Of a DNA stretch of 64,000 nt, positions 1-64,000 are shown piece after piece; position 1 is the first letter of the stretch; the number at the start of each line of letters is the position of its first letter. The stretch is from NCBI GenBank assembly GCA_036557285.1, contig DATBHW010000007.1:81657-145656 (forward strand), in the 5' to 3' direction. The notes beneath the pieces were generated by a model. That model saw nothing but the letters and a program-made list of their open reading frames with translations. It did not search any database and was not told where the DNA came from. Origin of the DNA: Ktedonobacterales bacterium. GTDB taxonomy: Bacteria > Chloroflexota > Ktedonobacteria > Ktedonobacterales > DATBGS01. Position numbers and translations under genes: made by a program.

Positions 1-1
1 A

Positions 2-895
2 AACCAATCTCCGACCCTGGCCTTCACGGCGCTGGCTGGTCACGCAACCAGTGTTGGCCGCGTGCGAACCAACAACGAGGACGCGCTGGGCGAACTGGCG
101 CTGAAAACGATTGATGGGCAGGGCCAGCCGATTCTGATCGCCTGCTTTGTAGTCGCAGATGGCATGGGCGGGGAAGCGCGCGGCGAAATTGCCAGCCAGA
201 TCGCCATTCGCAGCGTGCTGGACCAGGTAACACGCCGCCTGGCGTTGCCTCTGCTCCAGTGGTCCGAGGTATCGGAAGCAGAAGAACCAGCGGCGCCAGA
301 CGCGCTGGAACGCGAACAACGGATGCGCGAGGCGCTGGTGGAGGGCTTTCGCACTGCCAATCGCCAGATTCGCACGCTGGTCCATACCCAGGGCCGAGGC
401 ATTGGCACGACGGCCACGGCGCTGCTCATCTTTGATGGGCAGGCGCTGATTGCCCACGTCGGTGACAGCCGCGCCTATCGCTTGAATCGGGGCGTCCTGA
501 CTGTTCTTACCGAAGATCACTCCTATGTGCAGCGGCTGATTCGACTTGGGCAGATCGACCCAGCCGACCAGGCCAGCCACCCCAGGCGCAACGCGCTCTA
601 TCGGGCGCTGGGGCAGCAGGATGAACTGGAGGTTGATCTGATAGGCTGCCCCCTGGAGGTCGGGGACTGTCTCCTGCTCTGTAGCGATGGCCTTTGGGAC
701 GCCGTCGCAGAGTCTACCATTGCCAGCCTCCTGGCTGATTCAAGAGATGGCGCTACCGCAGCGGCACGCGCCGCGCGCCTCGTTGCGCTGGCTGATGAAG
801 CTGGCGGCAAGGATAACAGCACTGCGCTGCTCATTGAAATTATCGCTGAATCCCCGCCCGGCTCTCCGGCGCGAGCAGCGTCAGGCTCCTGGTAG
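2..895 (+). CDS. PP2C-family protein serine/threonine phosphatase, 5' end outside the window
   Basis: Metal-dependent phosphatase removing phosphate from Ser/Thr residues, normally opposing Hanks-type kinases. The frame is open to the left window edge, so the true start lies upstream; the GTG at 62 falls inside the first PP2C motif and cannot be the start. Visible PP2C motifs in order are a NED motif (VRTNNEDALG), the metal-binding VVADGMGG, the GTTAT and HVGDSRAYRL strands, LLLCSDGLWD and the closing DNST. All metal-binding aspartates seem present, so the domain looks active and nearly complete. It lies 112 bp upstream of a J-domain/VWA gene on the same strand. Another PP2C begins at the far end of this window. 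Family assignment is secure; the substrate is unknown. Confidence 0.93.
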   Translation, partial: NQSPTLAFTALAGHATSVGRVRTNNEDALGELALKTIDGQGQPILIACFVVADGMGGEARGEIASQIAIRSVLDQVTRRLALPLLQWSEVSEAEEPAAPDALEREQRMREALVEGFRTANRQIRTLVHTQGRGIGTTATALLIFDGQALIAHVGDSRAYRLNRGVLTVLTEDHSYVQRLIRLGQIDPADQASHPRRNALYRALGQQDELEVDLIGCPLEVGDCLLLCSDGLWDAVAESTIASLLADSRDGATAAARAARLVALADEAGGKDNSTALLIEIIAESPPGSPARAASGSW

Positions 896-906
896 GGTTC
901 ATTTTA

Positions 907-932
907 GATATATATCTTGGATGATATATATC
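907..932. promoter_or_regulatory. Two identical 10-bp AT palindromes upstream of the J-domain/VWA gene
   Basis: The palindrome GATATATATC occurs at 907-916 and again at 923-932, 16 bp centre to centre, in the 112-bp gap between the PP2C and J-domain/VWA genes. Two identical dyads about one and a half helical turns apart suggest a regulator-binding site, but an AT-rich promoter with chance symmetry is equally possible. Confidence 0.35.
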
Positions 933-1007
933 CTGGGTGTAATATGCATCTTCGACGTTTATCGCTCGCTTGATGATTGCTTGTTGAAAGGAGGGGTGGG
1001 GGAGAGC

Positions 1008-2615
1008 ATGTTTCCAGACTATTACGCGACTCTCGGTATCAAACCTGGCGCCACGCTGGACGAGGTGAAGCAAGCTTTTCGCACGCTGGCTCGCCTGTAT
1101 CACCCTGATGTGACGCCCGGCGATCCCAAGGCCAGCGAACGCTTTCGCAACCTCTACGAAGCCTATCAGATCCTCTCAACGGAGGACTTACGCAAAGAAT
1201 ACGACCAGATGCGCACACAGCGGCGCTATGGAACCTTTAACGTTCCGAAGCCCGGCAAATGGGCCGGGACCACACCGCTTGCCTGGCGAGAAGGGCTGGG
1301 CGTTGCTTCTACCTTCAATCCGGGCTTCGAGTTGAACTGCACGCTTTCTCAGAAGCAAGCGTTGGTCTTTCCTGAAGAGCGCCTGATGTATTTGCTCAGT
1401 GAATTGATCCCGATGATGGATGGCGAAGTCGTCGGAACGCTGCCGCTGAATCTCTGCCTGGCAATTGATCGCAGCAGTTCTATGCGCGGCGAAAAGCTGC
1501 GCGCCGTCAAATCAGCCCTGCGCTCGCTCATCCAGAGCCTTCAGCCGGGCGATATTCTCTCAGTGATCGCCTTCGACAACCGCGCCGAAGTGCTTGTGCG
1601 CGCCGAGCACAAACAAATCCCCGATGTCATGATCGCCACTGTAGAGAGCCTGGGCGAGCGCGGCGGAACCGAGATAAGCTGGGGGCTGGAAAAAGCACTG
1701 GAAGAATTAGATCGTTTCTCGCAGCACGCTATGGTCAGCCACCTGATCCTGTTGACCGATGGCGAGACCTTTGGCGATGAAGAACGCTGCCTGGCGCTGG
1801 CCCAGAAAGCGCGCGAACAGGGGATTGCCATCACTGCGTTGGGCATTGGCGCCGAATGGAACGAGGAATTGATTGATAGGATCGCTGACATCAGCGAGGG
1901 TTCTTCCGATTATCTGGCAGGCGCTCCTGATATTCTCAAGGCGCTGGAGCGGGGCGTAGCGGCGCTGCGCAACACCCTGGCAACGAACGTCAAGCTGGCG
2001 ATGCTCTTAGAAGGCAACGTTCGCGTCCACCGCGTAACGCGGGTGATTCCCGATATTAGCACGCTGACAGACGCCGCGCCAGCCAACCAACGCTGGAGGC
2101 TGGCGCCTGAAGCGCACCTTGATATTGGCAATGTCCCCGCCTTCGGTCAGGAGTGCGCGCTGGCGCTTCTGTGGGAGATTCTCTTGCCTGCCAACGCCAG
2201 GGGCCATTACATCCTGGGGCGCCTGGAGGCGCAGTACGACATCCCCAGCGCAAAGCTGTTCGGCCAGCGCAAAAGCGAGCAGATCGCCGTTGATTTCGTG
2301 GAAACGATGCCGCCGACCAGTCTGACCATACCCCCCAAGGTCAAGCATGCTATCGAGCGCGCGACCGCCTACCGCATTCAGAACAAAGCGCGCGAGCATA
2401 TCAACCAGGGGGACCACACGGGCGCCAGCGCGCTGCTGAACACAGCGGCGCGTCGTCTGTGGGATGCCGATCAGAAAGACCTGGCGGAAGAGGCACAGGC
2501 CCAGGCGCAGCAGTTGCAGCGCCAGCAAGTTCCAACGCGAGCAGCGGCGCTCAAACTCAAATACGCTACGAAAAATCTCCGCCCCCTCAAGCGCCAGGAA
2601 CCCAGGCATTCCTGA
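1008..2615 (+). CDS. J-domain plus von Willebrand factor A domain protein
   Basis: A 535-residue fusion. Residues about 3-70 form a DnaJ J-domain with the Hsp70-stimulating HPD at 32-34 and the helix IV region (KEYDQ). From about residue 145 a VWA domain follows, with the MIDAS motif DRSSS after LCLAI, a conserved threonine in GGTEIS and the LLTDGETFGDE strand. The C-terminal third is a beta-rich VWA-associated region ending in an Ala/Gln-rich helix. No signal peptide or membrane segment is visible. I chose ATG 1008 because it follows a purine-rich AAAGGAGG...GGGGGAG stretch and starts the J-domain directly; the open frame extends upstream to 687, inside the PP2C gene. It probably presents a ligand-binding VWA module to DnaK. 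The missing zinc and C-terminal DnaJ domains fit a specialised co-chaperone. Confidence 0.88.
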   Translation: MFPDYYATLGIKPGATLDEVKQAFRTLARLYHPDVTPGDPKASERFRNLYEAYQILSTEDLRKEYDQMRTQRRYGTFNVPKPGKWAGTTPLAWREGLGVASTFNPGFELNCTLSQKQALVFPEERLMYLLSELIPMMDGEVVGTLPLNLCLAIDRSSSMRGEKLRAVKSALRSLIQSLQPGDILSVIAFDNRAEVLVRAEHKQIPDVMIATVESLGERGGTEISWGLEKALEELDRFSQHAMVSHLILLTDGETFGDEERCLALAQKAREQGIAITALGIGAEWNEELIDRIADISEGSSDYLAGAPDILKALERGVAALRNTLATNVKLAMLLEGNVRVHRVTRVIPDISTLTDAAPANQRWRLAPEAHLDIGNVPAFGQECALALLWEILLPANARGHYILGRLEAQYDIPSAKLFGQRKSEQIAVDFVETMPPTSLTIPPKVKHAIERATAYRIQNKAREHINQGDHTGASALLNTAARRLWDADQKDLAEEAQAQAQQLQRQQVPTRAAALKLKYATKNLRPLKRQEPRHS

Positions 2616-2652
2616 AGGGGCGTATCGAATCCGCCTATCGCATGAGCACCCA

Positions 2653-4224
2653 TCAGTCGGGCTTAGTATCATCGTTTTCTGGCGCGGGGCTTGGCCCTTT
2701 GTCTTTGCCTTCGGGCTGATCAGCAGGCTGACTCTCTGGCGCGGCTGTCGAAGCGTCTGGCTCGCCCGGATGCTGATCTTCCTTGACCGTCACAGGCGGC
2801 ATCTCTACTGGAATGCGCTGTCGCCCGCTGCCCTCGCGGGCCTGGCGATAGCTCTCCAGATCGCTCACCTGGGCGCCTGTTGAAGATGGCGGGATAATCT
2901 CCTGAGCTATCGAGCGCACAAAGCGCTCCACACGCTTCCAGCGTGGGGGGAAGCTCTCCGCATAAAACTTCTCTTTGCCCTCCGAGCCAAAGGCATAGAA
3001 GACAAACGGCTCATCCCCATAGCCATAGATGACCTTCACCACCGGCACGCGCATCAATTCAACTACTTGCCGCGTCGCGCGCTCATCGGGCGCGATGCTC
3101 TGTTGGTTGGCGCGCGCGGCCTCCTGGGCCATGCTCCAGACCTGCTCAGGCACGCCCTCTGGCGGCGCGGGCTTATCCAGCGCCTCCTGGGTTTCGATGG
3201 TGGCGATCACCTCACCCTCGGCTCCGCGCAGGAAGCGCATCGGAATCGGACTCTCGCCAAACGCCTGTGTAAAGGGGCGCACATCAAAGCGGCGCACAAT
3301 CTCCCGATGGCGAATCACCTTGCCCGACCCCTTACAGACCGGACAAGCCGCGTTTTTCGACCCCTGGCAGACCGCGCAGACACGTTTGCCATTGCCACAG
3401 GTACAATCAATCTCGCCCTCAACACAGTCGGGGCAGGGAATCATCCCCTTGGGGAGCGCGCCTGAATGCGGCCCCTGGTCGGGCAGCGGCACATACTGGC
3501 GTACCGTGTCCATCACGTCGCTGGCGCGATCAGCCATTGATGACGCCAGCTTTTCGGCCTGATCCTGTACAAATCCCTTGCTTGGTCGCTTCTGCGCCCA
3601 ATCGGGAATAATAGCCTTGCCTTTGCAGCGTGGGCAGCGCAGCTTCGTTCGCCCCTTACAATCGCTGCATACCAGCCAGCCGCGCCCACTGCAATTGGAA
3701 CAGGGGGCGCGCCCGCTGCCATTGCAGGAAAGGCACAGCGCCAACTCGTCTCCTTCCGGCACACGCTCGCGCACCACCTGAGAGCGCAAGTCCTGCACTG
3801 GAGCCAGTTCGTAGTCCCAGACCGGCAAGATGCGCCCGGCATTTACCGGCTGCGTTCCGGTATACGGCTCTGTGCTGACCTCGAAACGACGCGCCTCCCA
3901 GCGCGTCTGAACCGAAACTTCCCAAAGATCGTCATGTTCCCACGAGCGAATCGCCATATTCTCGCTCAGATCGGGCGTCACCAGAAAATCCTGAGTTGCC
4001 CACTTCTTTGCCAGCCCGCGCACATATTCTTCCTCGCGGCTGCCCGTCAGGCGAGACGGCGTAAACGGGGCGCTCTCTTCCCACAACTCATTCAGGCGAC
4101 CGAACGCCTGGCGCAGCCGCCCACCTACCTCGTTCAAGCCATCGCGTAACATCCGACTGGTTTCTTGAATCCGCCGGTTCAGTTCATCCTCATCGGGCGG
4201 AAATCGCTGCCCATTATCACCCAT
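2653..4224 (-). CDS. Protein with two DnaJ-type CxxCxGxG zinc modules
   Basis: A 523-residue protein. Its centre holds two clusters of cysteine pairs like the zinc domain of DnaJ: about residues 164-200 (CLSCNGSG, CSNCSGRG, CSDCKG, CPRCKG) and about 264-300 (CPDCVEGE, CTCGNGK, CAVCQGS, CPVCKGSG). They are separated by a helical stretch. No J-domain is present. The C-terminus is a low-complexity Pro/Glu/Asp tail. ATG 4224 has a strong GAGGAGAAGG ribosome site. The gene converges on the J-domain/VWA gene with 37 bp between stops, so the two halves of a DnaJ-like protein lie side by side on opposite strands. A role in client binding or membrane-associated protein quality control is possible but only inferred. 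Confidence 0.8.
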   Translation of the reverse strand: MGDNGQRFPPDEDELNRRIQETSRMLRDGLNEVGGRLRQAFGRLNELWEESAPFTPSRLTGSREEEYVRGLAKKWATQDFLVTPDLSENMAIRSWEHDDLWEVSVQTRWEARRFEVSTEPYTGTQPVNAGRILPVWDYELAPVQDLRSQVVRERVPEGDELALCLSCNGSGRAPCSNCSGRGWLVCSDCKGRTKLRCPRCKGKAIIPDWAQKRPSKGFVQDQAEKLASSMADRASDVMDTVRQYVPLPDQGPHSGALPKGMIPCPDCVEGEIDCTCGNGKRVCAVCQGSKNAACPVCKGSGKVIRHREIVRRFDVRPFTQAFGESPIPMRFLRGAEGEVIATIETQEALDKPAPPEGVPEQVWSMAQEAARANQQSIAPDERATRQVVELMRVPVVKVIYGYGDEPFVFYAFGSEGKEKFYAESFPPRWKRVERFVRSIAQEIIPPSSTGAQVSDLESYRQAREGSGRQRIPVEMPPVTVKEDQHPGEPDASTAAPESQPADQPEGKDKGPSPAPENDDTKPD

Positions 4225-4400
4225 AGCCTTCTCCTCGATATAACCATGCCAAACGCCCGGCTTACGTAGCGCCTTAGATGGCGATTAGCTTGAATGCGCA
4301 CACATGCTACACTCTTTCTTTACGATTCGGCTTCCGCCCAGGTTGTACTTCAGAGTGTACACGGCGCAGCGCGGCAGCGTCAAATACACGTTGGTGCGCG

Positions 4401-4577
4401 GTTCCACTACCTCTCGGGGGGCCGCCACCCGTACCGCCGCCGTCCCGGCGGCTGGACGCTGACCTGCTGGTCCGGTGGCCTGGGGGCGAACGCTCGCCCT
4501 GGCGCAGCGGTGGCCGCCAGGATGGCGGCGCTACAAGTAACACGCCTCGCCTGCCAACACCTCATGCCTGGTGGAAC
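4401..4577. repeat. Dispersed intergenic repeat, copy A (MITE-like)
   Basis: Bounded by GTTCCAC on the left and TGGTGGAAC on the right. Its last 54 bp (4524-4577, from GGCGGCGCTACA) closely match the right ends of copies B (9880-9933) and D (50558-50611). The interior includes further GC-rich inverted segments. It occupies most of the 470-bp gap between the zinc-module gene and the acetyltransferase gene and has no convincing coding potential. Confidence 0.7.
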
Positions 4578-4694
4578 TTTGTTGTGTATCAACGCATCCT
4601 CCTTGCGCCGTAGGGATAGGCGTCCTGGCTGATTCGTTGATAGAATGTGACTCTATCTTTCTCAGTAGCATTACAGACGAGGAGTACCCAGCGA

Positions 4695-5258
4695 ATGAAT
4701 GCTTTCCTGATTGGAGAGAGTGTTTTGCTCCGTTCCTTAGAGTTGAATGACCTGGATTTATTCTGGAAGTGGTTTGCTGACCGAGAGGTCGTCAGGTATT
4801 CCCTGGGAGCCTGGCTCTTTCCCTGGTCGAAGCATGAAACAGAAGCCTGGCTCAAACAAACGCTTCAGGACAAAGAAACGCTTTCGTTGGGCGTTGTGGA
4901 AAAAGAAACGAAGCAGCTTATTGGATATGCCGGAATGACCTCGATAAGCCATGTCAACCGCTCCGGGGAGTACTACCTCTTTCTTGGCGAGAAAAGCAGT
5001 TGGGGAAAGGGGTATGGCACAGAAGTTACGCGGCTGATTGTCCACTATGGGTTTGCCAGCCTGAATCTGCATCGCATCATGCTTACCGTGTCAGCCCTGA
5101 ATACGGGCGGAGTAAAAGCCTACAGCAGAGCCGGATTTCAGCAAGAGGGCGTACTGCGTCAAGCATGTTACCGCGATGGGGCGTATCACGATAAGATCAT
5201 AATGGCAATCCTTCGCTCGGAGTGGGAGGCCAGCCTTCCTGCTGAAACAAGGAACTGA
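4695..5258 (+). CDS. GNAT-family N-acetyltransferase (RimJ/RimL type)
   Basis: A 187-residue acyl-CoA N-acyltransferase, which would transfer an acetyl group to an amine on a protein N-terminus or a small molecule. It begins with VLLRSLELNDLDLFWKW, typical of the RimJ/RimL branch. The acetyl-CoA pyrophosphate loop region is around SWGKGYGTEVTRL, followed by NLHRIMLTVSALN and the closing YSRAGFQQEGVLRQA. ATG 4695 is preceded by GAGGAG at a suitable distance; the frame continues upstream to 4647 without a ribosome site. It stands alone and converges on the downstream minus-strand gene. Substrate unknown. Confidence 0.9.
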   Translation: MNAFLIGESVLLRSLELNDLDLFWKWFADREVVRYSLGAWLFPWSKHETEAWLKQTLQDKETLSLGVVEKETKQLIGYAGMTSISHVNRSGEYYLFLGEKSSWGKGYGTEVTRLIVHYGFASLNLHRIMLTVSALNTGGVKAYSRAGFQQEGVLRQACYRDGAYHDKIIMAILRSEWEASLPAETRN

Positions 5259-5298
5259 AGGAGGCGAGCAGAAAGGCTGGCCGGTTTCTTAAAAGCTC

Positions 5299-6180
5299 TT
5301 ATTGCAGTAGTGATTCCAGCCGACCATTGACCTGCTGGTCAATGTCAGCAGCCGATGCAGCCGAACCCAGCGACGTGAGATCGGGTTGTTCTGATGGCAG
5401 GTACGACTGGATGGCCTGCGGATTGGCACGGCTGGCCTCCACGCGCTGGCGCATGTTCTCAGTGGTCTGCTGCATCCGTTGTGAGGTTTGCTCCCAGAGG
5501 TCTTGCAGCCGCCGACGCTGCCAGTAGGCCACGCCAACCAGTCCGATGAGCAGGCCCAGGCTCAGGCCCACTGCCCAGGGGAACAAACTCATGCCCGCCC
5601 CTGGCTGCTCTGCTTTGGCTTCCTTCAGCGCCCGGCGCTCAATACGCTTCTTTGCTTTTTTCCCCTGCCTGGTCTCTGCCTGTAATGGCTCGCTCTCAAG
5701 CCCATAGCGCCCATTGGAAAGATCGCTCACGCGCTGCCCAACCGTCATGGCCGCCCGCTTGAGGGTATCTGCGGCCCCTTTGGCCTGCCCGCCGCTTTCT
5801 TGCTCCGGCGCAGTTTCGGGGATGATCGCCTGCGCTGCCTGAGTCAGCGGCGTTTGCGGCGCGCGACTCGCTATCAGGGCAAGCCAGCCGCCGACATGCT
5901 CCATCAGGCCAACGGCGCTCTGGGCAGCCTGAGCCGCAGCTTCAGCGGCGGTGGCGGCACGCTCTGCAGAAAGCTCAACAGCGCGTCCCCCCTGGGATTC
6001 ATAGCCGCGCGCCATCAACTCACTGACCATCTGGCTGCGCTGCCCGGCCAGATTGCCTGGACCTATCTGCTCAGCCGCATTTTCAACGCCATCAGCCTGA
6101 GTTCCACCCCACCAGGAGAGCCAGCGGCGGCGCAGGGAACTGGTCAACGTTTCAGGCGCATCTTCCAACGTGGTTGACAT
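5299..6180 (-). CDS. Unrecognised single-pass membrane protein
   Basis: A 293-residue protein I do not recognise. The first half is rich in Ala, Glu and Gln and predicted helical (residues about 60-110 could be coiled coil). One strong hydrophobic segment (LFPWAVGLSLGLLIGLVGVAYW, split here only for description: it runs about residues 197-220) is followed by the basic stop-transfer WQRRR and a Gln/Arg-rich tail. A Lys/Arg-rich stretch (KKAKKRIERR) just before the segment suggests the N-terminus is cytoplasmic. ATG 6180 follows GAGGAGGAAGC. It lies downstream of meaB on the same strand with a 105-bp gap, so it may be a separate unit. Confidence 0.75.
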   Translation of the reverse strand: MSTTLEDAPETLTSSLRRRWLSWWGGTQADGVENAAEQIGPGNLAGQRSQMVSELMARGYESQGGRAVELSAERAATAAEAAAQAAQSAVGLMEHVGGWLALIASRAPQTPLTQAAQAIIPETAPEQESGGQAKGAADTLKRAAMTVGQRVSDLSNGRYGLESEPLQAETRQGKKAKKRIERRALKEAKAEQPGAGMSLFPWAVGLSLGLLIGLVGVAYWQRRRLQDLWEQTSQRMQQTTENMRQRVEASRANPQAIQSYLPSEQPDLTSLGSAASAADIDQQVNGRLESLLQ

Positions 6181-6285
6181 AAAGAGCTTCCTCCTCTATC
6201 GGTGAACGGGTTGCAGACCCAGTGTCTGACCTGACAAGGGGCATGCAAGACACGTACCACGCGAAAAAGGAGGAAGCGGGCAATC

Positions 6286-7257
6286 TCAATCACCGCTCTG
6301 GTTGGGTTCGCCTAAGCCCACGCGGCGGGCCAGCAGATCAGCCACCCCATAGGGGTTCGCCCGGCGCTCGACGACATCAGCGATCAGCCGACGCCACTCT
6401 TCATCAGCAATCTCTTGCCTCAAGCGCCGGGCCAGCGCGTGCTGAAGCAGCGCCTGCACCTCGCTGCGTACCTGACGTTGATTGCGCTGGGCCAGTTGGC
6501 CGCTCTCGTTAAGGAAGGCGCGATGCCGAAACAGAGCATCCACCAGTTCAGCGATGCCTTCGCCCTGTGTCGCTGAGGTTTTCAGGATGGGGACACGCCA
6601 GACATCAGGCGACTTCGGCTGCTTTGCGGCCAGGCTGAGCAGCATACGCAGCTCTGCCGCTGTCTGGTCGGCTCCTGGTCGGTCGGCTTTATTGACCACA
6701 AAAATATCGGCGATCTCCAGAATGCCCGCCTTGAGGGCTTGAATATCGTCGCCCATGCCTGGCACCGTCACCACCAGCACCGTATGAGCGGCGCGCACAA
6801 TCTCGACCTCGGCCTGGCCCGCGCCCACCGTCTCGATAATCACCACCTCATAGCCAGCCGCATCCAGCGCCCGCGCTACATCTCTGGTTGAAGCCGCCAG
6901 CCCGCCCAGGCTGCCCCGGCTTGCCATGCTGCGAATAAAAACGTTGGGATCGCCCGCCAGTTCCTGCATGCGGATGCGGTCGCCCAGAATCGCGCCGCCC
7001 GTAAAGGGGCTGCTGGGGTCTACCGCCACGACCCCGACGCGCAGGTCGCGCCGCCGCAGTTCGCGGCATATCTGCGTCACCAGCGTGCTTTTCCCGGCTC
7101 CTGGCGATCCGGTAATGCCGACAATCTGCGCGCGCCCGCTCTGTGGGTAGAGCCGCGCCAGATAGTCGCGCGCTTCGGGGGTCTCGTTCTCAATCAGCGT
7201 TACGATGCGCGCCAGCGCGCGGCGGTCTCCGCTCAACAGACGCTCAACCACATCCAT
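6286..7257 (-). CDS. meaB: MeaB/ArgK-type GTPase chaperone of B12-dependent acyl-CoA mutase
   Basis: A 323-residue G3E GTPase that guards and reloads adenosylcobalamin in methylmalonyl-CoA mutase. The Walker A motif GSPGAGKST is at about residues 50-58. It is followed by VVAVDPSSPFTGGAILGDR, the Walker B-like VIIETVGAGQAEVEI and the base-specificity motif VNKADRPGA. The length is typical of the family. Its ATG lies 2 bp after the stop of the B12-binding subunit gene, so the two are almost certainly co-transcribed. The large catalytic mutase subunit is not in this window. Confidence 0.95.
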   Translation of the reverse strand: MDVVERLLSGDRRALARIVTLIENETPEARDYLARLYPQSGRAQIVGITGSPGAGKSTLVTQICRELRRRDLRVGVVAVDPSSPFTGGAILGDRIRMQELAGDPNVFIRSMASRGSLGGLAASTRDVARALDAAGYEVVIIETVGAGQAEVEIVRAAHTVLVVTVPGMGDDIQALKAGILEIADIFVVNKADRPGADQTAAELRMLLSLAAKQPKSPDVWRVPILKTSATQGEGIAELVDALFRHRAFLNESGQLAQRNQRQVRSEVQALLQHALARRLRQEIADEEWRRLIADVVERRANPYGVADLLARRVGLGEPNQSGD

Positions 7258-7259
7258 AG

Positions 7260-7727
7260 TTATTGAGCCGCCTTTTCCGCCTGCCCGCCCGACGCATTCT
7301 CGCGCGCGACAGCGCCCTCCAGACGGGAGGGATAGATATTGCTGCGCACAAAGGCCACGATCTCCTCAGTTGAAGTTCCCGGCCCAAAGTTCCCTTTGAT
7401 GCCCAACGCTTCGATAGCGGGAATATCTTCATCAGGCAGAATACCGCCAGCCATCACCAGCACATCATCAACGCCATTCTCGCTCAGCAGTTCCATGACC
7501 TTGGGGAAGATCGCCATATGCGCCCCGGAAAGAATGCTCATCAAGATCGCATCCACGTCTTCCTGAATGGCGGCTTCCACAATCATCTGAGGTGTCTGGC
7601 GAATGCCGGTGTAGATCACTTCCATTCCGGCATCGCGCAGCGCCCGCGCGAGTATTTTTGCGCCGCGATCATGACCATCCAATCCTGGCTTGGCAACCAG
7701 GACACGCAGCTTACGTTCTTCGACCAT
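7260..7727 (-). CDS. B12-binding (C-terminal) subunit of methylmalonyl-CoA mutase
   Basis: A 155-residue stand-alone cobalamin-binding domain. The cobalt ligand motif is GLDGHDRG at residues 15-22, with His19 the lower axial ligand. The later SILSGAHM and [12 protein letters not shown] segments match the rest of the Rossmann-like B12 domain. Such small subunits pair with a separate catalytic subunit in methylmalonyl-, ethylmalonyl- or isobutyryl-CoA-type mutases; sequence alone does not say which. It overlaps the end of the methyltransferase gene by 17 bp and is followed directly by meaB. Confidence 0.93.
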
Positions 7728-9408
7728 CTATGTTCAACCTCCATTGTTCTCTACCAGGAGTGGTGTAGCAGCCTCCTATTCGCTCAAGCAGCGCCTTTTC
7801 GGCAGCCGTCAGACCACAAAGCGCGGCGATGCTGGCATCCAGGCGCGCGCAGAGGTCCGTAATCGTCTGCTCTAATTGTATCCAGGCTGCTCTATTCTCG
7901 CAAGCGCCGACGGTTGTAATCGCGTTGGCGCCATTGGCAAATGCATTCGCCAGCCCGTCTCGCTCTTCATAACGGCGCCGCAGTTGATCGGCCAGCGCGG
8001 CCAGTTCCGCCTGCTGCGCTGGAGCAGCCAGGGGAATAGGCACATGGGCCAGCGCCTCCTGCTCAATCTGCGGCTGCACCAGCTTATACGCCGTGTGATG
8101 CAGCCAGAGATAGCCGCGCAAGAGGCGCGCGTTCAACAGCGCCAGCAGAAAGCCAGACGAACACTGCGCTGGCCTGGGATGCAGCAGATAGAGCGTCTGG
8201 ACAGCAACGTAGCCCTGCTCATCCAGCGCGGCCTGCAAGATGCCTGTACTTTTGACGACCAGTAATTTAGGCGTCTGATAGCGATCCAGCGGCTTGATCA
8301 CCTGATCGCGGCGCAGATAAGCATCCGCAAAGCGGCAGCGAAAGGGGCGCACGTCCAGGCCGCCGCGCAAGACCGGCAGCAGCGATCCATCACCCGCCGC
8401 ATCCCCTGCTGCGACAGAGATGGCAGCGCCTCTGGCGATCTCTTCGCCCCGGCTGATGCTTACCAGTTCCCCCAGCGGCGCGGCAGGAACCTCGCGCGCC
8501 AGGCGCTCAAAGAGCGCGGCCTCCGCAGACCCCAGCAGATAGCGTAATTCGGCGCGCGGTTGCCTGCGCCAGACTTCCACGCTCAGCCTGCCGGTCAGGC
8601 CATCCTGGCCCTGGCGGGCGCGCTTCCAGTCCAGACGGCTCCAGGGGATCGCGTACTGCTGCGGAGGCGCGGCGCGGCGGGCAATCAGCACGAGCGTCCC
8701 TACGTCGGCGCGAAACACGCTTTCCAGGTGGAGCAGGCGCTTGAGCGTAAACGACTCCAGCAGCAGGCGGCGCGCATCCGTCGCATTGCCACGCGCCAGC
8801 ATCGGATCGGGCAAGACCAGGCCCAGCCAGCCATCAGGCGCGACGAAGCGGCACACCTGCTCTACAAACAACAGGTAAGCGTCGCGCTGTCCAGTACTCA
8901 GATAGCCCTGCTGATAGGTCTGAAGATCGTGGCGGCGCGAGGCCAGATAGGGCGGATTGCCGACGACCAGCGGATAGCGCGGGGTAGCTGGCAGCGCCAG
9001 CGCATCGGCCTGGTGGATATGAAAGCGCAGCCGTTTTCCTGGCGCAATGCCCCGCGCCAGCGTGCGCAAACGCATCTCGGCCAGAACGCAGGTGGCGGGG
9101 TCCATCTCCAACCCCCAGAGGTTGGCTTGCAGCGCGGCCAGCGTGCGCTGCGCCGACCATCGGCGCGCTCGCCCTTGCGCTAGCAGCGTTTGCGCCGCGC
9201 CCGCCAGAAAGGCGCCGACACCACAGGCGGGGTCGAGCAGCGCCAGATGCTCCAGATCGGTCCCGGAGCGATAGCCCACCCAATCGAGTATCCGGGCAAC
9301 TAGTTCCGGCGGCGTGGAATACTGCCCGCGACGACGGCGATCATCTGGCGCGAGCTGCTGCTCGTACCAGTCGCCATCGAGCGCGATAGGTTCCTCACTC
9401 TTGAGCAT
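7711..9408 (-). CDS. Stand-alone N6-adenine DNA methyltransferase (Eco57I/TaqI-like)
   Basis: A 565-residue enzyme that should methylate adenine in a specific DNA site. The SAM-binding motif DPACGVGAF is at about residues 59-67 and the catalytic NPPY at 151-154. An N-terminal [14 protein letters not shown] helix is also typical. The C-terminal half looks like a TaqI-type target recognition domain ([13 protein letters not shown] ... TLYLLHP) followed by a helical region. No nuclease PD-ExK motif is visible and no restriction gene is adjacent. ATG 9408 was preferred over upstream starts because GGAG precedes it and its first codons overlap the stop of the MazG-like gene by 14 bp, suggesting translational coupling. 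It overlaps the B12-subunit gene at its 3' end. Confidence 0.88.
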
Positions 9409-9730
9409 CGCTCTCCGTCCACAGCAGGCGCAGGCGTTGAGCAAACCCACCACGCGCCGAGCGTCGTCGCTCCTGCTCGGCGCGCACATCCTCAGAGGAA
9501 ACACCATAGCTTGCCATCAGCGTGTCCATCACTTCATACAAGTCCGCCAACTCGACGACCAAATGGCCGGGATCAGCTTCGGCTGCTTCGCTGGCCTCTT
9601 CCACCAGCTTTTCCCGCAGCGCCTGGCGATACGCTCCCTCTGCCATCGTCGCCACTTCGCATGCGGAGCCATCGCGGCGAATAATGTCAGGGATACGATC
9701 TCGGACGAGTTTATCATACACGATACGCAC
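9395..9730 (-). CDS. MazG-like nucleotide pyrophosphohydrolase
   Basis: A 111-residue all-alpha NTP pyrophosphohydrolase of the phosphoribosyl-ATP pyrophosphatase-like superfamily. It starts with YDKLVRDRIPDII, then shows the metal-binding EKLVEEASEA helix and the second acidic helix VVELADLYEVMD. The start is GTG 9730 with AAAGGAG 7 bp upstream. It may clear non-canonical nucleotides. It is the first gene of an overlapping four-gene unit running through the methyltransferase, the B12 subunit and meaB. Repeat copy B lies immediately upstream, so the promoter must be within or beyond it. Confidence 0.85.
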   Translation of the reverse strand: MRIVYDKLVRDRIPDIIRRDGSACEVATMAEGAYRQALREKLVEEASEAAEADPGHLVVELADLYEVMDTLMASYGVSSEDVRAEQERRRSARGGFAQRLRLLWTESDAQE

Positions 9731-9760
9731 CAGCCATCTCCTTTACGCAGCGCCAGCTAG

Positions 9761-9933
9761 CTCCACCAAAAAACGGGGGCTACCTGTAGCGCCGCCATCT
9801 TGGCGGCCACCGCTGCGCCAGGGCGAGCGTTCGCCCTCCAGGCCACCGGACCAACAGGCCAGCGTTGAGCCGCCTGGAAGGCGGCGCTACAGGTGACACG
9901 CCTCGCTTGCCAACACTCCATATCTGGTGGAAC
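9761..9933. repeat. Dispersed intergenic repeat, copy B (MITE-like)
   Basis: The left edge is CTCCACCA and the right edge TGGTGGAAC, a nested outer inverted pair. Inside are TGTAGCGCCGCC (left) and GGCGGCGCTACA (right), another inverted pair. The 54-bp right end is close to copies A and D. It separates the rnc 3' end from the MazG-like gene start and has no credible coding frame. Confidence 0.75.
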
Positions 9934-9965
9934 CTCGCCAGTCCCCATTGAGCAATCAGATAGGA

Positions 9966-10730
9966 TCAGGTGTCCTCGGAAAGAGGAGCAGCATCACCCG
10001 CTTCCGGGGCAAGATCAGGTTCCGACGCCACCAGATCGCTTTCTGCCGTGATACGCAGCGCCTCGCGGGCAGCCAGCCTGCCCGCTTCTTTGATGCTGGA
10101 GGCCGTACCCGTTGCGAGCAGGCGATCACTTACATACACGCCCACCGTATAGATGCGGTCATTGCTGCTGCCATGCTGCCTGAGCAAATGGTAACGCGGC
10201 AGGGTTCCCTGGCTGCGCAGCATCGCTTGCTGGAGCCGCCCCTTGGGGTTATTTTCATGCAGATGGCCCCTGACCTGCTCGACCACCGGCAAAATCTCGC
10301 GCTCCACAAAGGCCCGCGAAGCTTCGCGCCCCTGGTCCAGATGTATAGCGCCCACCAGCGCCTCCAGCAGATCAGCCGAAAGCGATTCTTTGGATCGCTC
10401 ATTGAAGGTGCGCAGATTGCGCACATCAACCCGCGCATACTCGATCAGGTTCAGCCGTCGGCCTACCTCGGCGAGCGTTCTGCGGCTGACCGCCTCGGAC
10501 TTGAGCGCCGTCATTTCGCCTTCGCTGGCCCCTGGTGACGTGCGATAGATATATTCGACCACATACGCCCCCAGCACCGCATCGCCCAGGAACTCCAGGG
10601 GATCATAAGCGTCCACGTTGGCCGTCTCCGGGCAAGATGAATGGTGAGTAAAGGCGCGCTCCAGCAGCCGTTTATCCCTGATGGTGATACCTAACCGCTC
10701 TTCAAGCTCAGACAGGTTAGATGGGTCCAT
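9966..10730 (-). CDS. rnc: Ribonuclease III
   Basis: A 254-residue double-stranded-RNA endonuclease that processes rRNA precursors and structured mRNAs. The signature PLEFLGDAVL lies at about residues 44-53, with the catalytic Glu/Asp residues, and the second acidic motif is SADLLEALVGAIHLDQG. A C-terminal double-stranded RNA-binding domain follows (NPKGRLQQA ... KEAGRLAAREAL), then a short acidic tail. The start is 5 bp after the stop of the endonuclease/exonuclease/phosphatase-fold gene, so they are probably co-transcribed. Confidence 0.97.
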   Translation of the reverse strand: MDPSNLSELEERLGITIRDKRLLERAFTHHSSCPETANVDAYDPLEFLGDAVLGAYVVEYIYRTSPGASEGEMTALKSEAVSRRTLAEVGRRLNLIEYARVDVRNLRTFNERSKESLSADLLEALVGAIHLDQGREASRAFVEREILPVVEQVRGHLHENNPKGRLQQAMLRSQGTLPRYHLLRQHGSSNDRIYTVGVYVSDRLLATGTASSIKEAGRLAAREALRITAESDLVASEPDLAPEAGDAAPLSEDT

Positions 10731-10735
10731 CTCTG

Positions 10736-11536
10736 TTATCCAATGCGCAGCCCAGCAACGACCAGAGCGTGATCGCTTCCCGCGCGCAGCGCTTCGCTAT
10801 AGAGATACCGAATATTCTCAACCTCAATATCTGGAGTGATAGAGATGAGATCATATCTGCAAGGGGTCAATTGCTTTCCTTTCCCTCTAGTATATGAGAT
10901 CGCCAGCGGCCCCTCTGGTCGCACCGTCAAGATTTGCTCCATCTCCTCAGCGTGAGTGTGCAGGTAGACACGCAGCGCATCCTTCAATCGGTGTGGAGCC
11001 TGCGAGCCGAGCAAAATCGCTTCATCCTTATACCACCAGCGATTCTGATCAATGTCCGGGTGATCTACTTCGGGCGTGTTCGCATCCATCCCAAAGATCA
11101 GCGCTTGCTCCTGTCTCGCCAGCCAGGCAGCAATCGCTCTGAATGTCTGGGGTTTGAGTTCGCCCCAATTCACTCCGGGCGGGGCATGGAAGCTGCAAGC
11201 TGTGAGTGGGCCTGCCGCACTCTCCAGATGGGCAGCCAGTGTTCTTTCAGGGAAAGGAGCCTCTTTGAGTAAGGCAGGCGCCACCAGGCGAAACGACGAC
11301 TTGCCAAACAGGGCGCACCCAAGCCTGCGCCCTGGCCCTTCCCCTGCCTGCGGTGGCCGCAAAGAAAGCGAAAATGTGGACCAGGCAAATAGCCCGGCGT
11401 CCATCAGGCGGCAGTAGGAATCCTCCGTCACTTCCTGAAGCGCCAGCAAATCGCACTCAACCGCCCGTATCAAATCGATACGCCCTGCCAGGGGCCGGAA
11501 GCTATTGAGGTTCCACGTCGCAAAACGAAACTGCAT
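10736..11536 (-). CDS. Endonuclease/exonuclease/phosphatase-fold protein
   Basis: A 266-residue member of the DNase I/exonuclease III fold superfamily. Family motifs seen are ATWNLNS at the N-terminus, LLALQEVTE (metal-binding glutamate), SFHAPPG, FGMDANTPEVDH and the C-terminal SDHALVVAGL (catalytic His). No signal peptide or membrane segment is visible. It could act on nucleic acid or on a phosphoester small molecule. It lies directly upstream of rnc on the same strand. Confidence 0.82.
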   Translation of the reverse strand: MQFRFATWNLNSFRPLAGRIDLIRAVECDLLALQEVTEDSYCRLMDAGLFAWSTFSLSLRPPQAGEGPGRRLGCALFGKSSFRLVAPALLKEAPFPERTLAAHLESAAGPLTACSFHAPPGVNWGELKPQTFRAIAAWLARQEQALIFGMDANTPEVDHPDIDQNRWWYKDEAILLGSQAPHRLKDALRVYLHTHAEEMEQILTVRPEGPLAISYTRGKGKQLTPCRYDLISITPDIEVENIRYLYSEALRAGSDHALVVAGLRIG

Positions 11537-11602
11537 ATCCTACCCTCACCTGCTCAGCCAGGTAGCAAAGGCGCGCAGGGCAAACGACAGGCTACAGCTT
11601 CC

Positions 11603-14497
11603 TCATGGTTTCATCGGGAGGCCGCTGCGCACCAGGAACATGAAATCGGTGGACCCATCCGTCGGGCCGATGGCCTTGCGGGTCCAGAGCCAGTCCCAGA
11701 AGTTGCCAAACGCCTTCCCGGCATCGAAAGACAACACCGGCTTACAATCAACCCCTGTCGAGGACTGAGACGATTTCGTACAGGCGGAAACCTGCTGCTG
11801 CGGCTGGGAGTCCCCGGACGCTGTAGGGGCGGTCATACAGTAGACGACGCCCGTTTGCGCCAGTTGTTGGACCACCTGCGGATTTTGCAGGGTGATCGTC
11901 GCACAGGGCGCGGGATCGCCATACGAAAGCCAGGTTCCAGCGCCGACGCCGCCATAGAGAGTAGTCGGGTCGCAGGGCTTCGTTGTGGTGGGTACACATG
12001 GCAGCGGCTTATAGCCTTCATCCCACCAGGAGCGCAGCCGATATTGCTTCGCCTGAAACAGCCCTTGTGGGTGCGCCGCGTCAGGCTGGGTATACGCGCC
12101 TTCGGTCCCTGGCGCGACAAGCAGCACATCCAGCGTGTCGGGGTTGACGACCTTCCCATCGTAGTAATACCAGACGGTGTTGTGATCGTAATCGCGCAGA
12201 TACCAGGAGAACGGCCAGATGTTAGCGTCATCCACGCCAATCCTCAACAGATGCTGGCCCTGGTAAAGCTGCTGATCGAGCGCGTCAATCTTCGCCATCA
12301 CATCGGTGACATCGGTGGTCGTCTGCACATACGACAGCATCTCATGCGGCGCGTCGCCAGGGTCAACATAGGTCACAAAGAGCATGCTGTGCAGCATCGG
12401 GATCAGCAGCAGAAATGCTACCGCCAGCGTAAAGAGCGGCCTGGCCGCGCGCCCAAGAACCTGCCCGGTAAAGGCAGGGCGGCCCGCAAAGCGATTCTGC
12501 GCTATCTCATCCAGCATCTCCAGCGCCTTGACCAGCGCCCACTCCAGCGCAATTGCCGCCAGCAGCAGCAGCGGCAGCAGAATGTGCAGCGAGAGCCAGG
12601 GCATTTTCTCGCCCGCCCAGGAATAGAGGAAGAGGCCGCCGACAAACCAGATGACCACAAACAGCCGGAAGCGCGTGGGGCGCGTCAGACAGCGAATCAG
12701 ACCGCCCAGGCCAAAGATGACGATCAATTGCTCGTAGAACGGGATCAAAATTAAGTAGTAGTACCAGGGTTGGCCGCCGCGCGCCGCCTGCTGCTGGGTA
12801 ATCCAGTAGAAGATACCCTGCACCAGACCATCGCCGATGCCCTGGTGAAAGCCTTGCGTCCAGGAACAGATCGCTCCCTGGCTGATTGGGGCGGAGCCGT
12901 CGCACAGGCGAGGGTCCGCGCTAGGCACAATCCAGAACAGACCGGCAAAGATGCCAAAGACGACCAGCAGACCAAAGAACCAGTGCGACCAGGGGACGCG
13001 CACCAACCCGTTCAGCAGGGGCTGCCGGATGGGGTCCACCCAGCGCGTCAGGCCGCGCCGCTCCAGTTGATCAGCCGGAGGCGACTGATAGGGGTCCGTG
13101 AAGAGTTGCCAGACAACGACTACCAGCACGATGACAGCAATGAGCACCAACGCCAGCAGCAAGAGGTTGACCAGCGTATCCTCAAGTTGCTGGGCAGTGG
13201 CCGTCGCCTGCTTGAAACGATTCGCGGCAATATCGGCGACCCTGGGATCGCTGCTCTTATCCGTCGCGGCAATCCAGGCGCTGGTACTCTGCACCCAGTT
13301 CAGGACAATTTTGGCTGCGATGCCCGCTATCCCCAAATAGAGCAGCACCGCAGGCGCCCCCGCGTGCGTATTCAATCCAAAGGGCAGGCGCAAACGCGGC
13401 CTGGGCCGGACCTGCTGCGTTTCGTCTCTCGCTGCATCGTCGCTTTCCTCAGCGTTTGTCGCATCGTCTGCTGCTTCGCGCAGACGGGCTGCGGGGTAAA
13501 CAAAGCGCGAGCCAAGCTCCCAGGCGATGAAGCCGCCCAGAACAGCGCCAAACATGGCGATATTAAAGAAGGCTGCCTCTTTCGTGCAATACGCGGCGGT
13601 AAACGCGCCCAGCCCAATCAGCAGCCAGCGGAGCCGCTGCTGTTCGCAGTACTTGAAGAAGGCAACCACTGTTACAAAGGTAAAGAAAGCAAAGTAAATA
13701 TCTTCGCGGGTGAAGCGCGAATAGTAGACGAAGATGGGCGAAATCGTCAGCAAAAAGGCTGCCATCAGCGCGCCCGCCTTGCCGATGCGATTGCGCAGGA
13801 AATAGCAGGTCGGGATCATCAGCGTACCCAGCGTTGCCGCAGCGAAGCGGGCGGTCACGTCGGTGACGCCGTTATCTGGCGTGCCGAGATGGCTGGCAAC
13901 GTAATACACATAGGCAATGGCGTGAAACTGAAAGGGGCCATGCAGGACTGGCAAATACCGATAAGTGGACGGATTCAGGAACAGGTTCATCGAAAAATAG
14001 GCGTGCATGCTCTCGTCATGGTGCAGCGGTTTCAAGCCCAAGTCCCAAAAGCGCAGCCCGCCCGCGAGCAGCGTCAGGCCAACATAGCCCCAGTGTTCGA
14101 TAGTCATCGAGCGGATAATCTGCAAGAGCCGCCCGCCATTCAAGGCCAGCGCAACCACCAGCACCCCCAGCGTCAAATAGTTGGGGAAAACGGCAAAGAG
14201 CGCCAGCGTGACCCAGGGGGCAGCCTGCCTGATCTGATCCAGCGACTCGCCCGGCTCTGCCACAAAGGGAGCGCGCTGCTTCTCCTGAATGGGCTGGCTC
14301 TCAACAGCTACTATGCCTTCCTCTGTCCATTCTGTCGCTCCAGGTTGCTGCTGATACCCATTCCGCCTGCGCCCATTCTGTCGGGGCAAGGAAGCCTGGG
14401 CAGGCTCCTCCGCTGCCGCAGCCTCTAGCTCCGTCGGTTCTTCCGGCGGCTCATTGATGGCTTCTCGCTCTCGCCCGGTTGTAGTCTCTTTATCCAC
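11603..14497 (-). CDS. Agl23-like (TIGR03663-type) polytopic membrane protein
   Basis: A 964-residue membrane protein resembling GT39/mannosyltransferase-type enzymes. An N-terminal hydrophilic stretch of about 85 residues is followed by many hydrophobic helices. The family hallmark is LGLKPLHHDESMHAYFS, where the acidic His-Asp-Glu region lies in the first loop, as in lipid-linked-sugar glycosyltransferases. A large soluble C-terminal domain follows the last helix. The start is GTG 14497 with GGGGAGCAG upstream. It is the third of three large membrane-protein genes in a row, 15 bp after the second. It probably acts in cell-surface glycan or protein glycosylation; this is inferred. Confidence 0.85.
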   Translation of the reverse strand: MDKETTTGREREAINEPPEEPTELEAAAAEEPAQASLPRQNGRRRNGYQQQPGATEWTEEGIVAVESQPIQEKQRAPFVAEPGESLDQIRQAAPWVTLALFAVFPNYLTLGVLVVALALNGGRLLQIIRSMTIEHWGYVGLTLLAGGLRFWDLGLKPLHHDESMHAYFSMNLFLNPSTYRYLPVLHGPFQFHAIAYVYYVASHLGTPDNGVTDVTARFAAATLGTLMIPTCYFLRNRIGKAGALMAAFLLTISPIFVYYSRFTREDIYFAFFTFVTVVAFFKYCEQQRLRWLLIGLGAFTAAYCTKEAAFFNIAMFGAVLGGFIAWELGSRFVYPAARLREAADDATNAEESDDAARDETQQVRPRPRLRLPFGLNTHAGAPAVLLYLGIAGIAAKIVLNWVQSTSAWIAATDKSSDPRVADIAANRFKQATATAQQLEDTLVNLLLLALVLIAVIVLVVVVWQLFTDPYQSPPADQLERRGLTRWVDPIRQPLLNGLVRVPWSHWFFGLLVVFGIFAGLFWIVPSADPRLCDGSAPISQGAICSWTQGFHQGIGDGLVQGIFYWITQQQAARGGQPWYYYLILIPFYEQLIVIFGLGGLIRCLTRPTRFRLFVVIWFVGGLFLYSWAGEKMPWLSLHILLPLLLLAAIALEWALVKALEMLDEIAQNRFAGRPAFTGQVLGRAARPLFTLAVAFLLLIPMLHSMLFVTYVDPGDAPHEMLSYVQTTTDVTDVMAKIDALDQQLYQGQHLLRIGVDDANIWPFSWYLRDYDHNTVWYYYDGKVVNPDTLDVLLVAPGTEGAYTQPDAAHPQGLFQAKQYRLRSWWDEGYKPLPCVPTTTKPCDPTTLYGGVGAGTWLSYGDPAPCATITLQNPQVVQQLAQTGVVYCMTAPTASGDSQPQQQVSACTKSSQSSTGVDCKPVLSFDAGKAFGNFWDWLWTRKAIGPTDGSTDFMFLVRSGLPMKP

Positions 14498-14512
14498 GCT
14501 CTGCTCCCCAAT

Positions 14513-17500
14513 TTACTGAATCTTATAGATACTCACACCCGCCGCCTGATACACCACCGGCAAAAACTGAGCGAAACGGCCCAGGTCGGCCTTGGGATAT
14601 TTCTGTTTTTCTAACGCGCCAACATAGAGATAGCCCGCATGATAGCGGCGCAGCAGTTGCATGACCAGCCCCTCATCTGCGCTGGTATAGATCGTATCAA
14701 GATCAGCCGAACGCTGGTTAAAATCGGCGGCGTTGGCCGGATCGTTCAGCCAGTTCACGCGCCACTGAATCTCGTGGCCGCCCCAGCCCAGCACCGTTGG
14801 CAGGCCGGTAAAAGTCGAAACCCGCGCAAAATCGCTGTACTCCCCGCCGCTTGCCTCCACAATCACCGGATCGCCCTCGATATGCGTATTGATCCAGCGA
14901 ATGGCGGCGGCATCTCCAGGGTAAAGCGTCTCCAGATACTGCGCGCCGTCAAGTCCCACCCGCTGGTGATACTGCCCGGTGCGCGCGTCCGTCGCAAAGA
15001 CCGGATAGACCAGCGCGCCCAGGACCAGCGCCAGGAACCCAACCATCCACACCAGCTTACCACTCAATCCCAGGACACGCAAACCTGGAGTCAGCCGATC
15101 AGGCGGTCTATGTTCCTGGCCTCTGGCGCGAGCATCTGTCGGATGCAGGGTATCCGCGTTTGCGCGCCCATTCAGGCCAGCCGGTACTTGAGCGCCGCTG
15201 TTGGCGCTCAAGTACCGGCTGCGCTCATGACTATAAGAACGCTCGTTGCCTTCCGGCGCAGGGTCGGCTGCGACAAGACGTTCGCCAACGTCCGCCTGAG
15301 CAGGTTCCGGCGGCTCAGGCTCCAGGTGGGCCGTCAGCGCCGCTGGAGCGGCATGGATGTCTGCGACGCCAGGCACTCCACCGACGGGCATGCTGCTTAT
15401 CGCAACCTGCGCGCCTTGCAGGCGCTGCGTTCGTTTCTGCTCTGTGAGACGCTGCGCCAGGGTTGATTGTTCCCTGGAAATGCGCCAGCCGCTCCCAAGC
15501 AGTTCATAGAGCAGCGCCCCACCGCTCACCGCGAATAACGTCCACGCCTGATAATAGAGCTTGAAGATCGTATTCATGCGGAACAATGCGCCGTGATCGA
15601 AAACATCGCGCAGATAAGCCACTTCGCAGACGCCCACCAGCGCCAGCGCCGTCCCCGCCAGCATCAGCGTGAACGCCAGCCCGGACTGAGCCAGCCGCCG
15701 ATAGGCCAGCGCCGCGCAGACAGCGATGCCCGCCAGGCATAGGATCAACACCAGGCTATAGGGTACATAGAGCAGCAGCAGCACAACAATCACCACCGCC
15801 AGCAGCCCCCAGACCACCAATGAAAGCGCAACATCCAGCGGCTCTGGCGCTCCGCTGCTGACTTCAGCAGCGGGGGCCATCTCATTGTCAGCCGTATCAT
15901 CCCTTGAACGCAAGCCGCCGCCCAAACGCAGCCGCCGCGCTGCTGTCGCGCTGCGCCATCGTGTGATGAAGGCCGAGGCAAGCTGCCAGAGCAGGTAGCC
16001 CCCCAGGATGGTGAGGAAGAGGCCAAAGACGCTCCAGAAATCGGCAAAAGACGTGCGATCAGCGGCGACCAGCGAACCAGGGAAGACCTGACCCTGCGCA
16101 TTTATGACCGTTGGCGGGATCAGGCCGATGCCCTGCGAGGGCGAGCTAAACGAGCGGATGAAGGGCAGATAGAGGACCAGCCCCAGGATCACCCCAGCCG
16201 CCGCAAAGGTGAAGAAATCTTGCAGCAGCGCCGTACTGAACCGGCGGCCATGCGCGCGCCACTGCTGCGCCGCCAGGCACAGCAGGGCCAGCCCGGCATA
16301 GGTGGGCAAATCCCAGCCATTCATCGCATAGAGGCCGCCAATGATGATCACAGCGCCCAGCAGGGCCAGCGCGCGGCGGCTCGTCGTCGCGCCAAAGGCA
16401 GCCAATCCACGCCCACGCGCCAGCAAGAGGTTCAGCGCCACACCCAGCGCCAGCACCGTAAACGGCAAAGCCAGCACATGCGCGTGGAGATCGGCCAGGA
16501 GAAAGCTGAAGGCGGGAAACTCGGTGATATTCTGATAATCGGCTGGGCCGCTCTGCACGGCCCGCGACGGATTCCACCAGTTATAAGTGATCCAGAGCGG
16601 CGCGTGTCCCAGCCAGTTGCTCATTCGCGGCCAGGCCACGCCAAACCATCCGACCATCCCTGAAATCCGGCTGACGCACCAGGGCAGCAGCGCAAGCGTC
16701 GCCACGCCAAAGGCCGCCGCGCCGATCATCCTTTTCAGGCTTAGCCCTCGCGCGGCAGGAGCGCGCCCGCGCCGCGCCAGCGGGGCCAGGCTCCAGGCCA
16801 GCCCATAGATGCTGGCTGCCATCAGAAGCAGCGCCAGCAGATTCAGCGCGCCGCTCTCAAACGAGAGGCCCGCGTCCAACTGGGCCAGCCATTGACTGGC
16901 TCCAAACAGGTTGCCAAAGACCAGTGAGAGCAGCACAGCCGCCAAGCCAAACGGCGCGGACGCCAGCAAGTTCAGCCGCCCCGCTGCGCCCGCGCCTGCG
17001 GCGGCGCGCCGCTGACGATAGACACGCAAAAGCGCCACCACATTGGTGGTCACGCCAAAGAGGTTGACGGCCATTAACGCAAAGACCAGCGCGATGCCGG
17101 TATTAAAGGCGACGGCTGGCGACGTACCCAGCAGCTTCGCAAGCGTGGCAACGATAAAATGTCCCAGGTAGTAATAATTGATAGCATAGCCAGAGAGCCA
17201 GGGGTCGTTAGGCGGCAGATGCGGGCTGCGCATGATGGCAGAGACAAACGCTTCATCCATGAACTTCTCGGTGCCATAGATGTCTGGAATGAACGAACGA
17301 ATCCAAATCAGCAGCGCGAACGCTCCGGCAAAGAGGGCTTCGCACAGCAGGATATAGCCGGTATGGCGGCGCGCCACGCGCGCGATCTCGCGCCAGCGAT
17401 AGCGCAGCAGCCAGCCATTCAGCGCCAGCAGCAGCAGCAGAAACACCAGCAGCGTTCCCCGCGCGTAGGGCAGCGCCAGGGCGCTGAGCGCGCCAGGCAG

Positions 17501-17674
17501 CACCGAGGGCAGCGTCAGCGGAAACCAGACCAGAAAGCAGAAGCCCAGCGTCCCTAACGTCTTGGAAAGCGCCCAGCCACGATCAGGCAGGTTAGCAAAG
17601 ACACTGAAGGTCAGCGGCAAACACGCCAGCCCAAGCATCTGGATAAACAGCCACCAGAGCCAGGCATCACTCAT
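14513..17674 (-). CDS. DUF2298 (YYY-type) polytopic membrane protein
   Basis: A 1053-residue membrane protein of the DUF2298 family known from Chloroflexota and archaea. The YYY signature appears in GYAINYYYLGHFIVA, and the conserved NTWDLPTY-like segment appears here as MNGWDLPTYAGLALL. There are about 20 hydrophobic segments and a C-terminal soluble region with the tandem WINTHIEGDPVIVEA and PTVLGWGGHE motifs also found at the end of the neighbouring 1588-residue protein. A long hydrophilic linker (about residues 750-860) contains an in-frame DNA palindrome. Function unproven; a glycan-transfer role is inferred from context. Confidence 0.88.
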   Translation of the reverse strand: MSDAWLWWLFIQMLGLACLPLTFSVFANLPDRGWALSKTLGTLGFCFLVWFPLTLPSVLPGALSALALPYARGTLLVFLLLLLALNGWLLRYRWREIARVARRHTGYILLCEALFAGAFALLIWIRSFIPDIYGTEKFMDEAFVSAIMRSPHLPPNDPWLSGYAINYYYLGHFIVATLAKLLGTSPAVAFNTGIALVFALMAVNLFGVTTNVVALLRVYRQRRAAAGAGAAGRLNLLASAPFGLAAVLLSLVFGNLFGASQWLAQLDAGLSFESGALNLLALLLMAASIYGLAWSLAPLARRGRAPAARGLSLKRMIGAAAFGVATLALLPWCVSRISGMVGWFGVAWPRMSNWLGHAPLWITYNWWNPSRAVQSGPADYQNITEFPAFSFLLADLHAHVLALPFTVLALGVALNLLLARGRGLAAFGATTSRRALALLGAVIIIGGLYAMNGWDLPTYAGLALLCLAAQQWRAHGRRFSTALLQDFFTFAAAGVILGLVLYLPFIRSFSSPSQGIGLIPPTVINAQGQVFPGSLVAADRTSFADFWSVFGLFLTILGGYLLWQLASAFITRWRSATAARRLRLGGGLRSRDDTADNEMAPAAEVSSGAPEPLDVALSLVVWGLLAVVIVVLLLLYVPYSLVLILCLAGIAVCAALAYRRLAQSGLAFTLMLAGTALALVGVCEVAYLRDVFDHGALFRMNTIFKLYYQAWTLFAVSGGALLYELLGSGWRISREQSTLAQRLTEQKRTQRLQGAQVAISSMPVGGVPGVADIHAAPAALTAHLEPEPPEPAQADVGERLVAADPAPEGNERSYSHERSRYLSANSGAQVPAGLNGRANADTLHPTDARARGQEHRPPDRLTPGLRVLGLSGKLVWMVGFLALVLGALVYPVFATDARTGQYHQRVGLDGAQYLETLYPGDAAAIRWINTHIEGDPVIVEASGGEYSDFARVSTFTGLPTVLGWGGHEIQWRVNWLNDPANAADFNQRSADLDTIYTSADEGLVMQLLRRYHAGYLYVGALEKQKYPKADLGRFAQFLPVVYQAAGVSIYKIQ
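15178..15221. repeat. Perfect 19-bp-arm palindrome inside the DUF2298 coding sequence
   Basis: The arm CAGCCGGTACTTGAGCGCC (15178-15196) is repeated exactly in inverted orientation at 15203-15221 around the 6-nt loop GCTGTT. It lies in the hydrophilic linker of the DUF2298 gene and is translated in frame (RYLSANSGAQVPA). It resembles a repetitive extragenic palindrome that entered a coding region, but no second copy was seen in this window. Confidence 0.7.
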
Positions 17675-17701
17675 GAATTAGTCCTTCGTTGCAGCCAGTA
17701 T

Positions 17702-20700
17702 TCACCCTATTACCTTATAGATGGTAACACCTGGATTACGATAGACCACCTGCAAGGACGCGCCCACCATCGCATCAAACTTCGAGACAGCGGCCTGCGG
17801 CAGCGGGTCGCCGGGCTTGCCGCCAAAGTCGCCGCAGGTGGCGCGTTCAAGCTGCCCCAGATAGATATACTGCACATGATACTTATGAATCAGGGCAAGC
17901 GCCTGCTTCGCATCGCTCGTAGCGTAAATAGTCTGTACATCGTTGACACGCACGCCAACATCACTGCCATAACGCTGCTCGCCTTCGTGGTCGCTCCAAC
18001 CCATGACAGTTGGCAGGCCGGTATAGACCGAGACCCGGCTGTACCACTGATAGGAGCCGCACGAATCTTCCAGAATCACCGGCGCGCCGGAGATAGTGTC
18101 GTTCAGCCATTGGATGGCGTTATAATCCCCTGGATACCAGGCGGTCATATACGCTGCGCCGTCGAGCGTAAGCGTATAATTCGCAGAATTGACGGGCGGC
18201 TGCACCTGCGCCCAGAGCGTGTGATCGGCGATGCGCGCCTGCGTTCCCTCCACCAGAAAAATCGAGCAGGACAGCAGCAGCAGCGCCAGCCCGGCGCTCC
18301 AGGCCCAGCGAACCAGACCAGGGAAAATGCCCCGGCCACGTACCAGAAAGACAGCTTCCAGCAAAGCCCGGGCACCGCCAGTCAGCGCAAGTATGCCTGT
18401 TCGCTTGCCCGAAGCGCCCGCCGGCTGCGGGTACTCATCCTCGCCCCAGGCCGCTTCATCAGCCCGGCGCGTTTTTGTCCGCATAGTATCCAGGCTGACC
18501 TCGTAGTGAGCGCGCACCCGCGCGCGCCAGGCCCAGCGAACGATCTCAAAAACAGCCAGCGCGCTGCCCAGCGCGTAAAAGAGCCAGACCTGCATGAAGA
18601 ACTTGAAGACGGTGTTCATGCGCTCCCAGTCGCTGTTATCCAGAAAATCGCGGATATAGATCGTCTCGAACACGATGCTCAGCCCAAGGCCCATCAGCAA
18701 GAACAGGTACGCGATTTGCTTGCTGGCGCGCTGCCTGCGCCCCTGCGCCAGAAAGAGCAGAAGCCCCAGCGCCAGCAGCGTATAGAGGACGGGAAGCAGC
18801 TTGCCCAGCGCAACGTAGATACACAGGACAGCCAGGCCCGACACCAGCGCCAGCGCCCAGAAGACCACCGAATAGCCTGTACGCCCGACGGAGGAGGAGC
18901 GCCCGTCCGCCCATTGGACCGACAGAAGACCGGAGATCCACTGGTAGAGTTCAACAAAGAAGAAGCTAGACGCAATAAAGAGCCAGACGCCAAAGAGGGT
19001 CACATAATCAGCCAGTTGATCGGGCTTGCTCACCGGGCCGATGCCGCTGGCCGCCGTCGTCTGGAAATGCGCGAAAAACGGTTCATAGAAGAGATAGGCG
19101 CAGGCAGCGATCAGCGCCAGCGAGCCAACCACGCGCCTGACCACCGCGAAAGAGACGAGCCAGCCACGTCGGGGCGCATTATACTCCCGCCAGATCAGCG
19201 CCAGCGCGATCAGCAGCGCGTAGGTTGGCAAGTCCCAGGTGTTGATACAGGCGATGGCCCCCAGCGTCAGACCCAGCAGCAGCAAACGGCTGATAATGAG
19301 CGTCCGCGAATCGGATGTTGCGCGGCGCTCGCTGATAAGCATTACCGCCAGCCCAATCGCCAGCATCTCGACGGGCAGATCGATGACATGCGGATGCAGG
19401 TCGGCAAAGAGGAAGCTCCAGAAGGGGAACTCGTTGATGGTGAACGGGATGACCCGGCTGCTGGCCCAGAAATCGAAGGGCAACTGCGCAAGCGGCGCGT
19501 GGTTCTGCAAGGCCGTCAACACCTGATGCAGGGCATCGAGGTTCGCCAGCAGCGCCACAAAAAAGCCGCCGAGCAATCCGGCCCACCAGCGGCGCGTCAG
19601 ATGCGTGACGATAGCAAAGCCGCTGGTCAGGACCATCGCAAAGAGCGTAGGGATCGCCAGATTAAAAGCTGTCGTGGGGATAACGCCGCTCAGGCGAATC
19701 AAGACCGTGATGAGGTACTGCCCGTAGTAATAGTAATTGATGTAGCCGCCCGAAAACCAGGCATCCAGCGGCGGGAAATAGCGGCTGCGCAGAATCCCAT
19801 TGATAAAGGCAAGTTCCATCGGCTTTTCGCCTCCGCGCCAGATATGGAACAGATCGGGGTTCTGAGCGCGAATCACCGCGAAGGCCAGGAAAGCAAGGGT
19901 AAAGAGTATCTCCGTTCCCAGCAAGAGCCTCCAGCGCGCTTGCAGAAAGGTTTTGAGATCGGCGCGCGTCGCCCAGCCCACACCCAATCCGGCCACTCCG
20001 ACCAGCGCCAGTGCTCCCCAGGTGGTTGCCTGGGTATAAGGCAAGACCTGGAGGCTGGCCGGAAGCCAGACCAGATAGCCGATGATAAGCAAGGCAATCG
20101 TTTTGGCAAACGCCCAGCCGCGATCACGCAAGCCGCGCAAGACAAACGCCACCAGCGGGAAGGCCAGCAGACTCATCACCTCCAACACCAGCCACCAGGC
20201 CAGCAGCGGGTGCTGGTTGGCAAGGCTCTCAGCCGAAAATTGCTGGCCCAGCGGCGGGCCGTCCTGATTCGCGGCAATCTGCGCTGGCGTGAGCGTGAGC
20301 GATTTCTGGGCGCCGCTCAGGTTCGTTGGCGGCGGCAGCGTCAACCCGTTCGTCAAAAGCTGCTCAAGTTGGGCGGCATCAGGCCGAGGCGCATCCGGCA
20401 GGAAGATATGCACCGTCGGGTGGTCGAAGACGAAATAGCTCTCATCCGCGCCGCTGTCATCGAACGAGACGCCAAAGAGGTTGGGGTGATTCTGGAAGAC
20501 AGCCGCGAGATGAAAGCCCAGCTTGCCCTCAAAGAGTAGCTGATAATAGCGGTTCGTCAACGGATAGCGATCCGGCAATCGTGGAATGGAATCGGGGTAG
20601 AGCCTGGGGCTGGAGATGATAACAGCATCAGCCGTCGCCAGCGTCTGGGCCAGGGATGTCGCCTTTTGCGGCGTATCATCGTCGTAGAGCGGCAGGCCAA

Positions 20701-22468
20701 CGCAGTTATAAATGTAGCAGCCCGCCTGCCCATCAACGGCTAGGGGCAGGGCATCATCCCAGATTTCATAGGTGATCGTCTTAGCCGCCGCGCCATTGTC
20801 AGCGGGAACGTGCTGATAGAGCCAGCGCGACGCCTGTATGCGTGTCAGCGGCTGGCTGTAGATGTTGTCGAATGCCAGTGTAAATAACAACGAACTGCCC
20901 AACACGATCACCGCCAGCCCGGCGGCCAGCCAGCGGCTGACACGCGGCAAGACCGCCGTTTTCCTCGTCGCGCCAGACCTGGCCCGTCGGACGCTGCCGC
21001 GCTGCCACAGGGCCAGGAGAGCCGCCGCGCCAAAGATGCACAGCAGCGGGAAGATGGGCAGCATATAGCGCGAGTATTTCGTATAAAAGCTGCCGGTTAT
21101 GGCGAAATACACCAGTGTCCAGGAAAGCGGGACCAGATAATCGTCGCGCCAGTTCCGCCAGATGCGGCGGGCAACCAGAATGCACCCGACGAGGCCCAGC
21201 AGCGCCAGCGGCACGCCCAGATCGTAGAGCAGCATGTTCTTGAGTTCGTAGAGAAAGGGCGTAGTACCCGCGAACTGGCGCACATAGGGGAAATCCAGTG
21301 TACCCTGCGTCAGATCGCTCTGCTGTTTGATGGCCGCCTGGAAATCGGGCAGGTCGAGCAGGGCATAGGGCATAGCGATAATAAAGGTCAACAATCCGGC
21401 GCCCAGGCTCATCAGCAGCCGGGGCAGCGCCAGCAGCCAATCGCTGCGCTGCCAGTACAGGATACAGGCGATCAGCAGCGGCAGCAGCAAAGGCAGCGCG
21501 CTGAACTTGCTTGCCAGCGCCAGCCCGGTCGCCACACCCGCGAGCAGCACCCAGCGCAGACGGTCATCCTGCGCGATACCCACACAGGCCAACAAGGCCA
21601 GCACCACAAAAAAGGTCAGCGCGGTATCAACGGTAAAGAAGTGGGCAAGCTGCACCTCAAAAGGCGTAAAGGCCACAAAGGCCGCCGCCAGCAGACCTAC
21701 CGCTTTTCTGCCACTGAGGCGTCGCCCAAGCAGATACGTCACCAGCACTGTTCCGGTATCGAAGAGCGCGGAGAGCGCGCGGCCCACCAGCGTGATATGG
21801 TCGTAATCGGTGAAGCTGCCCTGTCCGGCGGCGATCCAGTGCAAGCCGAAGGTCTGTTGCAGCCAGTTGAGGAAAGAGGCAAGCAGCCAGAGGACATACA
21901 TCGGGAACGTGCCATAGGCAAAGAAAGGCGCGCCGTCGCTAAAATGAGGGCTGAGTGGAGATTGGGTGGAAAGAAACTCGCTCAGGCTGTGCGGCCATTG
22001 AAAGTTCATCACCGCCATGATCATGGCGCGCTCGTCGGGATGCTGATGCTGGTTATCATCCCAGTTCAGCCCATAGACTCGCACCGCCAGCGCGCCAGCC
22101 AGCAGGGCCAGCAGCGCAATCAGCGGCCAGTTCAGCCGCGTCAGCCAGCCGGGCAGCGCGCCGCGAAACTCCGTCAGGCGTGCCCGCCAGGCAGGCAGAG
22201 CGACAACAGGCGCTGCTGTTCGTCGTGTATCCACAGCAGGCGTTTCTATTGGCGTGGGTACAGCCGCAGGCTGCGCGCGCCTGGGGACACTCGTGCGCGC
22301 CCGCTGCCCATTCTTTCCCGGCTGCTCTTTGATTGGCGAAGCAACCGCAAGAGGCTGGGAAGAAACCAACTCAGCAGATACTTCAGGCGTTGGCTGCGGC
22401 GCTTCAGCCGCGCCGCCAGTCAGAGCGCCATGCTCCTCCACAATACCGTCCTCAGATGATCTTAACAA
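17702..22468 (-). CDS. GT39-like glycosyltransferase fused to a DUF2298 domain
   Basis: A 1588-residue two-part membrane protein. After about 115 hydrophilic residues, the first half (to about residue 640) resembles PMT/ArnT-type GT39 transferases. It has NWDDNQHQHPDERAM in the first extracytoplasmic loop and a dozen hydrophobic segments. The second half (from about 760) is DUF2298, with GYINYYYYGQYL and NTWDLPTYALL, and ends with the same WLNDTISGAPVILED and PTVMGWSDHEGE motifs as the next gene. The start is TTG 22468, with AGGAAG upstream; GTG nine codons later is an alternative. It is the first gene of the three-gene membrane-protein set (27 bp to the next). Confidence 0.87.
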   Translation of the reverse strand: MLRSSEDGIVEEHGALTGGAAEAPQPTPEVSAELVSSQPLAVASPIKEQPGKNGQRARTSVPRRAQPAAVPTPIETPAVDTRRTAAPVVALPAWRARLTEFRGALPGWLTRLNWPLIALLALLAGALAVRVYGLNWDDNQHQHPDERAMIMAVMNFQWPHSLSEFLSTQSPLSPHFSDGAPFFAYGTFPMYVLWLLASFLNWLQQTFGLHWIAAGQGSFTDYDHITLVGRALSALFDTGTVLVTYLLGRRLSGRKAVGLLAAAFVAFTPFEVQLAHFFTVDTALTFFVVLALLACVGIAQDDRLRWVLLAGVATGLALASKFSALPLLLPLLIACILYWQRSDWLLALPRLLMSLGAGLLTFIIAMPYALLDLPDFQAAIKQQSDLTQGTLDFPYVRQFAGTTPFLYELKNMLLYDLGVPLALLGLVGCILVARRIWRNWRDDYLVPLSWTLVYFAITGSFYTKYSRYMLPIFPLLCIFGAAALLALWQRGSVRRARSGATRKTAVLPRVSRWLAAGLAVIVLGSSLLFTLAFDNIYSQPLTRIQASRWLYQHVPADNGAAAKTITYEIWDDALPLAVDGQAGCYIYNCVGLPLYDDDTPQKATSLAQTLATADAVIISSPRLYPDSIPRLPDRYPLTNRYYQLLFEGKLGFHLAAVFQNHPNLFGVSFDDSGADESYFVFDHPTVHIFLPDAPRPDAAQLEQLLTNGLTLPPPTNLSGAQKSLTLTPAQIAANQDGPPLGQQFSAESLANQHPLLAWWLVLEVMSLLAFPLVAFVLRGLRDRGWAFAKTIALLIIGYLVWLPASLQVLPYTQATTWGALALVGVAGLGVGWATRADLKTFLQARWRLLLGTEILFTLAFLAFAVIRAQNPDLFHIWRGGEKPMELAFINGILRSRYFPPLDAWFSGGYINYYYYGQYLITVLIRLSGVIPTTAFNLAIPTLFAMVLTSGFAIVTHLTRRWWAGLLGGFFVALLANLDALHQVLTALQNHAPLAQLPFDFWASSRVIPFTINEFPFWSFLFADLHPHVIDLPVEMLAIGLAVMLISERRATSDSRTLIISRLLLLGLTLGAIACINTWDLPTYALLIALALIWREYNAPRRGWLVSFAVVRRVVGSLALIAACAYLFYEPFFAHFQTTAASGIGPVSKPDQLADYVTLFGVWLFIASSFFFVELYQWISGLLSVQWADGRSSSVGRTGYSVVFWALALVSGLAVLCIYVALGKLLPVLYTLLALGLLLFLAQGRRQRASKQIAYLFLLMGLGLSIVFETIYIRDFLDNSDWERMNTVFKFFMQVWLFYALGSALAVFEIVRWAWRARVRAHYEVSLDTMRTKTRRADEAAWGEDEYPQPAGASGKRTGILALTGGARALLEAVFLVRGRGIFPGLVRWAWSAGLALLLLSCSIFLVEGTQARIADHTLWAQVQPPVNSANYTLTLDGAAYMTAWYPGDYNAIQWLNDTISGAPVILEDSCGSYQWYSRVSVYTGLPTVMGWSDHEGEQRYGSDVGVRVNDVQTIYATSDAKQALALIHKYHVQYIYLGQLERATCGDFGGKPGDPLPQAAVSKFDAMVGASLQVVYRNPGVTIYKVIG

Positions 22469-22696
22469 GAGCTAGTCTTCCTACCACGCTTGAATAAGAG
22501 GTTGCCAACGCCTGACGCCTCGCAGAAACGTTACCGCGATTGTAGCATTGCTTCTTGCCCAAGCGCAAGCAAACGCAAGCAACCCGCCAAACGGGGATGC
22601 TATAATAGCATCCATATTCTAGACGTTGGATAGGAGACAACAGATAGCTTCCATTTTCAGGAACAAAGATGTTCAAACGTGTACTAGCTACCTATG
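22469..22696. other. Intergenic region upstream of the membrane-protein operon, with a 19-bp palindrome at 22595-22613
   Basis: The centre is a perfect palindrome of two 9-bp arms (GGATGCTAT and ATAGCATCC) around one base. It contains TGCTATAAT on the plus strand and TATTAT on the minus strand, so a -10-like element lies within a dyad. This is compatible with a repressor-controlled promoter for the minus-strand glycosyltransferase genes, but no convincing -35 was found at 17 bp on either strand. Two CGCAAGCAA direct repeats lie at 22564-22582. The left boundary of the adjacent TnpB element probably falls near 22680. Confidence 0.4.
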
Positions 22697-22885
22697 TTAT
22701 TGCTCTGATTTCTGGGCAGGAGGGGGGTGTTGCTGATGAGTTTGCAACGCCTCCACCAGCAAGGCAACAGCCGTTGTGGTAATATGGCGATCAGTGGTCT
22801 GGTAGCGCCAGTAGCGCTCCAGCGCAGCATAGTGCTCCTCGGTGAGATAAAAGCAGAGTTCTCGATAGCCTGGTTTCTTGCGCAT
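22697..22885 (-). CDS. Small putative ribbon-helix-helix protein, divergent from tnpB
   Basis: A 62-residue protein starting MRKKPGYRELCFYLTEEHY. A short beta-like strand (RELCFYL) followed by two helices (TEEHYAALERYW and TTTAVALLVEAL) is compatible with a ribbon-helix-helix DNA-binding fold, though I cannot confirm it. ATG 22885 follows an AAGGGG ribosome site; an earlier in-frame start at 22969 would run through the promoter region. Its leader (ACGAACAAGG, then 8 nt, then ATG) mirrors that of tnpB on the opposite strand. It may repress the shared divergent promoter. Too short for a Y1 transposase and lacking its HUH motif. Confidence 0.6.
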   Translation of the reverse strand: MRKKPGYRELCFYLTEEHYAALERYWRYQTTDRHITTTAVALLVEALQTHQQHPPPAQKSEQ

Positions 22886-22923
22886 TGCGCACCCCTTGTT
22901 CGTGTATCCTGGACGGTACGGAC

Positions 22924-22951
22924 ATTCTATCACATGCAGGCTTGCCAGCAA
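22924..22951 (-). promoter_or_regulatory. Promoter of the small divergent gene
   Basis: Reading the minus strand, TTGCTG (22951-22946), 16 bp, then TAGAAT (22929-22924), giving a start near 22917 and a leader of about 30 nt. Its -35 overlaps the -35 of the tnpB promoter. Confidence 0.5.
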
Positions 22952-22970
22952 GGGCAATGGATGGTACAAT
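22942..22970 (+). promoter_or_regulatory. Promoter of tnpB
   Basis: TTGCCA at 22942-22947, a 17-bp spacer and TACAAT at 22965-22970, close to the housekeeping sigma consensus. The expected start near 22977 leaves a leader of about 32 nt to ATG 23009. Confidence 0.6.
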
Positions 22971-23008
22971 GTTCAGGTAGAACGTACAGAACGAACAAGG
23001 AACCGGAC

Positions 23009-24166
23009 ATGCTACTAGCGAAGAAAATCCGACTTCATGTAAGTGAGTCAGACGCTGCGACCCTAGAGGTCATGCAGGGCAAATGTCGCGGCCTCTACAA
23101 CTGGCTGGTCATGCGGCTGCGGGATGGGGAACGCTGGCATTTTGCCGAAGAGAAAGCACGGCTCATTGAATGCCGGGCCTACGACCCCGAACTCAACGAC
23201 GTATATGGCAAGTTGCTAGCTGAAGTGTATTTCCGGCTGGATAAGGCGATGCACGCCTTCTTTCGCCGCGTCAAGAACGGTGAGACGCCCGGCTTTCCCA
23301 GAGTGCGGCCCCGGCATGCCTTCTTCACCCTCTGCTATCCGGCCATGTACATCAAGGTAGAGGGCCATACGGTCCTCTTGCCAACGGGTGGAAGGAACGA
23401 GAAAACCAAGCGCTTCCCCACCATCCGGGCTAAACTCACCGAAGAGGCGCCTGCTGGTTACAAAGAGGTGGCAATCAGCCGAGATACCAGAGGATACTAC
23501 TACGCTTCCTTTGTCTATCCGGTGCAGGAAGCCACACCCCAAGCGGGGCAAGTGGTGGCCTTTGATTTGGGCATCAAGACGCTGGCAACGGGCGTGAACG
23601 AGCAGGGGCGGTTCTATCATATCGGCGGATGTACGGGCTATCACTGGTACAACAAGCAGTTAGATAAGCTTCGCTCCAAGCGAGACTGCTGCAAAAAGAA
23701 ATCGCGGCGCTATCTCCATCTCTCGCAGGTGTACCAGCGCGTTTCGGAAAAGAAGCGCAACAAACAACGTGACTCTCTGCACAAAGCCTCCCATCTCATC
23801 GCTCACCGGCTGGTTGAGAGAACTGTGGTGATTGGTGAGCTTTCCCAGCGGCAGATGGTTATGAAGGAACATGAAAAGCACCAAAAGGCCAGGCATCGGG
23901 CGGTGTTCAATGATTGGGGGCTGTATGGCTTTGTGCATATGCTGGAATACAAGTGTCAGTTGACTGGGAAAGCATTGGTTCAGATAGATGAACGCGATAC
24001 CAGCAAGACGTGCAGCGGCTGTGGACACCAGCAGGACATGCCGCTCTACAAACGGACGTATCGCTGTGAGACCTGTGGGCTGGTCATGGACAGAGACGAC
24101 AACTCTGCTGTGAACATTCTCCAGCGGTCTCTTGCCCGGCCAGGGCCACACACTCACCAGGCGTGA
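23009..24166 (+). CDS. tnpB: TnpB RNA-guided nuclease (IS605 OrfB family)
   Basis: A 385-residue TnpB, the compact ancestor-type relative of Cas12 that cuts DNA next to a transposon motif using a right-end-derived RNA. All three RuvC catalytic residues are present: Asp186 in VVAFDLGIK, Glu277 in VVIGELS and Asp363 in MDRDDNSAVNIL. The zinc ribbon CSGCGH ... CETCG between the last two is intact. ATG 23009 is preceded by AAGG 10 nt upstream; the frame is open further left into the divergent gene, which is a shadow. The nuclease therefore looks active rather than degenerate. No transposase accompanies it. Confidence 0.93.
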   Translation: MLLAKKIRLHVSESDAATLEVMQGKCRGLYNWLVMRLRDGERWHFAEEKARLIECRAYDPELNDVYGKLLAEVYFRLDKAMHAFFRRVKNGETPGFPRVRPRHAFFTLCYPAMYIKVEGHTVLLPTGGRNEKTKRFPTIRAKLTEEAPAGYKEVAISRDTRGYYYASFVYPVQEATPQAGQVVAFDLGIKTLATGVNEQGRFYHIGGCTGYHWYNKQLDKLRSKRDCCKKKSRRYLHLSQVYQRVSEKKRNKQRDSLHKASHLIAHRLVERTVVIGELSQRQMVMKEHEKHQKARHRAVFNDWGLYGFVHMLEYKCQLTGKALVQIDERDTSKTCSGCGHQQDMPLYKRTYRCETCGLVMDRDDNSAVNILQRSLARPGPHTHQA

Positions 24167-24242
24167 GTGCGGTGTGCTGCGGGCGACTGGGGAGGCGTAG
24201 CGGTCACGGGGGCCGCCTGAGCCAGTCAAGCGCAGCAATCAA
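24151..24242 (+). ncRNA. Candidate omegaRNA scaffold at the tnpB right end
   Basis: CACTCAC (24151-24157) and GTGAGTG (24163-24169) form a 7-bp hairpin spanning the tnpB stop codon. Downstream, GACTGG (24185-24190) pairs with CCAGTC (24222-24227), enclosing AGGCG/CGCCT. Known TnpB guide RNAs cover the end of tnpB plus the right end, with the guide read from flanking DNA. If the end is TCAA at 24242, the guide would start at 24243, in the DUF711 5' region. The RNA itself is inferred from position and structure. Confidence 0.5.
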
Positions 24243-24282
24243 TACGTTTACATATGTTTTGAAAGGCAGCAAGAAGATTCAG

Positions 24283-25470
24283 GTGCGCGTGCGAACCATT
24301 ACGCTTGGGGTAGGCGCTCCTCACCCGCTTGGCACAGAGGTTTTTGATCTGATTGACCCGGTCCTGAGCATGGCGCAGGCCGAGTTCGAGCGCGCGGGCT
24401 ATGAGGTGCAAAGCGCCCGCATCGCGCTGCGTCCTGTTTTTGTTGACCTGGCTGAATGGTCGGCCCGCGAACTGCTGGAGTACTGCGGCTATCTTCAGCA
24501 GATGTGCGTGGCGCGCGAGATTTACTATTGCTCCATCGGCCATATTCCCGCCAATGCCCCGGATGCAGACCTGCGGCGCATCAGCTTGCTGACGGATGTG
24601 CTGACGATGAATCCTACCCTGAGCGCCAGCGTCCAGATAGCCTCCACTGCCGACGGCTTGCGCCCCGATGCCGCGCTGCCAGCGGCGCGCGTGATCTGCG
24701 ATCTGGCGCGGCAGACCGACGAGGGTCTGGGCAATCTCTTTTTCTCGGTTGCCGCGAATTGCCCGCCCCAGACGCCATTTTTCCCCGTCGCTTATCATGA
24801 CAGTCCCGAATGGGGCTTTTCTATTGGCCTGCAATCGGCAGGGTTGGTAGGCGATACCTTGCGAACAGCGGCGCAAGAGTGCGGGTCTGGCTTGTTGGCC
24901 TTGCGCGATGGAGCGGCCACCGCGCGCCTGATCGCGGTGCTGGAAGAGATGGGGCGTCCCATTGCCGACCTCTGCGATGGCTGGCGCGAGCATGACATCG
25001 CTTACTATGGCCTGGACCTTTCCCCCGCGCCCTATGGCGAAGAGAGCATCGGCGACGCGCTCGAACAGGGGGGATTGGGCTATTTCGGCGAGCCAGGCAC
25101 GACAACTGTTGCCGCCGCCATCACTGCTGCGCTCAAGGGGACCAGTCTGCGCACCTGCGGCTATTGTGGGCTGATGCTTCCTCCACTCGCCGACGCTGTG
25201 ATCAGCGAGCGGCTGGCCGAAGGACGGCTCACGCTGGATTCGCTGCTGTTGTATTCTGCCGTCTGCGGCAGCGGGCTGGATAGCATCCCCATTCCGGGCG
25301 ATACCGCGCCGGAACGCATCGCCCATGTGCTGCTCGACCTGGGGGCGCTCGCGGTACGCCTGCGCAAACCGCTCTCGGCCAGGCTCTTGCCGATTCTGGG
25401 CAAACAGGCCGGGGAGATGACCACCTTCTCCTCGCCCTATCTGGTCAACGCGCCCATCCTGCGGGTATGA
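24283..25470 (+). CDS. DUF711 / UPF0210 family protein
   Basis: A 395-residue protein of the DUF711 family, whose function is not established. It opens with VRTITLGVGAPHPLG, as the family does, and later shows SVQIASTADGL, LFFSVAANCPPQTPFFPVAY and the C-terminal GYCGLMLPPL and CGSGLDSIPIPGD segments. I chose GTG 24283, preceded by AAGAAG, because the conserved region begins there; the frame is open upstream into the TnpB element. The insertion ends only about 40 bp before it, so its native promoter may have been displaced. It is followed 15 bp later by the SIS-domain gene, suggesting a two-gene unit. Confidence 0.85.
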   Translation: MRVRTITLGVGAPHPLGTEVFDLIDPVLSMAQAEFERAGYEVQSARIALRPVFVDLAEWSARELLEYCGYLQQMCVAREIYYCSIGHIPANAPDADLRRISLLTDVLTMNPTLSASVQIASTADGLRPDAALPAARVICDLARQTDEGLGNLFFSVAANCPPQTPFFPVAYHDSPEWGFSIGLQSAGLVGDTLRTAAQECGSGLLALRDGAATARLIAVLEEMGRPIADLCDGWREHDIAYYGLDLSPAPYGEESIGDALEQGGLGYFGEPGTTTVAAAITAALKGTSLRTCGYCGLMLPPLADAVISERLAEGRLTLDSLLLYSAVCGSGLDSIPIPGDTAPERIAHVLLDLGALAVRLRKPLSARLLPILGKQAGEMTTFSSPYLVNAPILRV

Positions 25471-25485
25471 AAGGAGAACTCTTCG

Positions 25486-26592
25486 ATGTCCATCCCTGTG
25501 CGTCCTGGTCATCCTTATTGTATGTACGATGAGATTCTGGTACAGCCGGAAGCCGCTGAGCGCCTGCTGGGAGCTGACCACCAGCAGCGCGATGAGCTAG
25601 CAGCAGTACTAGCAGACAAAACGCGCCTCTTCCTCACCGGCTGCGGAACGGCGCTGCATGCCGCGCTGGCAGGAGAACACCTGCTGCGCTGGCTCACCAA
25701 TGGCCGACGCGGTACGCGCGCCTTTCAGGCGTTTGAGCTGGTCGAGTATGGCCCGGCAATGGACAGCAATACCGCCCTGATGGTGCTGAGTCATTCGGGT
25801 ACGGCCACCGCCACGATTCGCGCCCTGGAGAAAGGCAAGCGCGACGGCGCGTTCTGCCTGACCGTCACAGCCTATCCAGACAGCCCAGCCGCCGCTGCCG
25901 CCGACGCTATCGTACTGACCGGCTATCCCCAGCAGCAGTCAGCAGTGTATACCGTCAGCTACACCTTGATGGTAGCCTTGCTGGCCGATCTTGCCTGCCG
26001 CATCGCACAGCGCCTGCCGGACAGGCGCGCCGAAGCGGAAGCCGCCGCTGCCGAGATCGAACGGCTGCCCGGCCTCTTGCGCGACGCGCTGGGACTGGAA
26101 GAGCAGATGCGCGCGCTGGCGCAGCGTTATCAGGATCGGCAGCGATTCTTCTTCCTGGGCGGTGGCCCCCATCTGGTCACGGCCCAGGAGGCGGCGCTCA
26201 AAATGATGGAAGCCAACTATACGGCTTCCACCGGTATGCAGATCGAGGAGTTCATTCACGGGCCAATTTCGTCGCTGGACGCGCACGATGTCGCCGTCGT
26301 CATCGCTCCGCCAGGAGCCAGCCACAGCCGCGCGCTGGACATCCTCAAGGCGGCGCGAACGATTGGCGCTGAAACTATCGCCCTGGCCGAGTCCGACGAC
26401 CAGGAGATCAGGGACACCGCAACGCACACGATTCTCCTGCCCCGCTGCGCCGAAGCCCTGGGGATGCTGCCAGCGATTGTACCCTTGCAGCTTTTCACCT
26501 ATCATTTTGCGCTGGCGCGCGGCGTCAATCCCGATCTCATTCACCGCCACGATGAGAGCTACGCAGCGGCGCGGCGCGGCTATATTCGCTAG
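25486..26592 (+). CDS. SIS-domain protein (GlmS isomerase/AgaS-like)
   Basis: A 368-residue protein with two SIS (sugar isomerase) domains and no glutaminase domain. The first contains FLTGCGTALHAALAGEH and VLSHSGTATATIRAL; the second has FFLGGGPHLVTAQEAALKMMEANY, EEFIHGPISSLD and a terminal RHDESYAAARR. This layout matches the isomerase half of glucosamine-6-phosphate synthase and related deaminases or sensors of phosphosugars. ATG 25486 follows GGAG. Its TAG stop overlaps the stop of clpC on the opposite strand within the palindromic GCTAGC. Confidence 0.9.
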   Translation: MSIPVRPGHPYCMYDEILVQPEAAERLLGADHQQRDELAAVLADKTRLFLTGCGTALHAALAGEHLLRWLTNGRRGTRAFQAFELVEYGPAMDSNTALMVLSHSGTATATIRALEKGKRDGAFCLTVTAYPDSPAAAAADAIVLTGYPQQQSAVYTVSYTLMVALLADLACRIAQRLPDRRAEAEAAAAEIERLPGLLRDALGLEEQMRALAQRYQDRQRFFFLGGGPHLVTAQEAALKMMEANYTASTGMQIEEFIHGPISSLDAHDVAVVIAPPGASHSRALDILKAARTIGAETIALAESDDQEIRDTATHTILLPRCAEALGMLPAIVPLQLFTYHFALARGVNPDLIHRHDESYAAARRGYIR

Positions 26593-29063
26593 CCGCCCTC
26601 GCCGCCAACCAGCGCCATCACGTGAAGACGGAGCGCGCCATCGTTGCCGACATCAACCACCACCCGATCACCGGCACGAAACTCGCCTTTGAGCAGCCCT
26701 TCGGCCAGTGGGTCTTGCAGCATGTTTTGCAGCGTCCGGCGCAGCGGGCGAGCGCCAAAGTCGGGATCATAGCCGCACCCGGCGATCAGGTCTCTGGCGG
26801 CATCCGTCAGGTCCAGAGTGATGAACTGCTCCGAAAGGCGCGCCTGTGTCTGGAGCAGCAGAATATCCAGCACCTGGCGCACCTGCGCCCGCGAAAGCGC
26901 GTGGAACATAATAATATCGTCGAGACGGTTCAGGAACTCCGGGCGGAAGAGCCGCTGAATCTCCGGCATGATACGTTCTTTCATGCGCTCATACTCGGCT
27001 TGCTCCGTCCCGGCATCCTGGCGCGCGCGGCTAAACCCCAGATCGCCGCGCTTCATCAGCAGCGCAGCGCCTATATTGGAGGTCAGGACGAGAATCGTAT
27101 TTTTGAAATCTACCACGCGCCCCTTGGCGTCGCTCAGCCGCCCGTCCTCCATAATCTGGAGCAGCAGCTCAAAGACCCTGGGATGGGCCTTCTCGATCTC
27201 ATCGAACAGGATCACGCTGTAAGGCTTGCGCCGCACCGCCTCGGTCAACTGTCCGGCCTGGTCGTAGCCGACGTAGCCTGGGGGCGCTCCCACCAGGCGC
27301 GCCGCGTTGTGTCCCTCCATAAACTCGGACATATCGAGCTTTATCATGGCATCATCGCTGCCAAAGAGCGCCCCGGCCAGCGCGCGGGCCAGTTCGGTTT
27401 TGCCAACGCCAGTCGGGCCAACGAAGACAAAGGAGCCTATCGGACGACGCGGATCGCGCAGTTCCGCCCGCGAGCGCCGCACAGCACGCGACACCGCTGT
27501 GACTGCTTCCTCCTGGCCGACAAGGCGGCAGTGCAGTTCCTCCTCCAGATGCAGCAGCCGCTGCGACTCCTCTTGATTGACCTTGAGCGCGGGAATGCCC
27601 GTCCACATCGAAACTATTTCAGCGATCTCGCGCTCGCCAAGCTTCGGCAAATCTTCATCGCGGGCACGCGACCAGCGGTTCTCAACCTCCACCAATTCCT
27701 GGCGCAACTGGTTTTCGTGGTCGCGCAGCTCAGCCGCGCTGGCAAACTCGCGCTGAGCAATCGCCCGGTCTTTCTCTGCCTCCAGCCGCGCAAGCTGCTC
27801 ACGCTTTTCGCGCGCGCCCAGCGGAGCCACCGAGCGGCTCACCGAGAGCCGCGCGGACGCCTCATCAATCAGATCGATGGCCTTATCGGGCAGGTGGCGG
27901 TCCTGAATATAGCGCATAGAAAGCTGCACAGCGGCGTGCAAGCCCTCATCGGTAATGCGCACGCGATGATAACTCTCATAGCGGGTGCGCAGCCCCTGGA
28001 GAATCTCCAGCGTCTGCTCCGAGGTCGTCTCACGAATCATCACCGGCTGGAAGCGGCGCTCCAGCGCGGGGTCTTTCTCGATGGATTTGCGATAATCATC
28101 CAGGGTGGTTGCGCCAATACACTGAAACTCGCCACGCGCCAGCAGCGGCTTGAAGAGATTGGCCGCGTCCACCGACCCTTCGGCAACGCCTGCGCCGACG
28201 AGCGTATGCAGTTCATCAATGTAGATAATGCAGTTGGCTGCCGTCACAATCTCATTTACCACTTTTTTCAGGCGCTCCTCAAAATCGCCGCGATACTTGG
28301 TGCCAATGGTCAGCAAGCCAACATCCAGAGAGACGACGCGCTTCTCTTTCAAGAGATCGGGTACCTGTCCACTGGCGATGCGCTGGGCCAGACCCTCTGC
28401 AATCGCCGTTTTCCCCACGCCCGCCTCTCCGATCAAGACCGGATTATTCTTGCTGCGTCGCGCCAGAATCTGCATCGTGCGCTCGATCTCGACCTCGCGC
28501 CCGATCACCGGATCAAGCTGCCCGGCCACCGCAGCCGCCGTCAAATCATGGCTGACTTGATTGAGGGTTGGAGTCATATTGTACCTAGCCATGTGTTCCG
28601 CCGCAAAAGCCGTCATCTGTCGCCCCTGGCGGCGAAGTTGCTCTATCTGGGAACGCGCTGAATCAAGCGCGATCCCAAAACTTTCTAAGACTCCCGCGGC
28701 AATCCCTCCGCCTTCGCGCAGCAGACCAAGCAAGAGATGCTCCGCGCCAACCTCCGGCGCGTGACTTTCCTGAGCCTCCTGCTCGGCCAGATCCAACACG
28801 GCCCGCGCTGGCCCGCTCAGCGTTGGCTCGCTCAGCAGCGGGCGCGTGCTGCGGCCAATGACAAACTCAAGCGCCTGTCGCACGCGCGCCGAATTGGTCC
28901 CCAGTTGACTGATGATGTTTTCGATCAATGGGTCATTGATCTCCAGCAATCCCAGTAAGATATGTTCTGTACAAATGGTTTTATGGTTCAGTCGCAAAGC
29001 GTCTTCTCGCGCCTGAGCGAGCGCCTTGCGGGCTTCAGTGGAATAGTGATCAAAGCGGCTCAT
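26589..29063 (-). CDS. clpC: ClpC-type AAA+ unfoldase
   Basis: An 824-residue Hsp100 protein that unfolds substrates for ClpP. Two N-terminal Clp repeats (about 1-145) are followed by NBD1 with Walker A GEAGVGKT at about 212-219. A UVR-like middle segment (EKDRAIAQREFASAAELRDHE) identifies it as ClpC rather than ClpA or ClpB. NBD2 carries GPTGVGKTELA and the Walker B ILFDEIEKAHP. The C-terminal D2-small domain is complete. Length is typical. No clpP or mcsAB/ctsR genes are adjacent. Confidence 0.96.
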   Translation of the reverse strand: MSRFDHYSTEARKALAQAREDALRLNHKTICTEHILLGLLEINDPLIENIISQLGTNSARVRQALEFVIGRSTRPLLSEPTLSGPARAVLDLAEQEAQESHAPEVGAEHLLLGLLREGGGIAAGVLESFGIALDSARSQIEQLRRQGRQMTAFAAEHMARYNMTPTLNQVSHDLTAAAVAGQLDPVIGREVEIERTMQILARRSKNNPVLIGEAGVGKTAIAEGLAQRIASGQVPDLLKEKRVVSLDVGLLTIGTKYRGDFEERLKKVVNEIVTAANCIIYIDELHTLVGAGVAEGSVDAANLFKPLLARGEFQCIGATTLDDYRKSIEKDPALERRFQPVMIRETTSEQTLEILQGLRTRYESYHRVRITDEGLHAAVQLSMRYIQDRHLPDKAIDLIDEASARLSVSRSVAPLGAREKREQLARLEAEKDRAIAQREFASAAELRDHENQLRQELVEVENRWSRARDEDLPKLGEREIAEIVSMWTGIPALKVNQEESQRLLHLEEELHCRLVGQEEAVTAVSRAVRRSRAELRDPRRPIGSFVFVGPTGVGKTELARALAGALFGSDDAMIKLDMSEFMEGHNAARLVGAPPGYVGYDQAGQLTEAVRRKPYSVILFDEIEKAHPRVFELLLQIMEDGRLSDAKGRVVDFKNTILVLTSNIGAALLMKRGDLGFSRARQDAGTEQAEYERMKERIMPEIQRLFRPEFLNRLDDIIMFHALSRAQVRQVLDILLLQTQARLSEQFITLDLTDAARDLIAGCGYDPDFGARPLRRTLQNMLQDPLAEGLLKGEFRAGDRVVVDVGNDGALRLHVMALVGGEGG

Positions 29064-29393
29064 CAGGGAACCAACCCTTTCCTTCCGTCATCAATACACA
29101 AGCACAACCTGAAACAGCAGGAGCAGCTTCCCATCATGATTCAGGGCGCCATCCCAGACCACCCGATGCTCCCGTTCCCTACAAATGTTCAGTGCAAGGA
29201 ATATGCCAGAAACTGAGCGTTTCGGAACAGGAAGCAGGCGGGGAGGGATAAAATCGGAATGGGTGCAGAAATCGCTCGGCTGCGCACGTTCTTACACAAA
29301 GGGCAGCGCAGTTATGGCTGCGCCGCGCCTGGGCGATCTGATTGCTGGTTGGGATAGGTTCTTTACCTTTGGAGAACACCCCTGGAGAGTGCT
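29064..29393. other. Intergenic region between clpC and a divergent membrane-protein gene
   Basis: This 330-bp gap must hold the clpC promoter and probably that of the plus-strand gene at 29394. No CIRCE element or CtsR-type tandem heptamer was seen. No clear -35/-10 pair could be assigned by eye, and I see no gene in it. Confidence 0.5.
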
Positions 29394-30059
29394 ATGAGAA
29401 ACAAAGACCCCTGGAGCGAGCGCCACATTGCGGCAGGCTTGCTCCTCCTCGGCGTTCTGCTCGTCTTGCCCGCTGTGGTCATCAATGCTCCCGGCATGGG
29501 CGTGACCTCGGCCTGGGGGCAAACGCTCCCCTTCCTCTTCGACCCCGTCTGGACGAAGTATTGGAGCGTGGCCTTCGTCGTCGTGACGCTCTACGGGCTG
29601 GTGCTCCTGGAGGGCGTCTTGCGCCGCGCGGGCGACCACCTCTGCGCCACACTGGGCCGGGTGAGCTTCACCCTCGCCACGCTGCTGTGGCTCCTCACCA
29701 TCCTGTTCGACACGAACGGGCTGCCCGGCGGGCGCGACCTGGAGGGGTTCTTTATTCTGCTGGCGTTTCCAGCAGTCATCGCCTATGGCCTGGCGATCCT
29801 GAGAACCAGACTCCTGGCGCGCTGGATTGGTATTGCGGTGGTGCTGTGGGCGGCGCTGACGCTCATCCGGGCGTTCCCCCCACAGAACCAGGGACCGCTC
29901 TTCTATGAGCCTGCCCTGCTCCTGGTGGGAATCGCGCTCCTGGTGTCACGAAGCCCACGAGAGGCGCAACAGGCGGCAGATGATGCGCCTTCTGGTATCC
30001 AGGGAGAAGTCCACCAGCAAGGAAATGATGGCGTGGGGGCGGCTCACCCCAAAAGCTGA
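29394..30059 (+). CDS. Unrecognised polytopic membrane protein
   Basis: A 221-residue protein with about six hydrophobic segments, beginning with HIAAGLLLLGVLLVLPAVV and continuing through YWSVAFVVVTLYGLVLLEGV, SFTLATLLWLLTILF, FFILLAFPAVIAYGLAIL, ARWIGIAVVLWAALTLI and YEPALLLVGIALLV. The C-terminal 35 residues are hydrophilic. I cannot assign it to a family. ATG 29394 has only a weak ribosome site (GGAGAG). A hairpin follows its stop. Confidence 0.7.
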   Translation: MRNKDPWSERHIAAGLLLLGVLLVLPAVVINAPGMGVTSAWGQTLPFLFDPVWTKYWSVAFVVVTLYGLVLLEGVLRRAGDHLCATLGRVSFTLATLLWLLTILFDTNGLPGGRDLEGFFILLAFPAVIAYGLAILRTRLLARWIGIAVVLWAALTLIRAFPPQNQGPLFYEPALLLVGIALLVSRSPREAQQAADDAPSGIQGEVHQQGNDGVGAAHPKS

Positions 30060-30063
30060 GGAA

Positions 30064-30081
30064 GCCTGGCAGGCGCCAGGC
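30064..30081 (+). terminator. Hairpin after the membrane-protein gene
   Basis: GCCTGGC (30064-30070), loop AGGC, GCCAGGC (30075-30081), beginning 5 bp after the stop. No T-tract follows, so it may be an RNA-stabilising hairpin rather than an intrinsic terminator. The rest of the gap to 30310 shows no recognisable gene. Confidence 0.4.
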
Positions 30082-30310
30082 AGGGACATACCTGACCAGG
30101 GCTGATCCAGCAGGATGAGGAGGGCACGTCCTATGCAGTGACGGCCTATACAACCCACCGGGAGCAGGTGGATATGCCGAATCGGCGCGGCGGGCGCTCA
30201 GGCGTGGCCGATAGGCGGCGCGGAGGCTTCTGCGCTGGTGGCTGTGTATGCTGTTCGTCTCTGGCATAGGATGTATCGCTGTTTGCACTAGAGAAAGAGA
30301 CAGACCAACT

Positions 30311-30817
30311 ATGGAGCTGGAAATCACTCTGCGCGTGAACGGGGCCGCCCACCGGCTGATCGTGGATACCCGAACCACCCTGCTGGATGCGCTGCGCGAG
30401 CGGCTGGGACTGACCGGGTCTAAGAAAGGGTGTGATCACGGGCAGTGCGGCGCCTGCACCATCTTGCTCGATGGACGGCGCGTGAATAGCTGCCTGGTCC
30501 TTGCCGTCGCGCACCAGGACGCCGAGATCGTTACCATCGAAGGGCTGGCCGATGGAGAACACCTCCACCCGCTCCAGCAGGCGTTCATTGCACACGATGC
30601 CTTTCAGTGCGGCTACTGCACGCCGGGGCAACTCTGCTCGGCAGTAGGGATGCTGCGCGAGGCCCAGGCGGGTTGGCCCAGCGCGGTGAGCGCCGATCTG
30701 GCGGCTGAGCATGTGACGCTCGACGATGCTGAGATTCGGGAGCGCATGAGCGGCAATCTCTGCCGGTGCGCCGCCTATGCCAACATCGTCCCAGCGATTG
30801 CGGAGGTAGCGCCATGA
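30311..30817 (+). CDS. [2Fe-2S] subunit of a molybdenum hydroxylase (PaoA/CoxS type)
   Basis: A 168-residue iron-sulfur subunit of a xanthine oxidase-family enzyme, carrying electrons from the molybdenum site to FAD. The plant-type cluster ligands lie in [18 protein letters not shown] with the fourth at VNSCLV. The second, C-terminal cluster ligands are [10 protein letters not shown] and GNLCRCAAY. No Tat signal was seen at the chosen ATG 30311, unlike periplasmic PaoA of enterobacteria, so it is probably cytoplasmic. Its TGA overlaps the next start (ATGA). Order and subunits match a small-medium-large operon. Confidence 0.95.
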
Positions 30818-31806
30818 TGCCCTTCACCTACGAACGCGCCAGCGACGCGGCCAGCGCCGTAGCGCGGCTGGCCCAGGCGCCGACGGGGGTCTTCCTGGGC
30901 GGCGGAACGAACCTCATTGACCACATGAAGCTAGGCGTCGCCCAGCCGGACCTGCTGGTTGACATTACCCATCTGCCCTACAACCGTATCGAGCCGCTTC
31001 CCGACGGGGGTGTCAGGATTGGGGCGCTGGTGCGTAACAGCGACCTGGCGGCTGACCACACAATTCGCCAGCACTATCCTGTACTCGCACAGGCATTGCT
31101 TGATGGAGCCTCTGGTCAACTGCGCAACCTGGCAACGATGGGCGGGAACCTGCTCCAGCGCACGCGCTGCGTCTACTTCCAGGATGTCTCCAAGCCCTGC
31201 AACAAGCGCGTACCGGGGAGCGGCTGTCCAGCGCGAGCGGGCTATCACCGCGAGCTGGCTATTCTAGGAGCTTCGGAGGCGTGTATTGCCACGCATCCCT
31301 CGGATATGGCCGTCGCGCTGGCCGCGCTCGACGCCATCGTGCGCGTGCAAGGAGTGAGCGGCGAACGGGCGATCCCGCTCGTGAACTTCTACCGCCTGCC
31401 GGGCGCCGACCCACAGCGCGATACCGTTTTGACGCATGGCGAATTGATTACGGCCATTGATCTCCCGCCGCTGTCGTTCGCGGCGCGCTCGCGCTATCGC
31501 AAGGTCCGTGACCGCGCGTCGTATGCCTTCGCGCTCGTCTCGGTGGCTGCGGCGCTTGATGTCGCTGACGGCACAGTACGCGACGTGCGCCTCGCGCTCG
31601 GTGGCGTAGCGCATATGCCCTGGCGAGCGAAGAAGGCCGAAGCCATGCTGCGCGGCGCACCAGCCAGCGAAGAGACGTTCCAGCGGGCTGCCGAGGCTGA
31701 GTTGGCCGCTGCGCAGCCCTTGCCCGGCAACGCCTTCAAGGCGCCGCTCGCGCGCAATATCCTGGTGCGCATGCTGCTTGACTTAACAGAGGAGAACCGA
31801 TCATGA
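30814..31806 (+). CDS. FAD subunit of the molybdenum hydroxylase, with [4Fe-4S] insertion (PaoB-like)
   Basis: A 330-residue FAD-binding subunit. The FAD-binding motifs are [13 protein letters not shown] and [16 protein letters not shown]. It also has the cysteine insertion CVYF ... [11 protein letters not shown], which in PaoB/YagS-type subunits binds a [4Fe-4S] cluster, and then the conserved [17 protein letters not shown]. This places the enzyme in the PaoABC (YagTSR) aldehyde oxidoreductase group rather than CO dehydrogenase. Start and stop both overlap neighbouring genes by four bases. ATG codons at 30814 and 30817 are equally possible starts. Confidence 0.93.
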
Positions 31807-33902
31807 CCCTTGGTGTGCAACTCCCACCCCGCGCTATTGGCGCCTCGCTGGACCGCATTGATGGTCCGCTGAAAGTGACCGGCGCGGCCAAATATGCCTA
31901 CGAGTATCCGGTCGAGGGCATTACCTACGTCTTCCCAGTCCAGAGTACCATTGCCAGGGGCCGCGTCGTGTCGTTCGATGCAAGCGCCGCGCGGGCGCTG
32001 ACTGGAGTCGTCACCATCCTATCGCACGAGAACGCCACCCGGCTGGCAGCCCTCGATGACGCCGGACTGGCGGTCTTCCAATCGGATGCCATCGCCTATC
32101 GTGGGCAGTTCGTCGCTGCGGTCGTCGCTGAGACGTTGGAGGTTGCGCGACAGGCTGCGAGCCTCGTCGCTGTCCGCTACGAGGAGCAGCCACATGATGT
32201 GGAACTGCGCGCCGACCGCAGCGATCTGTATAAGCCAGAGAACATCAGCGGTCTCTACGAGACGGATACCACCCAGGGCGCTGTCGAAACGGCGCTGGCC
32301 TCGTCGCCCATCTCGCTTGACCACACCTATACGACACCCGCCGAACACAACAACCCACTCGAACCACACGCGACGCTGGCGGTCTGGAGCGACAACAGCG
32401 TGACCCTCTACGATGCGAACCAGGGGGCAGACGGGATACGCGATGATGTTGCCAGGGCGTTCAGATTGCCTCCTGAGCAGGTGCGCGTGATCGCGCCCTA
32501 TGTCGGCGGGGCGTTCGGTTCCAAGGCGCTCACCCACCCACATGTGATGCTTACCGTGATGGCGGCGCAGAGAGCAGGGCGACCCGTGAAGTTAGCCCTC
32601 ACCCGGCAACAGATGTTCGCCCTGGTCGGCTATCGCACGCCGACGATCCAGCGCGTGCGGCTAGGCGCTGACCGCAACGGCCAGCTTACGGCCATTGCGC
32701 ACGATGTCGTTGAGCAAACCTCAACACTCCATGAGTTTGCCGAGCCAACCGCCGTGGCGACGCGGATGATGTATGCGGCGCCGAATCAGCGGACCACGCA
32801 TCGGGTGGCGCGGCTCGACCTTCCAGCCAATTCGTGGATGCGCGCGCCGGGCGAGTGTCCGGGTATGTTTGCCCTGGAGTCTGCGATGGACGAGTTGGCG
32901 ACGGCCTGCGGCCTCGATCCAATTGACCTGCGTATACTCAACGAACCAATGGCCGATCCTGAGACGGGGCGTCCCTTCAGCAGTCGCGGCCTCGTCGCGT
33001 GCCTGCGCGAAGGAGCGCGGCGCTTCGGCTGGCAGCCGCGCAACCCCCAGCCGCGTCAGCGAAAGGACGGCTCCTGGCTTATCGGGACCGGCGTGGCCGC
33101 CTCGACGTATCCGAACTTCCAGTTTCCAGCGGCTGCGCGAGTGCGCGTTGATCCGACGGGACGGTATCGCGTTGGCATTGCGGCCTCGGACATCGGTACA
33201 GGCGCCTGGACAGCACTGAGCCAGATCGCGGCAGACGCGCTGGAGGCGCCGCTGGATCGTGTGCGCCTGGAGATTGGCGACAGCGCCCTGCCGCCAGCGG
33301 GCGTGGCTGGAGGGTCGTCGGGGACGACATCCTGGGGGTCAGCCATCGTTGATGCCGCCCGGAAGCTCCGCACGCGGCTGCACAACGAGTATGCCGATGT
33401 CGTGCCCGCCGAAGGATTGGAAGCGATTGGCGCATTCGACACGAACCCGGAGGCGCAGCGGTTCTCCATGCACGCCTTTGGCGCGCAGTTCGCCGAGGTC
33501 CACGTCAATGACACTACCGGCGAGGCCCGCGTACCCCGGCTGCTGGGAGTCTTCGCCGTCGGGCGCGTCATCAACCCGAAGACCGCGCGCTCGCAACTCC
33601 TGGGTGGCATGACTATGGGCCTTTCGATGGCGCTGCACGAGCAGAGCGTCCTGGACCCGCGCTTTGGCGATTACGTGAACCATGATTTTGCGGAATACCA
33701 CATCGCCACCAACGCCGACGTGGGTACCATTGACGTGACCTGGATCGACGAGGAGGATCGACATTTCAACCCTATGGGCGCCAAAGGGCTGGGCGAGATC
33801 GGGATCGTGGGAACCGCCGCCGCGATTGCCAATGCCATCTATCATGCTACCGGCATTCGTGTTCGCACCCTGCCGATCACGCTCGACACACTCCTGCGGT
33901 AA
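31803..33902 (+). CDS. Molybdenum-cofactor catalytic subunit (PaoC/CoxL type)
   Basis: A 699-residue catalytic subunit binding molybdopterin cytosine dinucleotide. Domain order follows the family: an N-terminal [17 protein letters not shown], the cofactor contact [19 protein letters not shown], and the C-terminal active-site glutamate in [12 protein letters not shown]. The AYRSFR-type loop containing the selenated or catalytic Cys of CO dehydrogenase is absent, so CO oxidation is unlikely. The substrate is probably an aldehyde or heterocycle. No XdhC/PaoD-like maturation gene is present nearby. Confidence 0.94.
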
Positions 33903-33924
33903 GACGGCGAGAGTGTGTCGCCGC

Positions 33925-33950
33925 CAGGAGACTGGCTCATCAGGCTCCTG
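33925..33950. terminator. Hairpin between convergent hydroxylase and dehydrogenase genes
   Basis: CAGGAG (33925-33930) pairs with CTCCTG (33945-33950), and an inner CTG/CAG pair closes the loop. It overlaps the alcohol dehydrogenase stop region and could serve both converging units. No T-run follows on either side. Confidence 0.4.
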
Positions 33951-34974
33951 ATGGCACGAGGATTCCGCGCCCACGGAGGTTTCCAGTATCGAGGGCGTGA
34001 ATCGCATCGAGCGCGGCATCGAGTGGATACACGGCTGTATGCAAAGTAACCTTGCCTTGAGCCGTCAGCGTCATCAACTCATCAAGATCATTATAGGAGC
34101 CAACAAGGTTGCCAATAAAGTTGATCTCGGTGGAGATGATGTCAATGGTGGGAACCCGTAACGTCCCCCCATACCCAATGATGAAATGCGATCCAGCACG
34201 CCGGAGCATTTGGACGGCATCCTGTTCTGCGCCTTGTTCGCCTACGAAGTCGATCACCGCTTCGGCCCCCTGGCCGCCGGTGATCTCTTTGACCTTTGCG
34301 ACGTGGCTGCCATCAGCGAGTACCTGATAATCGGCTCCCCAGCTTTTCGTCAGCGCCAGCGCAGCAGAGGAGCGATCAAGCACAATGATCTCTGCTGGTG
34401 TCAGTGCTTTGAGGCACTGGATACCAATATGGCCCAGGCCACCAGCGCCAATGACGACGACCTTCGTACCAGGATAAAGGAGCGCAGAAGCCTTCTTCAC
34501 CGCGTGATAAGCAGTGAGACCAGCATCAGCCAGGGCGGCAATATCCTTCGGCTGGAGCGTTGGATTCAACTTGACGACGGCCCGTGCATTGGTTTTCAAG
34601 AAATGGGCCATACCACCGTCAACAGAAATGCCTGGAAAACTGGCATTGACGCAGTGCATATCATTGCCCGCGCGACAGGCGCGGCAGAGGCCACAGGACA
34701 CGAGCGGGTGGACGATCACCGTATCACCAACGGCCACATTGCTCACGGCTGAGCCAACTGCATGGACCCAGCCAGCATTTTCATGACCCAGGATATAGGG
34801 TAAAGTCACACCGGATTTTTCAGCCCACTGCCCTTCGATGATATGCAAGTCTGTGCGGCACAAGCCTGCGCCGCCGATGCGCACGATCACATCAAAGGCG
34901 CCTGTTATCTTTGGCTCGGCCACTTCTTCGATGACCGGCATCTGTTCATACTGATGTAAACGAACCGCCTGCAT
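33940..34974 (-). CDS. Zinc-dependent NAD(P) alcohol dehydrogenase (MDR family)
   Basis: A 344-residue medium-chain dehydrogenase oxidising an alcohol to an aldehyde or ketone. Catalytic zinc ligands are Cys39 (GLCRTD) and His64-Glu65 (LGHENAGW). Structural zinc ligands are Cys94, 97, 100 and 108 (CGLCRACRAGNDMHC). The Rossmann motif is VIGAGGLGHIG. ATG 34974 follows AAGGAGGG. It is last in a minus-strand set with the amidohydrolase and the DUF59 protein; in prm/mim propane monooxygenase clusters the equivalent ADH oxidises 2-propanol. That link is inferred from gene order. Confidence 0.94.
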   Translation of the reverse strand: MQAVRLHQYEQMPVIEEVAEPKITGAFDVIVRIGGAGLCRTDLHIIEGQWAEKSGVTLPYILGHENAGWVHAVGSAVSNVAVGDTVIVHPLVSCGLCRACRAGNDMHCVNASFPGISVDGGMAHFLKTNARAVVKLNPTLQPKDIAALADAGLTAYHAVKKASALLYPGTKVVVIGAGGLGHIGIQCLKALTPAEIIVLDRSSAALALTKSWGADYQVLADGSHVAKVKEITGGQGAEAVIDFVGEQGAEQDAVQMLRRAGSHFIIGYGGTLRVPTIDIISTEINFIGNLVGSYNDLDELMTLTAQGKVTLHTAVYPLDAALDAIHALDTGNLRGRGILVPSGA

Positions 34975-34985
34975 ACAAGCCCTCC

Positions 34986-35777
34986 TTATTCGTCATCATC
35001 TGGCGCGCTGCTTCCCCCATAACGGGTTTGGAACAAGCCCTTGCACAACGATGTATTCAGCACGATATTCATGCGAACAGAGCGCGAACGCCGCAGAAAC
35101 TGGGGCAATTCCCCTGTTTGCAGTGGCTTCCCCTGGTCATCAATCATCAGGGGATCACCCGGCGCGTGAGGCAGGCCAAGCGCGACCCGGCGCTGCTGGT
35201 AGATGCTGCCGCTGCGCCCGGCGCGCTCTAAACAATACTCACGTCCACCGGCAGTGACAAACGCCGCATTCATCGGTTCATCAACGCGCATGTCTTCCAC
35301 ACGCAAGGCTGCAATCGTGGCCTCATCCAGCCCCAGCTTCATCATCTGGCGCAACAGGGTATCCTGGCGCATAAGAAAGCCCTTGCGTAAGAAGACGCGC
35401 CTCAACTCTTCCAGATGTTCGTCCTCAGATCCCTCGCCCGGAAATGCCTCGGAGAATGATTGGCCCTGATTGACACCACTGGTCACTTCGTCTTCTGCAC
35501 AGTGGTCAAGCAGGACAACGCGGACATTGCGCACTCCCGTGACGCTGCTGGCCCGTTTGCGCAGGTCTGCCGCCATCAAATAGGCGAAGTTTGGCGCGCA
35601 CCAGTAGGTTGGGAGTTTAAAGGTAATCGAGACATCCGACCCTGTTACCTCCACGCGGTCAATGAAACCGAGGTTGACCAGTGGCTCATCTAGTTCGGGG
35701 TCTAGAACGTCTGCAATGGCCTGGTAGATGCTGTCCTCAGTGATCTCTGAGGAGGAGGAAGCTTCGGTGGCGATCAT
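34986..35777 (-). CDS. DUF59/MIP18-type iron-sulfur assembly protein with extra C-terminal domain
   Basis: A 263-residue protein. Residues about 15-105 are a DUF59/MIP18 (SufT/PaaD-like) domain, with IYQAIADVLDPELDEPLVNLGFI, the motif TYWCAPNFAYLMAADLR, and the later LLDHCAEDE. The remaining 150 residues are a C-terminal region unlike plain DUF59 proteins, found in my recollection in homologues next to propane and acetone monooxygenases. It probably assists metal or Fe-S cofactor assembly. ATG 35777 follows GGGGAGCAG. It lies 11 bp upstream of the alcohol dehydrogenase gene. Confidence 0.85.
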   Translation of the reverse strand: MIATEASSSSEITEDSIYQAIADVLDPELDEPLVNLGFIDRVEVTGSDVSITFKLPTYWCAPNFAYLMAADLRKRASSVTGVRNVRVVLLDHCAEDEVTSGVNQGQSFSEAFPGEGSEDEHLEELRRVFLRKGFLMRQDTLLRQMMKLGLDEATIAALRVEDMRVDEPMNAAFVTAGGREYCLERAGRSGSIYQQRRVALGLPHAPGDPLMIDDQGKPLQTGELPQFLRRSRSVRMNIVLNTSLCKGLFQTRYGGSSAPDDDE

Positions 35778-35903
35778 GAAACTGCTCCCCTAGTATGATT
35801 GGTCTCCTGCCCATCATCCGCAGCAGTGCCGCCAGCATCCCACAGAGCCATCCCAGAGGCGCTGCGGTAAGGCTAGCTGCACTGCAACGGCGAGATCAAG
35901 GGT

Positions 35904-36968
35904 CTACCCGTGAGAGCCTGTCGAGCGACCGGGGGTGCTGTGCAGTGCGACAGCTTGTTTCGACAATGAATCATCCTTGATCCTGGCCCCGGCAGCATCC
36001 ACATCAATATTGTAGAGACGCGCGGCATTGAGGCCGAGAATCTTGCGCCTGGTTTCCAGGTCCATCTTCACATTAAACTCAGCCTGGAGATCCTCTGGAA
36101 TCTGGAAAGCCATAAACTTCTCGATGAGCCACTTTGGCTCCCAGATCGCGTAGTCACTCCCGAAGAGGATTTTATCTGGCCCGATCCAGAAGAGGAGGTT
36201 CGCCATCACTTCGGCGAAGTAGCGTGGACGAGGATGTATGAAAGGAAGGACCACCGCCAGGCCAGCATAGACATTGCTTTCCTGCGTGGCAATCCAGCAG
36301 AAATCCTCAAGGCGCGGCAGCCCGCAGTGCTCAACGATGAAGTTCAGGTCAGTGAACTCAGAAGCCGCATCATCCACATCGGCCACATCAAAGGCGTCGC
36401 GGTTCAGCGGGTAAATCGTTGGCCCTTTGTGTACGTGGATATTGGTAATACCAAGCTTGACACACTCAGCCAGGAAGCGATACGACTCAGGATCAGAGAG
36501 TTTGTAGCCCTTGGAACCACCTCGCCACTCTGCGGTGTACAGCTTGACCCCTTTGATATCCCATTCCCCCTTTTGGCGGCGCAAGTAGTCTAATCCAGCC
36601 TCACCCTCGCGTGGATCAAAGGCCCCGTTGAGGATATACCGGTCGGGGTAAGCTTTTTTCATCACGCTGTTCTGCTCAATCGTGTTGAAGCCATTTTTGT
36701 AGAAGTCGGTCAAATAGGTGGGCTGGAGAACGGCAAGATCAACGTAGCCTTTGACGAACTGGTCGTGTACCATGTCATCTGGAGAGTACTTCTCATAATG
36801 CTCCAGAGTCCAGACATATTCGGGAGGAGAAAGGTTTTTGTGATAGGCATAGAAGCAATCAATCCAGCCCCGGCCATATTTGTTGGCCTGGTTTTCGGGG
36901 CTGGCATCCCAAAGATGGGAGTGCGCGTCAATGACAAATACCCCGTCTCCATTGTCGGTTCGATACAT
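35904..36968 (-). CDS. Amidohydrolase-2 family metal-dependent hydrolase
   Basis: A 354-residue TIM-barrel metal enzyme. Metal-binding motifs are the N-terminal VIDAHSHLWD (HxH), NIHVHKGP, FIVEHCGLPRLED and the terminal Asp in ILFGSDYAIW, typical of ACMSD-like decarboxylases and hydrolases. ATG 36968 follows a clear GGAGGT site. It is the first gene of a set with the DUF59 and alcohol dehydrogenase genes. In prm/mim clusters an amidohydrolase-2 gene follows the monooxygenase subunits and precedes the DUF59 and ADH genes in this order. The monooxygenase subunits are absent here. Confidence 0.9.
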   Translation of the reverse strand: MYRTDNGDGVFVIDAHSHLWDASPENQANKYGRGWIDCFYAYHKNLSPPEYVWTLEHYEKYSPDDMVHDQFVKGYVDLAVLQPTYLTDFYKNGFNTIEQNSVMKKAYPDRYILNGAFDPREGEAGLDYLRRQKGEWDIKGVKLYTAEWRGGSKGYKLSDPESYRFLAECVKLGITNIHVHKGPTIYPLNRDAFDVADVDDAASEFTDLNFIVEHCGLPRLEDFCWIATQESNVYAGLAVVLPFIHPRPRYFAEVMANLLFWIGPDKILFGSDYAIWEPKWLIEKFMAFQIPEDLQAEFNVKMDLETRRKILGLNAARLYNIDVDAAGARIKDDSLSKQAVALHSTPGRSTGSHG

Positions 36969-37421
36969 ATCCGGTGTACCTCCTGTTCCTGCCTAGCTTG
37001 CTGCTCAAAGGACTGCACCTGATCGCAGAACGAGTACGCAAACACCAAGAAGACCCATCATCGTTGGTGAGAAACGGGCCATCTTCCCTGTGGCGTGGGT
37101 ACGTAACGGAGAAATGTACGTGACGAACTAAGAGGAATGGATTAAGAGGGACATAAAGCAGGATGCGATGAAACCAGATCAAGGAACTTCGTGAGCAAGT
37201 ATACCATAAGGATAGCAGGTTTTGTAGTGGTCGGATGATACGGAAATCGCAGCCCTTCCCGTTTCGATTCCCTCCCGACCTCAAAGGGGCAGACACCATT
37301 TTCGCAGCATACAGACGTTAACAGATTGGCACATACGCCCTCGGACGGCGCTCCAAGAGGCACGAAGAGGCGTCGCCCTGTTATCAAGCGAGCGATTAAG
37401 CACACTAGCAACCGCCTTGAG
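36969..37421. other. Intergenic region with tandem 10-bp repeats and a possible promoter
   Basis: No gene is seen in these 450 bp. On the minus strand, TGGTATACT (37206-37198) is an extended -10 that could drive the amidohydrolase set with a leader of about 220 nt, though no -35 was found. Within that leader GTACGTAACG (37099-37108) and GTACGTGACG (37116-37125) are direct repeats 17 bp apart, a candidate activator or repressor site. This is where monooxygenase genes would be expected if the cluster were complete. Confidence 0.4.
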
Positions 37422-37751
37422 TCACTCCCGAATGGCGCGGGCTTCGTATGTGCTGATGGCGGGCAGACAACTGAGAAAGGCCGTCAGATATTCAGGGTCA
37501 CTCGGACGAAGCGTGATCAGCCCAAAATAGCACATACTCCCCTCAGGGAAGATCTCATACCCCTCGTCGTCATCCTCCGCCCCGAAGGCGAACTGTCGCT
37601 CTCGCACGACAAGTTCCCGCTGCAAAAGCTCCTTCAACTGCGCTACGGCGTGTGGATCGCCCTCCTCAGAGAGTGTGCCATCTGCGCCCATAAACGCTAC
37701 CACCTGGCCTGTCTTCAGGTCATGGATGCTATAATTTTTTGCGACAGACAT
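37422..37751 (-). CDS. Unrecognised small acidic protein
   Basis: A 109-residue soluble protein starting MSVAKNYSIHDLKTGQ. The middle is acidic (FGAEDDDEGYE) and the end helical. I do not recognise its family. ATG 37751 follows AAGGG; the frame extends a further 54 bp upstream without a ribosome site. It stands alone, with a 265-bp gap to the next minus-strand gene that shows no recognisable feature. Confidence 0.5.
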   Translation of the reverse strand: MSVAKNYSIHDLKTGQVVAFMGADGTLSEEGDPHAVAQLKELLQRELVVRERQFAFGAEDDDEGYEIFPEGSMCYFGLITLRPSDPEYLTAFLSCLPAISTYEARAIRE

Positions 37752-38016
37752 TGGTTGCCCTTTGGCCTTTCCTGGAAAGCACCGAAACATTCCTGCTCTG
37801 CCCAAACGCGACCGTTGGCACTTCTGGTGCGACAGCCGGGTGTGCTTTCAATACCAGCAGCAGGTCGTACCCAGTTGCTAGTCACATCCTCTTTTTTAAT
37901 GATACGCTGATCGCCCGCCGCTTTCAATACCATCAGCGAGTCAGGAGCGATCTGGAAGCTCTCGAACGTGTTTGCGTTCTTGCTATGGGGATCCTTCCCT
38001 GATCCTGTTCTGCCTG

Positions 38017-39129
38017 CTATCCCACCCGCTGAGCTTCCAATTCCTCTTGCATGCGCCAGGTCTGCCCATCGTCCTCAGAAACAAAGTTGCTCCAATGAAA
38101 GGAGCGGCTTGTGATCTGCGAAAAGATCCAGCGCAGCGGCTGCCCTTTGAGATTTGGTCCCTCGATCCAGATCTCGTCTCCAACAGGCCGGGCGGTAAGA
38201 GTTCGTACCACCTGGTTGACTGGCCCATGCCAGGAGATTTTCCATGCATCTATGCTCGGATCATAGAAGCGCAGCGTGGAACCCCATTCCACTATGGGCT
38301 GGCCGCGACGCAGGTTTTCTCGTGTTGGGAAGATCCAGACATCCTGGATAGCCCGGCCATCCAGCACCCAGGCGAAATGCATCTCACCTTTTCCTGTTTG
38401 GCCGACCACGCCTTCGGGCTGATAACCTGTCCAATCGACATCCCAATCGCCGACAAACTGTCCAAAGAGCTGGAGTTTGTCGGCCAATTCGGGATGCGGC
38501 CCAGAGGCAAGCAGCCCTTCCAGGACTGTCCCTGGCTGAGAGGGAATGCCATCCCCAGGCAGCCTCATCTCCACCCGCTTCCAGATGCCTGGATAGTCCA
38601 AGACCAGTCCCTGGGCATCAACCGGCAGATCAGCGGTAAAATTGCTCTCCACACCTTCGTAGCGGTAGATCCCGCCAGAAGCTGTGCGGGAAAGGCAGGT
38701 ATACCGCTGCCGAACCGGGCGGACGGAAAGATCTGGAACGGTAAAATAGACGACCAGAAGATCCCTGCCCTCGCCAGGTGCGAGCGCCAGGCGGCGAAGG
38801 GGAAGCGTGTTGGTAAAGGGGGTGCAGGAAATATCAATATCCAGGCAGCCATCCAGGGCTGAGCAGGCAACGCCTGCGGCATCTGTCCAGTGCCCCTGAC
38901 CATCAGTAGACAGATGCACAGTCCGGCCTTGCTCTCCGTCAACCTTAAGGAGACATTCCCGAACGTTCCAGCCGCGATCCACCCATACCTGATACCAAAG
39001 GCGAAAGGGGGTAGTGTCCTCAATGCCAAGCACGAGACTGTCGGCGACAATACCCGTGTCGTTTTCCACCAGGTGTAACTGCTCCAGGCCGGGCAGTTCT
39101 AGAGGGGTCCACCAGACATGAGATTCCAT
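38017..39129 (-). CDS. Putative glycolipid-binding domain fused to a DUF1579-like domain
   Basis: A 370-residue protein. Residues about 1-190 resemble the putative glycolipid-binding family (DUF1089): PGLEQLHLVEND, LWYQVWVDRGWNVREC, LDIDISCTPFTNTLPLRRL and the Y-rich RQRYTCLS ... YRYEGVESNFTADLPVD. Residues about 210-370 (LFGQFVGDWDVDWTGY ... GEMHFAWVLDGRAIQDVW ... WRMQEELEAQR) resemble DUF1579/lipocalin-like proteins. ATG 39129 follows GGAGGT with good spacing. It is divergent from a CGNR-type regulator, which probably controls it. Confidence 0.75.
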   Translation of the reverse strand: MESHVWWTPLELPGLEQLHLVENDTGIVADSLVLGIEDTTPFRLWYQVWVDRGWNVRECLLKVDGEQGRTVHLSTDGQGHWTDAAGVACSALDGCLDIDISCTPFTNTLPLRRLALAPGEGRDLLVVYFTVPDLSVRPVRQRYTCLSRTASGGIYRYEGVESNFTADLPVDAQGLVLDYPGIWKRVEMRLPGDGIPSQPGTVLEGLLASGPHPELADKLQLFGQFVGDWDVDWTGYQPEGVVGQTGKGEMHFAWVLDGRAIQDVWIFPTRENLRRGQPIVEWGSTLRFYDPSIDAWKISWHGPVNQVVRTLTARPVGDEIWIEGPNLKGQPLRWIFSQITSRSFHWSNFVSEDDGQTWRMQEELEAQRVG

Positions 39130-39142
39130 CGAAATACCTCCA

Positions 39143-39224
39143 TTGTTGTTAACCAGCAATCATGATATGATAGTAACATGAGCTAAACAAACATGTCAAG
39201 AGCAAAATCATTTAGGCGGTTAAC
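39143..39224. promoter_or_regulatory. Overlapping divergent promoters between the glycolipid-binding and CGNR genes
   Basis: Minus-strand promoter: TTGACA (39199-39194), 18 bp, TACTAT (39175-39170). Plus-strand promoter: TTGTTG (39143-39148), 17 bp, TATGAT (39166-39171). The two -10 boxes overlap, so firing is probably mutually exclusive. The region is bracketed by GTTAACC (39148-39154) and GGTTAAC (39218-39224), an inverted pair that may bind the CGNR protein. Confidence 0.6.
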
Positions 39225-39872
39225 ATGAGAACCGAAGACAGTCAAGTGGCCCCAGGAACGTTGGAGGTGGTGCGCACCTTTCTCAATACCTGGCGGATTC
39301 CGAACGACACCCGCGAACCAACCGATGAACTCGCCTCGCTTGAGGCCATGCAGCGTTTTTACTCCACCTGGTTTGGGGATTCGGGTGGGGACTCAGGGGT
39401 CTTCATTGTGCCCCAACTGGTGCAGAAGCTGCGCGCGGATCTGCGGAGCATCCTGGGGACAAGCGATGTGCTGATTCTGAGCGAGTGGCTAGCCAGGCAG
39501 CCGGTCGAAGCGATGCTCTCATCCGGTGCAGAGGGAATGCCGATCCTCTCGTACAGACCTGCAAGGGTTCAGGGATGCAGATTGTGCGCCGAGGTGCTGG
39601 CGCTGGTCGTGGAAGCGATCTCGCGCTCCACCTGGATGCGGCTGAAGGCATGCCCGGACTGTCAATGGGTCTTTTACGATCACACCAAAAATAAGAATAA
39701 GGTCTGGTGCCTCATGACCGCTTCGGGGCCACAGGGGCGATCCTGTGGTTCGATCTCCAAGGTCCGAAGCTTTCGCGAACGACAAAAAGCGAGAGTATCC
39801 ACAGCAAGGCATCAAACAGAGCCACATTATAGCGGCCCGCAAGGTGAGCGTAGCAGGTGCGGGCAGCAATGA
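39225..39872 (+). CDS. CGNR zinc-finger regulator
   Basis: A 215-residue protein with an N-terminal helical sensor-like region and a C-terminal treble-clef zinc finger of the CGNR type: LKACPDCQWVFYDHTKNK, WC, then CGSISKVRSFRERQK, where the eponymous CGNR is replaced by CGSI. The finger has an extended loop between the second and last cysteines. The tail after about residue 190 is basic and low-complexity. ATG 39225 lies directly after GGTTAAC and has no strong ribosome site. CGNR proteins are thought to be DNA-binding stress regulators. Confidence 0.8.
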   Translation: MRTEDSQVAPGTLEVVRTFLNTWRIPNDTREPTDELASLEAMQRFYSTWFGDSGGDSGVFIVPQLVQKLRADLRSILGTSDVLILSEWLARQPVEAMLSSGAEGMPILSYRPARVQGCRLCAEVLALVVEAISRSTWMRLKACPDCQWVFYDHTKNKNKVWCLMTASGPQGRSCGSISKVRSFRERQKARVSTARHQTEPHYSGPQGERSRCGQQ

Positions 39873-39998
39873 GTTGGGGTGATTTCCAGAGCCTGGCCGG
39901 GACCATCCCAGCCACCACGGTGAGTGACTCAACCAACTGGCCCACCGACGCATCCCGTAAAGAGTGGATCGCTCTCAGGCATCACCTCTCCTGATCTA

Positions 39999-40050
39999 TT
40001 GAAAGACATCAGCACGCCATGATATATTAGATACATCAGATATTTCTGAT
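39999..40050 (+). promoter_or_regulatory. Promoter and operator-like dyad upstream of the PLP decarboxylase
   Basis: TTGAAA (39999-40004), 18 bp, TATATT (40023-40028). Starting 6 bp later, ATCAGA (40035-40040) and TCTGAT (40045-40050) form a perfect dyad around TATT at the expected transcription start, a typical repressor position. The remainder of the 318-bp gap (39873-40190) shows no gene. Confidence 0.5.
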
Positions 40051-40190
40051 ATGTTACGGCATTTTCACCCCCTTGTCCAGTCGCCAGGTGATCGGCAGCG
40101 GAGAGGGTTCCTACTCGCGCCGGGCCTATCGCGCTCGGCCTCACTACGAGGGCATCATGAAGCAGCAACCTTATGAATGGAGCAGAGACG

Positions 40191-41594
40191 ATGACATCAC
40201 CCTTCCGCGAGGTGCTGGAACAGACCTTGACCCACGCGCTGACGTATCTTGAGCAGCTTGAGCAGACACCGGTTGGCGCGACAACTTCGCTGGCTGAACT
40301 GCGTCAACGGTTGGGGCGGCGGCTCCCGAATGCCGGGAGAGAGGCTGCCCAGGTCATTGACGAACTGGTCGCTGATGTGGCTGGTGGCATCGTCGGCAGC
40401 GCGGGCGGGCGCTTTTTCGGGTGGGTCATTGGCGGCGCGCTTCCCGCCGCTCTTGCCGCCGATTGGCTCACGGCGACTTGGGATCAGAATGCGGCCCGCT
40501 CTACCGGCGGCCCAGCCATAGCCGTGATCGAAGAAGTCTGCGGCACCTGGCTGAAAGAGGTCTTGGGGCTGCCACCGGGAGCAAGTTTTGCGCTAGTCTC
40601 CGGGTCGCAGATGGCACATGTGACCTGTCTTGCGGCGGCGCGTCACGCGTTGCTGACGAAACGTGGCTGGGATGTGGAACGTCACGGACTTGCAGGCGCA
40701 CCGCGTCTGCGCGTACTAACCAGTACCGAACATCACAAGTCGCTGGAGCGAGCGGTGCGCTTGTTAGGTCTGGGGACACAGTCCCTGCTTGAGTTGCCCG
40801 TCGATGAACGCGGACGCCTACTCCCCACCACGCTGAGCCAGGCGCTTACCGAGCAGCCGGACGCCTCCACTATTATCGTGCTCCAGGCAGGCGATCTCAA
40901 TATCGGCGCGTATGATCCCTTTGCCGACCTCATTCCACTAGCCCACCACTTCAATGCCTGGGTCCACATTGATGGCGCCTTTGGACTCTGGGTGCAAGCC
41001 TCGCCCGCCTACCGTCATCTCCTCCAGGGGGTAGAACAGGCGGACTCCTGGGGAGCGGATGGACATAAATGGCTCAACACTCCCTATGACTGTGGCTATG
41101 CCTTTGTCGCCCACCCGGAAGCGCACCGCACTGCGCTGTCTCAGCGGGCAAGCTACATCGTGCATACGGAAGCGGCTCGTGATCCAAGCGAATGGAATCC
41201 TGAATGGTCGCGGCGCGGGCGCGGGGTAGCGACATATGCTGCCCTACGACAACTAGGAAGGGAGGGGATTGCTGCTCTGATTGAACGCTGTTGCCATCAC
41301 ACCCAGACGCTGGTCACAGAGATCGGGAGATTGCCTGGCGCCGAAGTCGTCTGGACACCGCAGATCAATCAGGGGTTGGTCCGTTTCCTGGAGAGCAGAC
41401 CTGATGCCAAAGAGGCGCATCACGACCAGCGTACCGACGCCGTGATCGCCCGGATTGCCGAGACGGGCGAAGCCTTCTTCAGCGGGACAACCTGGCGTGG
41501 ACAACGCTGTATGCGGGTCTCGGTCTGCAACTGGCAAACGAACGAACAAGACGTGGCACGCGCCATCGCGGCGGTCGAACGGGTTCTGAAGTAG
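40191..41594 (+). CDS. PLP-dependent decarboxylase/aminotransferase (group II decarboxylase family)
   Basis: A 467-residue fold-type I PLP enzyme related to aromatic-L-amino-acid and glutamate decarboxylases. The PLP-binding lysine is in SWGADGHKWLN. Upstream are the cofactor-stacking region LTSTEHHKSLERA and the aspartate contact AWVHIDGAFGLW. The N-terminal FFGWVIGGALPAALAADWL is typical of bacterial members annotated as aspartate aminotransferase family. I prefer ATG 40191, which follows GGAG, over ATG 40173. The substrate cannot be read from the sequence. It converges with the hydrolase gene. Confidence 0.9.
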   Translation: MTSPFREVLEQTLTHALTYLEQLEQTPVGATTSLAELRQRLGRRLPNAGREAAQVIDELVADVAGGIVGSAGGRFFGWVIGGALPAALAADWLTATWDQNAARSTGGPAIAVIEEVCGTWLKEVLGLPPGASFALVSGSQMAHVTCLAAARHALLTKRGWDVERHGLAGAPRLRVLTSTEHHKSLERAVRLLGLGTQSLLELPVDERGRLLPTTLSQALTEQPDASTIIVLQAGDLNIGAYDPFADLIPLAHHFNAWVHIDGAFGLWVQASPAYRHLLQGVEQADSWGADGHKWLNTPYDCGYAFVAHPEAHRTALSQRASYIVHTEAARDPSEWNPEWSRRGRGVATYAALRQLGREGIAALIERCCHHTQTLVTEIGRLPGAEVVWTPQINQGLVRFLESRPDAKEAHHDQRTDAVIARIAETGEAFFSGTTWRGQRCMRVSVCNWQTNEQDVARAIAAVERVLK

Positions 41595-41652
41595 GGAAAA
41601 AAACAAACGCCAGCTTGCCAAAGGTGATGATCACTCTTGATACACAGATGTT

Positions 41653-42552
41653 TCAACACACCGGAGGGAACAGAGCCGAAAAAACCTCCGACTGGTGGTT
41701 CAGCAGCGTAGAGAAATGGCCCTCCTCCGGGTAGGAGGTCGCTGTGCACCCGGCGAGCTTTCCCGCCATGGCGCGCGCCATCCCAATCGGCACGTTGGTA
41801 TCGCGGACCCCATGCCAGAGGAAGAGCGGCCGGAAGGCCAGGTCCTCGAGCCTGAATCCCCAGTCGCGTCCGTACAGCCGGCCCTCGTAGACGGCTCCCC
41901 GCACTCCCTGGTGATAGGTCTCTCGGGCGGAGGCGGCCAGCCCCTCGACCATCCCAGGGGCCAGGAGAGCCTCGCGGTCCGGCTTCACCATGCGCCGCAT
42001 CGCCTTCGTGACGGCCTTTCTGGCGCGCTCTTCGTCGCGGAACGAGCGCGCCGTCCCGCTGAGGAGGGGTGTGAGCAACCAGGGAGATCGATGGGCCAGG
42101 AACAGGACGAGGCGATTTTGCCGACTCATCCCGGCGGTGCCCAACGGCAGCGGCCCGATGCCCGAAACGATGCCGCAGGAGATCAGCCGCTCGGGAAGCT
42201 GAGCCGCACAGGCGAGCGCATAGGGCGCGCCGCCAGAGATGCCCAACACCGCGAAGCGGTCGATGCCCAGGCGCTCGGTCAGCGCGACGAGATCAGCGGG
42301 CCAATCGAACAATGAGCGGCGCTCCTGGAAGCTGGAACGCCCGTAGCCCGGTCGATCAAGACTAATGACGCGGACCTGCGCCTGGGCAGCGTGTGCGGAG
42401 AGGACTGCCGCCTCGAGGCGCGAGCCTGGATAGCCGTGGCAATAGACGAGAACCTGGCCCTCCACGCTGCCGTACTCGGCAAAGCCGAGCGTGCGGCCAT
42501 CAGGGAGTGGCATCGTCTGCTCTGTTTTCAAGACGGCGTCGGGGTGCTGCAT
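41653..42552 (-). CDS. Alpha/beta hydrolase
   Basis: A 299-residue alpha/beta-fold hydrolase. The oxyanion-hole region is VYCHGYPGSRLEA and the nucleophile elbow is LGISGGAPYAL, with Ser in GISGG. The acid is likely in HGVRDTNVP and the catalytic His in EEGHFSTL near the end. No signal peptide. ATG 42552 follows GGGAGGAG. Substrate unknown. Confidence 0.9.
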   Translation of the reverse strand: MQHPDAVLKTEQTMPLPDGRTLGFAEYGSVEGQVLVYCHGYPGSRLEAAVLSAHAAQAQVRVISLDRPGYGRSSFQERRSLFDWPADLVALTERLGIDRFAVLGISGGAPYALACAAQLPERLISCGIVSGIGPLPLGTAGMSRQNRLVLFLAHRSPWLLTPLLSGTARSFRDEERARKAVTKAMRRMVKPDREALLAPGMVEGLAASARETYHQGVRGAVYEGRLYGRDWGFRLEDLAFRPLFLWHGVRDTNVPIGMARAMAGKLAGCTATSYPEEGHFSTLLNHQSEVFSALFPPVC

Positions 42553-43043
42553 GGCTCCTCCCAGCTTCGATCACCCGGTCAACGATCTGCTGCGACGAGT
42601 ATACAGGGGCTGTCAATCGGCGGAGAGGCGTGTGACGCGGGTGGTTGCACCAAGCCGACTCACAGGGGGAGGATCCCCAGCGCCAGGTGCAGCGAGCATG
42701 CGGCACGGTGGAGCAGGTACCTCTGAAGCAGCCTCGCCTCCGGTCGTATTCTCGCTGCGCAGAAAGGAAATGGCCCGTCACCCTGAAAATGCACCAGGAA
42801 TCAGCCACGTACCAGATAGATATGCTTGCTGGGGTTGCAAGTGAGATGCGCCATATATCGGTGGCTTCGCACCCTGTCGGTATGGCTTTCTTTGAATCTC
42901 AAACAGGGTCTGGCGCCACTTTGCTTATACGCAGGTAAACAGCAAAACAGCGTGCTGGCAAACGCCTGGGCAAGCCATCATCGGCAGGAATGAGTCCACT
43001 TTTGAGCTTGCCTGACGCGTGGAAGAGCCTCAGGCTTCACCGT
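42553..43043. other. Intergenic region without recognised features
   Basis: This 490-bp gap separates the hydrolase start from the histidine kinase stop. Several short open frames occur but none has a ribosome site with a recognisable product. No repeat copy, hairpin or RNA gene was seen. Confidence 0.5.
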
Positions 43044-44762
43044 TCATCGTCTCATGCAGTCTGGTGGTTCTGGGCCTTCGAGGGGCAAGCTGAACCAGAA
43101 CGTGGAACCCGTTCCTGGAGCGCTTTCGACCCCAACCTGCCCCTGATGCCACTCGATGATCGTCCGGCAAATATGCAGGCCCAAGCCCAGCCCAATGCCA
43201 CTGCCACTCTGGGCCTCGACCCCCTTGGCCCGATGGAACCGTTCCCAAATGGCTTTCTGTTCTTCAGGTGGCAGCCCCGGCCCTGCATCGCGCACCCAGA
43301 CCCGCGCCGTCTGCCTGTCCAGCGTGATGCCCACCGCGATGGGTCGATCTTCTGGCGAGTATTTGAGGGCATTGGTCAGGTAGTTGGTCACCACCTGCCC
43401 GATGCGGTCCGCATCGGCTGTGACGGGGACACACTGATCAGTTGCACCCTGCACCGCGAGCGTCCGTGCTGGAGCGGCCTGACGCTGCTCCTCGACCGCC
43501 GCGCAGATGATGGCAACCAGATTAGCAGGCTCCGGGTGCAGTTCTAGTTTGCCTGCCTGGATGCGCGACACATCGACCAGATCGTTCACCAGGCGGTTCA
43601 ACCGCTCGGCTTGACGCTCAGCACCCACCACCTGGGCCAGCAATGGCGCCGTCGCTGCGAGGGTTTCCTCGCGCTGGACCGCCTGCTGGATGCGCCGCTC
43701 GGCCAATTGCAAGCCGAGTATCAGGCTGGTCAACGGGGTTTTGAGTTCGTGGGCCGCCATGCCCAGGAAGGTATCCATCTGTGCATTGGCCTGGCGCAGC
43801 GCGTCCTCCAACTGCTTGCGCTCCGTAATGTCCATCTCCGCGACGACGCCGCCGACAATCGCGCCCGCCTCATTATAGATCGGCGCGGCAGCGTTGAGAA
43901 TCGTTTTGCGCTGCCCCGCAAAGGTTTCGATCTCCACTTCCTCGCCAGGACACACCTCCCCAGTCTGTAACGCGCGGGCCATAGCCCACTCCTCAGCCGC
44001 AATCCGTTTGCCGCTCTCAGGCCACCAGCCTTTATACACGCCATACTCGGAGGTATCGTGCAGGAGTGGCGCCTCCTGGCCCCAGAGCGCCTTTAAGGCT
44101 GCATTAGCTTCCAGCAGTTGGCCGTGGGCATCCGCAATGACCACCGCCGAGGGGAGAACCTCGAGGACGGTACGGAGACGCTGGGATTCCAGGGTACTGG
44201 TGGCGTGCGCCTCGGCGAGTTGCTGGGACTGGTACTGCGCCTGCCGACGTGCCCAGGCGCTCTGGCTGGCGATCAGGCTGATCGTGCTGGCCGTCACCAG
44301 ACCCACGGCGACACAGAGCCCATCGACGGGGCCATTCAGCATCCCGGGCATATACGCGGGCACCACCACACACTTCAGCAGCGCCGTACCCACCAGGACG
44401 GCCAGCAGGCTTGGACCGGCTCCCCAGGTGAGGGCGACCACCACGATCCCCAAGATAGTCAGCGTACCTTGCACTGCAAAGGCAGGCAGCAGATGGTCCA
44501 ACTGGAGTGTCAGGATGACGGCTAGCAGTTCGATCAGGACAGCCAGCAGATAGCCAACCAGGGGATGGCGCCAGCGTGCTGGCAGCCACAGGGGAGCAAA
44601 GGTGTGGGTCTGAAGCCAGGTCCAGGGAGCCAGGATGGCTCTCAGGTTGTGGGAGGGCAGTCGCCGCAGGGGAGCAGACGCTGGTGGAGGCGCCTGCGCG
44701 CGAACGTCAAGAGCGGGGTTCCTGGCTGGGTGCTCTGGGTGGGCGCTCAAAAAGACCTCCAT
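43044..44762 (-). CDS. Membrane-bound PAS-domain sensor histidine kinase (orphan)
   Basis: A 572-residue kinase. Residues about 60-180 hold four hydrophobic segments like the DUF4118/KdpD sensor (PLVGYLLAVLIELLAVILTL ... VLVGTALLKCVVV). A PAS domain follows (VLEVLPSAVVIADAHG ... ITERKQLEDAL), then HisKA with the phospho-acceptor in MAAHELKTPLTSL and a HATPase domain with N-box TNYLTNALKYS, G1 DAGPGLP and G2 GSGIGLGLGL. No response regulator is adjacent. ATG 44762 has no clear ribosome site; TTG four codons later follows GGAGG and may be the true start. Confidence 0.93.
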   Translation of the reverse strand: MEVFLSAHPEHPARNPALDVRAQAPPPASAPLRRLPSHNLRAILAPWTWLQTHTFAPLWLPARWRHPLVGYLLAVLIELLAVILTLQLDHLLPAFAVQGTLTILGIVVVALTWGAGPSLLAVLVGTALLKCVVVPAYMPGMLNGPVDGLCVAVGLVTASTISLIASQSAWARRQAQYQSQQLAEAHATSTLESQRLRTVLEVLPSAVVIADAHGQLLEANAALKALWGQEAPLLHDTSEYGVYKGWWPESGKRIAAEEWAMARALQTGEVCPGEEVEIETFAGQRKTILNAAAPIYNEAGAIVGGVVAEMDITERKQLEDALRQANAQMDTFLGMAAHELKTPLTSLILGLQLAERRIQQAVQREETLAATAPLLAQVVGAERQAERLNRLVNDLVDVSRIQAGKLELHPEPANLVAIICAAVEEQRQAAPARTLAVQGATDQCVPVTADADRIGQVVTNYLTNALKYSPEDRPIAVGITLDRQTARVWVRDAGPGLPPEEQKAIWERFHRAKGVEAQSGSGIGLGLGLHICRTIIEWHQGQVGVESAPGTGSTFWFSLPLEGPEPPDCMRR

Positions 44763-45090
44763 TCACAGTGTTGCTTGGGAGTTTGCTCGTGAGGGCGTGG
44801 AATCAACCGGGAAGCGTTACAAGGGAGAAGCGAGCAGGGAAGGAAGGTGCAGAGCAGGAAGCCAATCCGTACCGAACGACTATTGAGTTGCACAAGATTC
44901 TACCACAATGGACCCAGCCATGACAAGACGACAGGGGGTGTAGAAGGGCATCGCATCGCCTGGTTCGCAGCGCGCTGCTCGTTGGATGAAACCTGCTGTC
45001 CTATGAGAACGCAGCGGTTCCCAGCGCTGGCCCAGCCTGTATTGGTGCATGAAGATACGTAGAAAGTGGGTCTTGTAAAGCTTTGCCAGG
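44763..45090. other. Intergenic region without recognised features
   Basis: This 328-bp stretch lies between the histidine kinase start and the recombinase remnant. It may contain eroded upstream parts of the recombinase gene, but I could not recognise recombinase sequence in any frame, and no promoter for the kinase was evident. Confidence 0.4.
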
Positions 45091-45414
45091 GTGTCGCGCT
45101 ATCGACATGGTGCGCTAACCCGGCTCAGTCTTCCGACTCCTGAAGGACTGAGCCTGGAAGCCATTCTGGATGCTGGCGAACGCTTACCAGGAATAGCAGC
45201 CTTATGGGAGATTGCCACACCAGAAGAGCGGCGTGAGATGGTTATCCTACTCTTGGAAGCTGGCGGCCTATATTACGATTTGGAACACAAGATGATTGCG
45301 GCTATTAAGCCACGTTCAGCTTGGTTGCCAGTGTTACGAATGGCTCAGGGATTGGAAGAGAGCCAGGAAGTTCCCGGCATGCTCGTTATCAGAGAATGGC
45401 AGCAGCAACAGTAG
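45091..45414 (+). pseudogene. C-terminal remnant of a large serine recombinase
   Basis: A 107-codon frame whose sequence resembles the end of the recombinase domain of large serine integrases: LPGIAALWEIATPEERREMV, LLEAGGLYYDLEH, and AAIKPRSAWLPVLRMAQGLE. Complete enzymes are about 450-600 residues and begin with a resolvase catalytic domain carrying the nucleophilic serine; neither that domain nor its serine is present here. It ends 55 bp from the 3' end of tRNA-Arg, a common integration neighbourhood. It is probably the leftover of a departed or decayed integrative element. Confidence 0.6.
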
Positions 45415-45430
45415 CTTTCAGGGGCAAAAG

Positions 45431-45465
45431 AAACCACCGGAATCACTCAAGCATCCCGGTGGTTT
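45431..45465 (-). terminator. Intrinsic terminator after tRNA-Arg
   Basis: On the minus strand AAACCACCGG and CCGGTGGTTT form a 10-bp stem around a 15-nt loop, immediately followed by CTTTTG. It starts 3 bp beyond the tRNA discriminator and would also act on transcripts from the recombinase remnant. Confidence 0.7.
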
Positions 45466-45468
45466 TAG

Positions 45469-45541
45469 CGTGCCCGACTGGATTCGAACCAGCGGCCTTT
45501 GGCTCCGCAGGCCAACGCTCTATCCACTGAGCTACGGGCAC
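45469..45541 (-). tRNA. tRNA-Arg (anticodon GCG)
   Basis: A complete cloverleaf on the minus strand. The acceptor arm GTGCCCG pairs with CGGGCAC; the D arm is GCTC/GAGC; the anticodon arm TTGGC/GCCAA holds the loop CTGCGGA, giving anticodon GCG; the T arm GCTGG/CCAGT has loop TTCGAAT. Total 73 nt with discriminator G; CCA is not encoded. GCG at the anticodon reads CGC (and CGU). Most bacteria use ACG modified to ICG for these codons, so this is slightly unusual. A consensus promoter and a terminator flank it. Confidence 0.95.
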
Positions 45542-45580
45542 CAATATTGAAAGCGACGTGCTTTCCCACGCGCACTAATA

Positions 45581-45609
45581 AGCATACCGCACTGGCGCTG
45601 GAATGTCAA
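45581..45609 (-). promoter_or_regulatory. Promoter of tRNA-Arg
   Basis: On the minus strand, TTGACA (45609-45604), 17 bp, TATGCT (45586-45581). The expected start near 45574 leaves a leader of about 33 nt. Confidence 0.75.
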
Positions 45610-45703
45610 GCATTTCCCAGCAGCCTTTTTGCCAGGCAATCATCGTTTGATCAGCGTACCCAACAAGCCAGGGGTTCTCACATCCTTACCAGCGGTCATC
45701 CGC

Positions 45704-45732
45704 TTGCGCCCGGCAGTTCTTTCAGTTATGCT
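45704..45732 (+). promoter_or_regulatory. Candidate promoter of the enoyl-CoA hydratase gene
   Basis: TTGCGC (45704-45709), 17 bp, TATGCT (45727-45732). The start would be near 45739, about 90 nt before the ATG. The -10 equals that of the nearby tRNA promoter. Confidence 0.5.
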
Positions 45733-45828
45733 GCTGCATAGACAGCCAAAGCAGTTGACATCCCAACGGCTGAGCGCAGATCACACGCCCAAGACTTTCC
45801 GCTGAGCAGAGAAGGAGCAGCAGCCACT

Positions 45829-46635
45829 ATGAGCATCACGCAAAGCCAGGAACTTCTCGTCCACACCGCGCATGGCGTGCGGACCATTACCCTCAATCGG
45901 CCTGATCGCCTGAACGCTCTCAACACGGCGCTGGCCGAAGCCATTCAGGCGGCTATTGCTGACGCCTCCACCGACGACACGGTGCGCGTGATCGTCCTGA
46001 CCGGAGCCGGGCGCGGCTTCTGCGCCGGGCTTGACCTGAGCGATGGCGGCGCATCAGCGCCTCTGGATGGGCAGGACCGCCACACCAGGCTTGACGTACT
46101 GGGCTGGGTAGGCCGCCAGGCGCTCACCCTGACGCAGTGCGATAAACCCATCATCGCGGCCATCAACGGCGCAGCGGCAGGGGCGGGCCTTTCGCTGGCG
46201 CTGGCCGCCGATATTCGCCTGATGGCAGCGGGAACACGCATCACCACCGGCTACCTGCGCCGGGGGCTGGTCCCCGATGGCGGCATGGCCTATTTCCTGC
46301 CGCGTCTGGTCGGCGCATCGCGCGCCGCCGAACTGATTCTCACCGCCCGCGACATCAGCGCGGAAGAAGCGGAGCGCATCGGCCTGGTCAGTCGTGTCTT
46401 GCCTGCGGAGGGCTTTCAGGAAGTAGTTGCCAGCTACGCCGCCGACCTTGCCAGCGGCCCGCCCGTTGCCCAGACGCTCGCCAAGCGCCTGCTCATACAA
46501 AGCCCCGATCTCGACCTGCGCACCATGCTGCAACTGGAACTCGCCAGCATCAAAACATGCTTCACTACCGAAGATGTGCGCGAAGGCATGATGGCCTTCC
46601 TGCAAAAACGCAAACCAATCTTCCAGGGAAAATAG
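45829..46635 (+). CDS. Enoyl-CoA hydratase/isomerase (crotonase family)
   Basis: A 268-residue crotonase that adds water to enoyl-CoA or isomerises it in fatty-acid or amino-acid breakdown. It shows LNRPDRLNALNTAL, the first oxyanion-hole segment GRGFCAGLDLSD, and the second oxyanion region INGAAAGAGLSLALAADI. The usual second catalytic glutamate position (AELI region) is less clear, so isomerase or other crotonase activity is possible. ATG 45829 follows GAAGGAG. It precedes the E2 gene with a 225-bp gap containing its own promoter. Confidence 0.92.
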   Translation: MSITQSQELLVHTAHGVRTITLNRPDRLNALNTALAEAIQAAIADASTDDTVRVIVLTGAGRGFCAGLDLSDGGASAPLDGQDRHTRLDVLGWVGRQALTLTQCDKPIIAAINGAAAGAGLSLALAADIRLMAAGTRITTGYLRRGLVPDGGMAYFLPRLVGASRAAELILTARDISAEEAERIGLVSRVLPAEGFQEVVASYAADLASGPPVAQTLAKRLLIQSPDLDLRTMLQLELASIKTCFTTEDVREGMMAFLQKRKPIFQGK

Positions 46636-46647
46636 CTCGGCTGCTTC

Positions 46648-46677
46648 TTGACAGGCTCCGCCCCAACATGCTAGCAT
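46648..46677 (+). promoter_or_regulatory. Candidate promoter of the E2 acyltransferase gene
   Basis: TTGACA (46648-46653), 18 bp, TAGCAT (46672-46677). The -10 lies within the perfect 12-bp palindrome CATGCTAGCATG (46667-46678), which may bind a regulator. The leader would be about 180 nt. Confidence 0.5.
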
Positions 46678-46860
46678 GAATAGCGCGCGAGCAGATTGTA
46701 TGTGCGCTCATCCTCATGCATGGGGATACCTATAGCGGAAACGAGCGGAAACAGCCACACCCAATGGCTGTGTGCTGGCTGTGGGTCTTATTTGTTCCGT
46801 CTCCTGCTGGTCGGCGCCAGGGAGCGTCTCGATCACATCTCGATCACAAAGGAGTGCCAT

Positions 46861-48153
46861 ATGCCAACGAAGGTCACGATGCCGAAGCTGGGCGAGTCAG
46901 TAGCCGAGGGAACCGTCGGACGCTGGCTCAAAAAAGAGGGCGACACGATTGAACTCGATGAGCCGCTGGTAGAGATCATCACCGATAAAATCACCCAGGA
47001 AATGCCCTCGCCATTCGCTGGCCGCCTGCTAAAAATCTCTGTCCAGCAGGATCAGACCGTCAAAGTCGGTACAGAAATCGCGCAGATCGAGGAGACGGCC
47101 ACGACTCTGGCAGACGCGCCAGCCAACATAAGCGAGCCAGCCGCCGCTCCGGCTGCCAGCGCCTCGGCTTTCGGCCCTACCAGATCAGCAGCGCCGATCT
47201 CGGCTCCCGCCCCGCGCCCCGCAGCGGTCAACGGCCAGCGCCAGCGCATCTCGCCCCTGGCCCGACGAATGGCGCAGGAACATCAGCTTGATCTTGATGC
47301 CGTCGCGGGAACCGGCGAAGGGGGCCGGGTGCGCAAAGAAGATATTCTGGCGTTCCTGGCCCAGCGCGAGCAAGCCCCAGCAGCCAGAGCCGCTGCGCCC
47401 ACCCCAGCGCCCATTGTGACTGCTGCCCCTGCCGCGCCTTACACACCCGCCGCAGACGAAGAGGTACTGCTGGTTTCGCCCATCCGGCGGGCCATTGCCG
47501 AGCATATGGTGCGCAGCAAACATACCTCGCCACACGCCACCACCATGATCGAAGTTGATATGACCAATATCGCCCGCTGGATCGAGCGCAACAAAGACGA
47601 GTTCAAGCAGCGCGAGGGCTACAGTATCACCTTTGTAGCCTTTGTCATGAAGGCTGCTGTCGAGGCGCTGAAAGACGTGCCAACGATGAACGCCTCCTGG
47701 GTCAACGACCAGATTATCCTGAAAAAGCGCGTTCACCTGGGCGTGGCTGTCTCCACCGATGCCGGGTTGATGGTCCCTGTCGTCCATGACGCCGACACCA
47801 AAAGCCTGGCCGGGCTGGCGCGCGCGGTCAGCGACCTTGCCACGCGGGCGCGAACCAATAAGCTGACCCTACAAGATATGCAGGGCGCGACCTTCACCGT
47901 CAACAACCCTGGCGTCTTTGGCACGATTATCTCGGTACCCATCATCAACCAGCCGCACGCGGGCATCCTGAGCATGGATGCCGTCGTCAAACGCCCCGTC
48001 GTCATCGAGGATGACGCCATCGCCATCCGCTCGATGATGTTCATCAGCCTCTCGTTCGACCATCGCATCAACGACGGCCTGGGCGCGGCGAGTTTCCTGG
48101 GCATCGTCAAGCGCCGCCTCGAAAGCTACGGCAGCGAAATCAACGTGTATTAA
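46861..48153 (+). CDS. 2-oxoacid dehydrogenase E2 (dihydrolipoamide acyltransferase)
   Basis: A 430-residue E2 core of a pyruvate, 2-oxoglutarate or branched-chain complex. The lipoyl domain is at 1-77 with the lipoylated Lys43 in ITDKITQE. An Ala/Pro-rich linker leads to a peripheral subunit-binding domain (RISPLARRMAQEH ... GRVRKEDILAFL), then a second linker and the catalytic domain from about 205, ending with the active-site motif His401-RIN-Asp405-Gly. ATG 46861 follows AAGGAG; the open frame extends 55 codons upstream but without signal. No E1 or E3 gene is adjacent, so the complex is encoded at several loci. Confidence 0.93.
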   Translation: MPTKVTMPKLGESVAEGTVGRWLKKEGDTIELDEPLVEIITDKITQEMPSPFAGRLLKISVQQDQTVKVGTEIAQIEETATTLADAPANISEPAAAPAASASAFGPTRSAAPISAPAPRPAAVNGQRQRISPLARRMAQEHQLDLDAVAGTGEGGRVRKEDILAFLAQREQAPAARAAAPTPAPIVTAAPAAPYTPAADEEVLLVSPIRRAIAEHMVRSKHTSPHATTMIEVDMTNIARWIERNKDEFKQREGYSITFVAFVMKAAVEALKDVPTMNASWVNDQIILKKRVHLGVAVSTDAGLMVPVVHDADTKSLAGLARAVSDLATRARTNKLTLQDMQGATFTVNNPGVFGTIISVPIINQPHAGILSMDAVVKRPVVIEDDAIAIRSMMFISLSFDHRINDGLGAASFLGIVKRRLESYGSEINVY

Positions 48154-48164
48154 AAGCAACCAGG

Positions 48165-48271
48165 GTTCTACCAACAGCAGGGGGCCACTACTTGTAGCGC
48201 CAGCTTCTAGCTGGCCCATCGTTGGCCGCCTGGAAGGCGGCGCTACAGGTGGTATCAGCAAGGATACCACC
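48165..48271. repeat. Dispersed intergenic repeat, copy C (degenerate), plus a 9-bp hairpin
   Basis: GTTCTACCAA (48165-48174) starts the unit, followed by TTGTAGCGCC and, after an inner spacer, GGCGGCGCTACA. The outer right end of copies A, B and D is missing. Instead GGTGGTATC (48248-48256) and GATACCACC (48263-48271) form a perfect hairpin that may terminate the E2 transcript and the converging minus-strand transcript. Confidence 0.6.
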
Positions 48272-48281
48272 GAGTGGGGTA

Positions 48282-48503
48282 TCAGTCTCCGCGCTGCCTG
48301 CCCCGCAGTTCGCGGCCCAGCGTCAGCGCCAGCCCGCCAACGATCAACGCGATAAAGAGAATGGCAACCACCACGTTGGGCGCCTGCGCAGCCTTGCCTA
48401 ACACCGCCGCCAGCCCAAACGCCAGCAGCACCGCCGCCAGGAGGATCGCATCGCCAGCAAAGAAGAAATAGGTCGCTTTGAGGGCGCTGCTAAGACGCTT
48501 CAT
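48282..48503 (-). CDS. Small two-helix membrane protein
   Basis: A 73-residue protein with two hydrophobic segments (AILLAAVLLAFGLAAVLG and VVVAILFIALIVGGLALTLG) and basic ends. Its start overlaps the stop of the COG4280-like gene (ATGA), so it is translated with it and may be a partner subunit. Family not recognised. Confidence 0.75.
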   Translation of the reverse strand: MKRLSSALKATYFFFAGDAILLAAVLLAFGLAAVLGKAAQAPNVVVAILFIALIVGGLALTLGRELRGRQRGD

Positions 48504-49309
48504 CGCAGCGCCTCCTCAGAAGATAGCTCTACCGCACCGGCCAGAGAAGCTTTGCGCGGGGGCGCATACGGGCGCAGCCAGAGAATCAGCGCCCCAGCAG
48601 CGGCAAGATAGAAGGCTATCAGAACCAACAGAAACAAATCGTCATGCCACCACGAGATACCCAGGCCCTCCCCACCCCAGAACGTGCCGAAGCTGGTAAG
48701 CATGATGCCAACCACGAACTTGAGCGTGTTTTCCGGTACCCGCTGCAACGGCGCGCGCGCCAGCGCCCCCAGAGCGCCGATCACCAGCAGCGCCCCCGCC
48801 GCGCCCAGCGCCGCGATCTGGATACCATCTGTCGGTTTCAGGCTGTTGGCCTGCACCCCGAAGGTCACAACGATAAACGCCACCTCCAGCCCTTCCAGCA
48901 GGACACTCTTAAAGGCCGTCACCAACCCGAAGGGATCGACCCGTCTTGCAGGAGCCAGCCCCTTCGCGCGCAGTTCGGCTTGCTGCTCCTCATAGATCGC
49001 CTCTTCGTCGTGCAGCGCCTTCAGCCGCGCATAGCGCAGGATCGCTTTCTTCAGCCACTTGAGGCCAAAAAGCACCAGGAACAGTCCCACCACCAGCCGC
49101 AGCGCCTCAATCGGCACAAACTGCACCAGCGCGGCGCCAAAGACGCCGACGATCAGCGCCAGCGCCACCACCGCCAGCGCAGTTCCCGCGAGCGAGCTGC
49201 GCCAGTTGATGGTGACTCCCACCACCAGCACAATCGTAAAAGCCTCAACGAATTCGACTGCCGAAGCCAGAAAGGCCGCAGCAAAGACCGCCCAGAGCTG
49301 TGCCGTCAT
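48500..49309 (-). CDS. COG4280-like polytopic membrane protein
   Basis: A 269-residue protein with about seven hydrophobic segments. Two Glu motifs in equivalent helices, FLASAVEFVEAFTIVLVVG and VLLEGLEVAFIVVTFG, recall the REGLE motifs of iron permease FTR1 and suggest an internal duplication and cation handling. A charged cytoplasmic loop (KALHDEEAIYEEQQAE) separates the halves. I place it near COG4280 from memory. It overlaps the small membrane-protein gene. Confidence 0.7.
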   Translation of the reverse strand: MTAQLWAVFAAAFLASAVEFVEAFTIVLVVGVTINWRSSLAGTALAVVALALIVGVFGAALVQFVPIEALRLVVGLFLVLFGLKWLKKAILRYARLKALHDEEAIYEEQQAELRAKGLAPARRVDPFGLVTAFKSVLLEGLEVAFIVVTFGVQANSLKPTDGIQIAALGAAGALLVIGALGALARAPLQRVPENTLKFVVGIMLTSFGTFWGGEGLGISWWHDDLFLLVLIAFYLAAAGALILWLRPYAPPRKASLAGAVELSSEEALR

Positions 49310-49353
49310 ATCACCCTCTGTTCCTGTCTTTCCCCTGGATATTAGAGAATATA

Positions 49354-50328
49354 TTAGAGAATGTCTTCTATGATCTCGCCCATCAGACCCCGGCGACGGC
49401 GGTGATACCCATAGTCCCCACCATCTTCAAGGCCGCGAATCAACTCCTCGCCAATCACCGCCGCCGCAATACCGCCAGCCACGCCCAGGCCAATCTTCCC
49501 GGCGTTGCTGCCCATCAGATTCTGGAAGAAGCCGCCTGGCTGTCCCTGCACCCCTGCCGGTGTTGGCACGCCAGCCAGGCTTGTGCCACACTGCGTACAG
49601 AAGGCCGTCCCGGCTGGTACCGCGCCCGTGCAGGTGGGGCAGCGCATCACTTGCTGGGGCATGCCCATCATCGGCTGCATCCCTGGTTGTATGCCTGGCT
49701 GCATCCCTGGCTGCATCGGCGGGCCATAGTGCGCGCCGCAGTGGGTGCAAAACGCCGCGCCAGCCTGCATGGGATAACCACACTGCGTACAATTCGAGGG
49801 GCGCTGCCCGCCCTGTGCCAGCGCCGACGCCGGAGCGCCCGCGCCCTGGATTCGCGCGCCGCAGTGCATACAGAAGGGCGTATTCCCATTCGTCGCCTGA
49901 CCGCAGCTTGGGCAGGCAGCCACCGCCGGGGACGCTGCCGCCTGGCCGGTAATATGCGCGCCGCACATCGAGCAGAAGGGCGCATTTGCATTCAGCGCCG
50001 AACCGCAGCTTGGGCAGCTTGTGGGCGCGGTGGTCGGGGTCGCCTGCGCCGTCGCAGCCATCAGGGGCGTGCCACAGTGCATACAGAAAGGCGCGTTCCC
50101 ATTCACATCGCCGCCGCAATGCGAACAGCGCGAAAGGCCGGGCGCGGCTGCATCCCCTGTCCCTGGCGACGCTGAATACTGTGTGTAGGTGGGAGGGCTG
50201 CTGCCTGGGGGAGCCGCCTGATACTGCTGGTAGAGTGTCGGAGTCTCAGCCGATGCCATGCGCGCCCCACAGTTGGGGCAAAACTTCTGCTCGGCCTGTA
50301 ATGCAAAACCACAGGAACAGGTTGTCAT
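49354..50328 (-). CDS. Protein with six tandem zinc ribbons
   Basis: A 324-residue protein built from six double-CxxC zinc ribbons, such as CSHCGGDVNGNAPFCMHCG and CPSCGQATNGNTPFCMHCG, spaced by flexible Ala/Pro/Thr-rich linkers. Before the last ribbon is a run of Met-Gln-Pro-Gly repeats. The C-terminus has a Gly/Ala-rich hydrophobic stretch (KIGLGVAGGIAAAVIGEEL) that may insert into a membrane, then an Asp/Arg-rich tail. ATG 50328 follows GGAGGCGAG. The repeats differ by few residues, showing recent tandem duplication. Function unknown; a scaffold role is possible. Confidence 0.8.
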   Translation of the reverse strand: MTTCSCGFALQAEQKFCPNCGARMASAETPTLYQQYQAAPPGSSPPTYTQYSASPGTGDAAAPGLSRCSHCGGDVNGNAPFCMHCGTPLMAATAQATPTTAPTSCPSCGSALNANAPFCSMCGAHITGQAAASPAVAACPSCGQATNGNTPFCMHCGARIQGAGAPASALAQGGQRPSNCTQCGYPMQAGAAFCTHCGAHYGPPMQPGMQPGIQPGMQPMMGMPQQVMRCPTCTGAVPAGTAFCTQCGTSLAGVPTPAGVQGQPGGFFQNLMGSNAGKIGLGVAGGIAAAVIGEELIRGLEDGGDYGYHRRRRGLMGEIIEDIL

Positions 50329-50487
50329 GCTTCTCGCCTCCTGGTTCGACTTCACTGCGCACGAGCGCGCCGCTCATGGAACCTCCCCACCCTCATAGCC
50401 TTACGGGTGGGCCGCAGCCAAAGTACTAGCCCTTTTGTGTAGTGTAGCATAGGTCTGCCAGAGGTACAACCTTCCAGCAAAGCAGCG

Positions 50488-50611
50488 GTCCTACCAAAAA
50501 GCGGGGGCGCCACCTGTAGCGCCGCCTTCCAGGCGGCTCAACGCTGGCCGCCTGGAAGGCGGCGCTACAAGTAACACGCCTCGCTTACCAACACCTCATG
50601 TGTGGTGGAAC
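50488..50611. repeat. Dispersed intergenic repeat, copy D (most compact complete copy)
   Basis: The unit runs from GTCCTACCAA to TGGTGGAAC. TGTAGCGCCGCC at the left and GGCGGCGCTACA at the right form the inner inverted pair, with AGGCGGC/GCCGCCT between them. At 124 bp it is about 50 bp shorter than copies A and B, which carry an extra middle segment. It lies between the zinc-ribbon gene and the sigma-factor terminator. Confidence 0.75.
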
Positions 50612-50634
50612 CCAAAGCAGCCAGGGCAGCCGAC

Positions 50635-50667
50635 ACAAAAAAGCGTCCGAGGTGAACCTCGGACGCT
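50635..50667 (-). terminator. Intrinsic terminator of the sigma-factor gene
   Basis: A perfect 12-bp stem (AGCGTCCGAGGT pairing with ACCTCGGACGCT) with a 2-nt loop, followed on the minus strand by a run of T residues (the A-run at 50635-50642). It begins 37 bp after the sigma-factor stop. Confidence 0.88.
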
Positions 50668-50703
50668 CAAGCCCATCTTGAGAAGCACAACACGCATAGC
50701 CGC

Positions 50704-51885
50704 TCACACACACTCGCGCAGCTTGTAGGCGGTGCTGGCGTGGCGCAGCTTCATCAAGGCCACCATTTCTAACTGGCGCACACGCTCGCGCGAGATGTTC
50801 AGTTCGCGCCCCACCTCCAACAGCGTGCGGCTGCGTCCATCCCCGATGCCATAGCGCAGCGTCACCACCGCGCGCTCGCGCGTCGTCAGCGTAGACAGCG
50901 CGCGATGCAGTTCCTCACCGACCAGATGCCGCGAGGCAATATCCGCCGGAGCCTGCGAGGCTCGATCCTCCAGAGTATCGGCCAGGGAGTAGCGGTTCTC
51001 GGTATCCGCCGGGGCATCCAGCGAAACCGGCTGCTCGGTAACATGCAGCAGATCGTCCACCTCTTCCAGCGGCATGCCCGCCGCCTCAGCAATCTGCTCT
51101 GGCAGGGGATCAAGGCCGCTCTCCTGGGAAATCTGCGCTGCCACCCGGCGGACCTTGCGCAGCCGCGTCGCCACATGCTCCGGTAAGTGAATCAGCCGCG
51201 ATTGCTCGCCCGCCGCGCGGCTCACTGCCTGGCGAATCCACCAGGTCGCATAGGTGCCAAAATGCGTGCCGCGCTGATAATCGAACTTCTCAGCGGCGCG
51301 CATCAGGCCCATGTTGCCTTCTTGAATCAGATCAATTAAGGGTACACCGCTGTTCACATAGCGGCGAGCGATAGCGATCACCAGCCGCAGATTCGCCTCT
51401 ACCAGTCGCCGCCGGGCGCGCGTATCGCCTGCCGCCGCGCGCTTCGCCAGCAGCAGTTCTTCTTCATGCGAGATCAACGACAGCCCACGAATATCATGCA
51501 GATAACTCTGAAAGGCATCCTCAGACCCATCAGCCCCCTGGAACGTCCTCCGGGAGCGGCCTTCATAGAGCGCCTCCAGCGCCGAATCATCCAGGTCTAA
51601 ATCCGGCAACTCTTCAGCGGTGTCGCTGGCCTCATCTGGTTCCGCGTCAGCGATCTCAGCCCTCACCAGGGCCTCTTGAAACGCTGCTAAATCCATCTCG
51701 GCAGGAAGAGCGACATTAAGCGCCTCAAAGGCAGAGAGATCGACCATCTCGGCAGCCATCCGATCAGTCGTCTCCATCTCTTCGGCCTCGTCAGCTTCCG
51801 GGGTGGCCTGCGCGCTAGGAAGCTCAGCGGCCACGCCTTCCTCCCAGATCAGTTCTTCGCGGGTCTTTTGCACAGGTGTGTGCAT
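50704..51885 (-). CDS. RNA polymerase sigma-70 factor (primary-like, group 1/2)
   Basis: A 393-residue sigma factor. About 110 acidic N-terminal residues are followed by region 1.2 (DAFQSYLHDIRGLSLISHEEE), region 2 (NLRLVIAIARRYVNSG, LIDLIQEGNMGLMRAAEKFDY, FGTYATWWIRQAVSRA), region 3 and region 4 with the -35-binding helix TLLEVGRELNISRERVRQLE. All are complete, so it reads ordinary promoters. Region 1.1 is not of the RpoD type, so it may be a group 2 factor; chromosomal context does not decide. ATG 51885 follows AGGAGGGG. A terminator follows the gene. Confidence 0.93.
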   Translation of the reverse strand: MHTPVQKTREELIWEEGVAAELPSAQATPEADEAEEMETTDRMAAEMVDLSAFEALNVALPAEMDLAAFQEALVRAEIADAEPDEASDTAEELPDLDLDDSALEALYEGRSRRTFQGADGSEDAFQSYLHDIRGLSLISHEEELLLAKRAAAGDTRARRRLVEANLRLVIAIARRYVNSGVPLIDLIQEGNMGLMRAAEKFDYQRGTHFGTYATWWIRQAVSRAAGEQSRLIHLPEHVATRLRKVRRVAAQISQESGLDPLPEQIAEAAGMPLEEVDDLLHVTEQPVSLDAPADTENRYSLADTLEDRASQAPADIASRHLVGEELHRALSTLTTRERAVVTLRYGIGDGRSRTLLEVGRELNISRERVRQLEMVALMKLRHASTAYKLRECV

Positions 51886-52346
51886 GGTGGCCCCTCCTAT
51901 GTCCTAGACTTCGATCAATCAGCAGATCAAAGGCGCATTGAGTTGAAACGCTGCGTCTGACTCGTCTCACCCAATGCCTGGACAGACATTTACACGGCCT
52001 TTGTTAACTATCCGTATCGTCTGAATCCAGTATACTCAACCAGGCATTTGCAAAGCATCCGGTAATCACCTGAGACGATCTAAGGTATTTAATTGATCTT
52101 TTGTTCCCCTTTTATTCTCTGGAGCAAGTTGCATGAAGAGGGCCATCCCTTCCCTGAATCAGAACTACCGGGTCCACTCAATAACGCAGTCAACCATATC
52201 TCTTTTCACCAGATAATACGTAAGAAGAATCAGGAAAGTTACTTCAACAACTGAAGTATGTACCGACGAACCCACGCATAGACTATGCCAGGAACCGTTA
52301 CCACTTCCAGCGGATTTTCCCTGGCATAAGTAATACGTCTGCGGGT
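51886..52346. other. Intergenic region upstream of the sigma-factor gene
   Basis: This 460-bp gap is distinctly AT-richer than its surroundings. It must include the sigma-factor promoter; a TATACT lies on the minus strand at about 52036-52031, but no good -35 was seen. ACTTCA (52241-52246) and TGAAGT (52252-52257) form a small hairpin that could end the long operon from nuoA. No gene is evident. Confidence 0.45.
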
Positions 52347-54146
52347 TCACAGCGGATGGATCACTCGGGGAAGCTGGCCGCGTTCAAGCAGCGCCTGATA
52401 GAGCAAAGGCAGGCGTTGACGATCAATCAGCGCCGCAGTGGGCGTCAGGCGGCGGAGTATCAGCGGGGCCAGAGTAGCATCGGCAAGCAAAGCATCCAGC
52501 AGGGCGGCCTCCGGCGTCTCCAGGAGCGCCACCCCGCGATACAGGCGCACCCGCTGCGCCTGACGCTCCCATTCCAGCAGCGAATAGCGCATATTCTGCG
52601 GTAGGTCTGTCCCCGCCAGGTCTTCCAACCGCTCGATCAACCTCGCGGCGCTTTCGCCGCGCTGAAGCGCGCTCAGCCAACGCTCACGGGTCAGGCGATA
52701 GAGCGCCGCCTGATCGAGCGATTGACGTTCCGCCACCTGATCCAAAAAGTACAGTAATGATTCGCTCAGCGGAGGAAGCGCCAGCGCCTCGAAGTTGGGC
52801 TGAATCACCAGGCGCCCGCTCTCAGTCTCGGTCAGAGCTTGCGGCCAGGCGCCCTTGCCCAGCAGGGCCAGCCCAACCGGCGAAAGATGATAGGCCAGCG
52901 GCTCCCCGGCGGCAGCTTCGTCCAGGTCCACCGCGCCCAGCCAGAAAAGCGGCCCCTCAATCACCGCCGCCAGAAACGCGCCCTCAACGCGCAGCCAGCT
53001 ATCAGAGCGCGAGAGCGCGCCGCCGCGAGGCCGAAAATCCAGGCCAAACGGATTCCCGGCGGCAGAGTAGCGATCAACCTGCCCCCTGCCGCGCGGCGGA
53101 AACAACAGGTGAGGCTGGCGCAGACGGGCCAGCGTAAGCAGCGCCATGCGGCTCACCCAGCCTTCCGGCGCCTCCTCGCCCAGCAAACTCAGCGCCACCA
53201 GCCGCGCCCGACGCGTCTCAGGGTGCGCCGTCTCCGGCGGCTGTGGACGCAGCGTCACGTCAGGCAGATACAAGAGTTCATTCCAGAACGCGCCATCAAG
53301 CCAGGCCGTAAAAGAACGCCTGGCGCGTTCGGCCACCGATTGCGCGAAAAACGTCGGCGCATCCACCGCGCGCAACGTCTCTTCGCGCGCCTCCAGCAAT
53401 CCCAACGCCTGGGCGAGCAGGCGCAGAAAGAAGAGTCGTCCCGCTTCTTGCTCGCTCCTGATGCCCTCAAGCTCCGTCTTCACGCTCAGCGCCGCGTTCA
53501 AGGGGCGCAGCGCCGCTTTAGCAAGCTGCCCATTCGCCAGCAGCGGCAGACCAGCCGATTGCTCGCGCACCGCATGCCAATAGAGATAGAGATCGCGCTG
53601 CAACACATCCGCCGAGCCAGAGCGCGGCGCGCGCGGCTGCCAGAGCGCGGCGGACATCTCACCATCCGTAAGGTCCGATTCCTCCAGCAGAGCCAAGACC
53701 GACGGCGGAACAACCAGCAGCCCTTCGTGCGCGCCGCTGGCGTATTCGCGCGAGCTAAGCGCGTCCAGCCGCCCCCAGAACACCAGCCCCGACCCCAGCA
53801 GCCGACCAACGGCCAGTTCATAGAGGCTGGCGCGCGCCTCTGGGGCGCGCCCGCTGCCGGGTATCAGGCCCGCCGCGATCAGATAGGCGCGCAAATCATA
53901 GTTGGGAGCCTGCCCGCCACAGCGCGCCATTTCACGCAGGATAGCCCGCTGCGGCGGCCCCAGCCCACGCAGCGCCTCGCGCAGCGAAGGCGCGTGAAAC
54001 AGCCTTCGGGCGATCTCTTCCAGGTCCGGGCCGCCCGCCCTCGCTGCGGCGCCTCCCGGCAGCGAGAGGCGTCTGGTTTCGGCGATGGCGCGCAGGTGGC
54101 CTGGCGGCGCAGCGCGCAGCAGTTCAAGGTCCGTGAAGAGTCTCAT
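52347..54146 (-). CDS. Helicase-associated-domain protein (XPB/Ssl2 N-terminal-like)
   Basis: A 599-residue, Leu- and Arg-rich helical protein without an NTPase motif. The C-terminal half, with RLVIQPNFEALALPPLSESLLYFLD-like sequence and the segment VALLETPEAALLDALL, resembles the helicase-C-3/XPB N-terminal domain found beside bacterial XPB helicases. No helicase lies next to it. Its start overlaps the end of the SWIM gene by 23 bp. The two genes share a distant internal similarity (both have RYIALL/LALLGKGAW-type segments), so they may have arisen from one ancestor. Confidence 0.65.
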   Translation of the reverse strand: MRLFTDLELLRAAPPGHLRAIAETRRLSLPGGAAARAGGPDLEEIARRLFHAPSLREALRGLGPPQRAILREMARCGGQAPNYDLRAYLIAAGLIPGSGRAPEARASLYELAVGRLLGSGLVFWGRLDALSSREYASGAHEGLLVVPPSVLALLEESDLTDGEMSAALWQPRAPRSGSADVLQRDLYLYWHAVREQSAGLPLLANGQLAKAALRPLNAALSVKTELEGIRSEQEAGRLFFLRLLAQALGLLEAREETLRAVDAPTFFAQSVAERARRSFTAWLDGAFWNELLYLPDVTLRPQPPETAHPETRRARLVALSLLGEEAPEGWVSRMALLTLARLRQPHLLFPPRGRGQVDRYSAAGNPFGLDFRPRGGALSRSDSWLRVEGAFLAAVIEGPLFWLGAVDLDEAAAGEPLAYHLSPVGLALLGKGAWPQALTETESGRLVIQPNFEALALPPLSESLLYFLDQVAERQSLDQAALYRLTRERWLSALQRGESAARLIERLEDLAGTDLPQNMRYSLLEWERQAQRVRLYRGVALLETPEAALLDALLADATLAPLILRRLTPTAALIDRQRLPLLYQALLERGQLPRVIHPL

Positions 54147-56334
54147 GATCGAGTATCCAGGGGGTATAGCCGCGCCGCTGCATCTCCTCTATCAGCGCCT
54201 CGGCGGCATCGGGCCGCAGCATCGCCAGGCCAGCGCCGAGCGAATGATCGATAAACTGCCTCGAAAGGTCCAGGGCCGCCTCCAGTTCGCGCAGCAGCGC
54301 CGGATCGCCCACCTCCAGCAGCGCAGCGGATTCATACAGCCGCGCCTGCCCATACAGCCCCACCCAGCGACGCAGTTGGGCCAGCAGCGCGTTGAGCCGA
54401 GCGCCAGGGGGATGCCGCTCCAGCCAGGCCAGCCAGCCTTCAAGGTCTTGCCCGGCATCCAGCGAAGCCGCGACACGCGCGCCGCTGGCTCGGAAGCGCA
54501 GGGCTTCCCCTGTCGCCCCCGCCGGATCGCACCATCGGAGCAGCATCTCAAGCATATCCGCTCGCAGCGCGGCCAGCGGAGCCAGCAGCGCGCCATCCTC
54601 CTCGAATTGAAGCGCGGCGGGCAGCGAAGAAACAGTGATCTCCGCCACCTCTTCAGGCGTCTCATCATCTTTTGCGGCAGTGCCCAGCAAGAACGCGCCA
54701 GCGGGCGTGAGGCGAAAGCCTTTGAGCCGCCCTTGCTCATCGAGCGCCAGGTCCACCGCTCCCAGCCAGTGCAGCGCGCGGCGCATCAGCAGGGCAATAT
54801 AGCGCCCCTCAGCCTGCCGCCACTCGGCGCGAACATCCATCTCAAGCGGCTGACCCCCTGGCAGGCGTTCCAGACGCCACTGGGGCCGCAAGAACGTCTG
54901 CTGGCGGCCCCGCAAAAACGCGGGCTGGAAGCGCCAGACGAACTCTACCAGCGAGCTAAAACTCCACCAGCGCCCCGCTGGCGTCCAGCGCAGCAGATTG
55001 ACGATGAACTCACGCGCCGCCTGACTCTCAGCAGCAATATCCGACGAGCGCCGGGCCTCGCGCTGGCTGAGCCAGCCAACGCGCACGCCAGCATCGCGCA
55101 GATCGACCAGTTCGCGCGCCGAATGCGCGTGCAGCCACCGCGTGAACAGATCGCGCCAGACCTCGGCCCCAGGTCTGGCAAGCAGCAAACGATAGGCGCG
55201 CAGCAGAGTTTCTCCTGCCCGCTCGTCGGCGCGACTCGTCGGCGTCTGCGGCAGAACCCCCAGCAGGCGCAGCAGCGCCAGGCCAAAGCGAACCCGTTCC
55301 GGCGTCGTATTCAGTGGCTGCGCCCACTGCCGGGCCAGCGCGGCATCAAGATCAAGGATGGAACGCGAGGCAGGTTTCTGGCTTACTGCCGACGCTGATC
55401 CTGGCGCGCTGCGATCAACCGCCTGAGCAGCGATCAGCAAGAGCAGCGCGGGCAAACCCGCTTCCGCCCGCTGCTCACGCAGCCCCGTTTCTGGCGGCAG
55501 CGCCTCCAGCGTCTGCGCATCCGACGCGCTCTGCGCATTCGCTGCTCCCTTCCCCTTCTCTGCCCGCGCTGCTGCCCCAGCGGAAGCTATCAGCGGGGCC
55601 AGGGGCAAAACGCGCGGCAGCAGCGCCAGCAGATCATCAGGGATTGACCAGCCAGCCGGGCTGCCTGACTCCGCTGCCTGCCTGGACGATGAACCCGCGC
55701 CAAAGACCGGCTGGACCCAGCCGCGCTGGCGCAATCGTTCCAGCGTGAACAAAGCGGCTTCCGGCTCGCCCAACTCCAGGCGCGCAAAAAGGCGCTGAGC
55801 CTCGCCTTTGGTCACGCTGCCGTCGGCCAGGGCCAGCAGATTCAAGAAGCGGCGCGCGCCCTGATCCAGATGCTCCAGGTCTGCTAATGTTGGGGCAGGA
55901 GCCGCAGCGGCGGCGGATGGGATCGGGGCTGGCGCGCTGGATGGGGCGCGGTCCAAAGTGGGTGCGGGAGGCGCCTCAGCCGCAAGAGCAGCAGCGCGAA
56001 ACTGTTCTGGATCGCGCACCCACAGAGAGAGGAGCGCGGCCACATGCTCGCAAGGCGCGCGGTCTGTGGGGGTCGAAAGGGCCAGGTCTGGCGGCGGCTG
56101 GCTACAGGAACATTGCCAGGCGTCCAGCCCGCTGTCGGCAAAGCGCGCCAGCGCCTCCCTCGTCGTCTCGCCTTCCAGAACCGCTCCCCGCAGCGTCCCA
56201 GCCGCGCGCTCGGCCTGACGCACCCGGCCCGTCCGCGCGTATTCCTGCCCGCGCGCCGCCCGCGCCAGGCCGCACAGGCGCACGATCTCCGCCTCGCGCA
56301 GATGCAGCAGAGCGGCGGGCAGATACTCATTCAC
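54124..56334 (-). CDS. SWIM zinc-finger protein with helicase-associated-like C-terminus
   Basis: A 736-residue protein. At about residues 74-100 the SWIM motif CSCSQPP ... CEHVAALL (CxCx..CxH) should bind zinc and nucleic acid or protein. A Pro/Ala-rich linker follows, then a long helical region with WHTH-like segments, related to the next gene. The beginning (LPAALLHLREAEIVRLCG) also fits SWIM-type proteins. It lies 5 bp after the SRPBCC gene and overlaps the helicase-associated gene, so it belongs to the nuo-containing transcription unit. Confidence 0.75.
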   Translation of the reverse strand: MNEYLPAALLHLREAEIVRLCGLARAARGQEYARTGRVRQAERAAGTLRGAVLEGETTREALARFADSGLDAWQCSCSQPPPDLALSTPTDRAPCEHVAALLSLWVRDPEQFRAAALAAEAPPAPTLDRAPSSAPAPIPSAAAAAPAPTLADLEHLDQGARRFLNLLALADGSVTKGEAQRLFARLELGEPEAALFTLERLRQRGWVQPVFGAGSSSRQAAESGSPAGWSIPDDLLALLPRVLPLAPLIASAGAAARAEKGKGAANAQSASDAQTLEALPPETGLREQRAEAGLPALLLLIAAQAVDRSAPGSASAVSQKPASRSILDLDAALARQWAQPLNTTPERVRFGLALLRLLGVLPQTPTSRADERAGETLLRAYRLLLARPGAEVWRDLFTRWLHAHSARELVDLRDAGVRVGWLSQREARRSSDIAAESQAAREFIVNLLRWTPAGRWWSFSSLVEFVWRFQPAFLRGRQQTFLRPQWRLERLPGGQPLEMDVRAEWRQAEGRYIALLMRRALHWLGAVDLALDEQGRLKGFRLTPAGAFLLGTAAKDDETPEEVAEITVSSLPAALQFEEDGALLAPLAALRADMLEMLLRWCDPAGATGEALRFRASGARVAASLDAGQDLEGWLAWLERHPPGARLNALLAQLRRWVGLYGQARLYESAALLEVGDPALLRELEAALDLSRQFIDHSLGAGLAMLRPDAAEALIEEMQRRGYTPWILDHETLHGP

Positions 56335-56339
56335 AGCCT

Positions 56340-56942
56340 TCAGCGCCTGGCGAAAGCGAACTCGGCCTCGGCAAACTCCAGCGCGCGCCGCAGGCCGGAG
56401 CGCACCTCCAAAAGCATCGCCTCCAGATTGGCTCGCCAGGAAGCCTCTGGTAAAGCCAGCGCGGCCAGATTCAGCAGCGGATTCCTCAACCGCAGCCTGG
56501 TGTTATTCTTGAGAATCACACCCTCGCCCTGCGGCACGATCACCCACTCGGCAATGCCGCTGACATCGCCCGTCAGGCGCACGCGAACGCGCTGGTTGCG
56601 CTCAATCTGTGGAAAGCGCAGGGTAAAATGGAGCGGCGGCAGAAACGGAACGAAAGACACCGGCAGGCGCGCCGCGCACTGCGCTATCGTGCTGGCAGTG
56701 ATGAACCGCTCGCCCGTATTGGTGTATCCGGCCATCTCAGGCCACCATTCGGCGTAATTGCGCGTATCCAGCAGCATCTCAAAGACCTCTTCCGCTGGCG
56801 CGTCAATCTCCCACTCGCTGGAGACTTCGATCTCCTTGACCGCCCGCGCGCCCCCAATCACGATGCCAGTCGCCAGACCGGCAGCGCCAATCGCCAGCGG
56901 AAGCCAACCTCGTTTTCTCGCCCGACGTTCGTTTTCCATCAT
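56340..56942 (-). CDS. Membrane-anchored SRPBCC (START-like) protein
   Basis: A 200-residue protein. An N-terminal hydrophobic segment (WLPLAIGAAGLATGIVIGGA, about residues 13-32) after basic residues gives a membrane anchor. It is followed by an SRPBCC/polyketide-cyclase-like domain: VSSEWEIDAPAEEVFEMLLD, NYAEWWPEM and the strands RVRVRLTGDVSG. Such domains bind hydrophobic ligands. It lies 27 bp after nuoH, so it could affect quinone or lipid binding near complex I; that is inference from position only. Confidence 0.8.
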   Translation of the reverse strand: MMENERRARKRGWLPLAIGAAGLATGIVIGGARAVKEIEVSSEWEIDAPAEEVFEMLLDTRNYAEWWPEMAGYTNTGERFITASTIAQCAARLPVSFVPFLPPLHFTLRFPQIERNQRVRVRLTGDVSGIAEWVIVPQGEGVILKNNTRLRLRNPLLNLAALALPEASWRANLEAMLLEVRSGLRRALEFAEAEFAFARR

Positions 56943-56969
56943 ACCCCTCCCATTGTCGCCTTTTCGCCG

Positions 56970-58253
56970 TTATTTTTGGGCCTGGGCCAGCGCCGCCGGT
57001 TGAGTCGCTGACTGCGCTTTGGCCCTGGCAGCCGCCCGCCGTCTCATCCAGCGCGGCGTCCTGCCGGTCACGGACACACCCGTCGCCCGACCCAGCAGGA
57101 AGACATAGACAAAGAACATCAGCCAGTTGACCGCGCCAAGAATCCAGACATTGACCGGAACCTGGGCGAGCATCATCGTCCCGCCCATCAGTTCAGGCGC
57201 CCCCAGCAGCACCAATCCGCTGATCAAGATATTCGCCAGGGTAATCGGCATCAAGACCAGCCAGGCAAACCGCATCAACTGATCGGCGCGCAGGCGCGGC
57301 AGCGTGGCGCGAATCCAGACGAAGATAAAGATCATCGTCCAGAGCTTCACCATGAACCAGAAGACGGCAAAGAGGTTAAAGACCACCGCCCCCCCGAAAT
57401 CGCCGAGCAGCCCAACCCACAAGCCTTGATCGGCGCCCGGACCAGACCAGCCGCCCAGGAACAGCGCAACCGTAATCACCGAGACGATAACCATATTGGC
57501 ATATTCGCCCAGGAAGAACATCGCCCAGCGCAGGCCGCTGTACTCGGTGAGATAGCCCGCGACCAGTTCCGATTCGGCTTCGGGCAGATCAAATGGCGAG
57601 CGGTTGGTTTCGGCCAATCCGCAGGTATAATAGATCAGCAGGCCCAGCGGCTGAATCAGCACAAACCAGAGCCACCAGGGACGCATCTGAGCAGTGATGA
57701 TCTCGCTGAGCGAGATGCTTCCCAGCCCATTCTTATCCACCACGCTGGTGAGCATAATCACCGGAACCAGCGACAGCACCAGCGGCAGTTCGTAGGAGAT
57801 CATCTGCGCCGCCGAGCGCAGGCCACCCATGAGCGCGTACTTGTTATTAGACCCCCAGCCGGCCATGAAGACGCCAATCACATCGAGCGAACTGAGCGCC
57901 ACATACAGAATGAGTCCGGTTTCCAGCGCGCTGACCGTCATATAGGGGGAAAACGGCAGGATCACAAAGGTAGTGATAATCGGCGCCAGGAAGATCACCG
58001 GCGCCAGCGTAAAGATGATCGTATCCGTCGCGCTGGCTTTAATGTCTTCTTTGGAGAGCAGCTTGACCATATCCACGAGGCTTTGCAGCGATCCAAAGGG
58101 GCCAACATAGGTTGGCCCCAGGCGATCCTGCATCAAGCCAAGAATCTTGCGGTCCAGATACGTACCCACCAGTGGGATTACCGGCACAAAGACCAATGTG
58201 AAGACCAACGTAATAAAGAAGTGAATTACTTCTTTCCAAAAATCCGTTATCAT
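56970..58253 (-). CDS. nuoH: NADH-quinone oxidoreductase subunit H
   Basis: A 427-residue membrane subunit forming the quinone-access part of complex I. Conserved segments include the N-terminal YLDRKILGLMQDRLGPTYVGPFG, the later GWGSNNKYALMGGLRSAAQMISYE and ETNRSPFDLPEAESELVAGY, plus several hydrophobic helices. The C-terminal tail is longer than usual (about 40 residues, Arg/Ala-rich). Its ATG overlaps the nuoD stop (ATGA). Confidence 0.97.
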   Translation of the reverse strand: MITDFWKEVIHFFITLVFTLVFVPVIPLVGTYLDRKILGLMQDRLGPTYVGPFGSLQSLVDMVKLLSKEDIKASATDTIIFTLAPVIFLAPIITTFVILPFSPYMTVSALETGLILYVALSSLDVIGVFMAGWGSNNKYALMGGLRSAAQMISYELPLVLSLVPVIMLTSVVDKNGLGSISLSEIITAQMRPWWLWFVLIQPLGLLIYYTCGLAETNRSPFDLPEAESELVAGYLTEYSGLRWAMFFLGEYANMVIVSVITVALFLGGWSGPGADQGLWVGLLGDFGGAVVFNLFAVFWFMVKLWTMIFIFVWIRATLPRLRADQLMRFAWLVLMPITLANILISGLVLLGAPELMGGTMMLAQVPVNVWILGAVNWLMFFVYVFLLGRATGVSVTGRTPRWMRRRAAARAKAQSATQPAALAQAQK

Positions 58254-59404
58254 CGATCCACCTCGCCAAGAACCAGATCAATACTCCCCAGGATCGCCAC
58301 CACATCGCCCATCTTGTGGCCGCGCAGCAGTTCCGGCAAGATTTGCAGGTTCACAAACGAAGGGCCGCGAATCTTGGCGCGGTAGGGATATTCCGAGCCA
58401 TCGCTAATCAGATAAATGCCCTGCTCACCCTTGCTGCTCTCCACAGCGAAATAGGTTTCCCCGCGCGGCGGGCGCAGCGCAATCGGCGTGCGCGTCGAGA
58501 TCGGCCCGCCCGGCAGTTGATCCATCGCCACGCGAACCAGGCGCAGGCTTTCATAGCACTCATTCAGGCGCACCCGGAAGCGCGCAAAAGCGTCGCCTTC
58601 CTGACGCACCGCCGGATTCACCGATACTTCACGATAGGCCATATAGGGCCGGTCCACGCGCAGATCGAAATTGACGCCCGACGCCCGCAAGTTCGGCCCG
58701 GTCAGGCCATAGGCAATCGCCTGCTGCGGATCAATATAGCCAACGTTCTGCGTGCGCGCCTCGAAAATCTCGTTGCCCGTCACCAGATTCTCTAATTCTA
58801 TTAACGAATGATCAAACGCATTGCACCACTGTTCCAGCCTGCTCAGCCAGCCCTTGGGAAAATCGTGCAGCACCCCGCCCACGCGCAGATAGTTGACATT
58901 GAAGCGGCTGCCGCCCAGCGCCTCGAACAGGTCCAGAATACCTTCGCGGTCACGGAAACAATACAGGATAGGGGTCATTGCGCCCAGGTCCAGCAGATAC
59001 GTGCCGATGGCGACCATATGGCTGGCGATGCGCTGCATCTCATTGGTCATCAGCCGGATATATTGGGCGCGGCGCGGCGGCTCCAGGCCCATCAACTGCT
59101 CGACCGCGCCAGCATAGGCCGTTTCATTGATCATCGGCGAGAGATAGTCCGAATTATCCATATAGCGGATGCCGCCCATATAAGGTCGGTTTTCCAATAT
59201 CTTTTCAATGCCGCGATGGAGATAGCCAATCACGGGCGTGCAGTGGACAACCGTTTCGCCATCGAGCGTTAAGACCAGGCGCAGCACCCCATGCGTAGAA
59301 GGATGCTGCGGCCCCATGTTGAGGACCATCTCCTCAGAGCGAAGCCCTCCCGGACCCTCGATATATTCAGGGGCAAGCTGCTGGTTTTCTGCATCTATTG
59401 CCAT
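58250..59404 (-). CDS. nuoD: NADH-quinone oxidoreductase subunit D
   Basis: A 384-residue, 49-kDa-type subunit lining the quinone site with NuoB. Hallmarks are LNMGPQHPSTHGVLRLVLTLDGE, IGYLHRGIEKI, MDNSDYLSPMINE and the C-terminal RAKIRGPSFVNLQILPELLRGH ... DLVLGEVDR. It is a complete NuoD, not a hydrogenase large subunit, lacking the four Ni ligands. ATG 59404 follows AGAGGAGCAG; 26 bp separate it from nuoC. Confidence 0.97.
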   Translation of the reverse strand: MAIDAENQQLAPEYIEGPGGLRSEEMVLNMGPQHPSTHGVLRLVLTLDGETVVHCTPVIGYLHRGIEKILENRPYMGGIRYMDNSDYLSPMINETAYAGAVEQLMGLEPPRRAQYIRLMTNEMQRIASHMVAIGTYLLDLGAMTPILYCFRDREGILDLFEALGGSRFNVNYLRVGGVLHDFPKGWLSRLEQWCNAFDHSLIELENLVTGNEIFEARTQNVGYIDPQQAIAYGLTGPNLRASGVNFDLRVDRPYMAYREVSVNPAVRQEGDAFARFRVRLNECYESLRLVRVAMDQLPGGPISTRTPIALRPPRGETYFAVESSKGEQGIYLISDGSEYPYRAKIRGPSFVNLQILPELLRGHKMGDVVAILGSIDLVLGEVDR

Positions 59405-59430
59405 AGGTATCTGCTCCTCTGAAATATGCC

Positions 59431-60141
59431 CTAGTCTTCGATCCCCTCTGATTCGGGGACGCCGGGCTGTTCAGGATAATGCGCGTCGCCAAAGGTTGGC
59501 GTGCCGGGGTGCAGGCGCTCCTGCGTCCCCTGCCCCAGCCGTTTCGACACCACCCGCTCAACGCCGCGCTGCGCCTCGCCAGAAAGCGCCTCCGCTGGCG
59601 TGACCTGGGTCGTCGCGCGATCATGCACCGTCATTGGCGTGGGGTGGAAGCTTTTCAGCAGCGGATAGCCCTCAAACTCGTCATCCAGCAGGATGCGGCG
59701 CAGGTCTGGATGACCCACAAAGACCATCCCGAAAAGGTCATACGTTTCGCGCTCCAGCCAGTTCGCCGAAGTCCAGACGCCGACCAGGCTGTCAACCTGG
59801 GGCTTCTCTGGCTCCAGCTTCACCTTCACTTGCAGCAGCCAGTTGCGCGAAAGCGAACGCAGATGATAGACCACCTCCAGGTGATCGCGCATATCAACCC
59901 CCGACACGGAGGTCAACATCTCAAAGCCCAGTTCATCACGCAGCACCCGGCTGACCTGTAGCAGACGGGCGCCATCTACCTCGATGCCAACCCCGCCCCC
60001 ACCCATCAGCGCCGGATGCCCCACCAGCCCATCCAGGCCATGCAGCGTGCGGGTCAGTTCAGCGATATGATCGCCCTGGAAAGCCTGCGGCGTCCGTGCA
60101 GAGGATGCCCCAGGCTGTGACGCGCTTCTGGTTAAATCCAT
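59431..60141 (-). CDS. nuoC: NADH-quinone oxidoreductase subunit C
   Basis: A 236-residue, 30-kDa-type subunit. The characteristic region HLEVVYHLRSLSRNWLLQVKV is followed by SANWLERETYDLFGMVFVGHPDLRRILL and the DEFEGYPLLKSF signature. N- and C-terminal extensions of roughly 30 and 55 residues are low in complexity. It overlaps nuoA by 10 bp, leaving no room for nuoB, which normally lies between these genes. Confidence 0.96.
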   Translation of the reverse strand: MDLTRSASQPGASSARTPQAFQGDHIAELTRTLHGLDGLVGHPALMGGGGVGIEVDGARLLQVSRVLRDELGFEMLTSVSGVDMRDHLEVVYHLRSLSRNWLLQVKVKLEPEKPQVDSLVGVWTSANWLERETYDLFGMVFVGHPDLRRILLDDEFEGYPLLKSFHPTPMTVHDRATTQVTPAEALSGEAQRGVERVVSKRLGQGTQERLHPGTPTFGDAHYPEQPGVPESEGIED

Positions 60142-60506
60142 CGAACCACTCCTTTACGCCAGGCATAGACCAGCCCCAGCGCCAGCACAACGATAAAGAA
60201 GGTGATCTCGACAAACCCAAACCAGCCGAGCTGCTGGAACACCACCGCCCAGGAGATCAAGAACACAATATCCACATCAAAAGCCACAAAGAGCAGCGCA
60301 AAGACATAAAAGGCCAGCGGATATTGGACCCAGGCGCTGCCAAGAGGCGTCTCGCCAGATTCGTAGATGATGTGTTTGTCGCGGGCTGTATGCTTTTTGA
60401 TAGTAAAGCGACCAACCACTTTCGCAGCGGTCAGGCCCACCACCACCAGCATGCACCCGACGAGAAAGAAGAGGGCCGCATACAGATAGCCGATATTTGC
60501 CACAGA
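60132..60506 (-). CDS. nuoA: NADH-quinone oxidoreductase subunit A
   Basis: A small membrane subunit of about 124 residues with three hydrophobic helices. The hallmark loop KHIIYESGETPLGSAW and the acidic VAFDVDIVFLISWAVV are present. The start is a GTG. I prefer GTG 60506, which follows GGAGGT by 5 nt; GTG 60524 gives six more residues but no ribosome site. It opens the long minus-strand unit nuoA-C-D-H and on to the helicase-associated gene. Confidence 0.95.
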   Translation of the reverse strand, partial: SVANIGYLYAALFFLVGCMLVVVGLTAAKVVGRFTIKKHTARDKHIIYESGETPLGSAWVQYPLAFYVFALLFVAFDVDIVFLISWAVVFQQLGWFGFVEITFFIVVLALGLVYAWRKGVVRWI

Positions 60507-60667
60507 TACCTCCAGATGGGCCACTCAGGCGTGCCATTCATAAGATAGTGAGCAGAAGAGAGAGCGCCAGCCCGGCTGAGCAGCCTTCGCTTTGCTTGTC
60601 ATGCCTCTGGCAATGGGTGCTTGCCTCGGCACTCTCGCCTGCGGCTCGCGCGCCCGTGCCGTCTCAC

Positions 60668-60696
60668 ATTATAGCATAGCCCACAGACTCCGACAA
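60668..60696 (-). promoter_or_regulatory. Promoter of the nuoA operon
   Basis: On the minus strand, TTGTCG (60696-60691), 17 bp, TATAAT (60673-60668), with the TG of an extended -10 just upstream. The leader would be about 155 nt to GTG 60506. Confidence 0.7.
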
Positions 60697-60711
60697 AGAG
60701 CAGGCTGGGCA

Positions 60712-60782
60712 GCCAACCACTTGCAGCGCCGCCTGAAAGGCGGCTAGCGGCTGCGCGAACTGGCCCTGGTTTGGGTGGAACC
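60712..60782. repeat. Dispersed intergenic repeat, remnant E
   Basis: CCAACCACTTGCAGCGCCGCC resembles the left end of copies B and D (with the inner pair CGCCGCCTGAAAGGCGG), and GGTGGAACC at 60775-60783 matches the outer right end. The middle and much of the right end are lost. It lies between the divergent nuoA and kinase promoters. Confidence 0.5.
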
Positions 60783-60798
60783 AGTGTGACGTAATCCC

Positions 60799-60892
60799 TT
60801 GACAGGTGCCACATATATGCTAGGCTATGGGAAATCCAGGTATGCTATAATGGCCCATTAGATGGGCTATATATTGAGAGTAATTGAGAGTA
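60799..60892 (+). promoter_or_regulatory. Promoter region of the kinase gene
   Basis: TGCTATAAT (60843-60851) is an extended -10; the start would be near 60858. The inverted pair GCCCAT/ATGGGC (60853-60858, 60862-60867) covers that start, a repressor-like position. TTGACA at 60799-60804 could serve a second, upstream start with TAGGCT 16 bp later. A 10-bp direct repeat (ATTGAGAGTA) follows at 60873-60892 in the leader, which is about 160 nt long. Confidence 0.55.
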
Positions 60893-61017
60893 AGCAAAGA
60901 CCCTGTAAAGAACTGGCGCACATTGACCGCACGCCCGAAGCATGCTATGATGGTAGCAACCGGCGCGGTCCTCGCAGTGACCACCGAGCGTTCGGCGGAT
61001 TGGACGGAGCAGCGGCT

Positions 61018-62868
61018 GTGATCGAATGCACCAATTGCCATACAGCAAATACTGACAACGCACAAGAGTGCGTGAAATGTCATCAACCGCTTGGAAGCGA
61101 CAAAAGCGACAAAGAGGAGCGCGACGCTATTTCCAGCCCACCACCACCGCCAGATGAAGAGGCGGACAGCCATCCCAAACGCAGCGGGAGCGACAAAGGC
61201 CCCAAGCGCCTCACTTCTGGCGCCGAACTGCAACATAAACGCTATAAGATCGAGAAAGCAGTTGCCAAGGGCGGCATGGGCGCGGTCTATAAAGCCTTTG
61301 ACCAGCACTTCAAGCGGCCCTGCGCCGTCAAGGAAATGCTGGATAACTTCAGCAATGAAGAAGAACGCGATCAGTCGCTGCAATGGTTCGAGCGCGAAGC
61401 CCATATGCTGCTGGACCTGCATCACCAGGCCATCCCCAAAGTCTTCGACTTCTTTGCCGAAAATGGGCATAACTACCTGATCATGGAGTTTGTGGATGGC
61501 AAGACGCTCGCCGAAGTGCTGGAGCAAGAAGGCCAGCCGCGCGGCCTGCCCGAAACCCGCGTGCGCAGCTGGGCAGCGCAGATGTGCAGCGTGCTGGCTT
61601 ATCTCCACAGTCAGAACCCCCCGGTGATCTTTCGTGACCTGAAACCTTCTAACATCATGGTCACGGGCGACGACAAAGTGAAGCTGATCGACTTTGGCAT
61701 CGCCCGCTCCTTCCAGGGTGGACGCCAGGCCACCGTCATCATGACGCTGGGCTACGCGCCCCCTGAACAACTGGAAGGCAAGCCCCTTCCCAAAAGCGAC
61801 ATCTATGCCCTCGGCGCGACGCTCCACCGCCTGCTGACGCGCCACGAGGCCACTAATAACAAGCCATCAATCTTTGATTTCCCCACCATTCGCAGCCTCA
61901 GACCAGAGATCAGCCCGCAGTTCGACGTGCTGATTGGCCGCGCCTTGCAGAAAGAGCCAAACGCCCGCTGGGTCAGCGCGGGCGAAATGGAACAGGCCCT
62001 CCTGCGGCTCCCGCCGGTCCTGCCGCCGCCCGGACCCGTCGGGCCAACGATAGTTGCCAACCGGCCCCCCATTGGAGCGCCCCCGCTGGGCGGCCCGCCA
62101 ATAGGAGCGCCGCCCACCTTTCAACAGCCATCGGGCCAGCCGCTTTCCGGGCCTTCTGTCAACTACCATCTCAACCAGGCGCGCGCCCTGCTGGATCAGC
62201 GGCGTTTCATCGAGGCGCTTAACATGGCCCGGCAGGCGCTGCAATTTGACCGGAACAACCCACAGGTCTATAAAGTGCTGGGCATGATTCACGCCCGCAG
62301 CCAGCCACCCGATACCACCAACGCTCTGGCTGCCTATCAAAGCGCGCTTCAACTCACCCCAAATGATGCCGAAACCCACCGACTGATCGGTGATGTCTTT
62401 TTGTTCGTGCAGCGCCGACCACAAGAGGGCATCAAAGCCTATCAGAATGCGCTGCTCCATAACCCCAACGACGGTGAAGCCCATCGTCTGCTGGGGCAGT
62501 GTTTTGAGCAGACCAACCAGCTTGAGCCTGCGCTGACCGAATATCGAGAAGCCGCGCGACTGCTGCCTCGCAGCCTGGCGGTGCAGATGAATATCGGCCA
62601 GCTTTGCCTGCGCATGAATCGGCTCCAGGACGCCGAGCGCGCCTTTGTCGAGGCGCTGCGCGTAGACGCCGGCAGCGCGGCGGCCCGCCACCTGCTCAGC
62701 CAGGTCTATGACCGCGAGGGCCGCCTGACCGATGCCCTGCGCGAATGCGAGGCGGCTGTACGGCTGAACCCCGCCGATGCGCAGGCCCAGGCTACACTCC
62801 AGCGCCTGCGCGCGCGGGCAACTACAGGGAATCAGGGAGGCTCTGGTGGACCAGGCACGACGCATTAA
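61018..62868 (+). CDS. Serine/threonine protein kinase with N-terminal zinc ribbon and C-terminal TPRs
   Basis: A 616-residue cytoplasmic kinase. An N-terminal zinc ribbon (CTNCH ... CVKCH) is followed by a kinase domain at about 75-335: glycine loop AKGGMGAVYKAF, lysine in CAVKEM, catalytic loop VIFRDLKPSN (Phe replaces the usual His), IDFGIAR and the APE-like YAPPEQ. A Pro/Gly linker leads to about six TPR-like repeats (about 380-600). There is no membrane segment, unlike most PknB-type kinases. GTG 61018 follows GGACGGAG; the open frame extends to 60862. It lies 66 bp before a PP2C gene, so kinase and phosphatase probably form a pair. Confidence 0.9.
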   Translation: MIECTNCHTANTDNAQECVKCHQPLGSDKSDKEERDAISSPPPPPDEEADSHPKRSGSDKGPKRLTSGAELQHKRYKIEKAVAKGGMGAVYKAFDQHFKRPCAVKEMLDNFSNEEERDQSLQWFEREAHMLLDLHHQAIPKVFDFFAENGHNYLIMEFVDGKTLAEVLEQEGQPRGLPETRVRSWAAQMCSVLAYLHSQNPPVIFRDLKPSNIMVTGDDKVKLIDFGIARSFQGGRQATVIMTLGYAPPEQLEGKPLPKSDIYALGATLHRLLTRHEATNNKPSIFDFPTIRSLRPEISPQFDVLIGRALQKEPNARWVSAGEMEQALLRLPPVLPPPGPVGPTIVANRPPIGAPPLGGPPIGAPPTFQQPSGQPLSGPSVNYHLNQARALLDQRRFIEALNMARQALQFDRNNPQVYKVLGMIHARSQPPDTTNALAAYQSALQLTPNDAETHRLIGDVFLFVQRRPQEGIKAYQNALLHNPNDGEAHRLLGQCFEQTNQLEPALTEYREAARLLPRSLAVQMNIGQLCLRMNRLQDAERAFVEALRVDAGSAAARHLLSQVYDREGRLTDALRECEAAVRLNPADAQAQATLQRLRARATTGNQGGSGGPGTTH

Positions 62869-62934
62869 CCGCGTATATCCTTCTGACCAACTGGGTGATG
62901 GGACCGGGACGACGTTTTAAGGGAGGGACCAGTC

Positions 62935-64000
62935 ATGAAGCAGCCCTTGCGAATTCACCGGCGACCTCTGATCGTTGGCCTTCTTGCGCTTTGTCTGGCG
63001 CTGGGCACGCTTTTCGTCCTGGCTACCGCCGCTGGCGCTGCTGATCTCTCTGACCACAGCGCGCAGGCCGCGCTCCCTCTGGCAACCAGAACGCCTACCC
63101 CGACCCATACGCCAACACCAACAGCAACCGCGACAGCAACCCCGACCCCTACACCAACACCATCAGTCATCCAGAAGGAGCCAACAGCAACCGCGATCAC
63201 TGGTGGCGCCGGAAACTCCACAGGCACAGGAAGTTCTAACGGCTTCCTTCCCGATACTATCTTTGGCATCTCGACAACCGCTGTGGCCCTGACCTTCCTG
63301 GTAGTCCTGGTCTTCCTCGTCTTTGTCATGACATTCCTGCTCTCGGTGCGCTACCGACGCAGGCGCGACGTGCAGCGGCAGCCAACAGCCTCATCCGCCT
63401 TCCCGAAACGCGGGAGAACGAGCGGGCAGCTACAACCCGATTTTGCCGCCCCCCTCCCGGCGGGGGCAACAGCGCCCTTTGCCGCTGCTGCGCCAGCCGC
63501 TTCATCGCGGCGAACGGTCGTTTGCCCGCGCTGCGGCATGCAGAATAACCTTGGCTCCAGCACCTGCGCCAACTGTGGCCTTGATCTACCACAAGGGCTG
63601 GCCGGAACCAGCGGCGCGGGACGCCTGGGCAGGTCCATCTCCGGCGGCCCAGCTCCCTTAAATCTTCCGCCGCTCAATCCGGCGCCAGCGCCAGACATCG
63701 CCGAAATGCCCACCATGACCTATCAGCCGCCGGACATCGCCGAGATGCCCACCATGACCTATCAGCCGCCGGTGGGCGGCGCTGACAAAGAAGTGACGCT
63801 GCCCACCATGCCAGCTATGACCGGGGGAAAACAGGAGGAAGCAACTGTGGTGATGCGTGGACGCCAGCGTCAAGCCCTGGGCGTAAAGGTCAGCGCCAAA
63901 ACAGACCCTGGCCGCAGGCGCAAAGATAACGAGGATAACTTTCTGGCCGTCACCGGCACCTGGCGGCATAACGGCCAGCTTCAGCCTTTCGGCTTCTTTG
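62935..64000 (+). CDS. Membrane-anchored zinc-ribbon PP2C phosphatase, 3' end outside the window
   Basis: An open frame of 355 codons running off the window. It begins with a signal-peptide-like segment (LIVGLLALCLALGTLFVLATAAGA), then a Pro/Thr-rich linker of low complexity. A transmembrane helix (TAVALTFLVVLVFLVFVMTFLL) is followed by a zinc ribbon (CPRCG ... CANCG), a tandem repeat (PDIAEMPTMTYQP twice) and, at the end, the start of a PP2C domain (KTDPGRRRKDNEDNFLAV). The linker is therefore outside and the ribbon and phosphatase inside. ATG 62935 follows GGGAGGG. Frame and domain order are clear; the catalytic part is mostly outside the window. Confidence 0.88.
   Translation, partial: MKQPLRIHRRPLIVGLLALCLALGTLFVLATAAGAADLSDHSAQAALPLATRTPTPTHTPTPTATATATPTPTPTPSVIQKEPTATAITGGAGNSTGTGSSNGFLPDTIFGISTTAVALTFLVVLVFLVFVMTFLLSVRYRRRRDVQRQPTASSAFPKRGRTSGQLQPDFAAPLPAGATAPFAAAAPAASSRRTVVCPRCGMQNNLGSSTCANCGLDLPQGLAGTSGAGRLGRSISGGPAPLNLPPLNPAPAPDIAEMPTMTYQPPDIAEMPTMTYQPPVGGADKEVTLPTMPAMTGGKQEEATVVMRGRQRQALGVKVSAKTDPGRRRKDNEDNFLAVTGTWRHNGQLQPFGFF

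What the first reader, a model, noticed from the sequence alone, without database searches (positions are those of the whole stretch)
22690..24242. Catalytically intact TnpB without transposase, paired with a small divergent protein under a mirror-symmetric promoter
TnpB keeps D186, E277 and D363. The divergent 62-residue protein has a possible ribbon-helix-helix fold. Both genes have the same ACGAACAAGG leader 8 nt before ATG, overlapping -35 boxes and a short central palindrome. This looks like an autoregulated two-gene module, rather than a plain IS1341-type insertion.
Basis: partly seen in the sequence, partly recalled or inferred. Interest (0 to 1): 0.6.

Follow-up and report, generated by a model that had tools for sequence, protein, structure and literature searches.

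The report
TnpB nuclease paired with small protein
A transposon-derived, RNA-guided DNA-cutting gene (TnpB) has lost its transposase and sits in front of a host gene's start codon; beside it is a small gene that may restrain it, and related bacteria repeatedly carry a small DNA-binding-type protein in the same operon as TnpB, which suggests a self-regulating nuclease module.

Summary
The window holds a 1,633-bp IS607-clade TnpB unit (22637-24269), not an IS1341-type one. An 80%-identical TnpB in the same genome still has its serine-recombinase TnpA. D186, E277, D363 and the guide-RNA fold are kept. The unit sits at the AG of the AGGAG Shine-Dalgarno of a DUF711 gene. Most of 64 relatives do likewise; empty sites in sister genomes prove the ends.

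The divergent 62-aa frame has no detectable homologue in any collection searched, and its ribbon-helix-helix (RHH) fold is not confirmed. The mirrored promoter is above chance.

The general idea gains unexpected support. Another copy of the same TnpB clade carries an RHH-like 63-aa gene in the same slot, in operon with TnpB. Its family has 25 strong hits, 23 at a TnpB locus, 20 of them directly at the TnpB start. They span about 8 TnpB lineages, are under purifying selection, and over half have a palindrome ending at the start codon. I found no report linking RHH proteins to TnpB. Most likely these proteins are TnpB autorepressors; for the window's own protein this is inference.

The parts
22632..22636 (+). 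AGGAG: host Shine-Dalgarno of the DUF711 gene, left flank of the unit; expected TAM of this TnpB type
   Evidence: Left flanks of relatives: GGAG at the boundary in 30 of 33; empty sites in sister genomes. AGGAG is the measured TAM of 18 of 22 strains tested with IS607 TnpB (PMC11061315).
22637..22696 (+). Left end (ACAACAGATAGCTT...), with a TTCAAACGTG motif that is an inverted match of right-end motifs
   Evidence: Same spacing from GGAG to ATAGCT (7 nt) in window, L005 and L036.
22697..22885 (-). 62-aa divergent ORF (P0001), possible small DNA-binding protein
   Evidence: no homologues; best coding score of six frames; AlphaFold helices 16-28 and 33-52 at low confidence.
22894..22903 (-). 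ACGAACAAGG leader repeat of the small gene (holds its Shine-Dalgarno AAGG)
   Evidence: Sequence; inverted repeat P = 0.008.
22924..22929 (-). TAGAAT, likely -10 of the small gene; its -35 (TTGCTG, 22946-22951) is weak
   Evidence: Sequence; not found by the consensus scan.
22941..22952 (.). Palindrome CTTGCCAGCAAG between the two promoters, possible operator
   Evidence: overlaps the tnpB -35 TTGCCA.
22942..22970 (+). tnpB promoter TTGCCA-17-TACAAT with TG extension
   Evidence: 10 of 12 consensus matches.
22991..23000 (+). ACGAACAAGG leader repeat of tnpB
   Evidence: Sequence.
23009..24166 (+). tnpB, 385 aa, RNA-guided nuclease, D186 E277 D363 kept
   Evidence: NCBIfam guided_TnpB 2e-52; OrfB_IS605 and Cas12f1-like_TNB; alignment to ISDra2 TnpB.
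24128..24269 (+). Guide-RNA scaffold (right end), overlapping the tnpB 3' end and ending GAAAGGCAG
   Evidence: Consensus fold of 20 relatives: 39 pairs, 21 with changes on both sides.
24270..24289 (+). Guide-equivalent 20 nt: 5' region of the DUF711 gene (GTG at 24283)
   Evidence: First bases right of the right end. Searching GGAG plus the first 16 guide bases in the genome gave only this site and one 3-mismatch site.
24283..25470 (+). DUF711 gene whose Shine-Dalgarno was split from its start by the insertion
   Evidence: PF05167 7.2e-79.

Best explanation
The feature is a TnpA-less IS607-clade element. Shown by sequence comparison: it inserted at the AG of the AGGAG Shine-Dalgarno of a DUF711 gene, keeps an intact TnpB and a structured right-end guide RNA, and its guide would match the gene's start region. 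From established knowledge of TnpB: the nuclease would then cut the AGGAG-flanked empty site and hold the insertion in place (homing/retention). Inferred: with TnpA gone, tnpB acquired its own promoter, and the slot between left end and tnpB was taken by a small gene whose product binds the shared promoter region and represses tnpB and itself, limiting a costly nuclease. In relatives the same slot holds an RHH-like protein in operon with tnpB, often with a palindromic operator-like site; the window's 62-aa protein is, at best, a non-homologous or very diverged analogue working from a divergent promoter.
For: IS607 origin: 80%-identical TnpB with an overlapping MerR-HTH + Resolvase TnpA in the same genome. 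Ends and target: 64 unique sites, 67% with a start codon within 15 nt against 13% of control AG positions; empty sites up to 98% identical. Guide RNA covariation. RHH-TnpB module: query from L096 searched genome-wide without reference to TnpB; 25 strong hits, 20 directly at a TnpB start, 2 with an intron-split TnpB, 1 with a 657-nt gap; about 8 TnpB lineages at about 40% identity or less to each other; omega 0.04-0.20; inverted repeat at the ATG in 12 of 21, mean score 4.3 against null 0.70, maximum of 200 null means 2.05. Window: mirror-like promoter.
Against: The window's small protein has no homologue and no similarity to the RHH profile. Its fold is unconfirmed. It is divergent, whereas the relatives' RHH genes are co-directional with their TnpB. 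No palindrome sits at its ATG. A chance ORF of this length is not rare there (P = 0.21). No expression or binding data exist.
Confidence: 0.5

Rival explanations
1. The 62-aa frame is a chance ORF. The unit is simply a solo TnpB derivative of an IS607 element with its own promoter, mobilised in trans, and the mirrored motifs are partly forced by the two Shine-Dalgarno sequences.
For: No homologue in any collection; ORF length P = 0.21; many relatives are solo TnpB units with a leader of about 205 nt and no small gene, present at many sites; symmetry between -10 and Shine-Dalgarno is only P = 0.057.
Against: The whole-arm symmetry beats all 3000 shuffles; the frame is the best coding frame of six; the leader (372 nt) is longer than in the roughly 205-nt solo units; an RHH gene fills the same slot in relatives.
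Confidence: 0.3
2. The small protein is not a repressor but an antitoxin-like partner or cofactor that binds TnpB itself, making the pair a toxin-antitoxin-like addiction module.
For: In relatives the order (small RHH gene first, overlapping the nuclease gene) is the classic toxin-antitoxin layout, and weak Pfam hits are to RHH antitoxins (ParD, Antitox_RHH).
Against: No evidence that TnpB is toxic on its own or that the proteins touch; the operator-like palindromes are explained by autoregulation alone.
Confidence: 0.1
3. The small ORF is unrelated cargo or a decayed fragment of a host or mobile gene captured when TnpA was lost.
For: Orphan; unrelated longer genes also sit directly before TnpB in other copies of this clade (L062, L063, L085, L090, L093, L095).
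Against: The shared, mirrored leaders with tnpB suggest joint regulation.
Confidence: 0.1

Closest known systems
IS607-family elements with RAGATH-18 reRNA-guided TnpB (ISFba1 type, PMC11061315)
   Same: TnpB of about 385-390 aa with RuvC triad, right-end guide RNA, AGGAG at the left flank (their measured TAM is AGGAG in 18 of 22 strains); TnpA overlapping TnpB in the sister copy.
   Different: No TnpA in the window copy; a small divergent gene in its place; no Rfam match of the right-end RNA at E up to 1; in this clade insertions are placed in Shine-Dalgarno sites of host genes, which that paper does not mention (no hit for Shine or start codon).
IS1341-type / solo TnpB units (IS200/IS605)
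   Same: TnpB without a transposase, probably moved in trans.
   Different: Close relatives carry a serine recombinase, not the Y1 transposase, and the crossover dinucleotide is AG.
CvkR, MerR-type repressor of V-K CRISPR transposons (PMC9938897, abstract only read)
   Same: A regulator encoded within a mobile element that controls a TnpB-derived RNA-guided system.
   Different: MerR fold and CRISPR-transposon context; here RHH-like or unknown fold and a lone TnpB.
RHH antitoxin operons (ParD/CopG class; own knowledge)
   Same: Small RHH gene first, overlapping the downstream gene, palindrome in the promoter (relatives, not the window).
   Different: The partner is an RNA-guided nuclease; toxicity and direct binding unknown.

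Membership tests
IS607-family mobile element | Serine-recombinase TnpA with N-terminal MerR-type HTH | tested here: not met
   Absent from the window copy (no TnpA match to the locus); present in the 80%-identical copy L005 (PF00239 4.7e-23, PF00376 3.1e-9). The window unit is a TnpA-less derivative, not a full member.
IS607-family mobile element | Insertion at a dinucleotide without target duplication | tested here: met
   For relatives: empty sites match the joined flanks sharing only AG. For the window copy inferred from aligned ends.
Guided TnpB nuclease | Family profile, RuvC D-E-D and zinc ribbon | tested here: met
   guided_TnpB 178.8 bits, cutoff 100; D186, E277, D363.
Guided TnpB nuclease | Structured right-end RNA ending at the element border | tested here: met
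   21 of 39 pairs with compensatory changes over 20 relatives.
Guided TnpB nuclease | RNA-guided cleavage next to a TAM | not testable with these tools
   Only the AGGAG flank supports it.
RAGATH-18 guide RNA (Rfam) | Rfam covariance match | tested here: inconclusive
   No match to any family at E up to 1 in 22500-24500; whether the library holds this family was not checked.
TldR (domesticated TnpB repressors) | Broken RuvC active site | tested here: not met
   Triad intact.
Ribbon-helix-helix proteins (window 62-aa protein) | Sequence or fold match to RHH | tested here: inconclusive
   No RHH Pfam, PDB or profile match; low-confidence model without a recognised RHH fold.
Ribbon-helix-helix proteins (relatives' family A1) | Sequence match to RHH | tested here: inconclusive
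   Members score weakly against several RHH-type Pfam models (best Antitox_RHH 3.4e-4; RHH_10 in 4 of 16); conserved strand-helix-helix pattern by eye.

The most novel reading that the evidence does not exclude
In this bacterial order, TnpB nucleases of many lineages carry, in place of a transposase, a small RHH-type autorepressor, giving a self-regulated (perhaps toxin-antitoxin-like) RNA-guided nuclease module, in the window's clade aimed at gene start sites; the window's divergent 62-aa protein is a separate, non-homologous invention of the same arrangement.
Probability: 0.35. Interest if true: 0.75.

Novelty: new variant of a known kind. Interest (0 to 1): 0.6.

Why it matters
How TnpB expression is kept in check after the transposase is lost is, as far as I know, open. 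A recurrent small-gene partner with operator-like palindromes makes it testable: the proteins are tiny and the predicted sites exact. The Shine-Dalgarno insertion habit also gives a simple reason for the AGGAG TAM of IS607 TnpBs: the target motif is the commonest ribosome-binding sequence, and the element's right end (GAAAGGCAG, part of the guide-RNA stem) offers a possible replacement ribosome-binding site.

Tried and rejected
P0001 homologue searches: own genome, order (47 genomes), phylum (400), GTDB contigs, viral contigs, phages, plasmids, Pfam, NCBIfam, PHROGs, PDB: nothing. Weak hits L002, L003, L041 and L070 were looked at and judged chance (L041 lies in a protein kinase, L070 is antisense to another frame). 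L071 and L072 (long open frames, E about 0.04) were not inspected. P0001 as a TnpA remnant: no resemblance seen by eye. P0001 as a member of the RHH family A1: profile comparison negative. PDB fold search of the low-confidence model: nothing useful. TldR-like domestication: rejected, active site intact. IS200/IS605 (IS1341) origin: rejected because the sister copy carries a serine recombinase. Other targets of the guide in the genome: none convincing. GTDB scan with the TnpB protein: nothing confirmed, the scan needs exact peptide matches, so the wider taxonomic spread is unmeasured. Viral scan with the RHH alignment could not be run.

Full report
What is there. The window holds a 385-aa TnpB (23009-24166, +) and a divergent 62-aa frame (22697-22885, -) as described. 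TnpB is a guided_TnpB member (178.8 bits against a cutoff of 100). D186 and D363 align with the RuvC acids of ISDra2 TnpB, E277 lies in the conserved E motif (one-residue shift in the pairwise alignment), and the zinc ribbon is intact. The genome carries about 31 TnpB matches.

What kind of element. The closest copy in the genome (L005, 80% identity) has, overlapping the TnpB start, a MerR-HTH plus Resolvase protein, i.e. an IS607-type TnpA. About 80 further TnpB matches in the same order (66-74% identity for most full-length copies) include TnpA-bearing and TnpA-less copies. The window copy is therefore a TnpA-less IS607-clade unit, not an IS1341-type one.

Ends and target. Aligning left and right ends of the window, L005 and the TnpB-free L036 puts the unit at 22637-24269. 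Among relatives with a recognisable left end, 30 of 33 have GGAG as the flanking host bases (for TnpA-bearing copies the boundary was allowed to float by one base). Of 64 unique insertion sites, 43 (67%) have an ATG/GTG of an open frame of 60 codons or more within 15 nt right of the right end, against 13% of control AG positions and 15% of control GGAG positions in the flanks. Joined flanks of nine elements were searched in sister genomes: empty sites were found at up to 98% identity over 260 nt, with the AAGGAG-spacer-ATG arrangement intact. So the elements insert at the AG of host Shine-Dalgarno sequences. The published TAM of IS607/RAGATH-18 TnpBs is AGGAG in 18 of 22 strains (PMC11061315), which fits; that paper does not mention Shine-Dalgarno or start codons. 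In the window the target is a DUF711 gene (PF05167, 7.2e-79), with GTG at 24283.

Guide RNA. The right end (24128-24269) folds into a conserved structure: 39 pairs over 20 relatives, 21 with changes on both sides. Six pairs are broken in the window copy in that alignment; by eye this is mostly register, since GACUGG and CCAGUC can pair there. The terminal AAGG, which is also a ribosome-binding-like sequence for the host gene, pairs with the CUU(U/G) start of the scaffold in the consensus. No Rfam family matches.

The small frame. It has no relative in its own genome, 47 genomes of the order, 400 of the phylum, GTDB contigs, viral contigs, plasmids, phages, Pfam, NCBIfam, PHROGs or PDB. The scans of GTDB and viral contigs need exact 8-residue matches and reach close relatives only. 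The single-sequence model (pLDDT 67) shows helices at 7-11, 16-28 and 33-52, compatible with but not proof of RHH; fold search gave nothing. Coding statistics mildly favour it (best of six frames); its length alone is not unusual (P = 0.21). The promoter region is mirror-like: inverted ACGAACAAGG, P = 0.008; arm alignment 48 against a mean of 21, none of 3000 shuffles; between -10 and Shine-Dalgarno only P = 0.057. The tnpB promoter is good (10/12), the small gene's -35 weak.

The unexpected support. In L096 (G033), a TnpA-less copy of the same clade, the slot between left end and TnpB holds a 63-aa RHH-like gene on the same strand, overlapping the TnpB start by 29 nt. A genome-wide search with that protein, blind to TnpB, hit 15 of 47 genomes of the order. 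With the profile A1 there are 25 strong hits in 400 genomes of the phylum, 24 of them in the order. Twenty lie on the same strand directly at a TnpB start (overlaps of about 5-66 nt or gaps under 20 nt; the four L159/L163/L165/L167 copies are judged by similarity to the L153 TnpB, as the truncated L163 frame gave no family hit), two precede a TnpB start split by a group II intron (seen in L162; L151 by analogy), one is 657 nt away (L146), and L158 is at a contig end and cannot be judged; L183 has no TnpB. L164 has none either, so the count of 23 of 25 treats L158 and L183 as the non-TnpB pair only if L164 (whose frame holds a stop) is set aside; counted strictly, 22-23 of 25 or 26 loci are at a TnpB. 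The TnpBs fall in about eight lineages at about 40% identity or less to each other, and one pair (L147/L029) is in the window's own genome. The RHH genes are under purifying selection (omega 0.04-0.20 where dS is measurable). Twelve of 21 distinct genes have an inverted repeat across the -10 region ending at the ATG (e.g. catgtaggcattTTGCTGTaatgcctacatg), mean score 4.3 against a null mean of 0.70 and a maximum null mean of 2.05. This is what an autorepressor operon would look like. Members score weakly against RHH-type Pfam models. Papers held show no RHH/CopG-TnpB association; the library is incomplete.

Link to the window. The window's protein is not recognisably a member of that family and its gene is divergent. 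What is shared is place, size, loss of TnpA and a promoter with symmetric sequence. I therefore hold the regulator reading for the window at about even odds, and for the relatives' RHH genes at higher odds.

Verdict. Observation mostly right; interpretation partly right; the stated refutation criterion is met for the specific frame but the module idea is supported elsewhere in the same clade. New variant of a known kind.

Noticed in passing
window 22632-22636 and 24270-24285; L042-L112: This TnpB clade inserts at the AG of host Shine-Dalgarno GGAG, in sense, just before start codons; the right end GAAAGGCAG could act as a replacement ribosome-binding site and is also a guide-RNA stem.
   Followed up: yes
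L036 about 1288-1642 (G000:C47, near 61000): A TnpB-free miniature relative with matching left end and right-end RNA, placed a few nt before the ATG of a solute-binding protein gene: apparently a guide-RNA-only mobile unit.
   Followed up: partly
L145, L147-L168: Family of 51-64 aa RHH-like genes overlapping or abutting the start of TnpB in about eight TnpB lineages, many with palindromes at their ATG.
   Followed up: yes
L062, L090, L093, L095 (470-485 aa ORFs) and L063, L085, L088, L089 (about 350-375 aa ORFs): Other unrelated sense genes end just before TnpB of this clade; one of the first group has no Pfam hit, one of the second looks coiled-coil with a helix-turn-helix-like C-terminus by eye.
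   Followed up: partly
L151, L162 (G032): RHH gene followed by a TnpB start interrupted by what looks like a group II intron reverse-transcriptase region.
   Followed up: no
L159, L163, L165, L167 (G036): Four near-identical copies of an RHH-TnpB unit at different sites, with broken TnpB frames: recent mobility.
   Followed up: no
solo relatives such as L068, L061 (about 100-140 nt before TnpB): TnpA-less relatives without a small gene carry a strong promoter (GTTGACA...TATGAT) with TATCATGGTATGATA-like symmetry across the -10, another operator-like palindrome.
   Followed up: no
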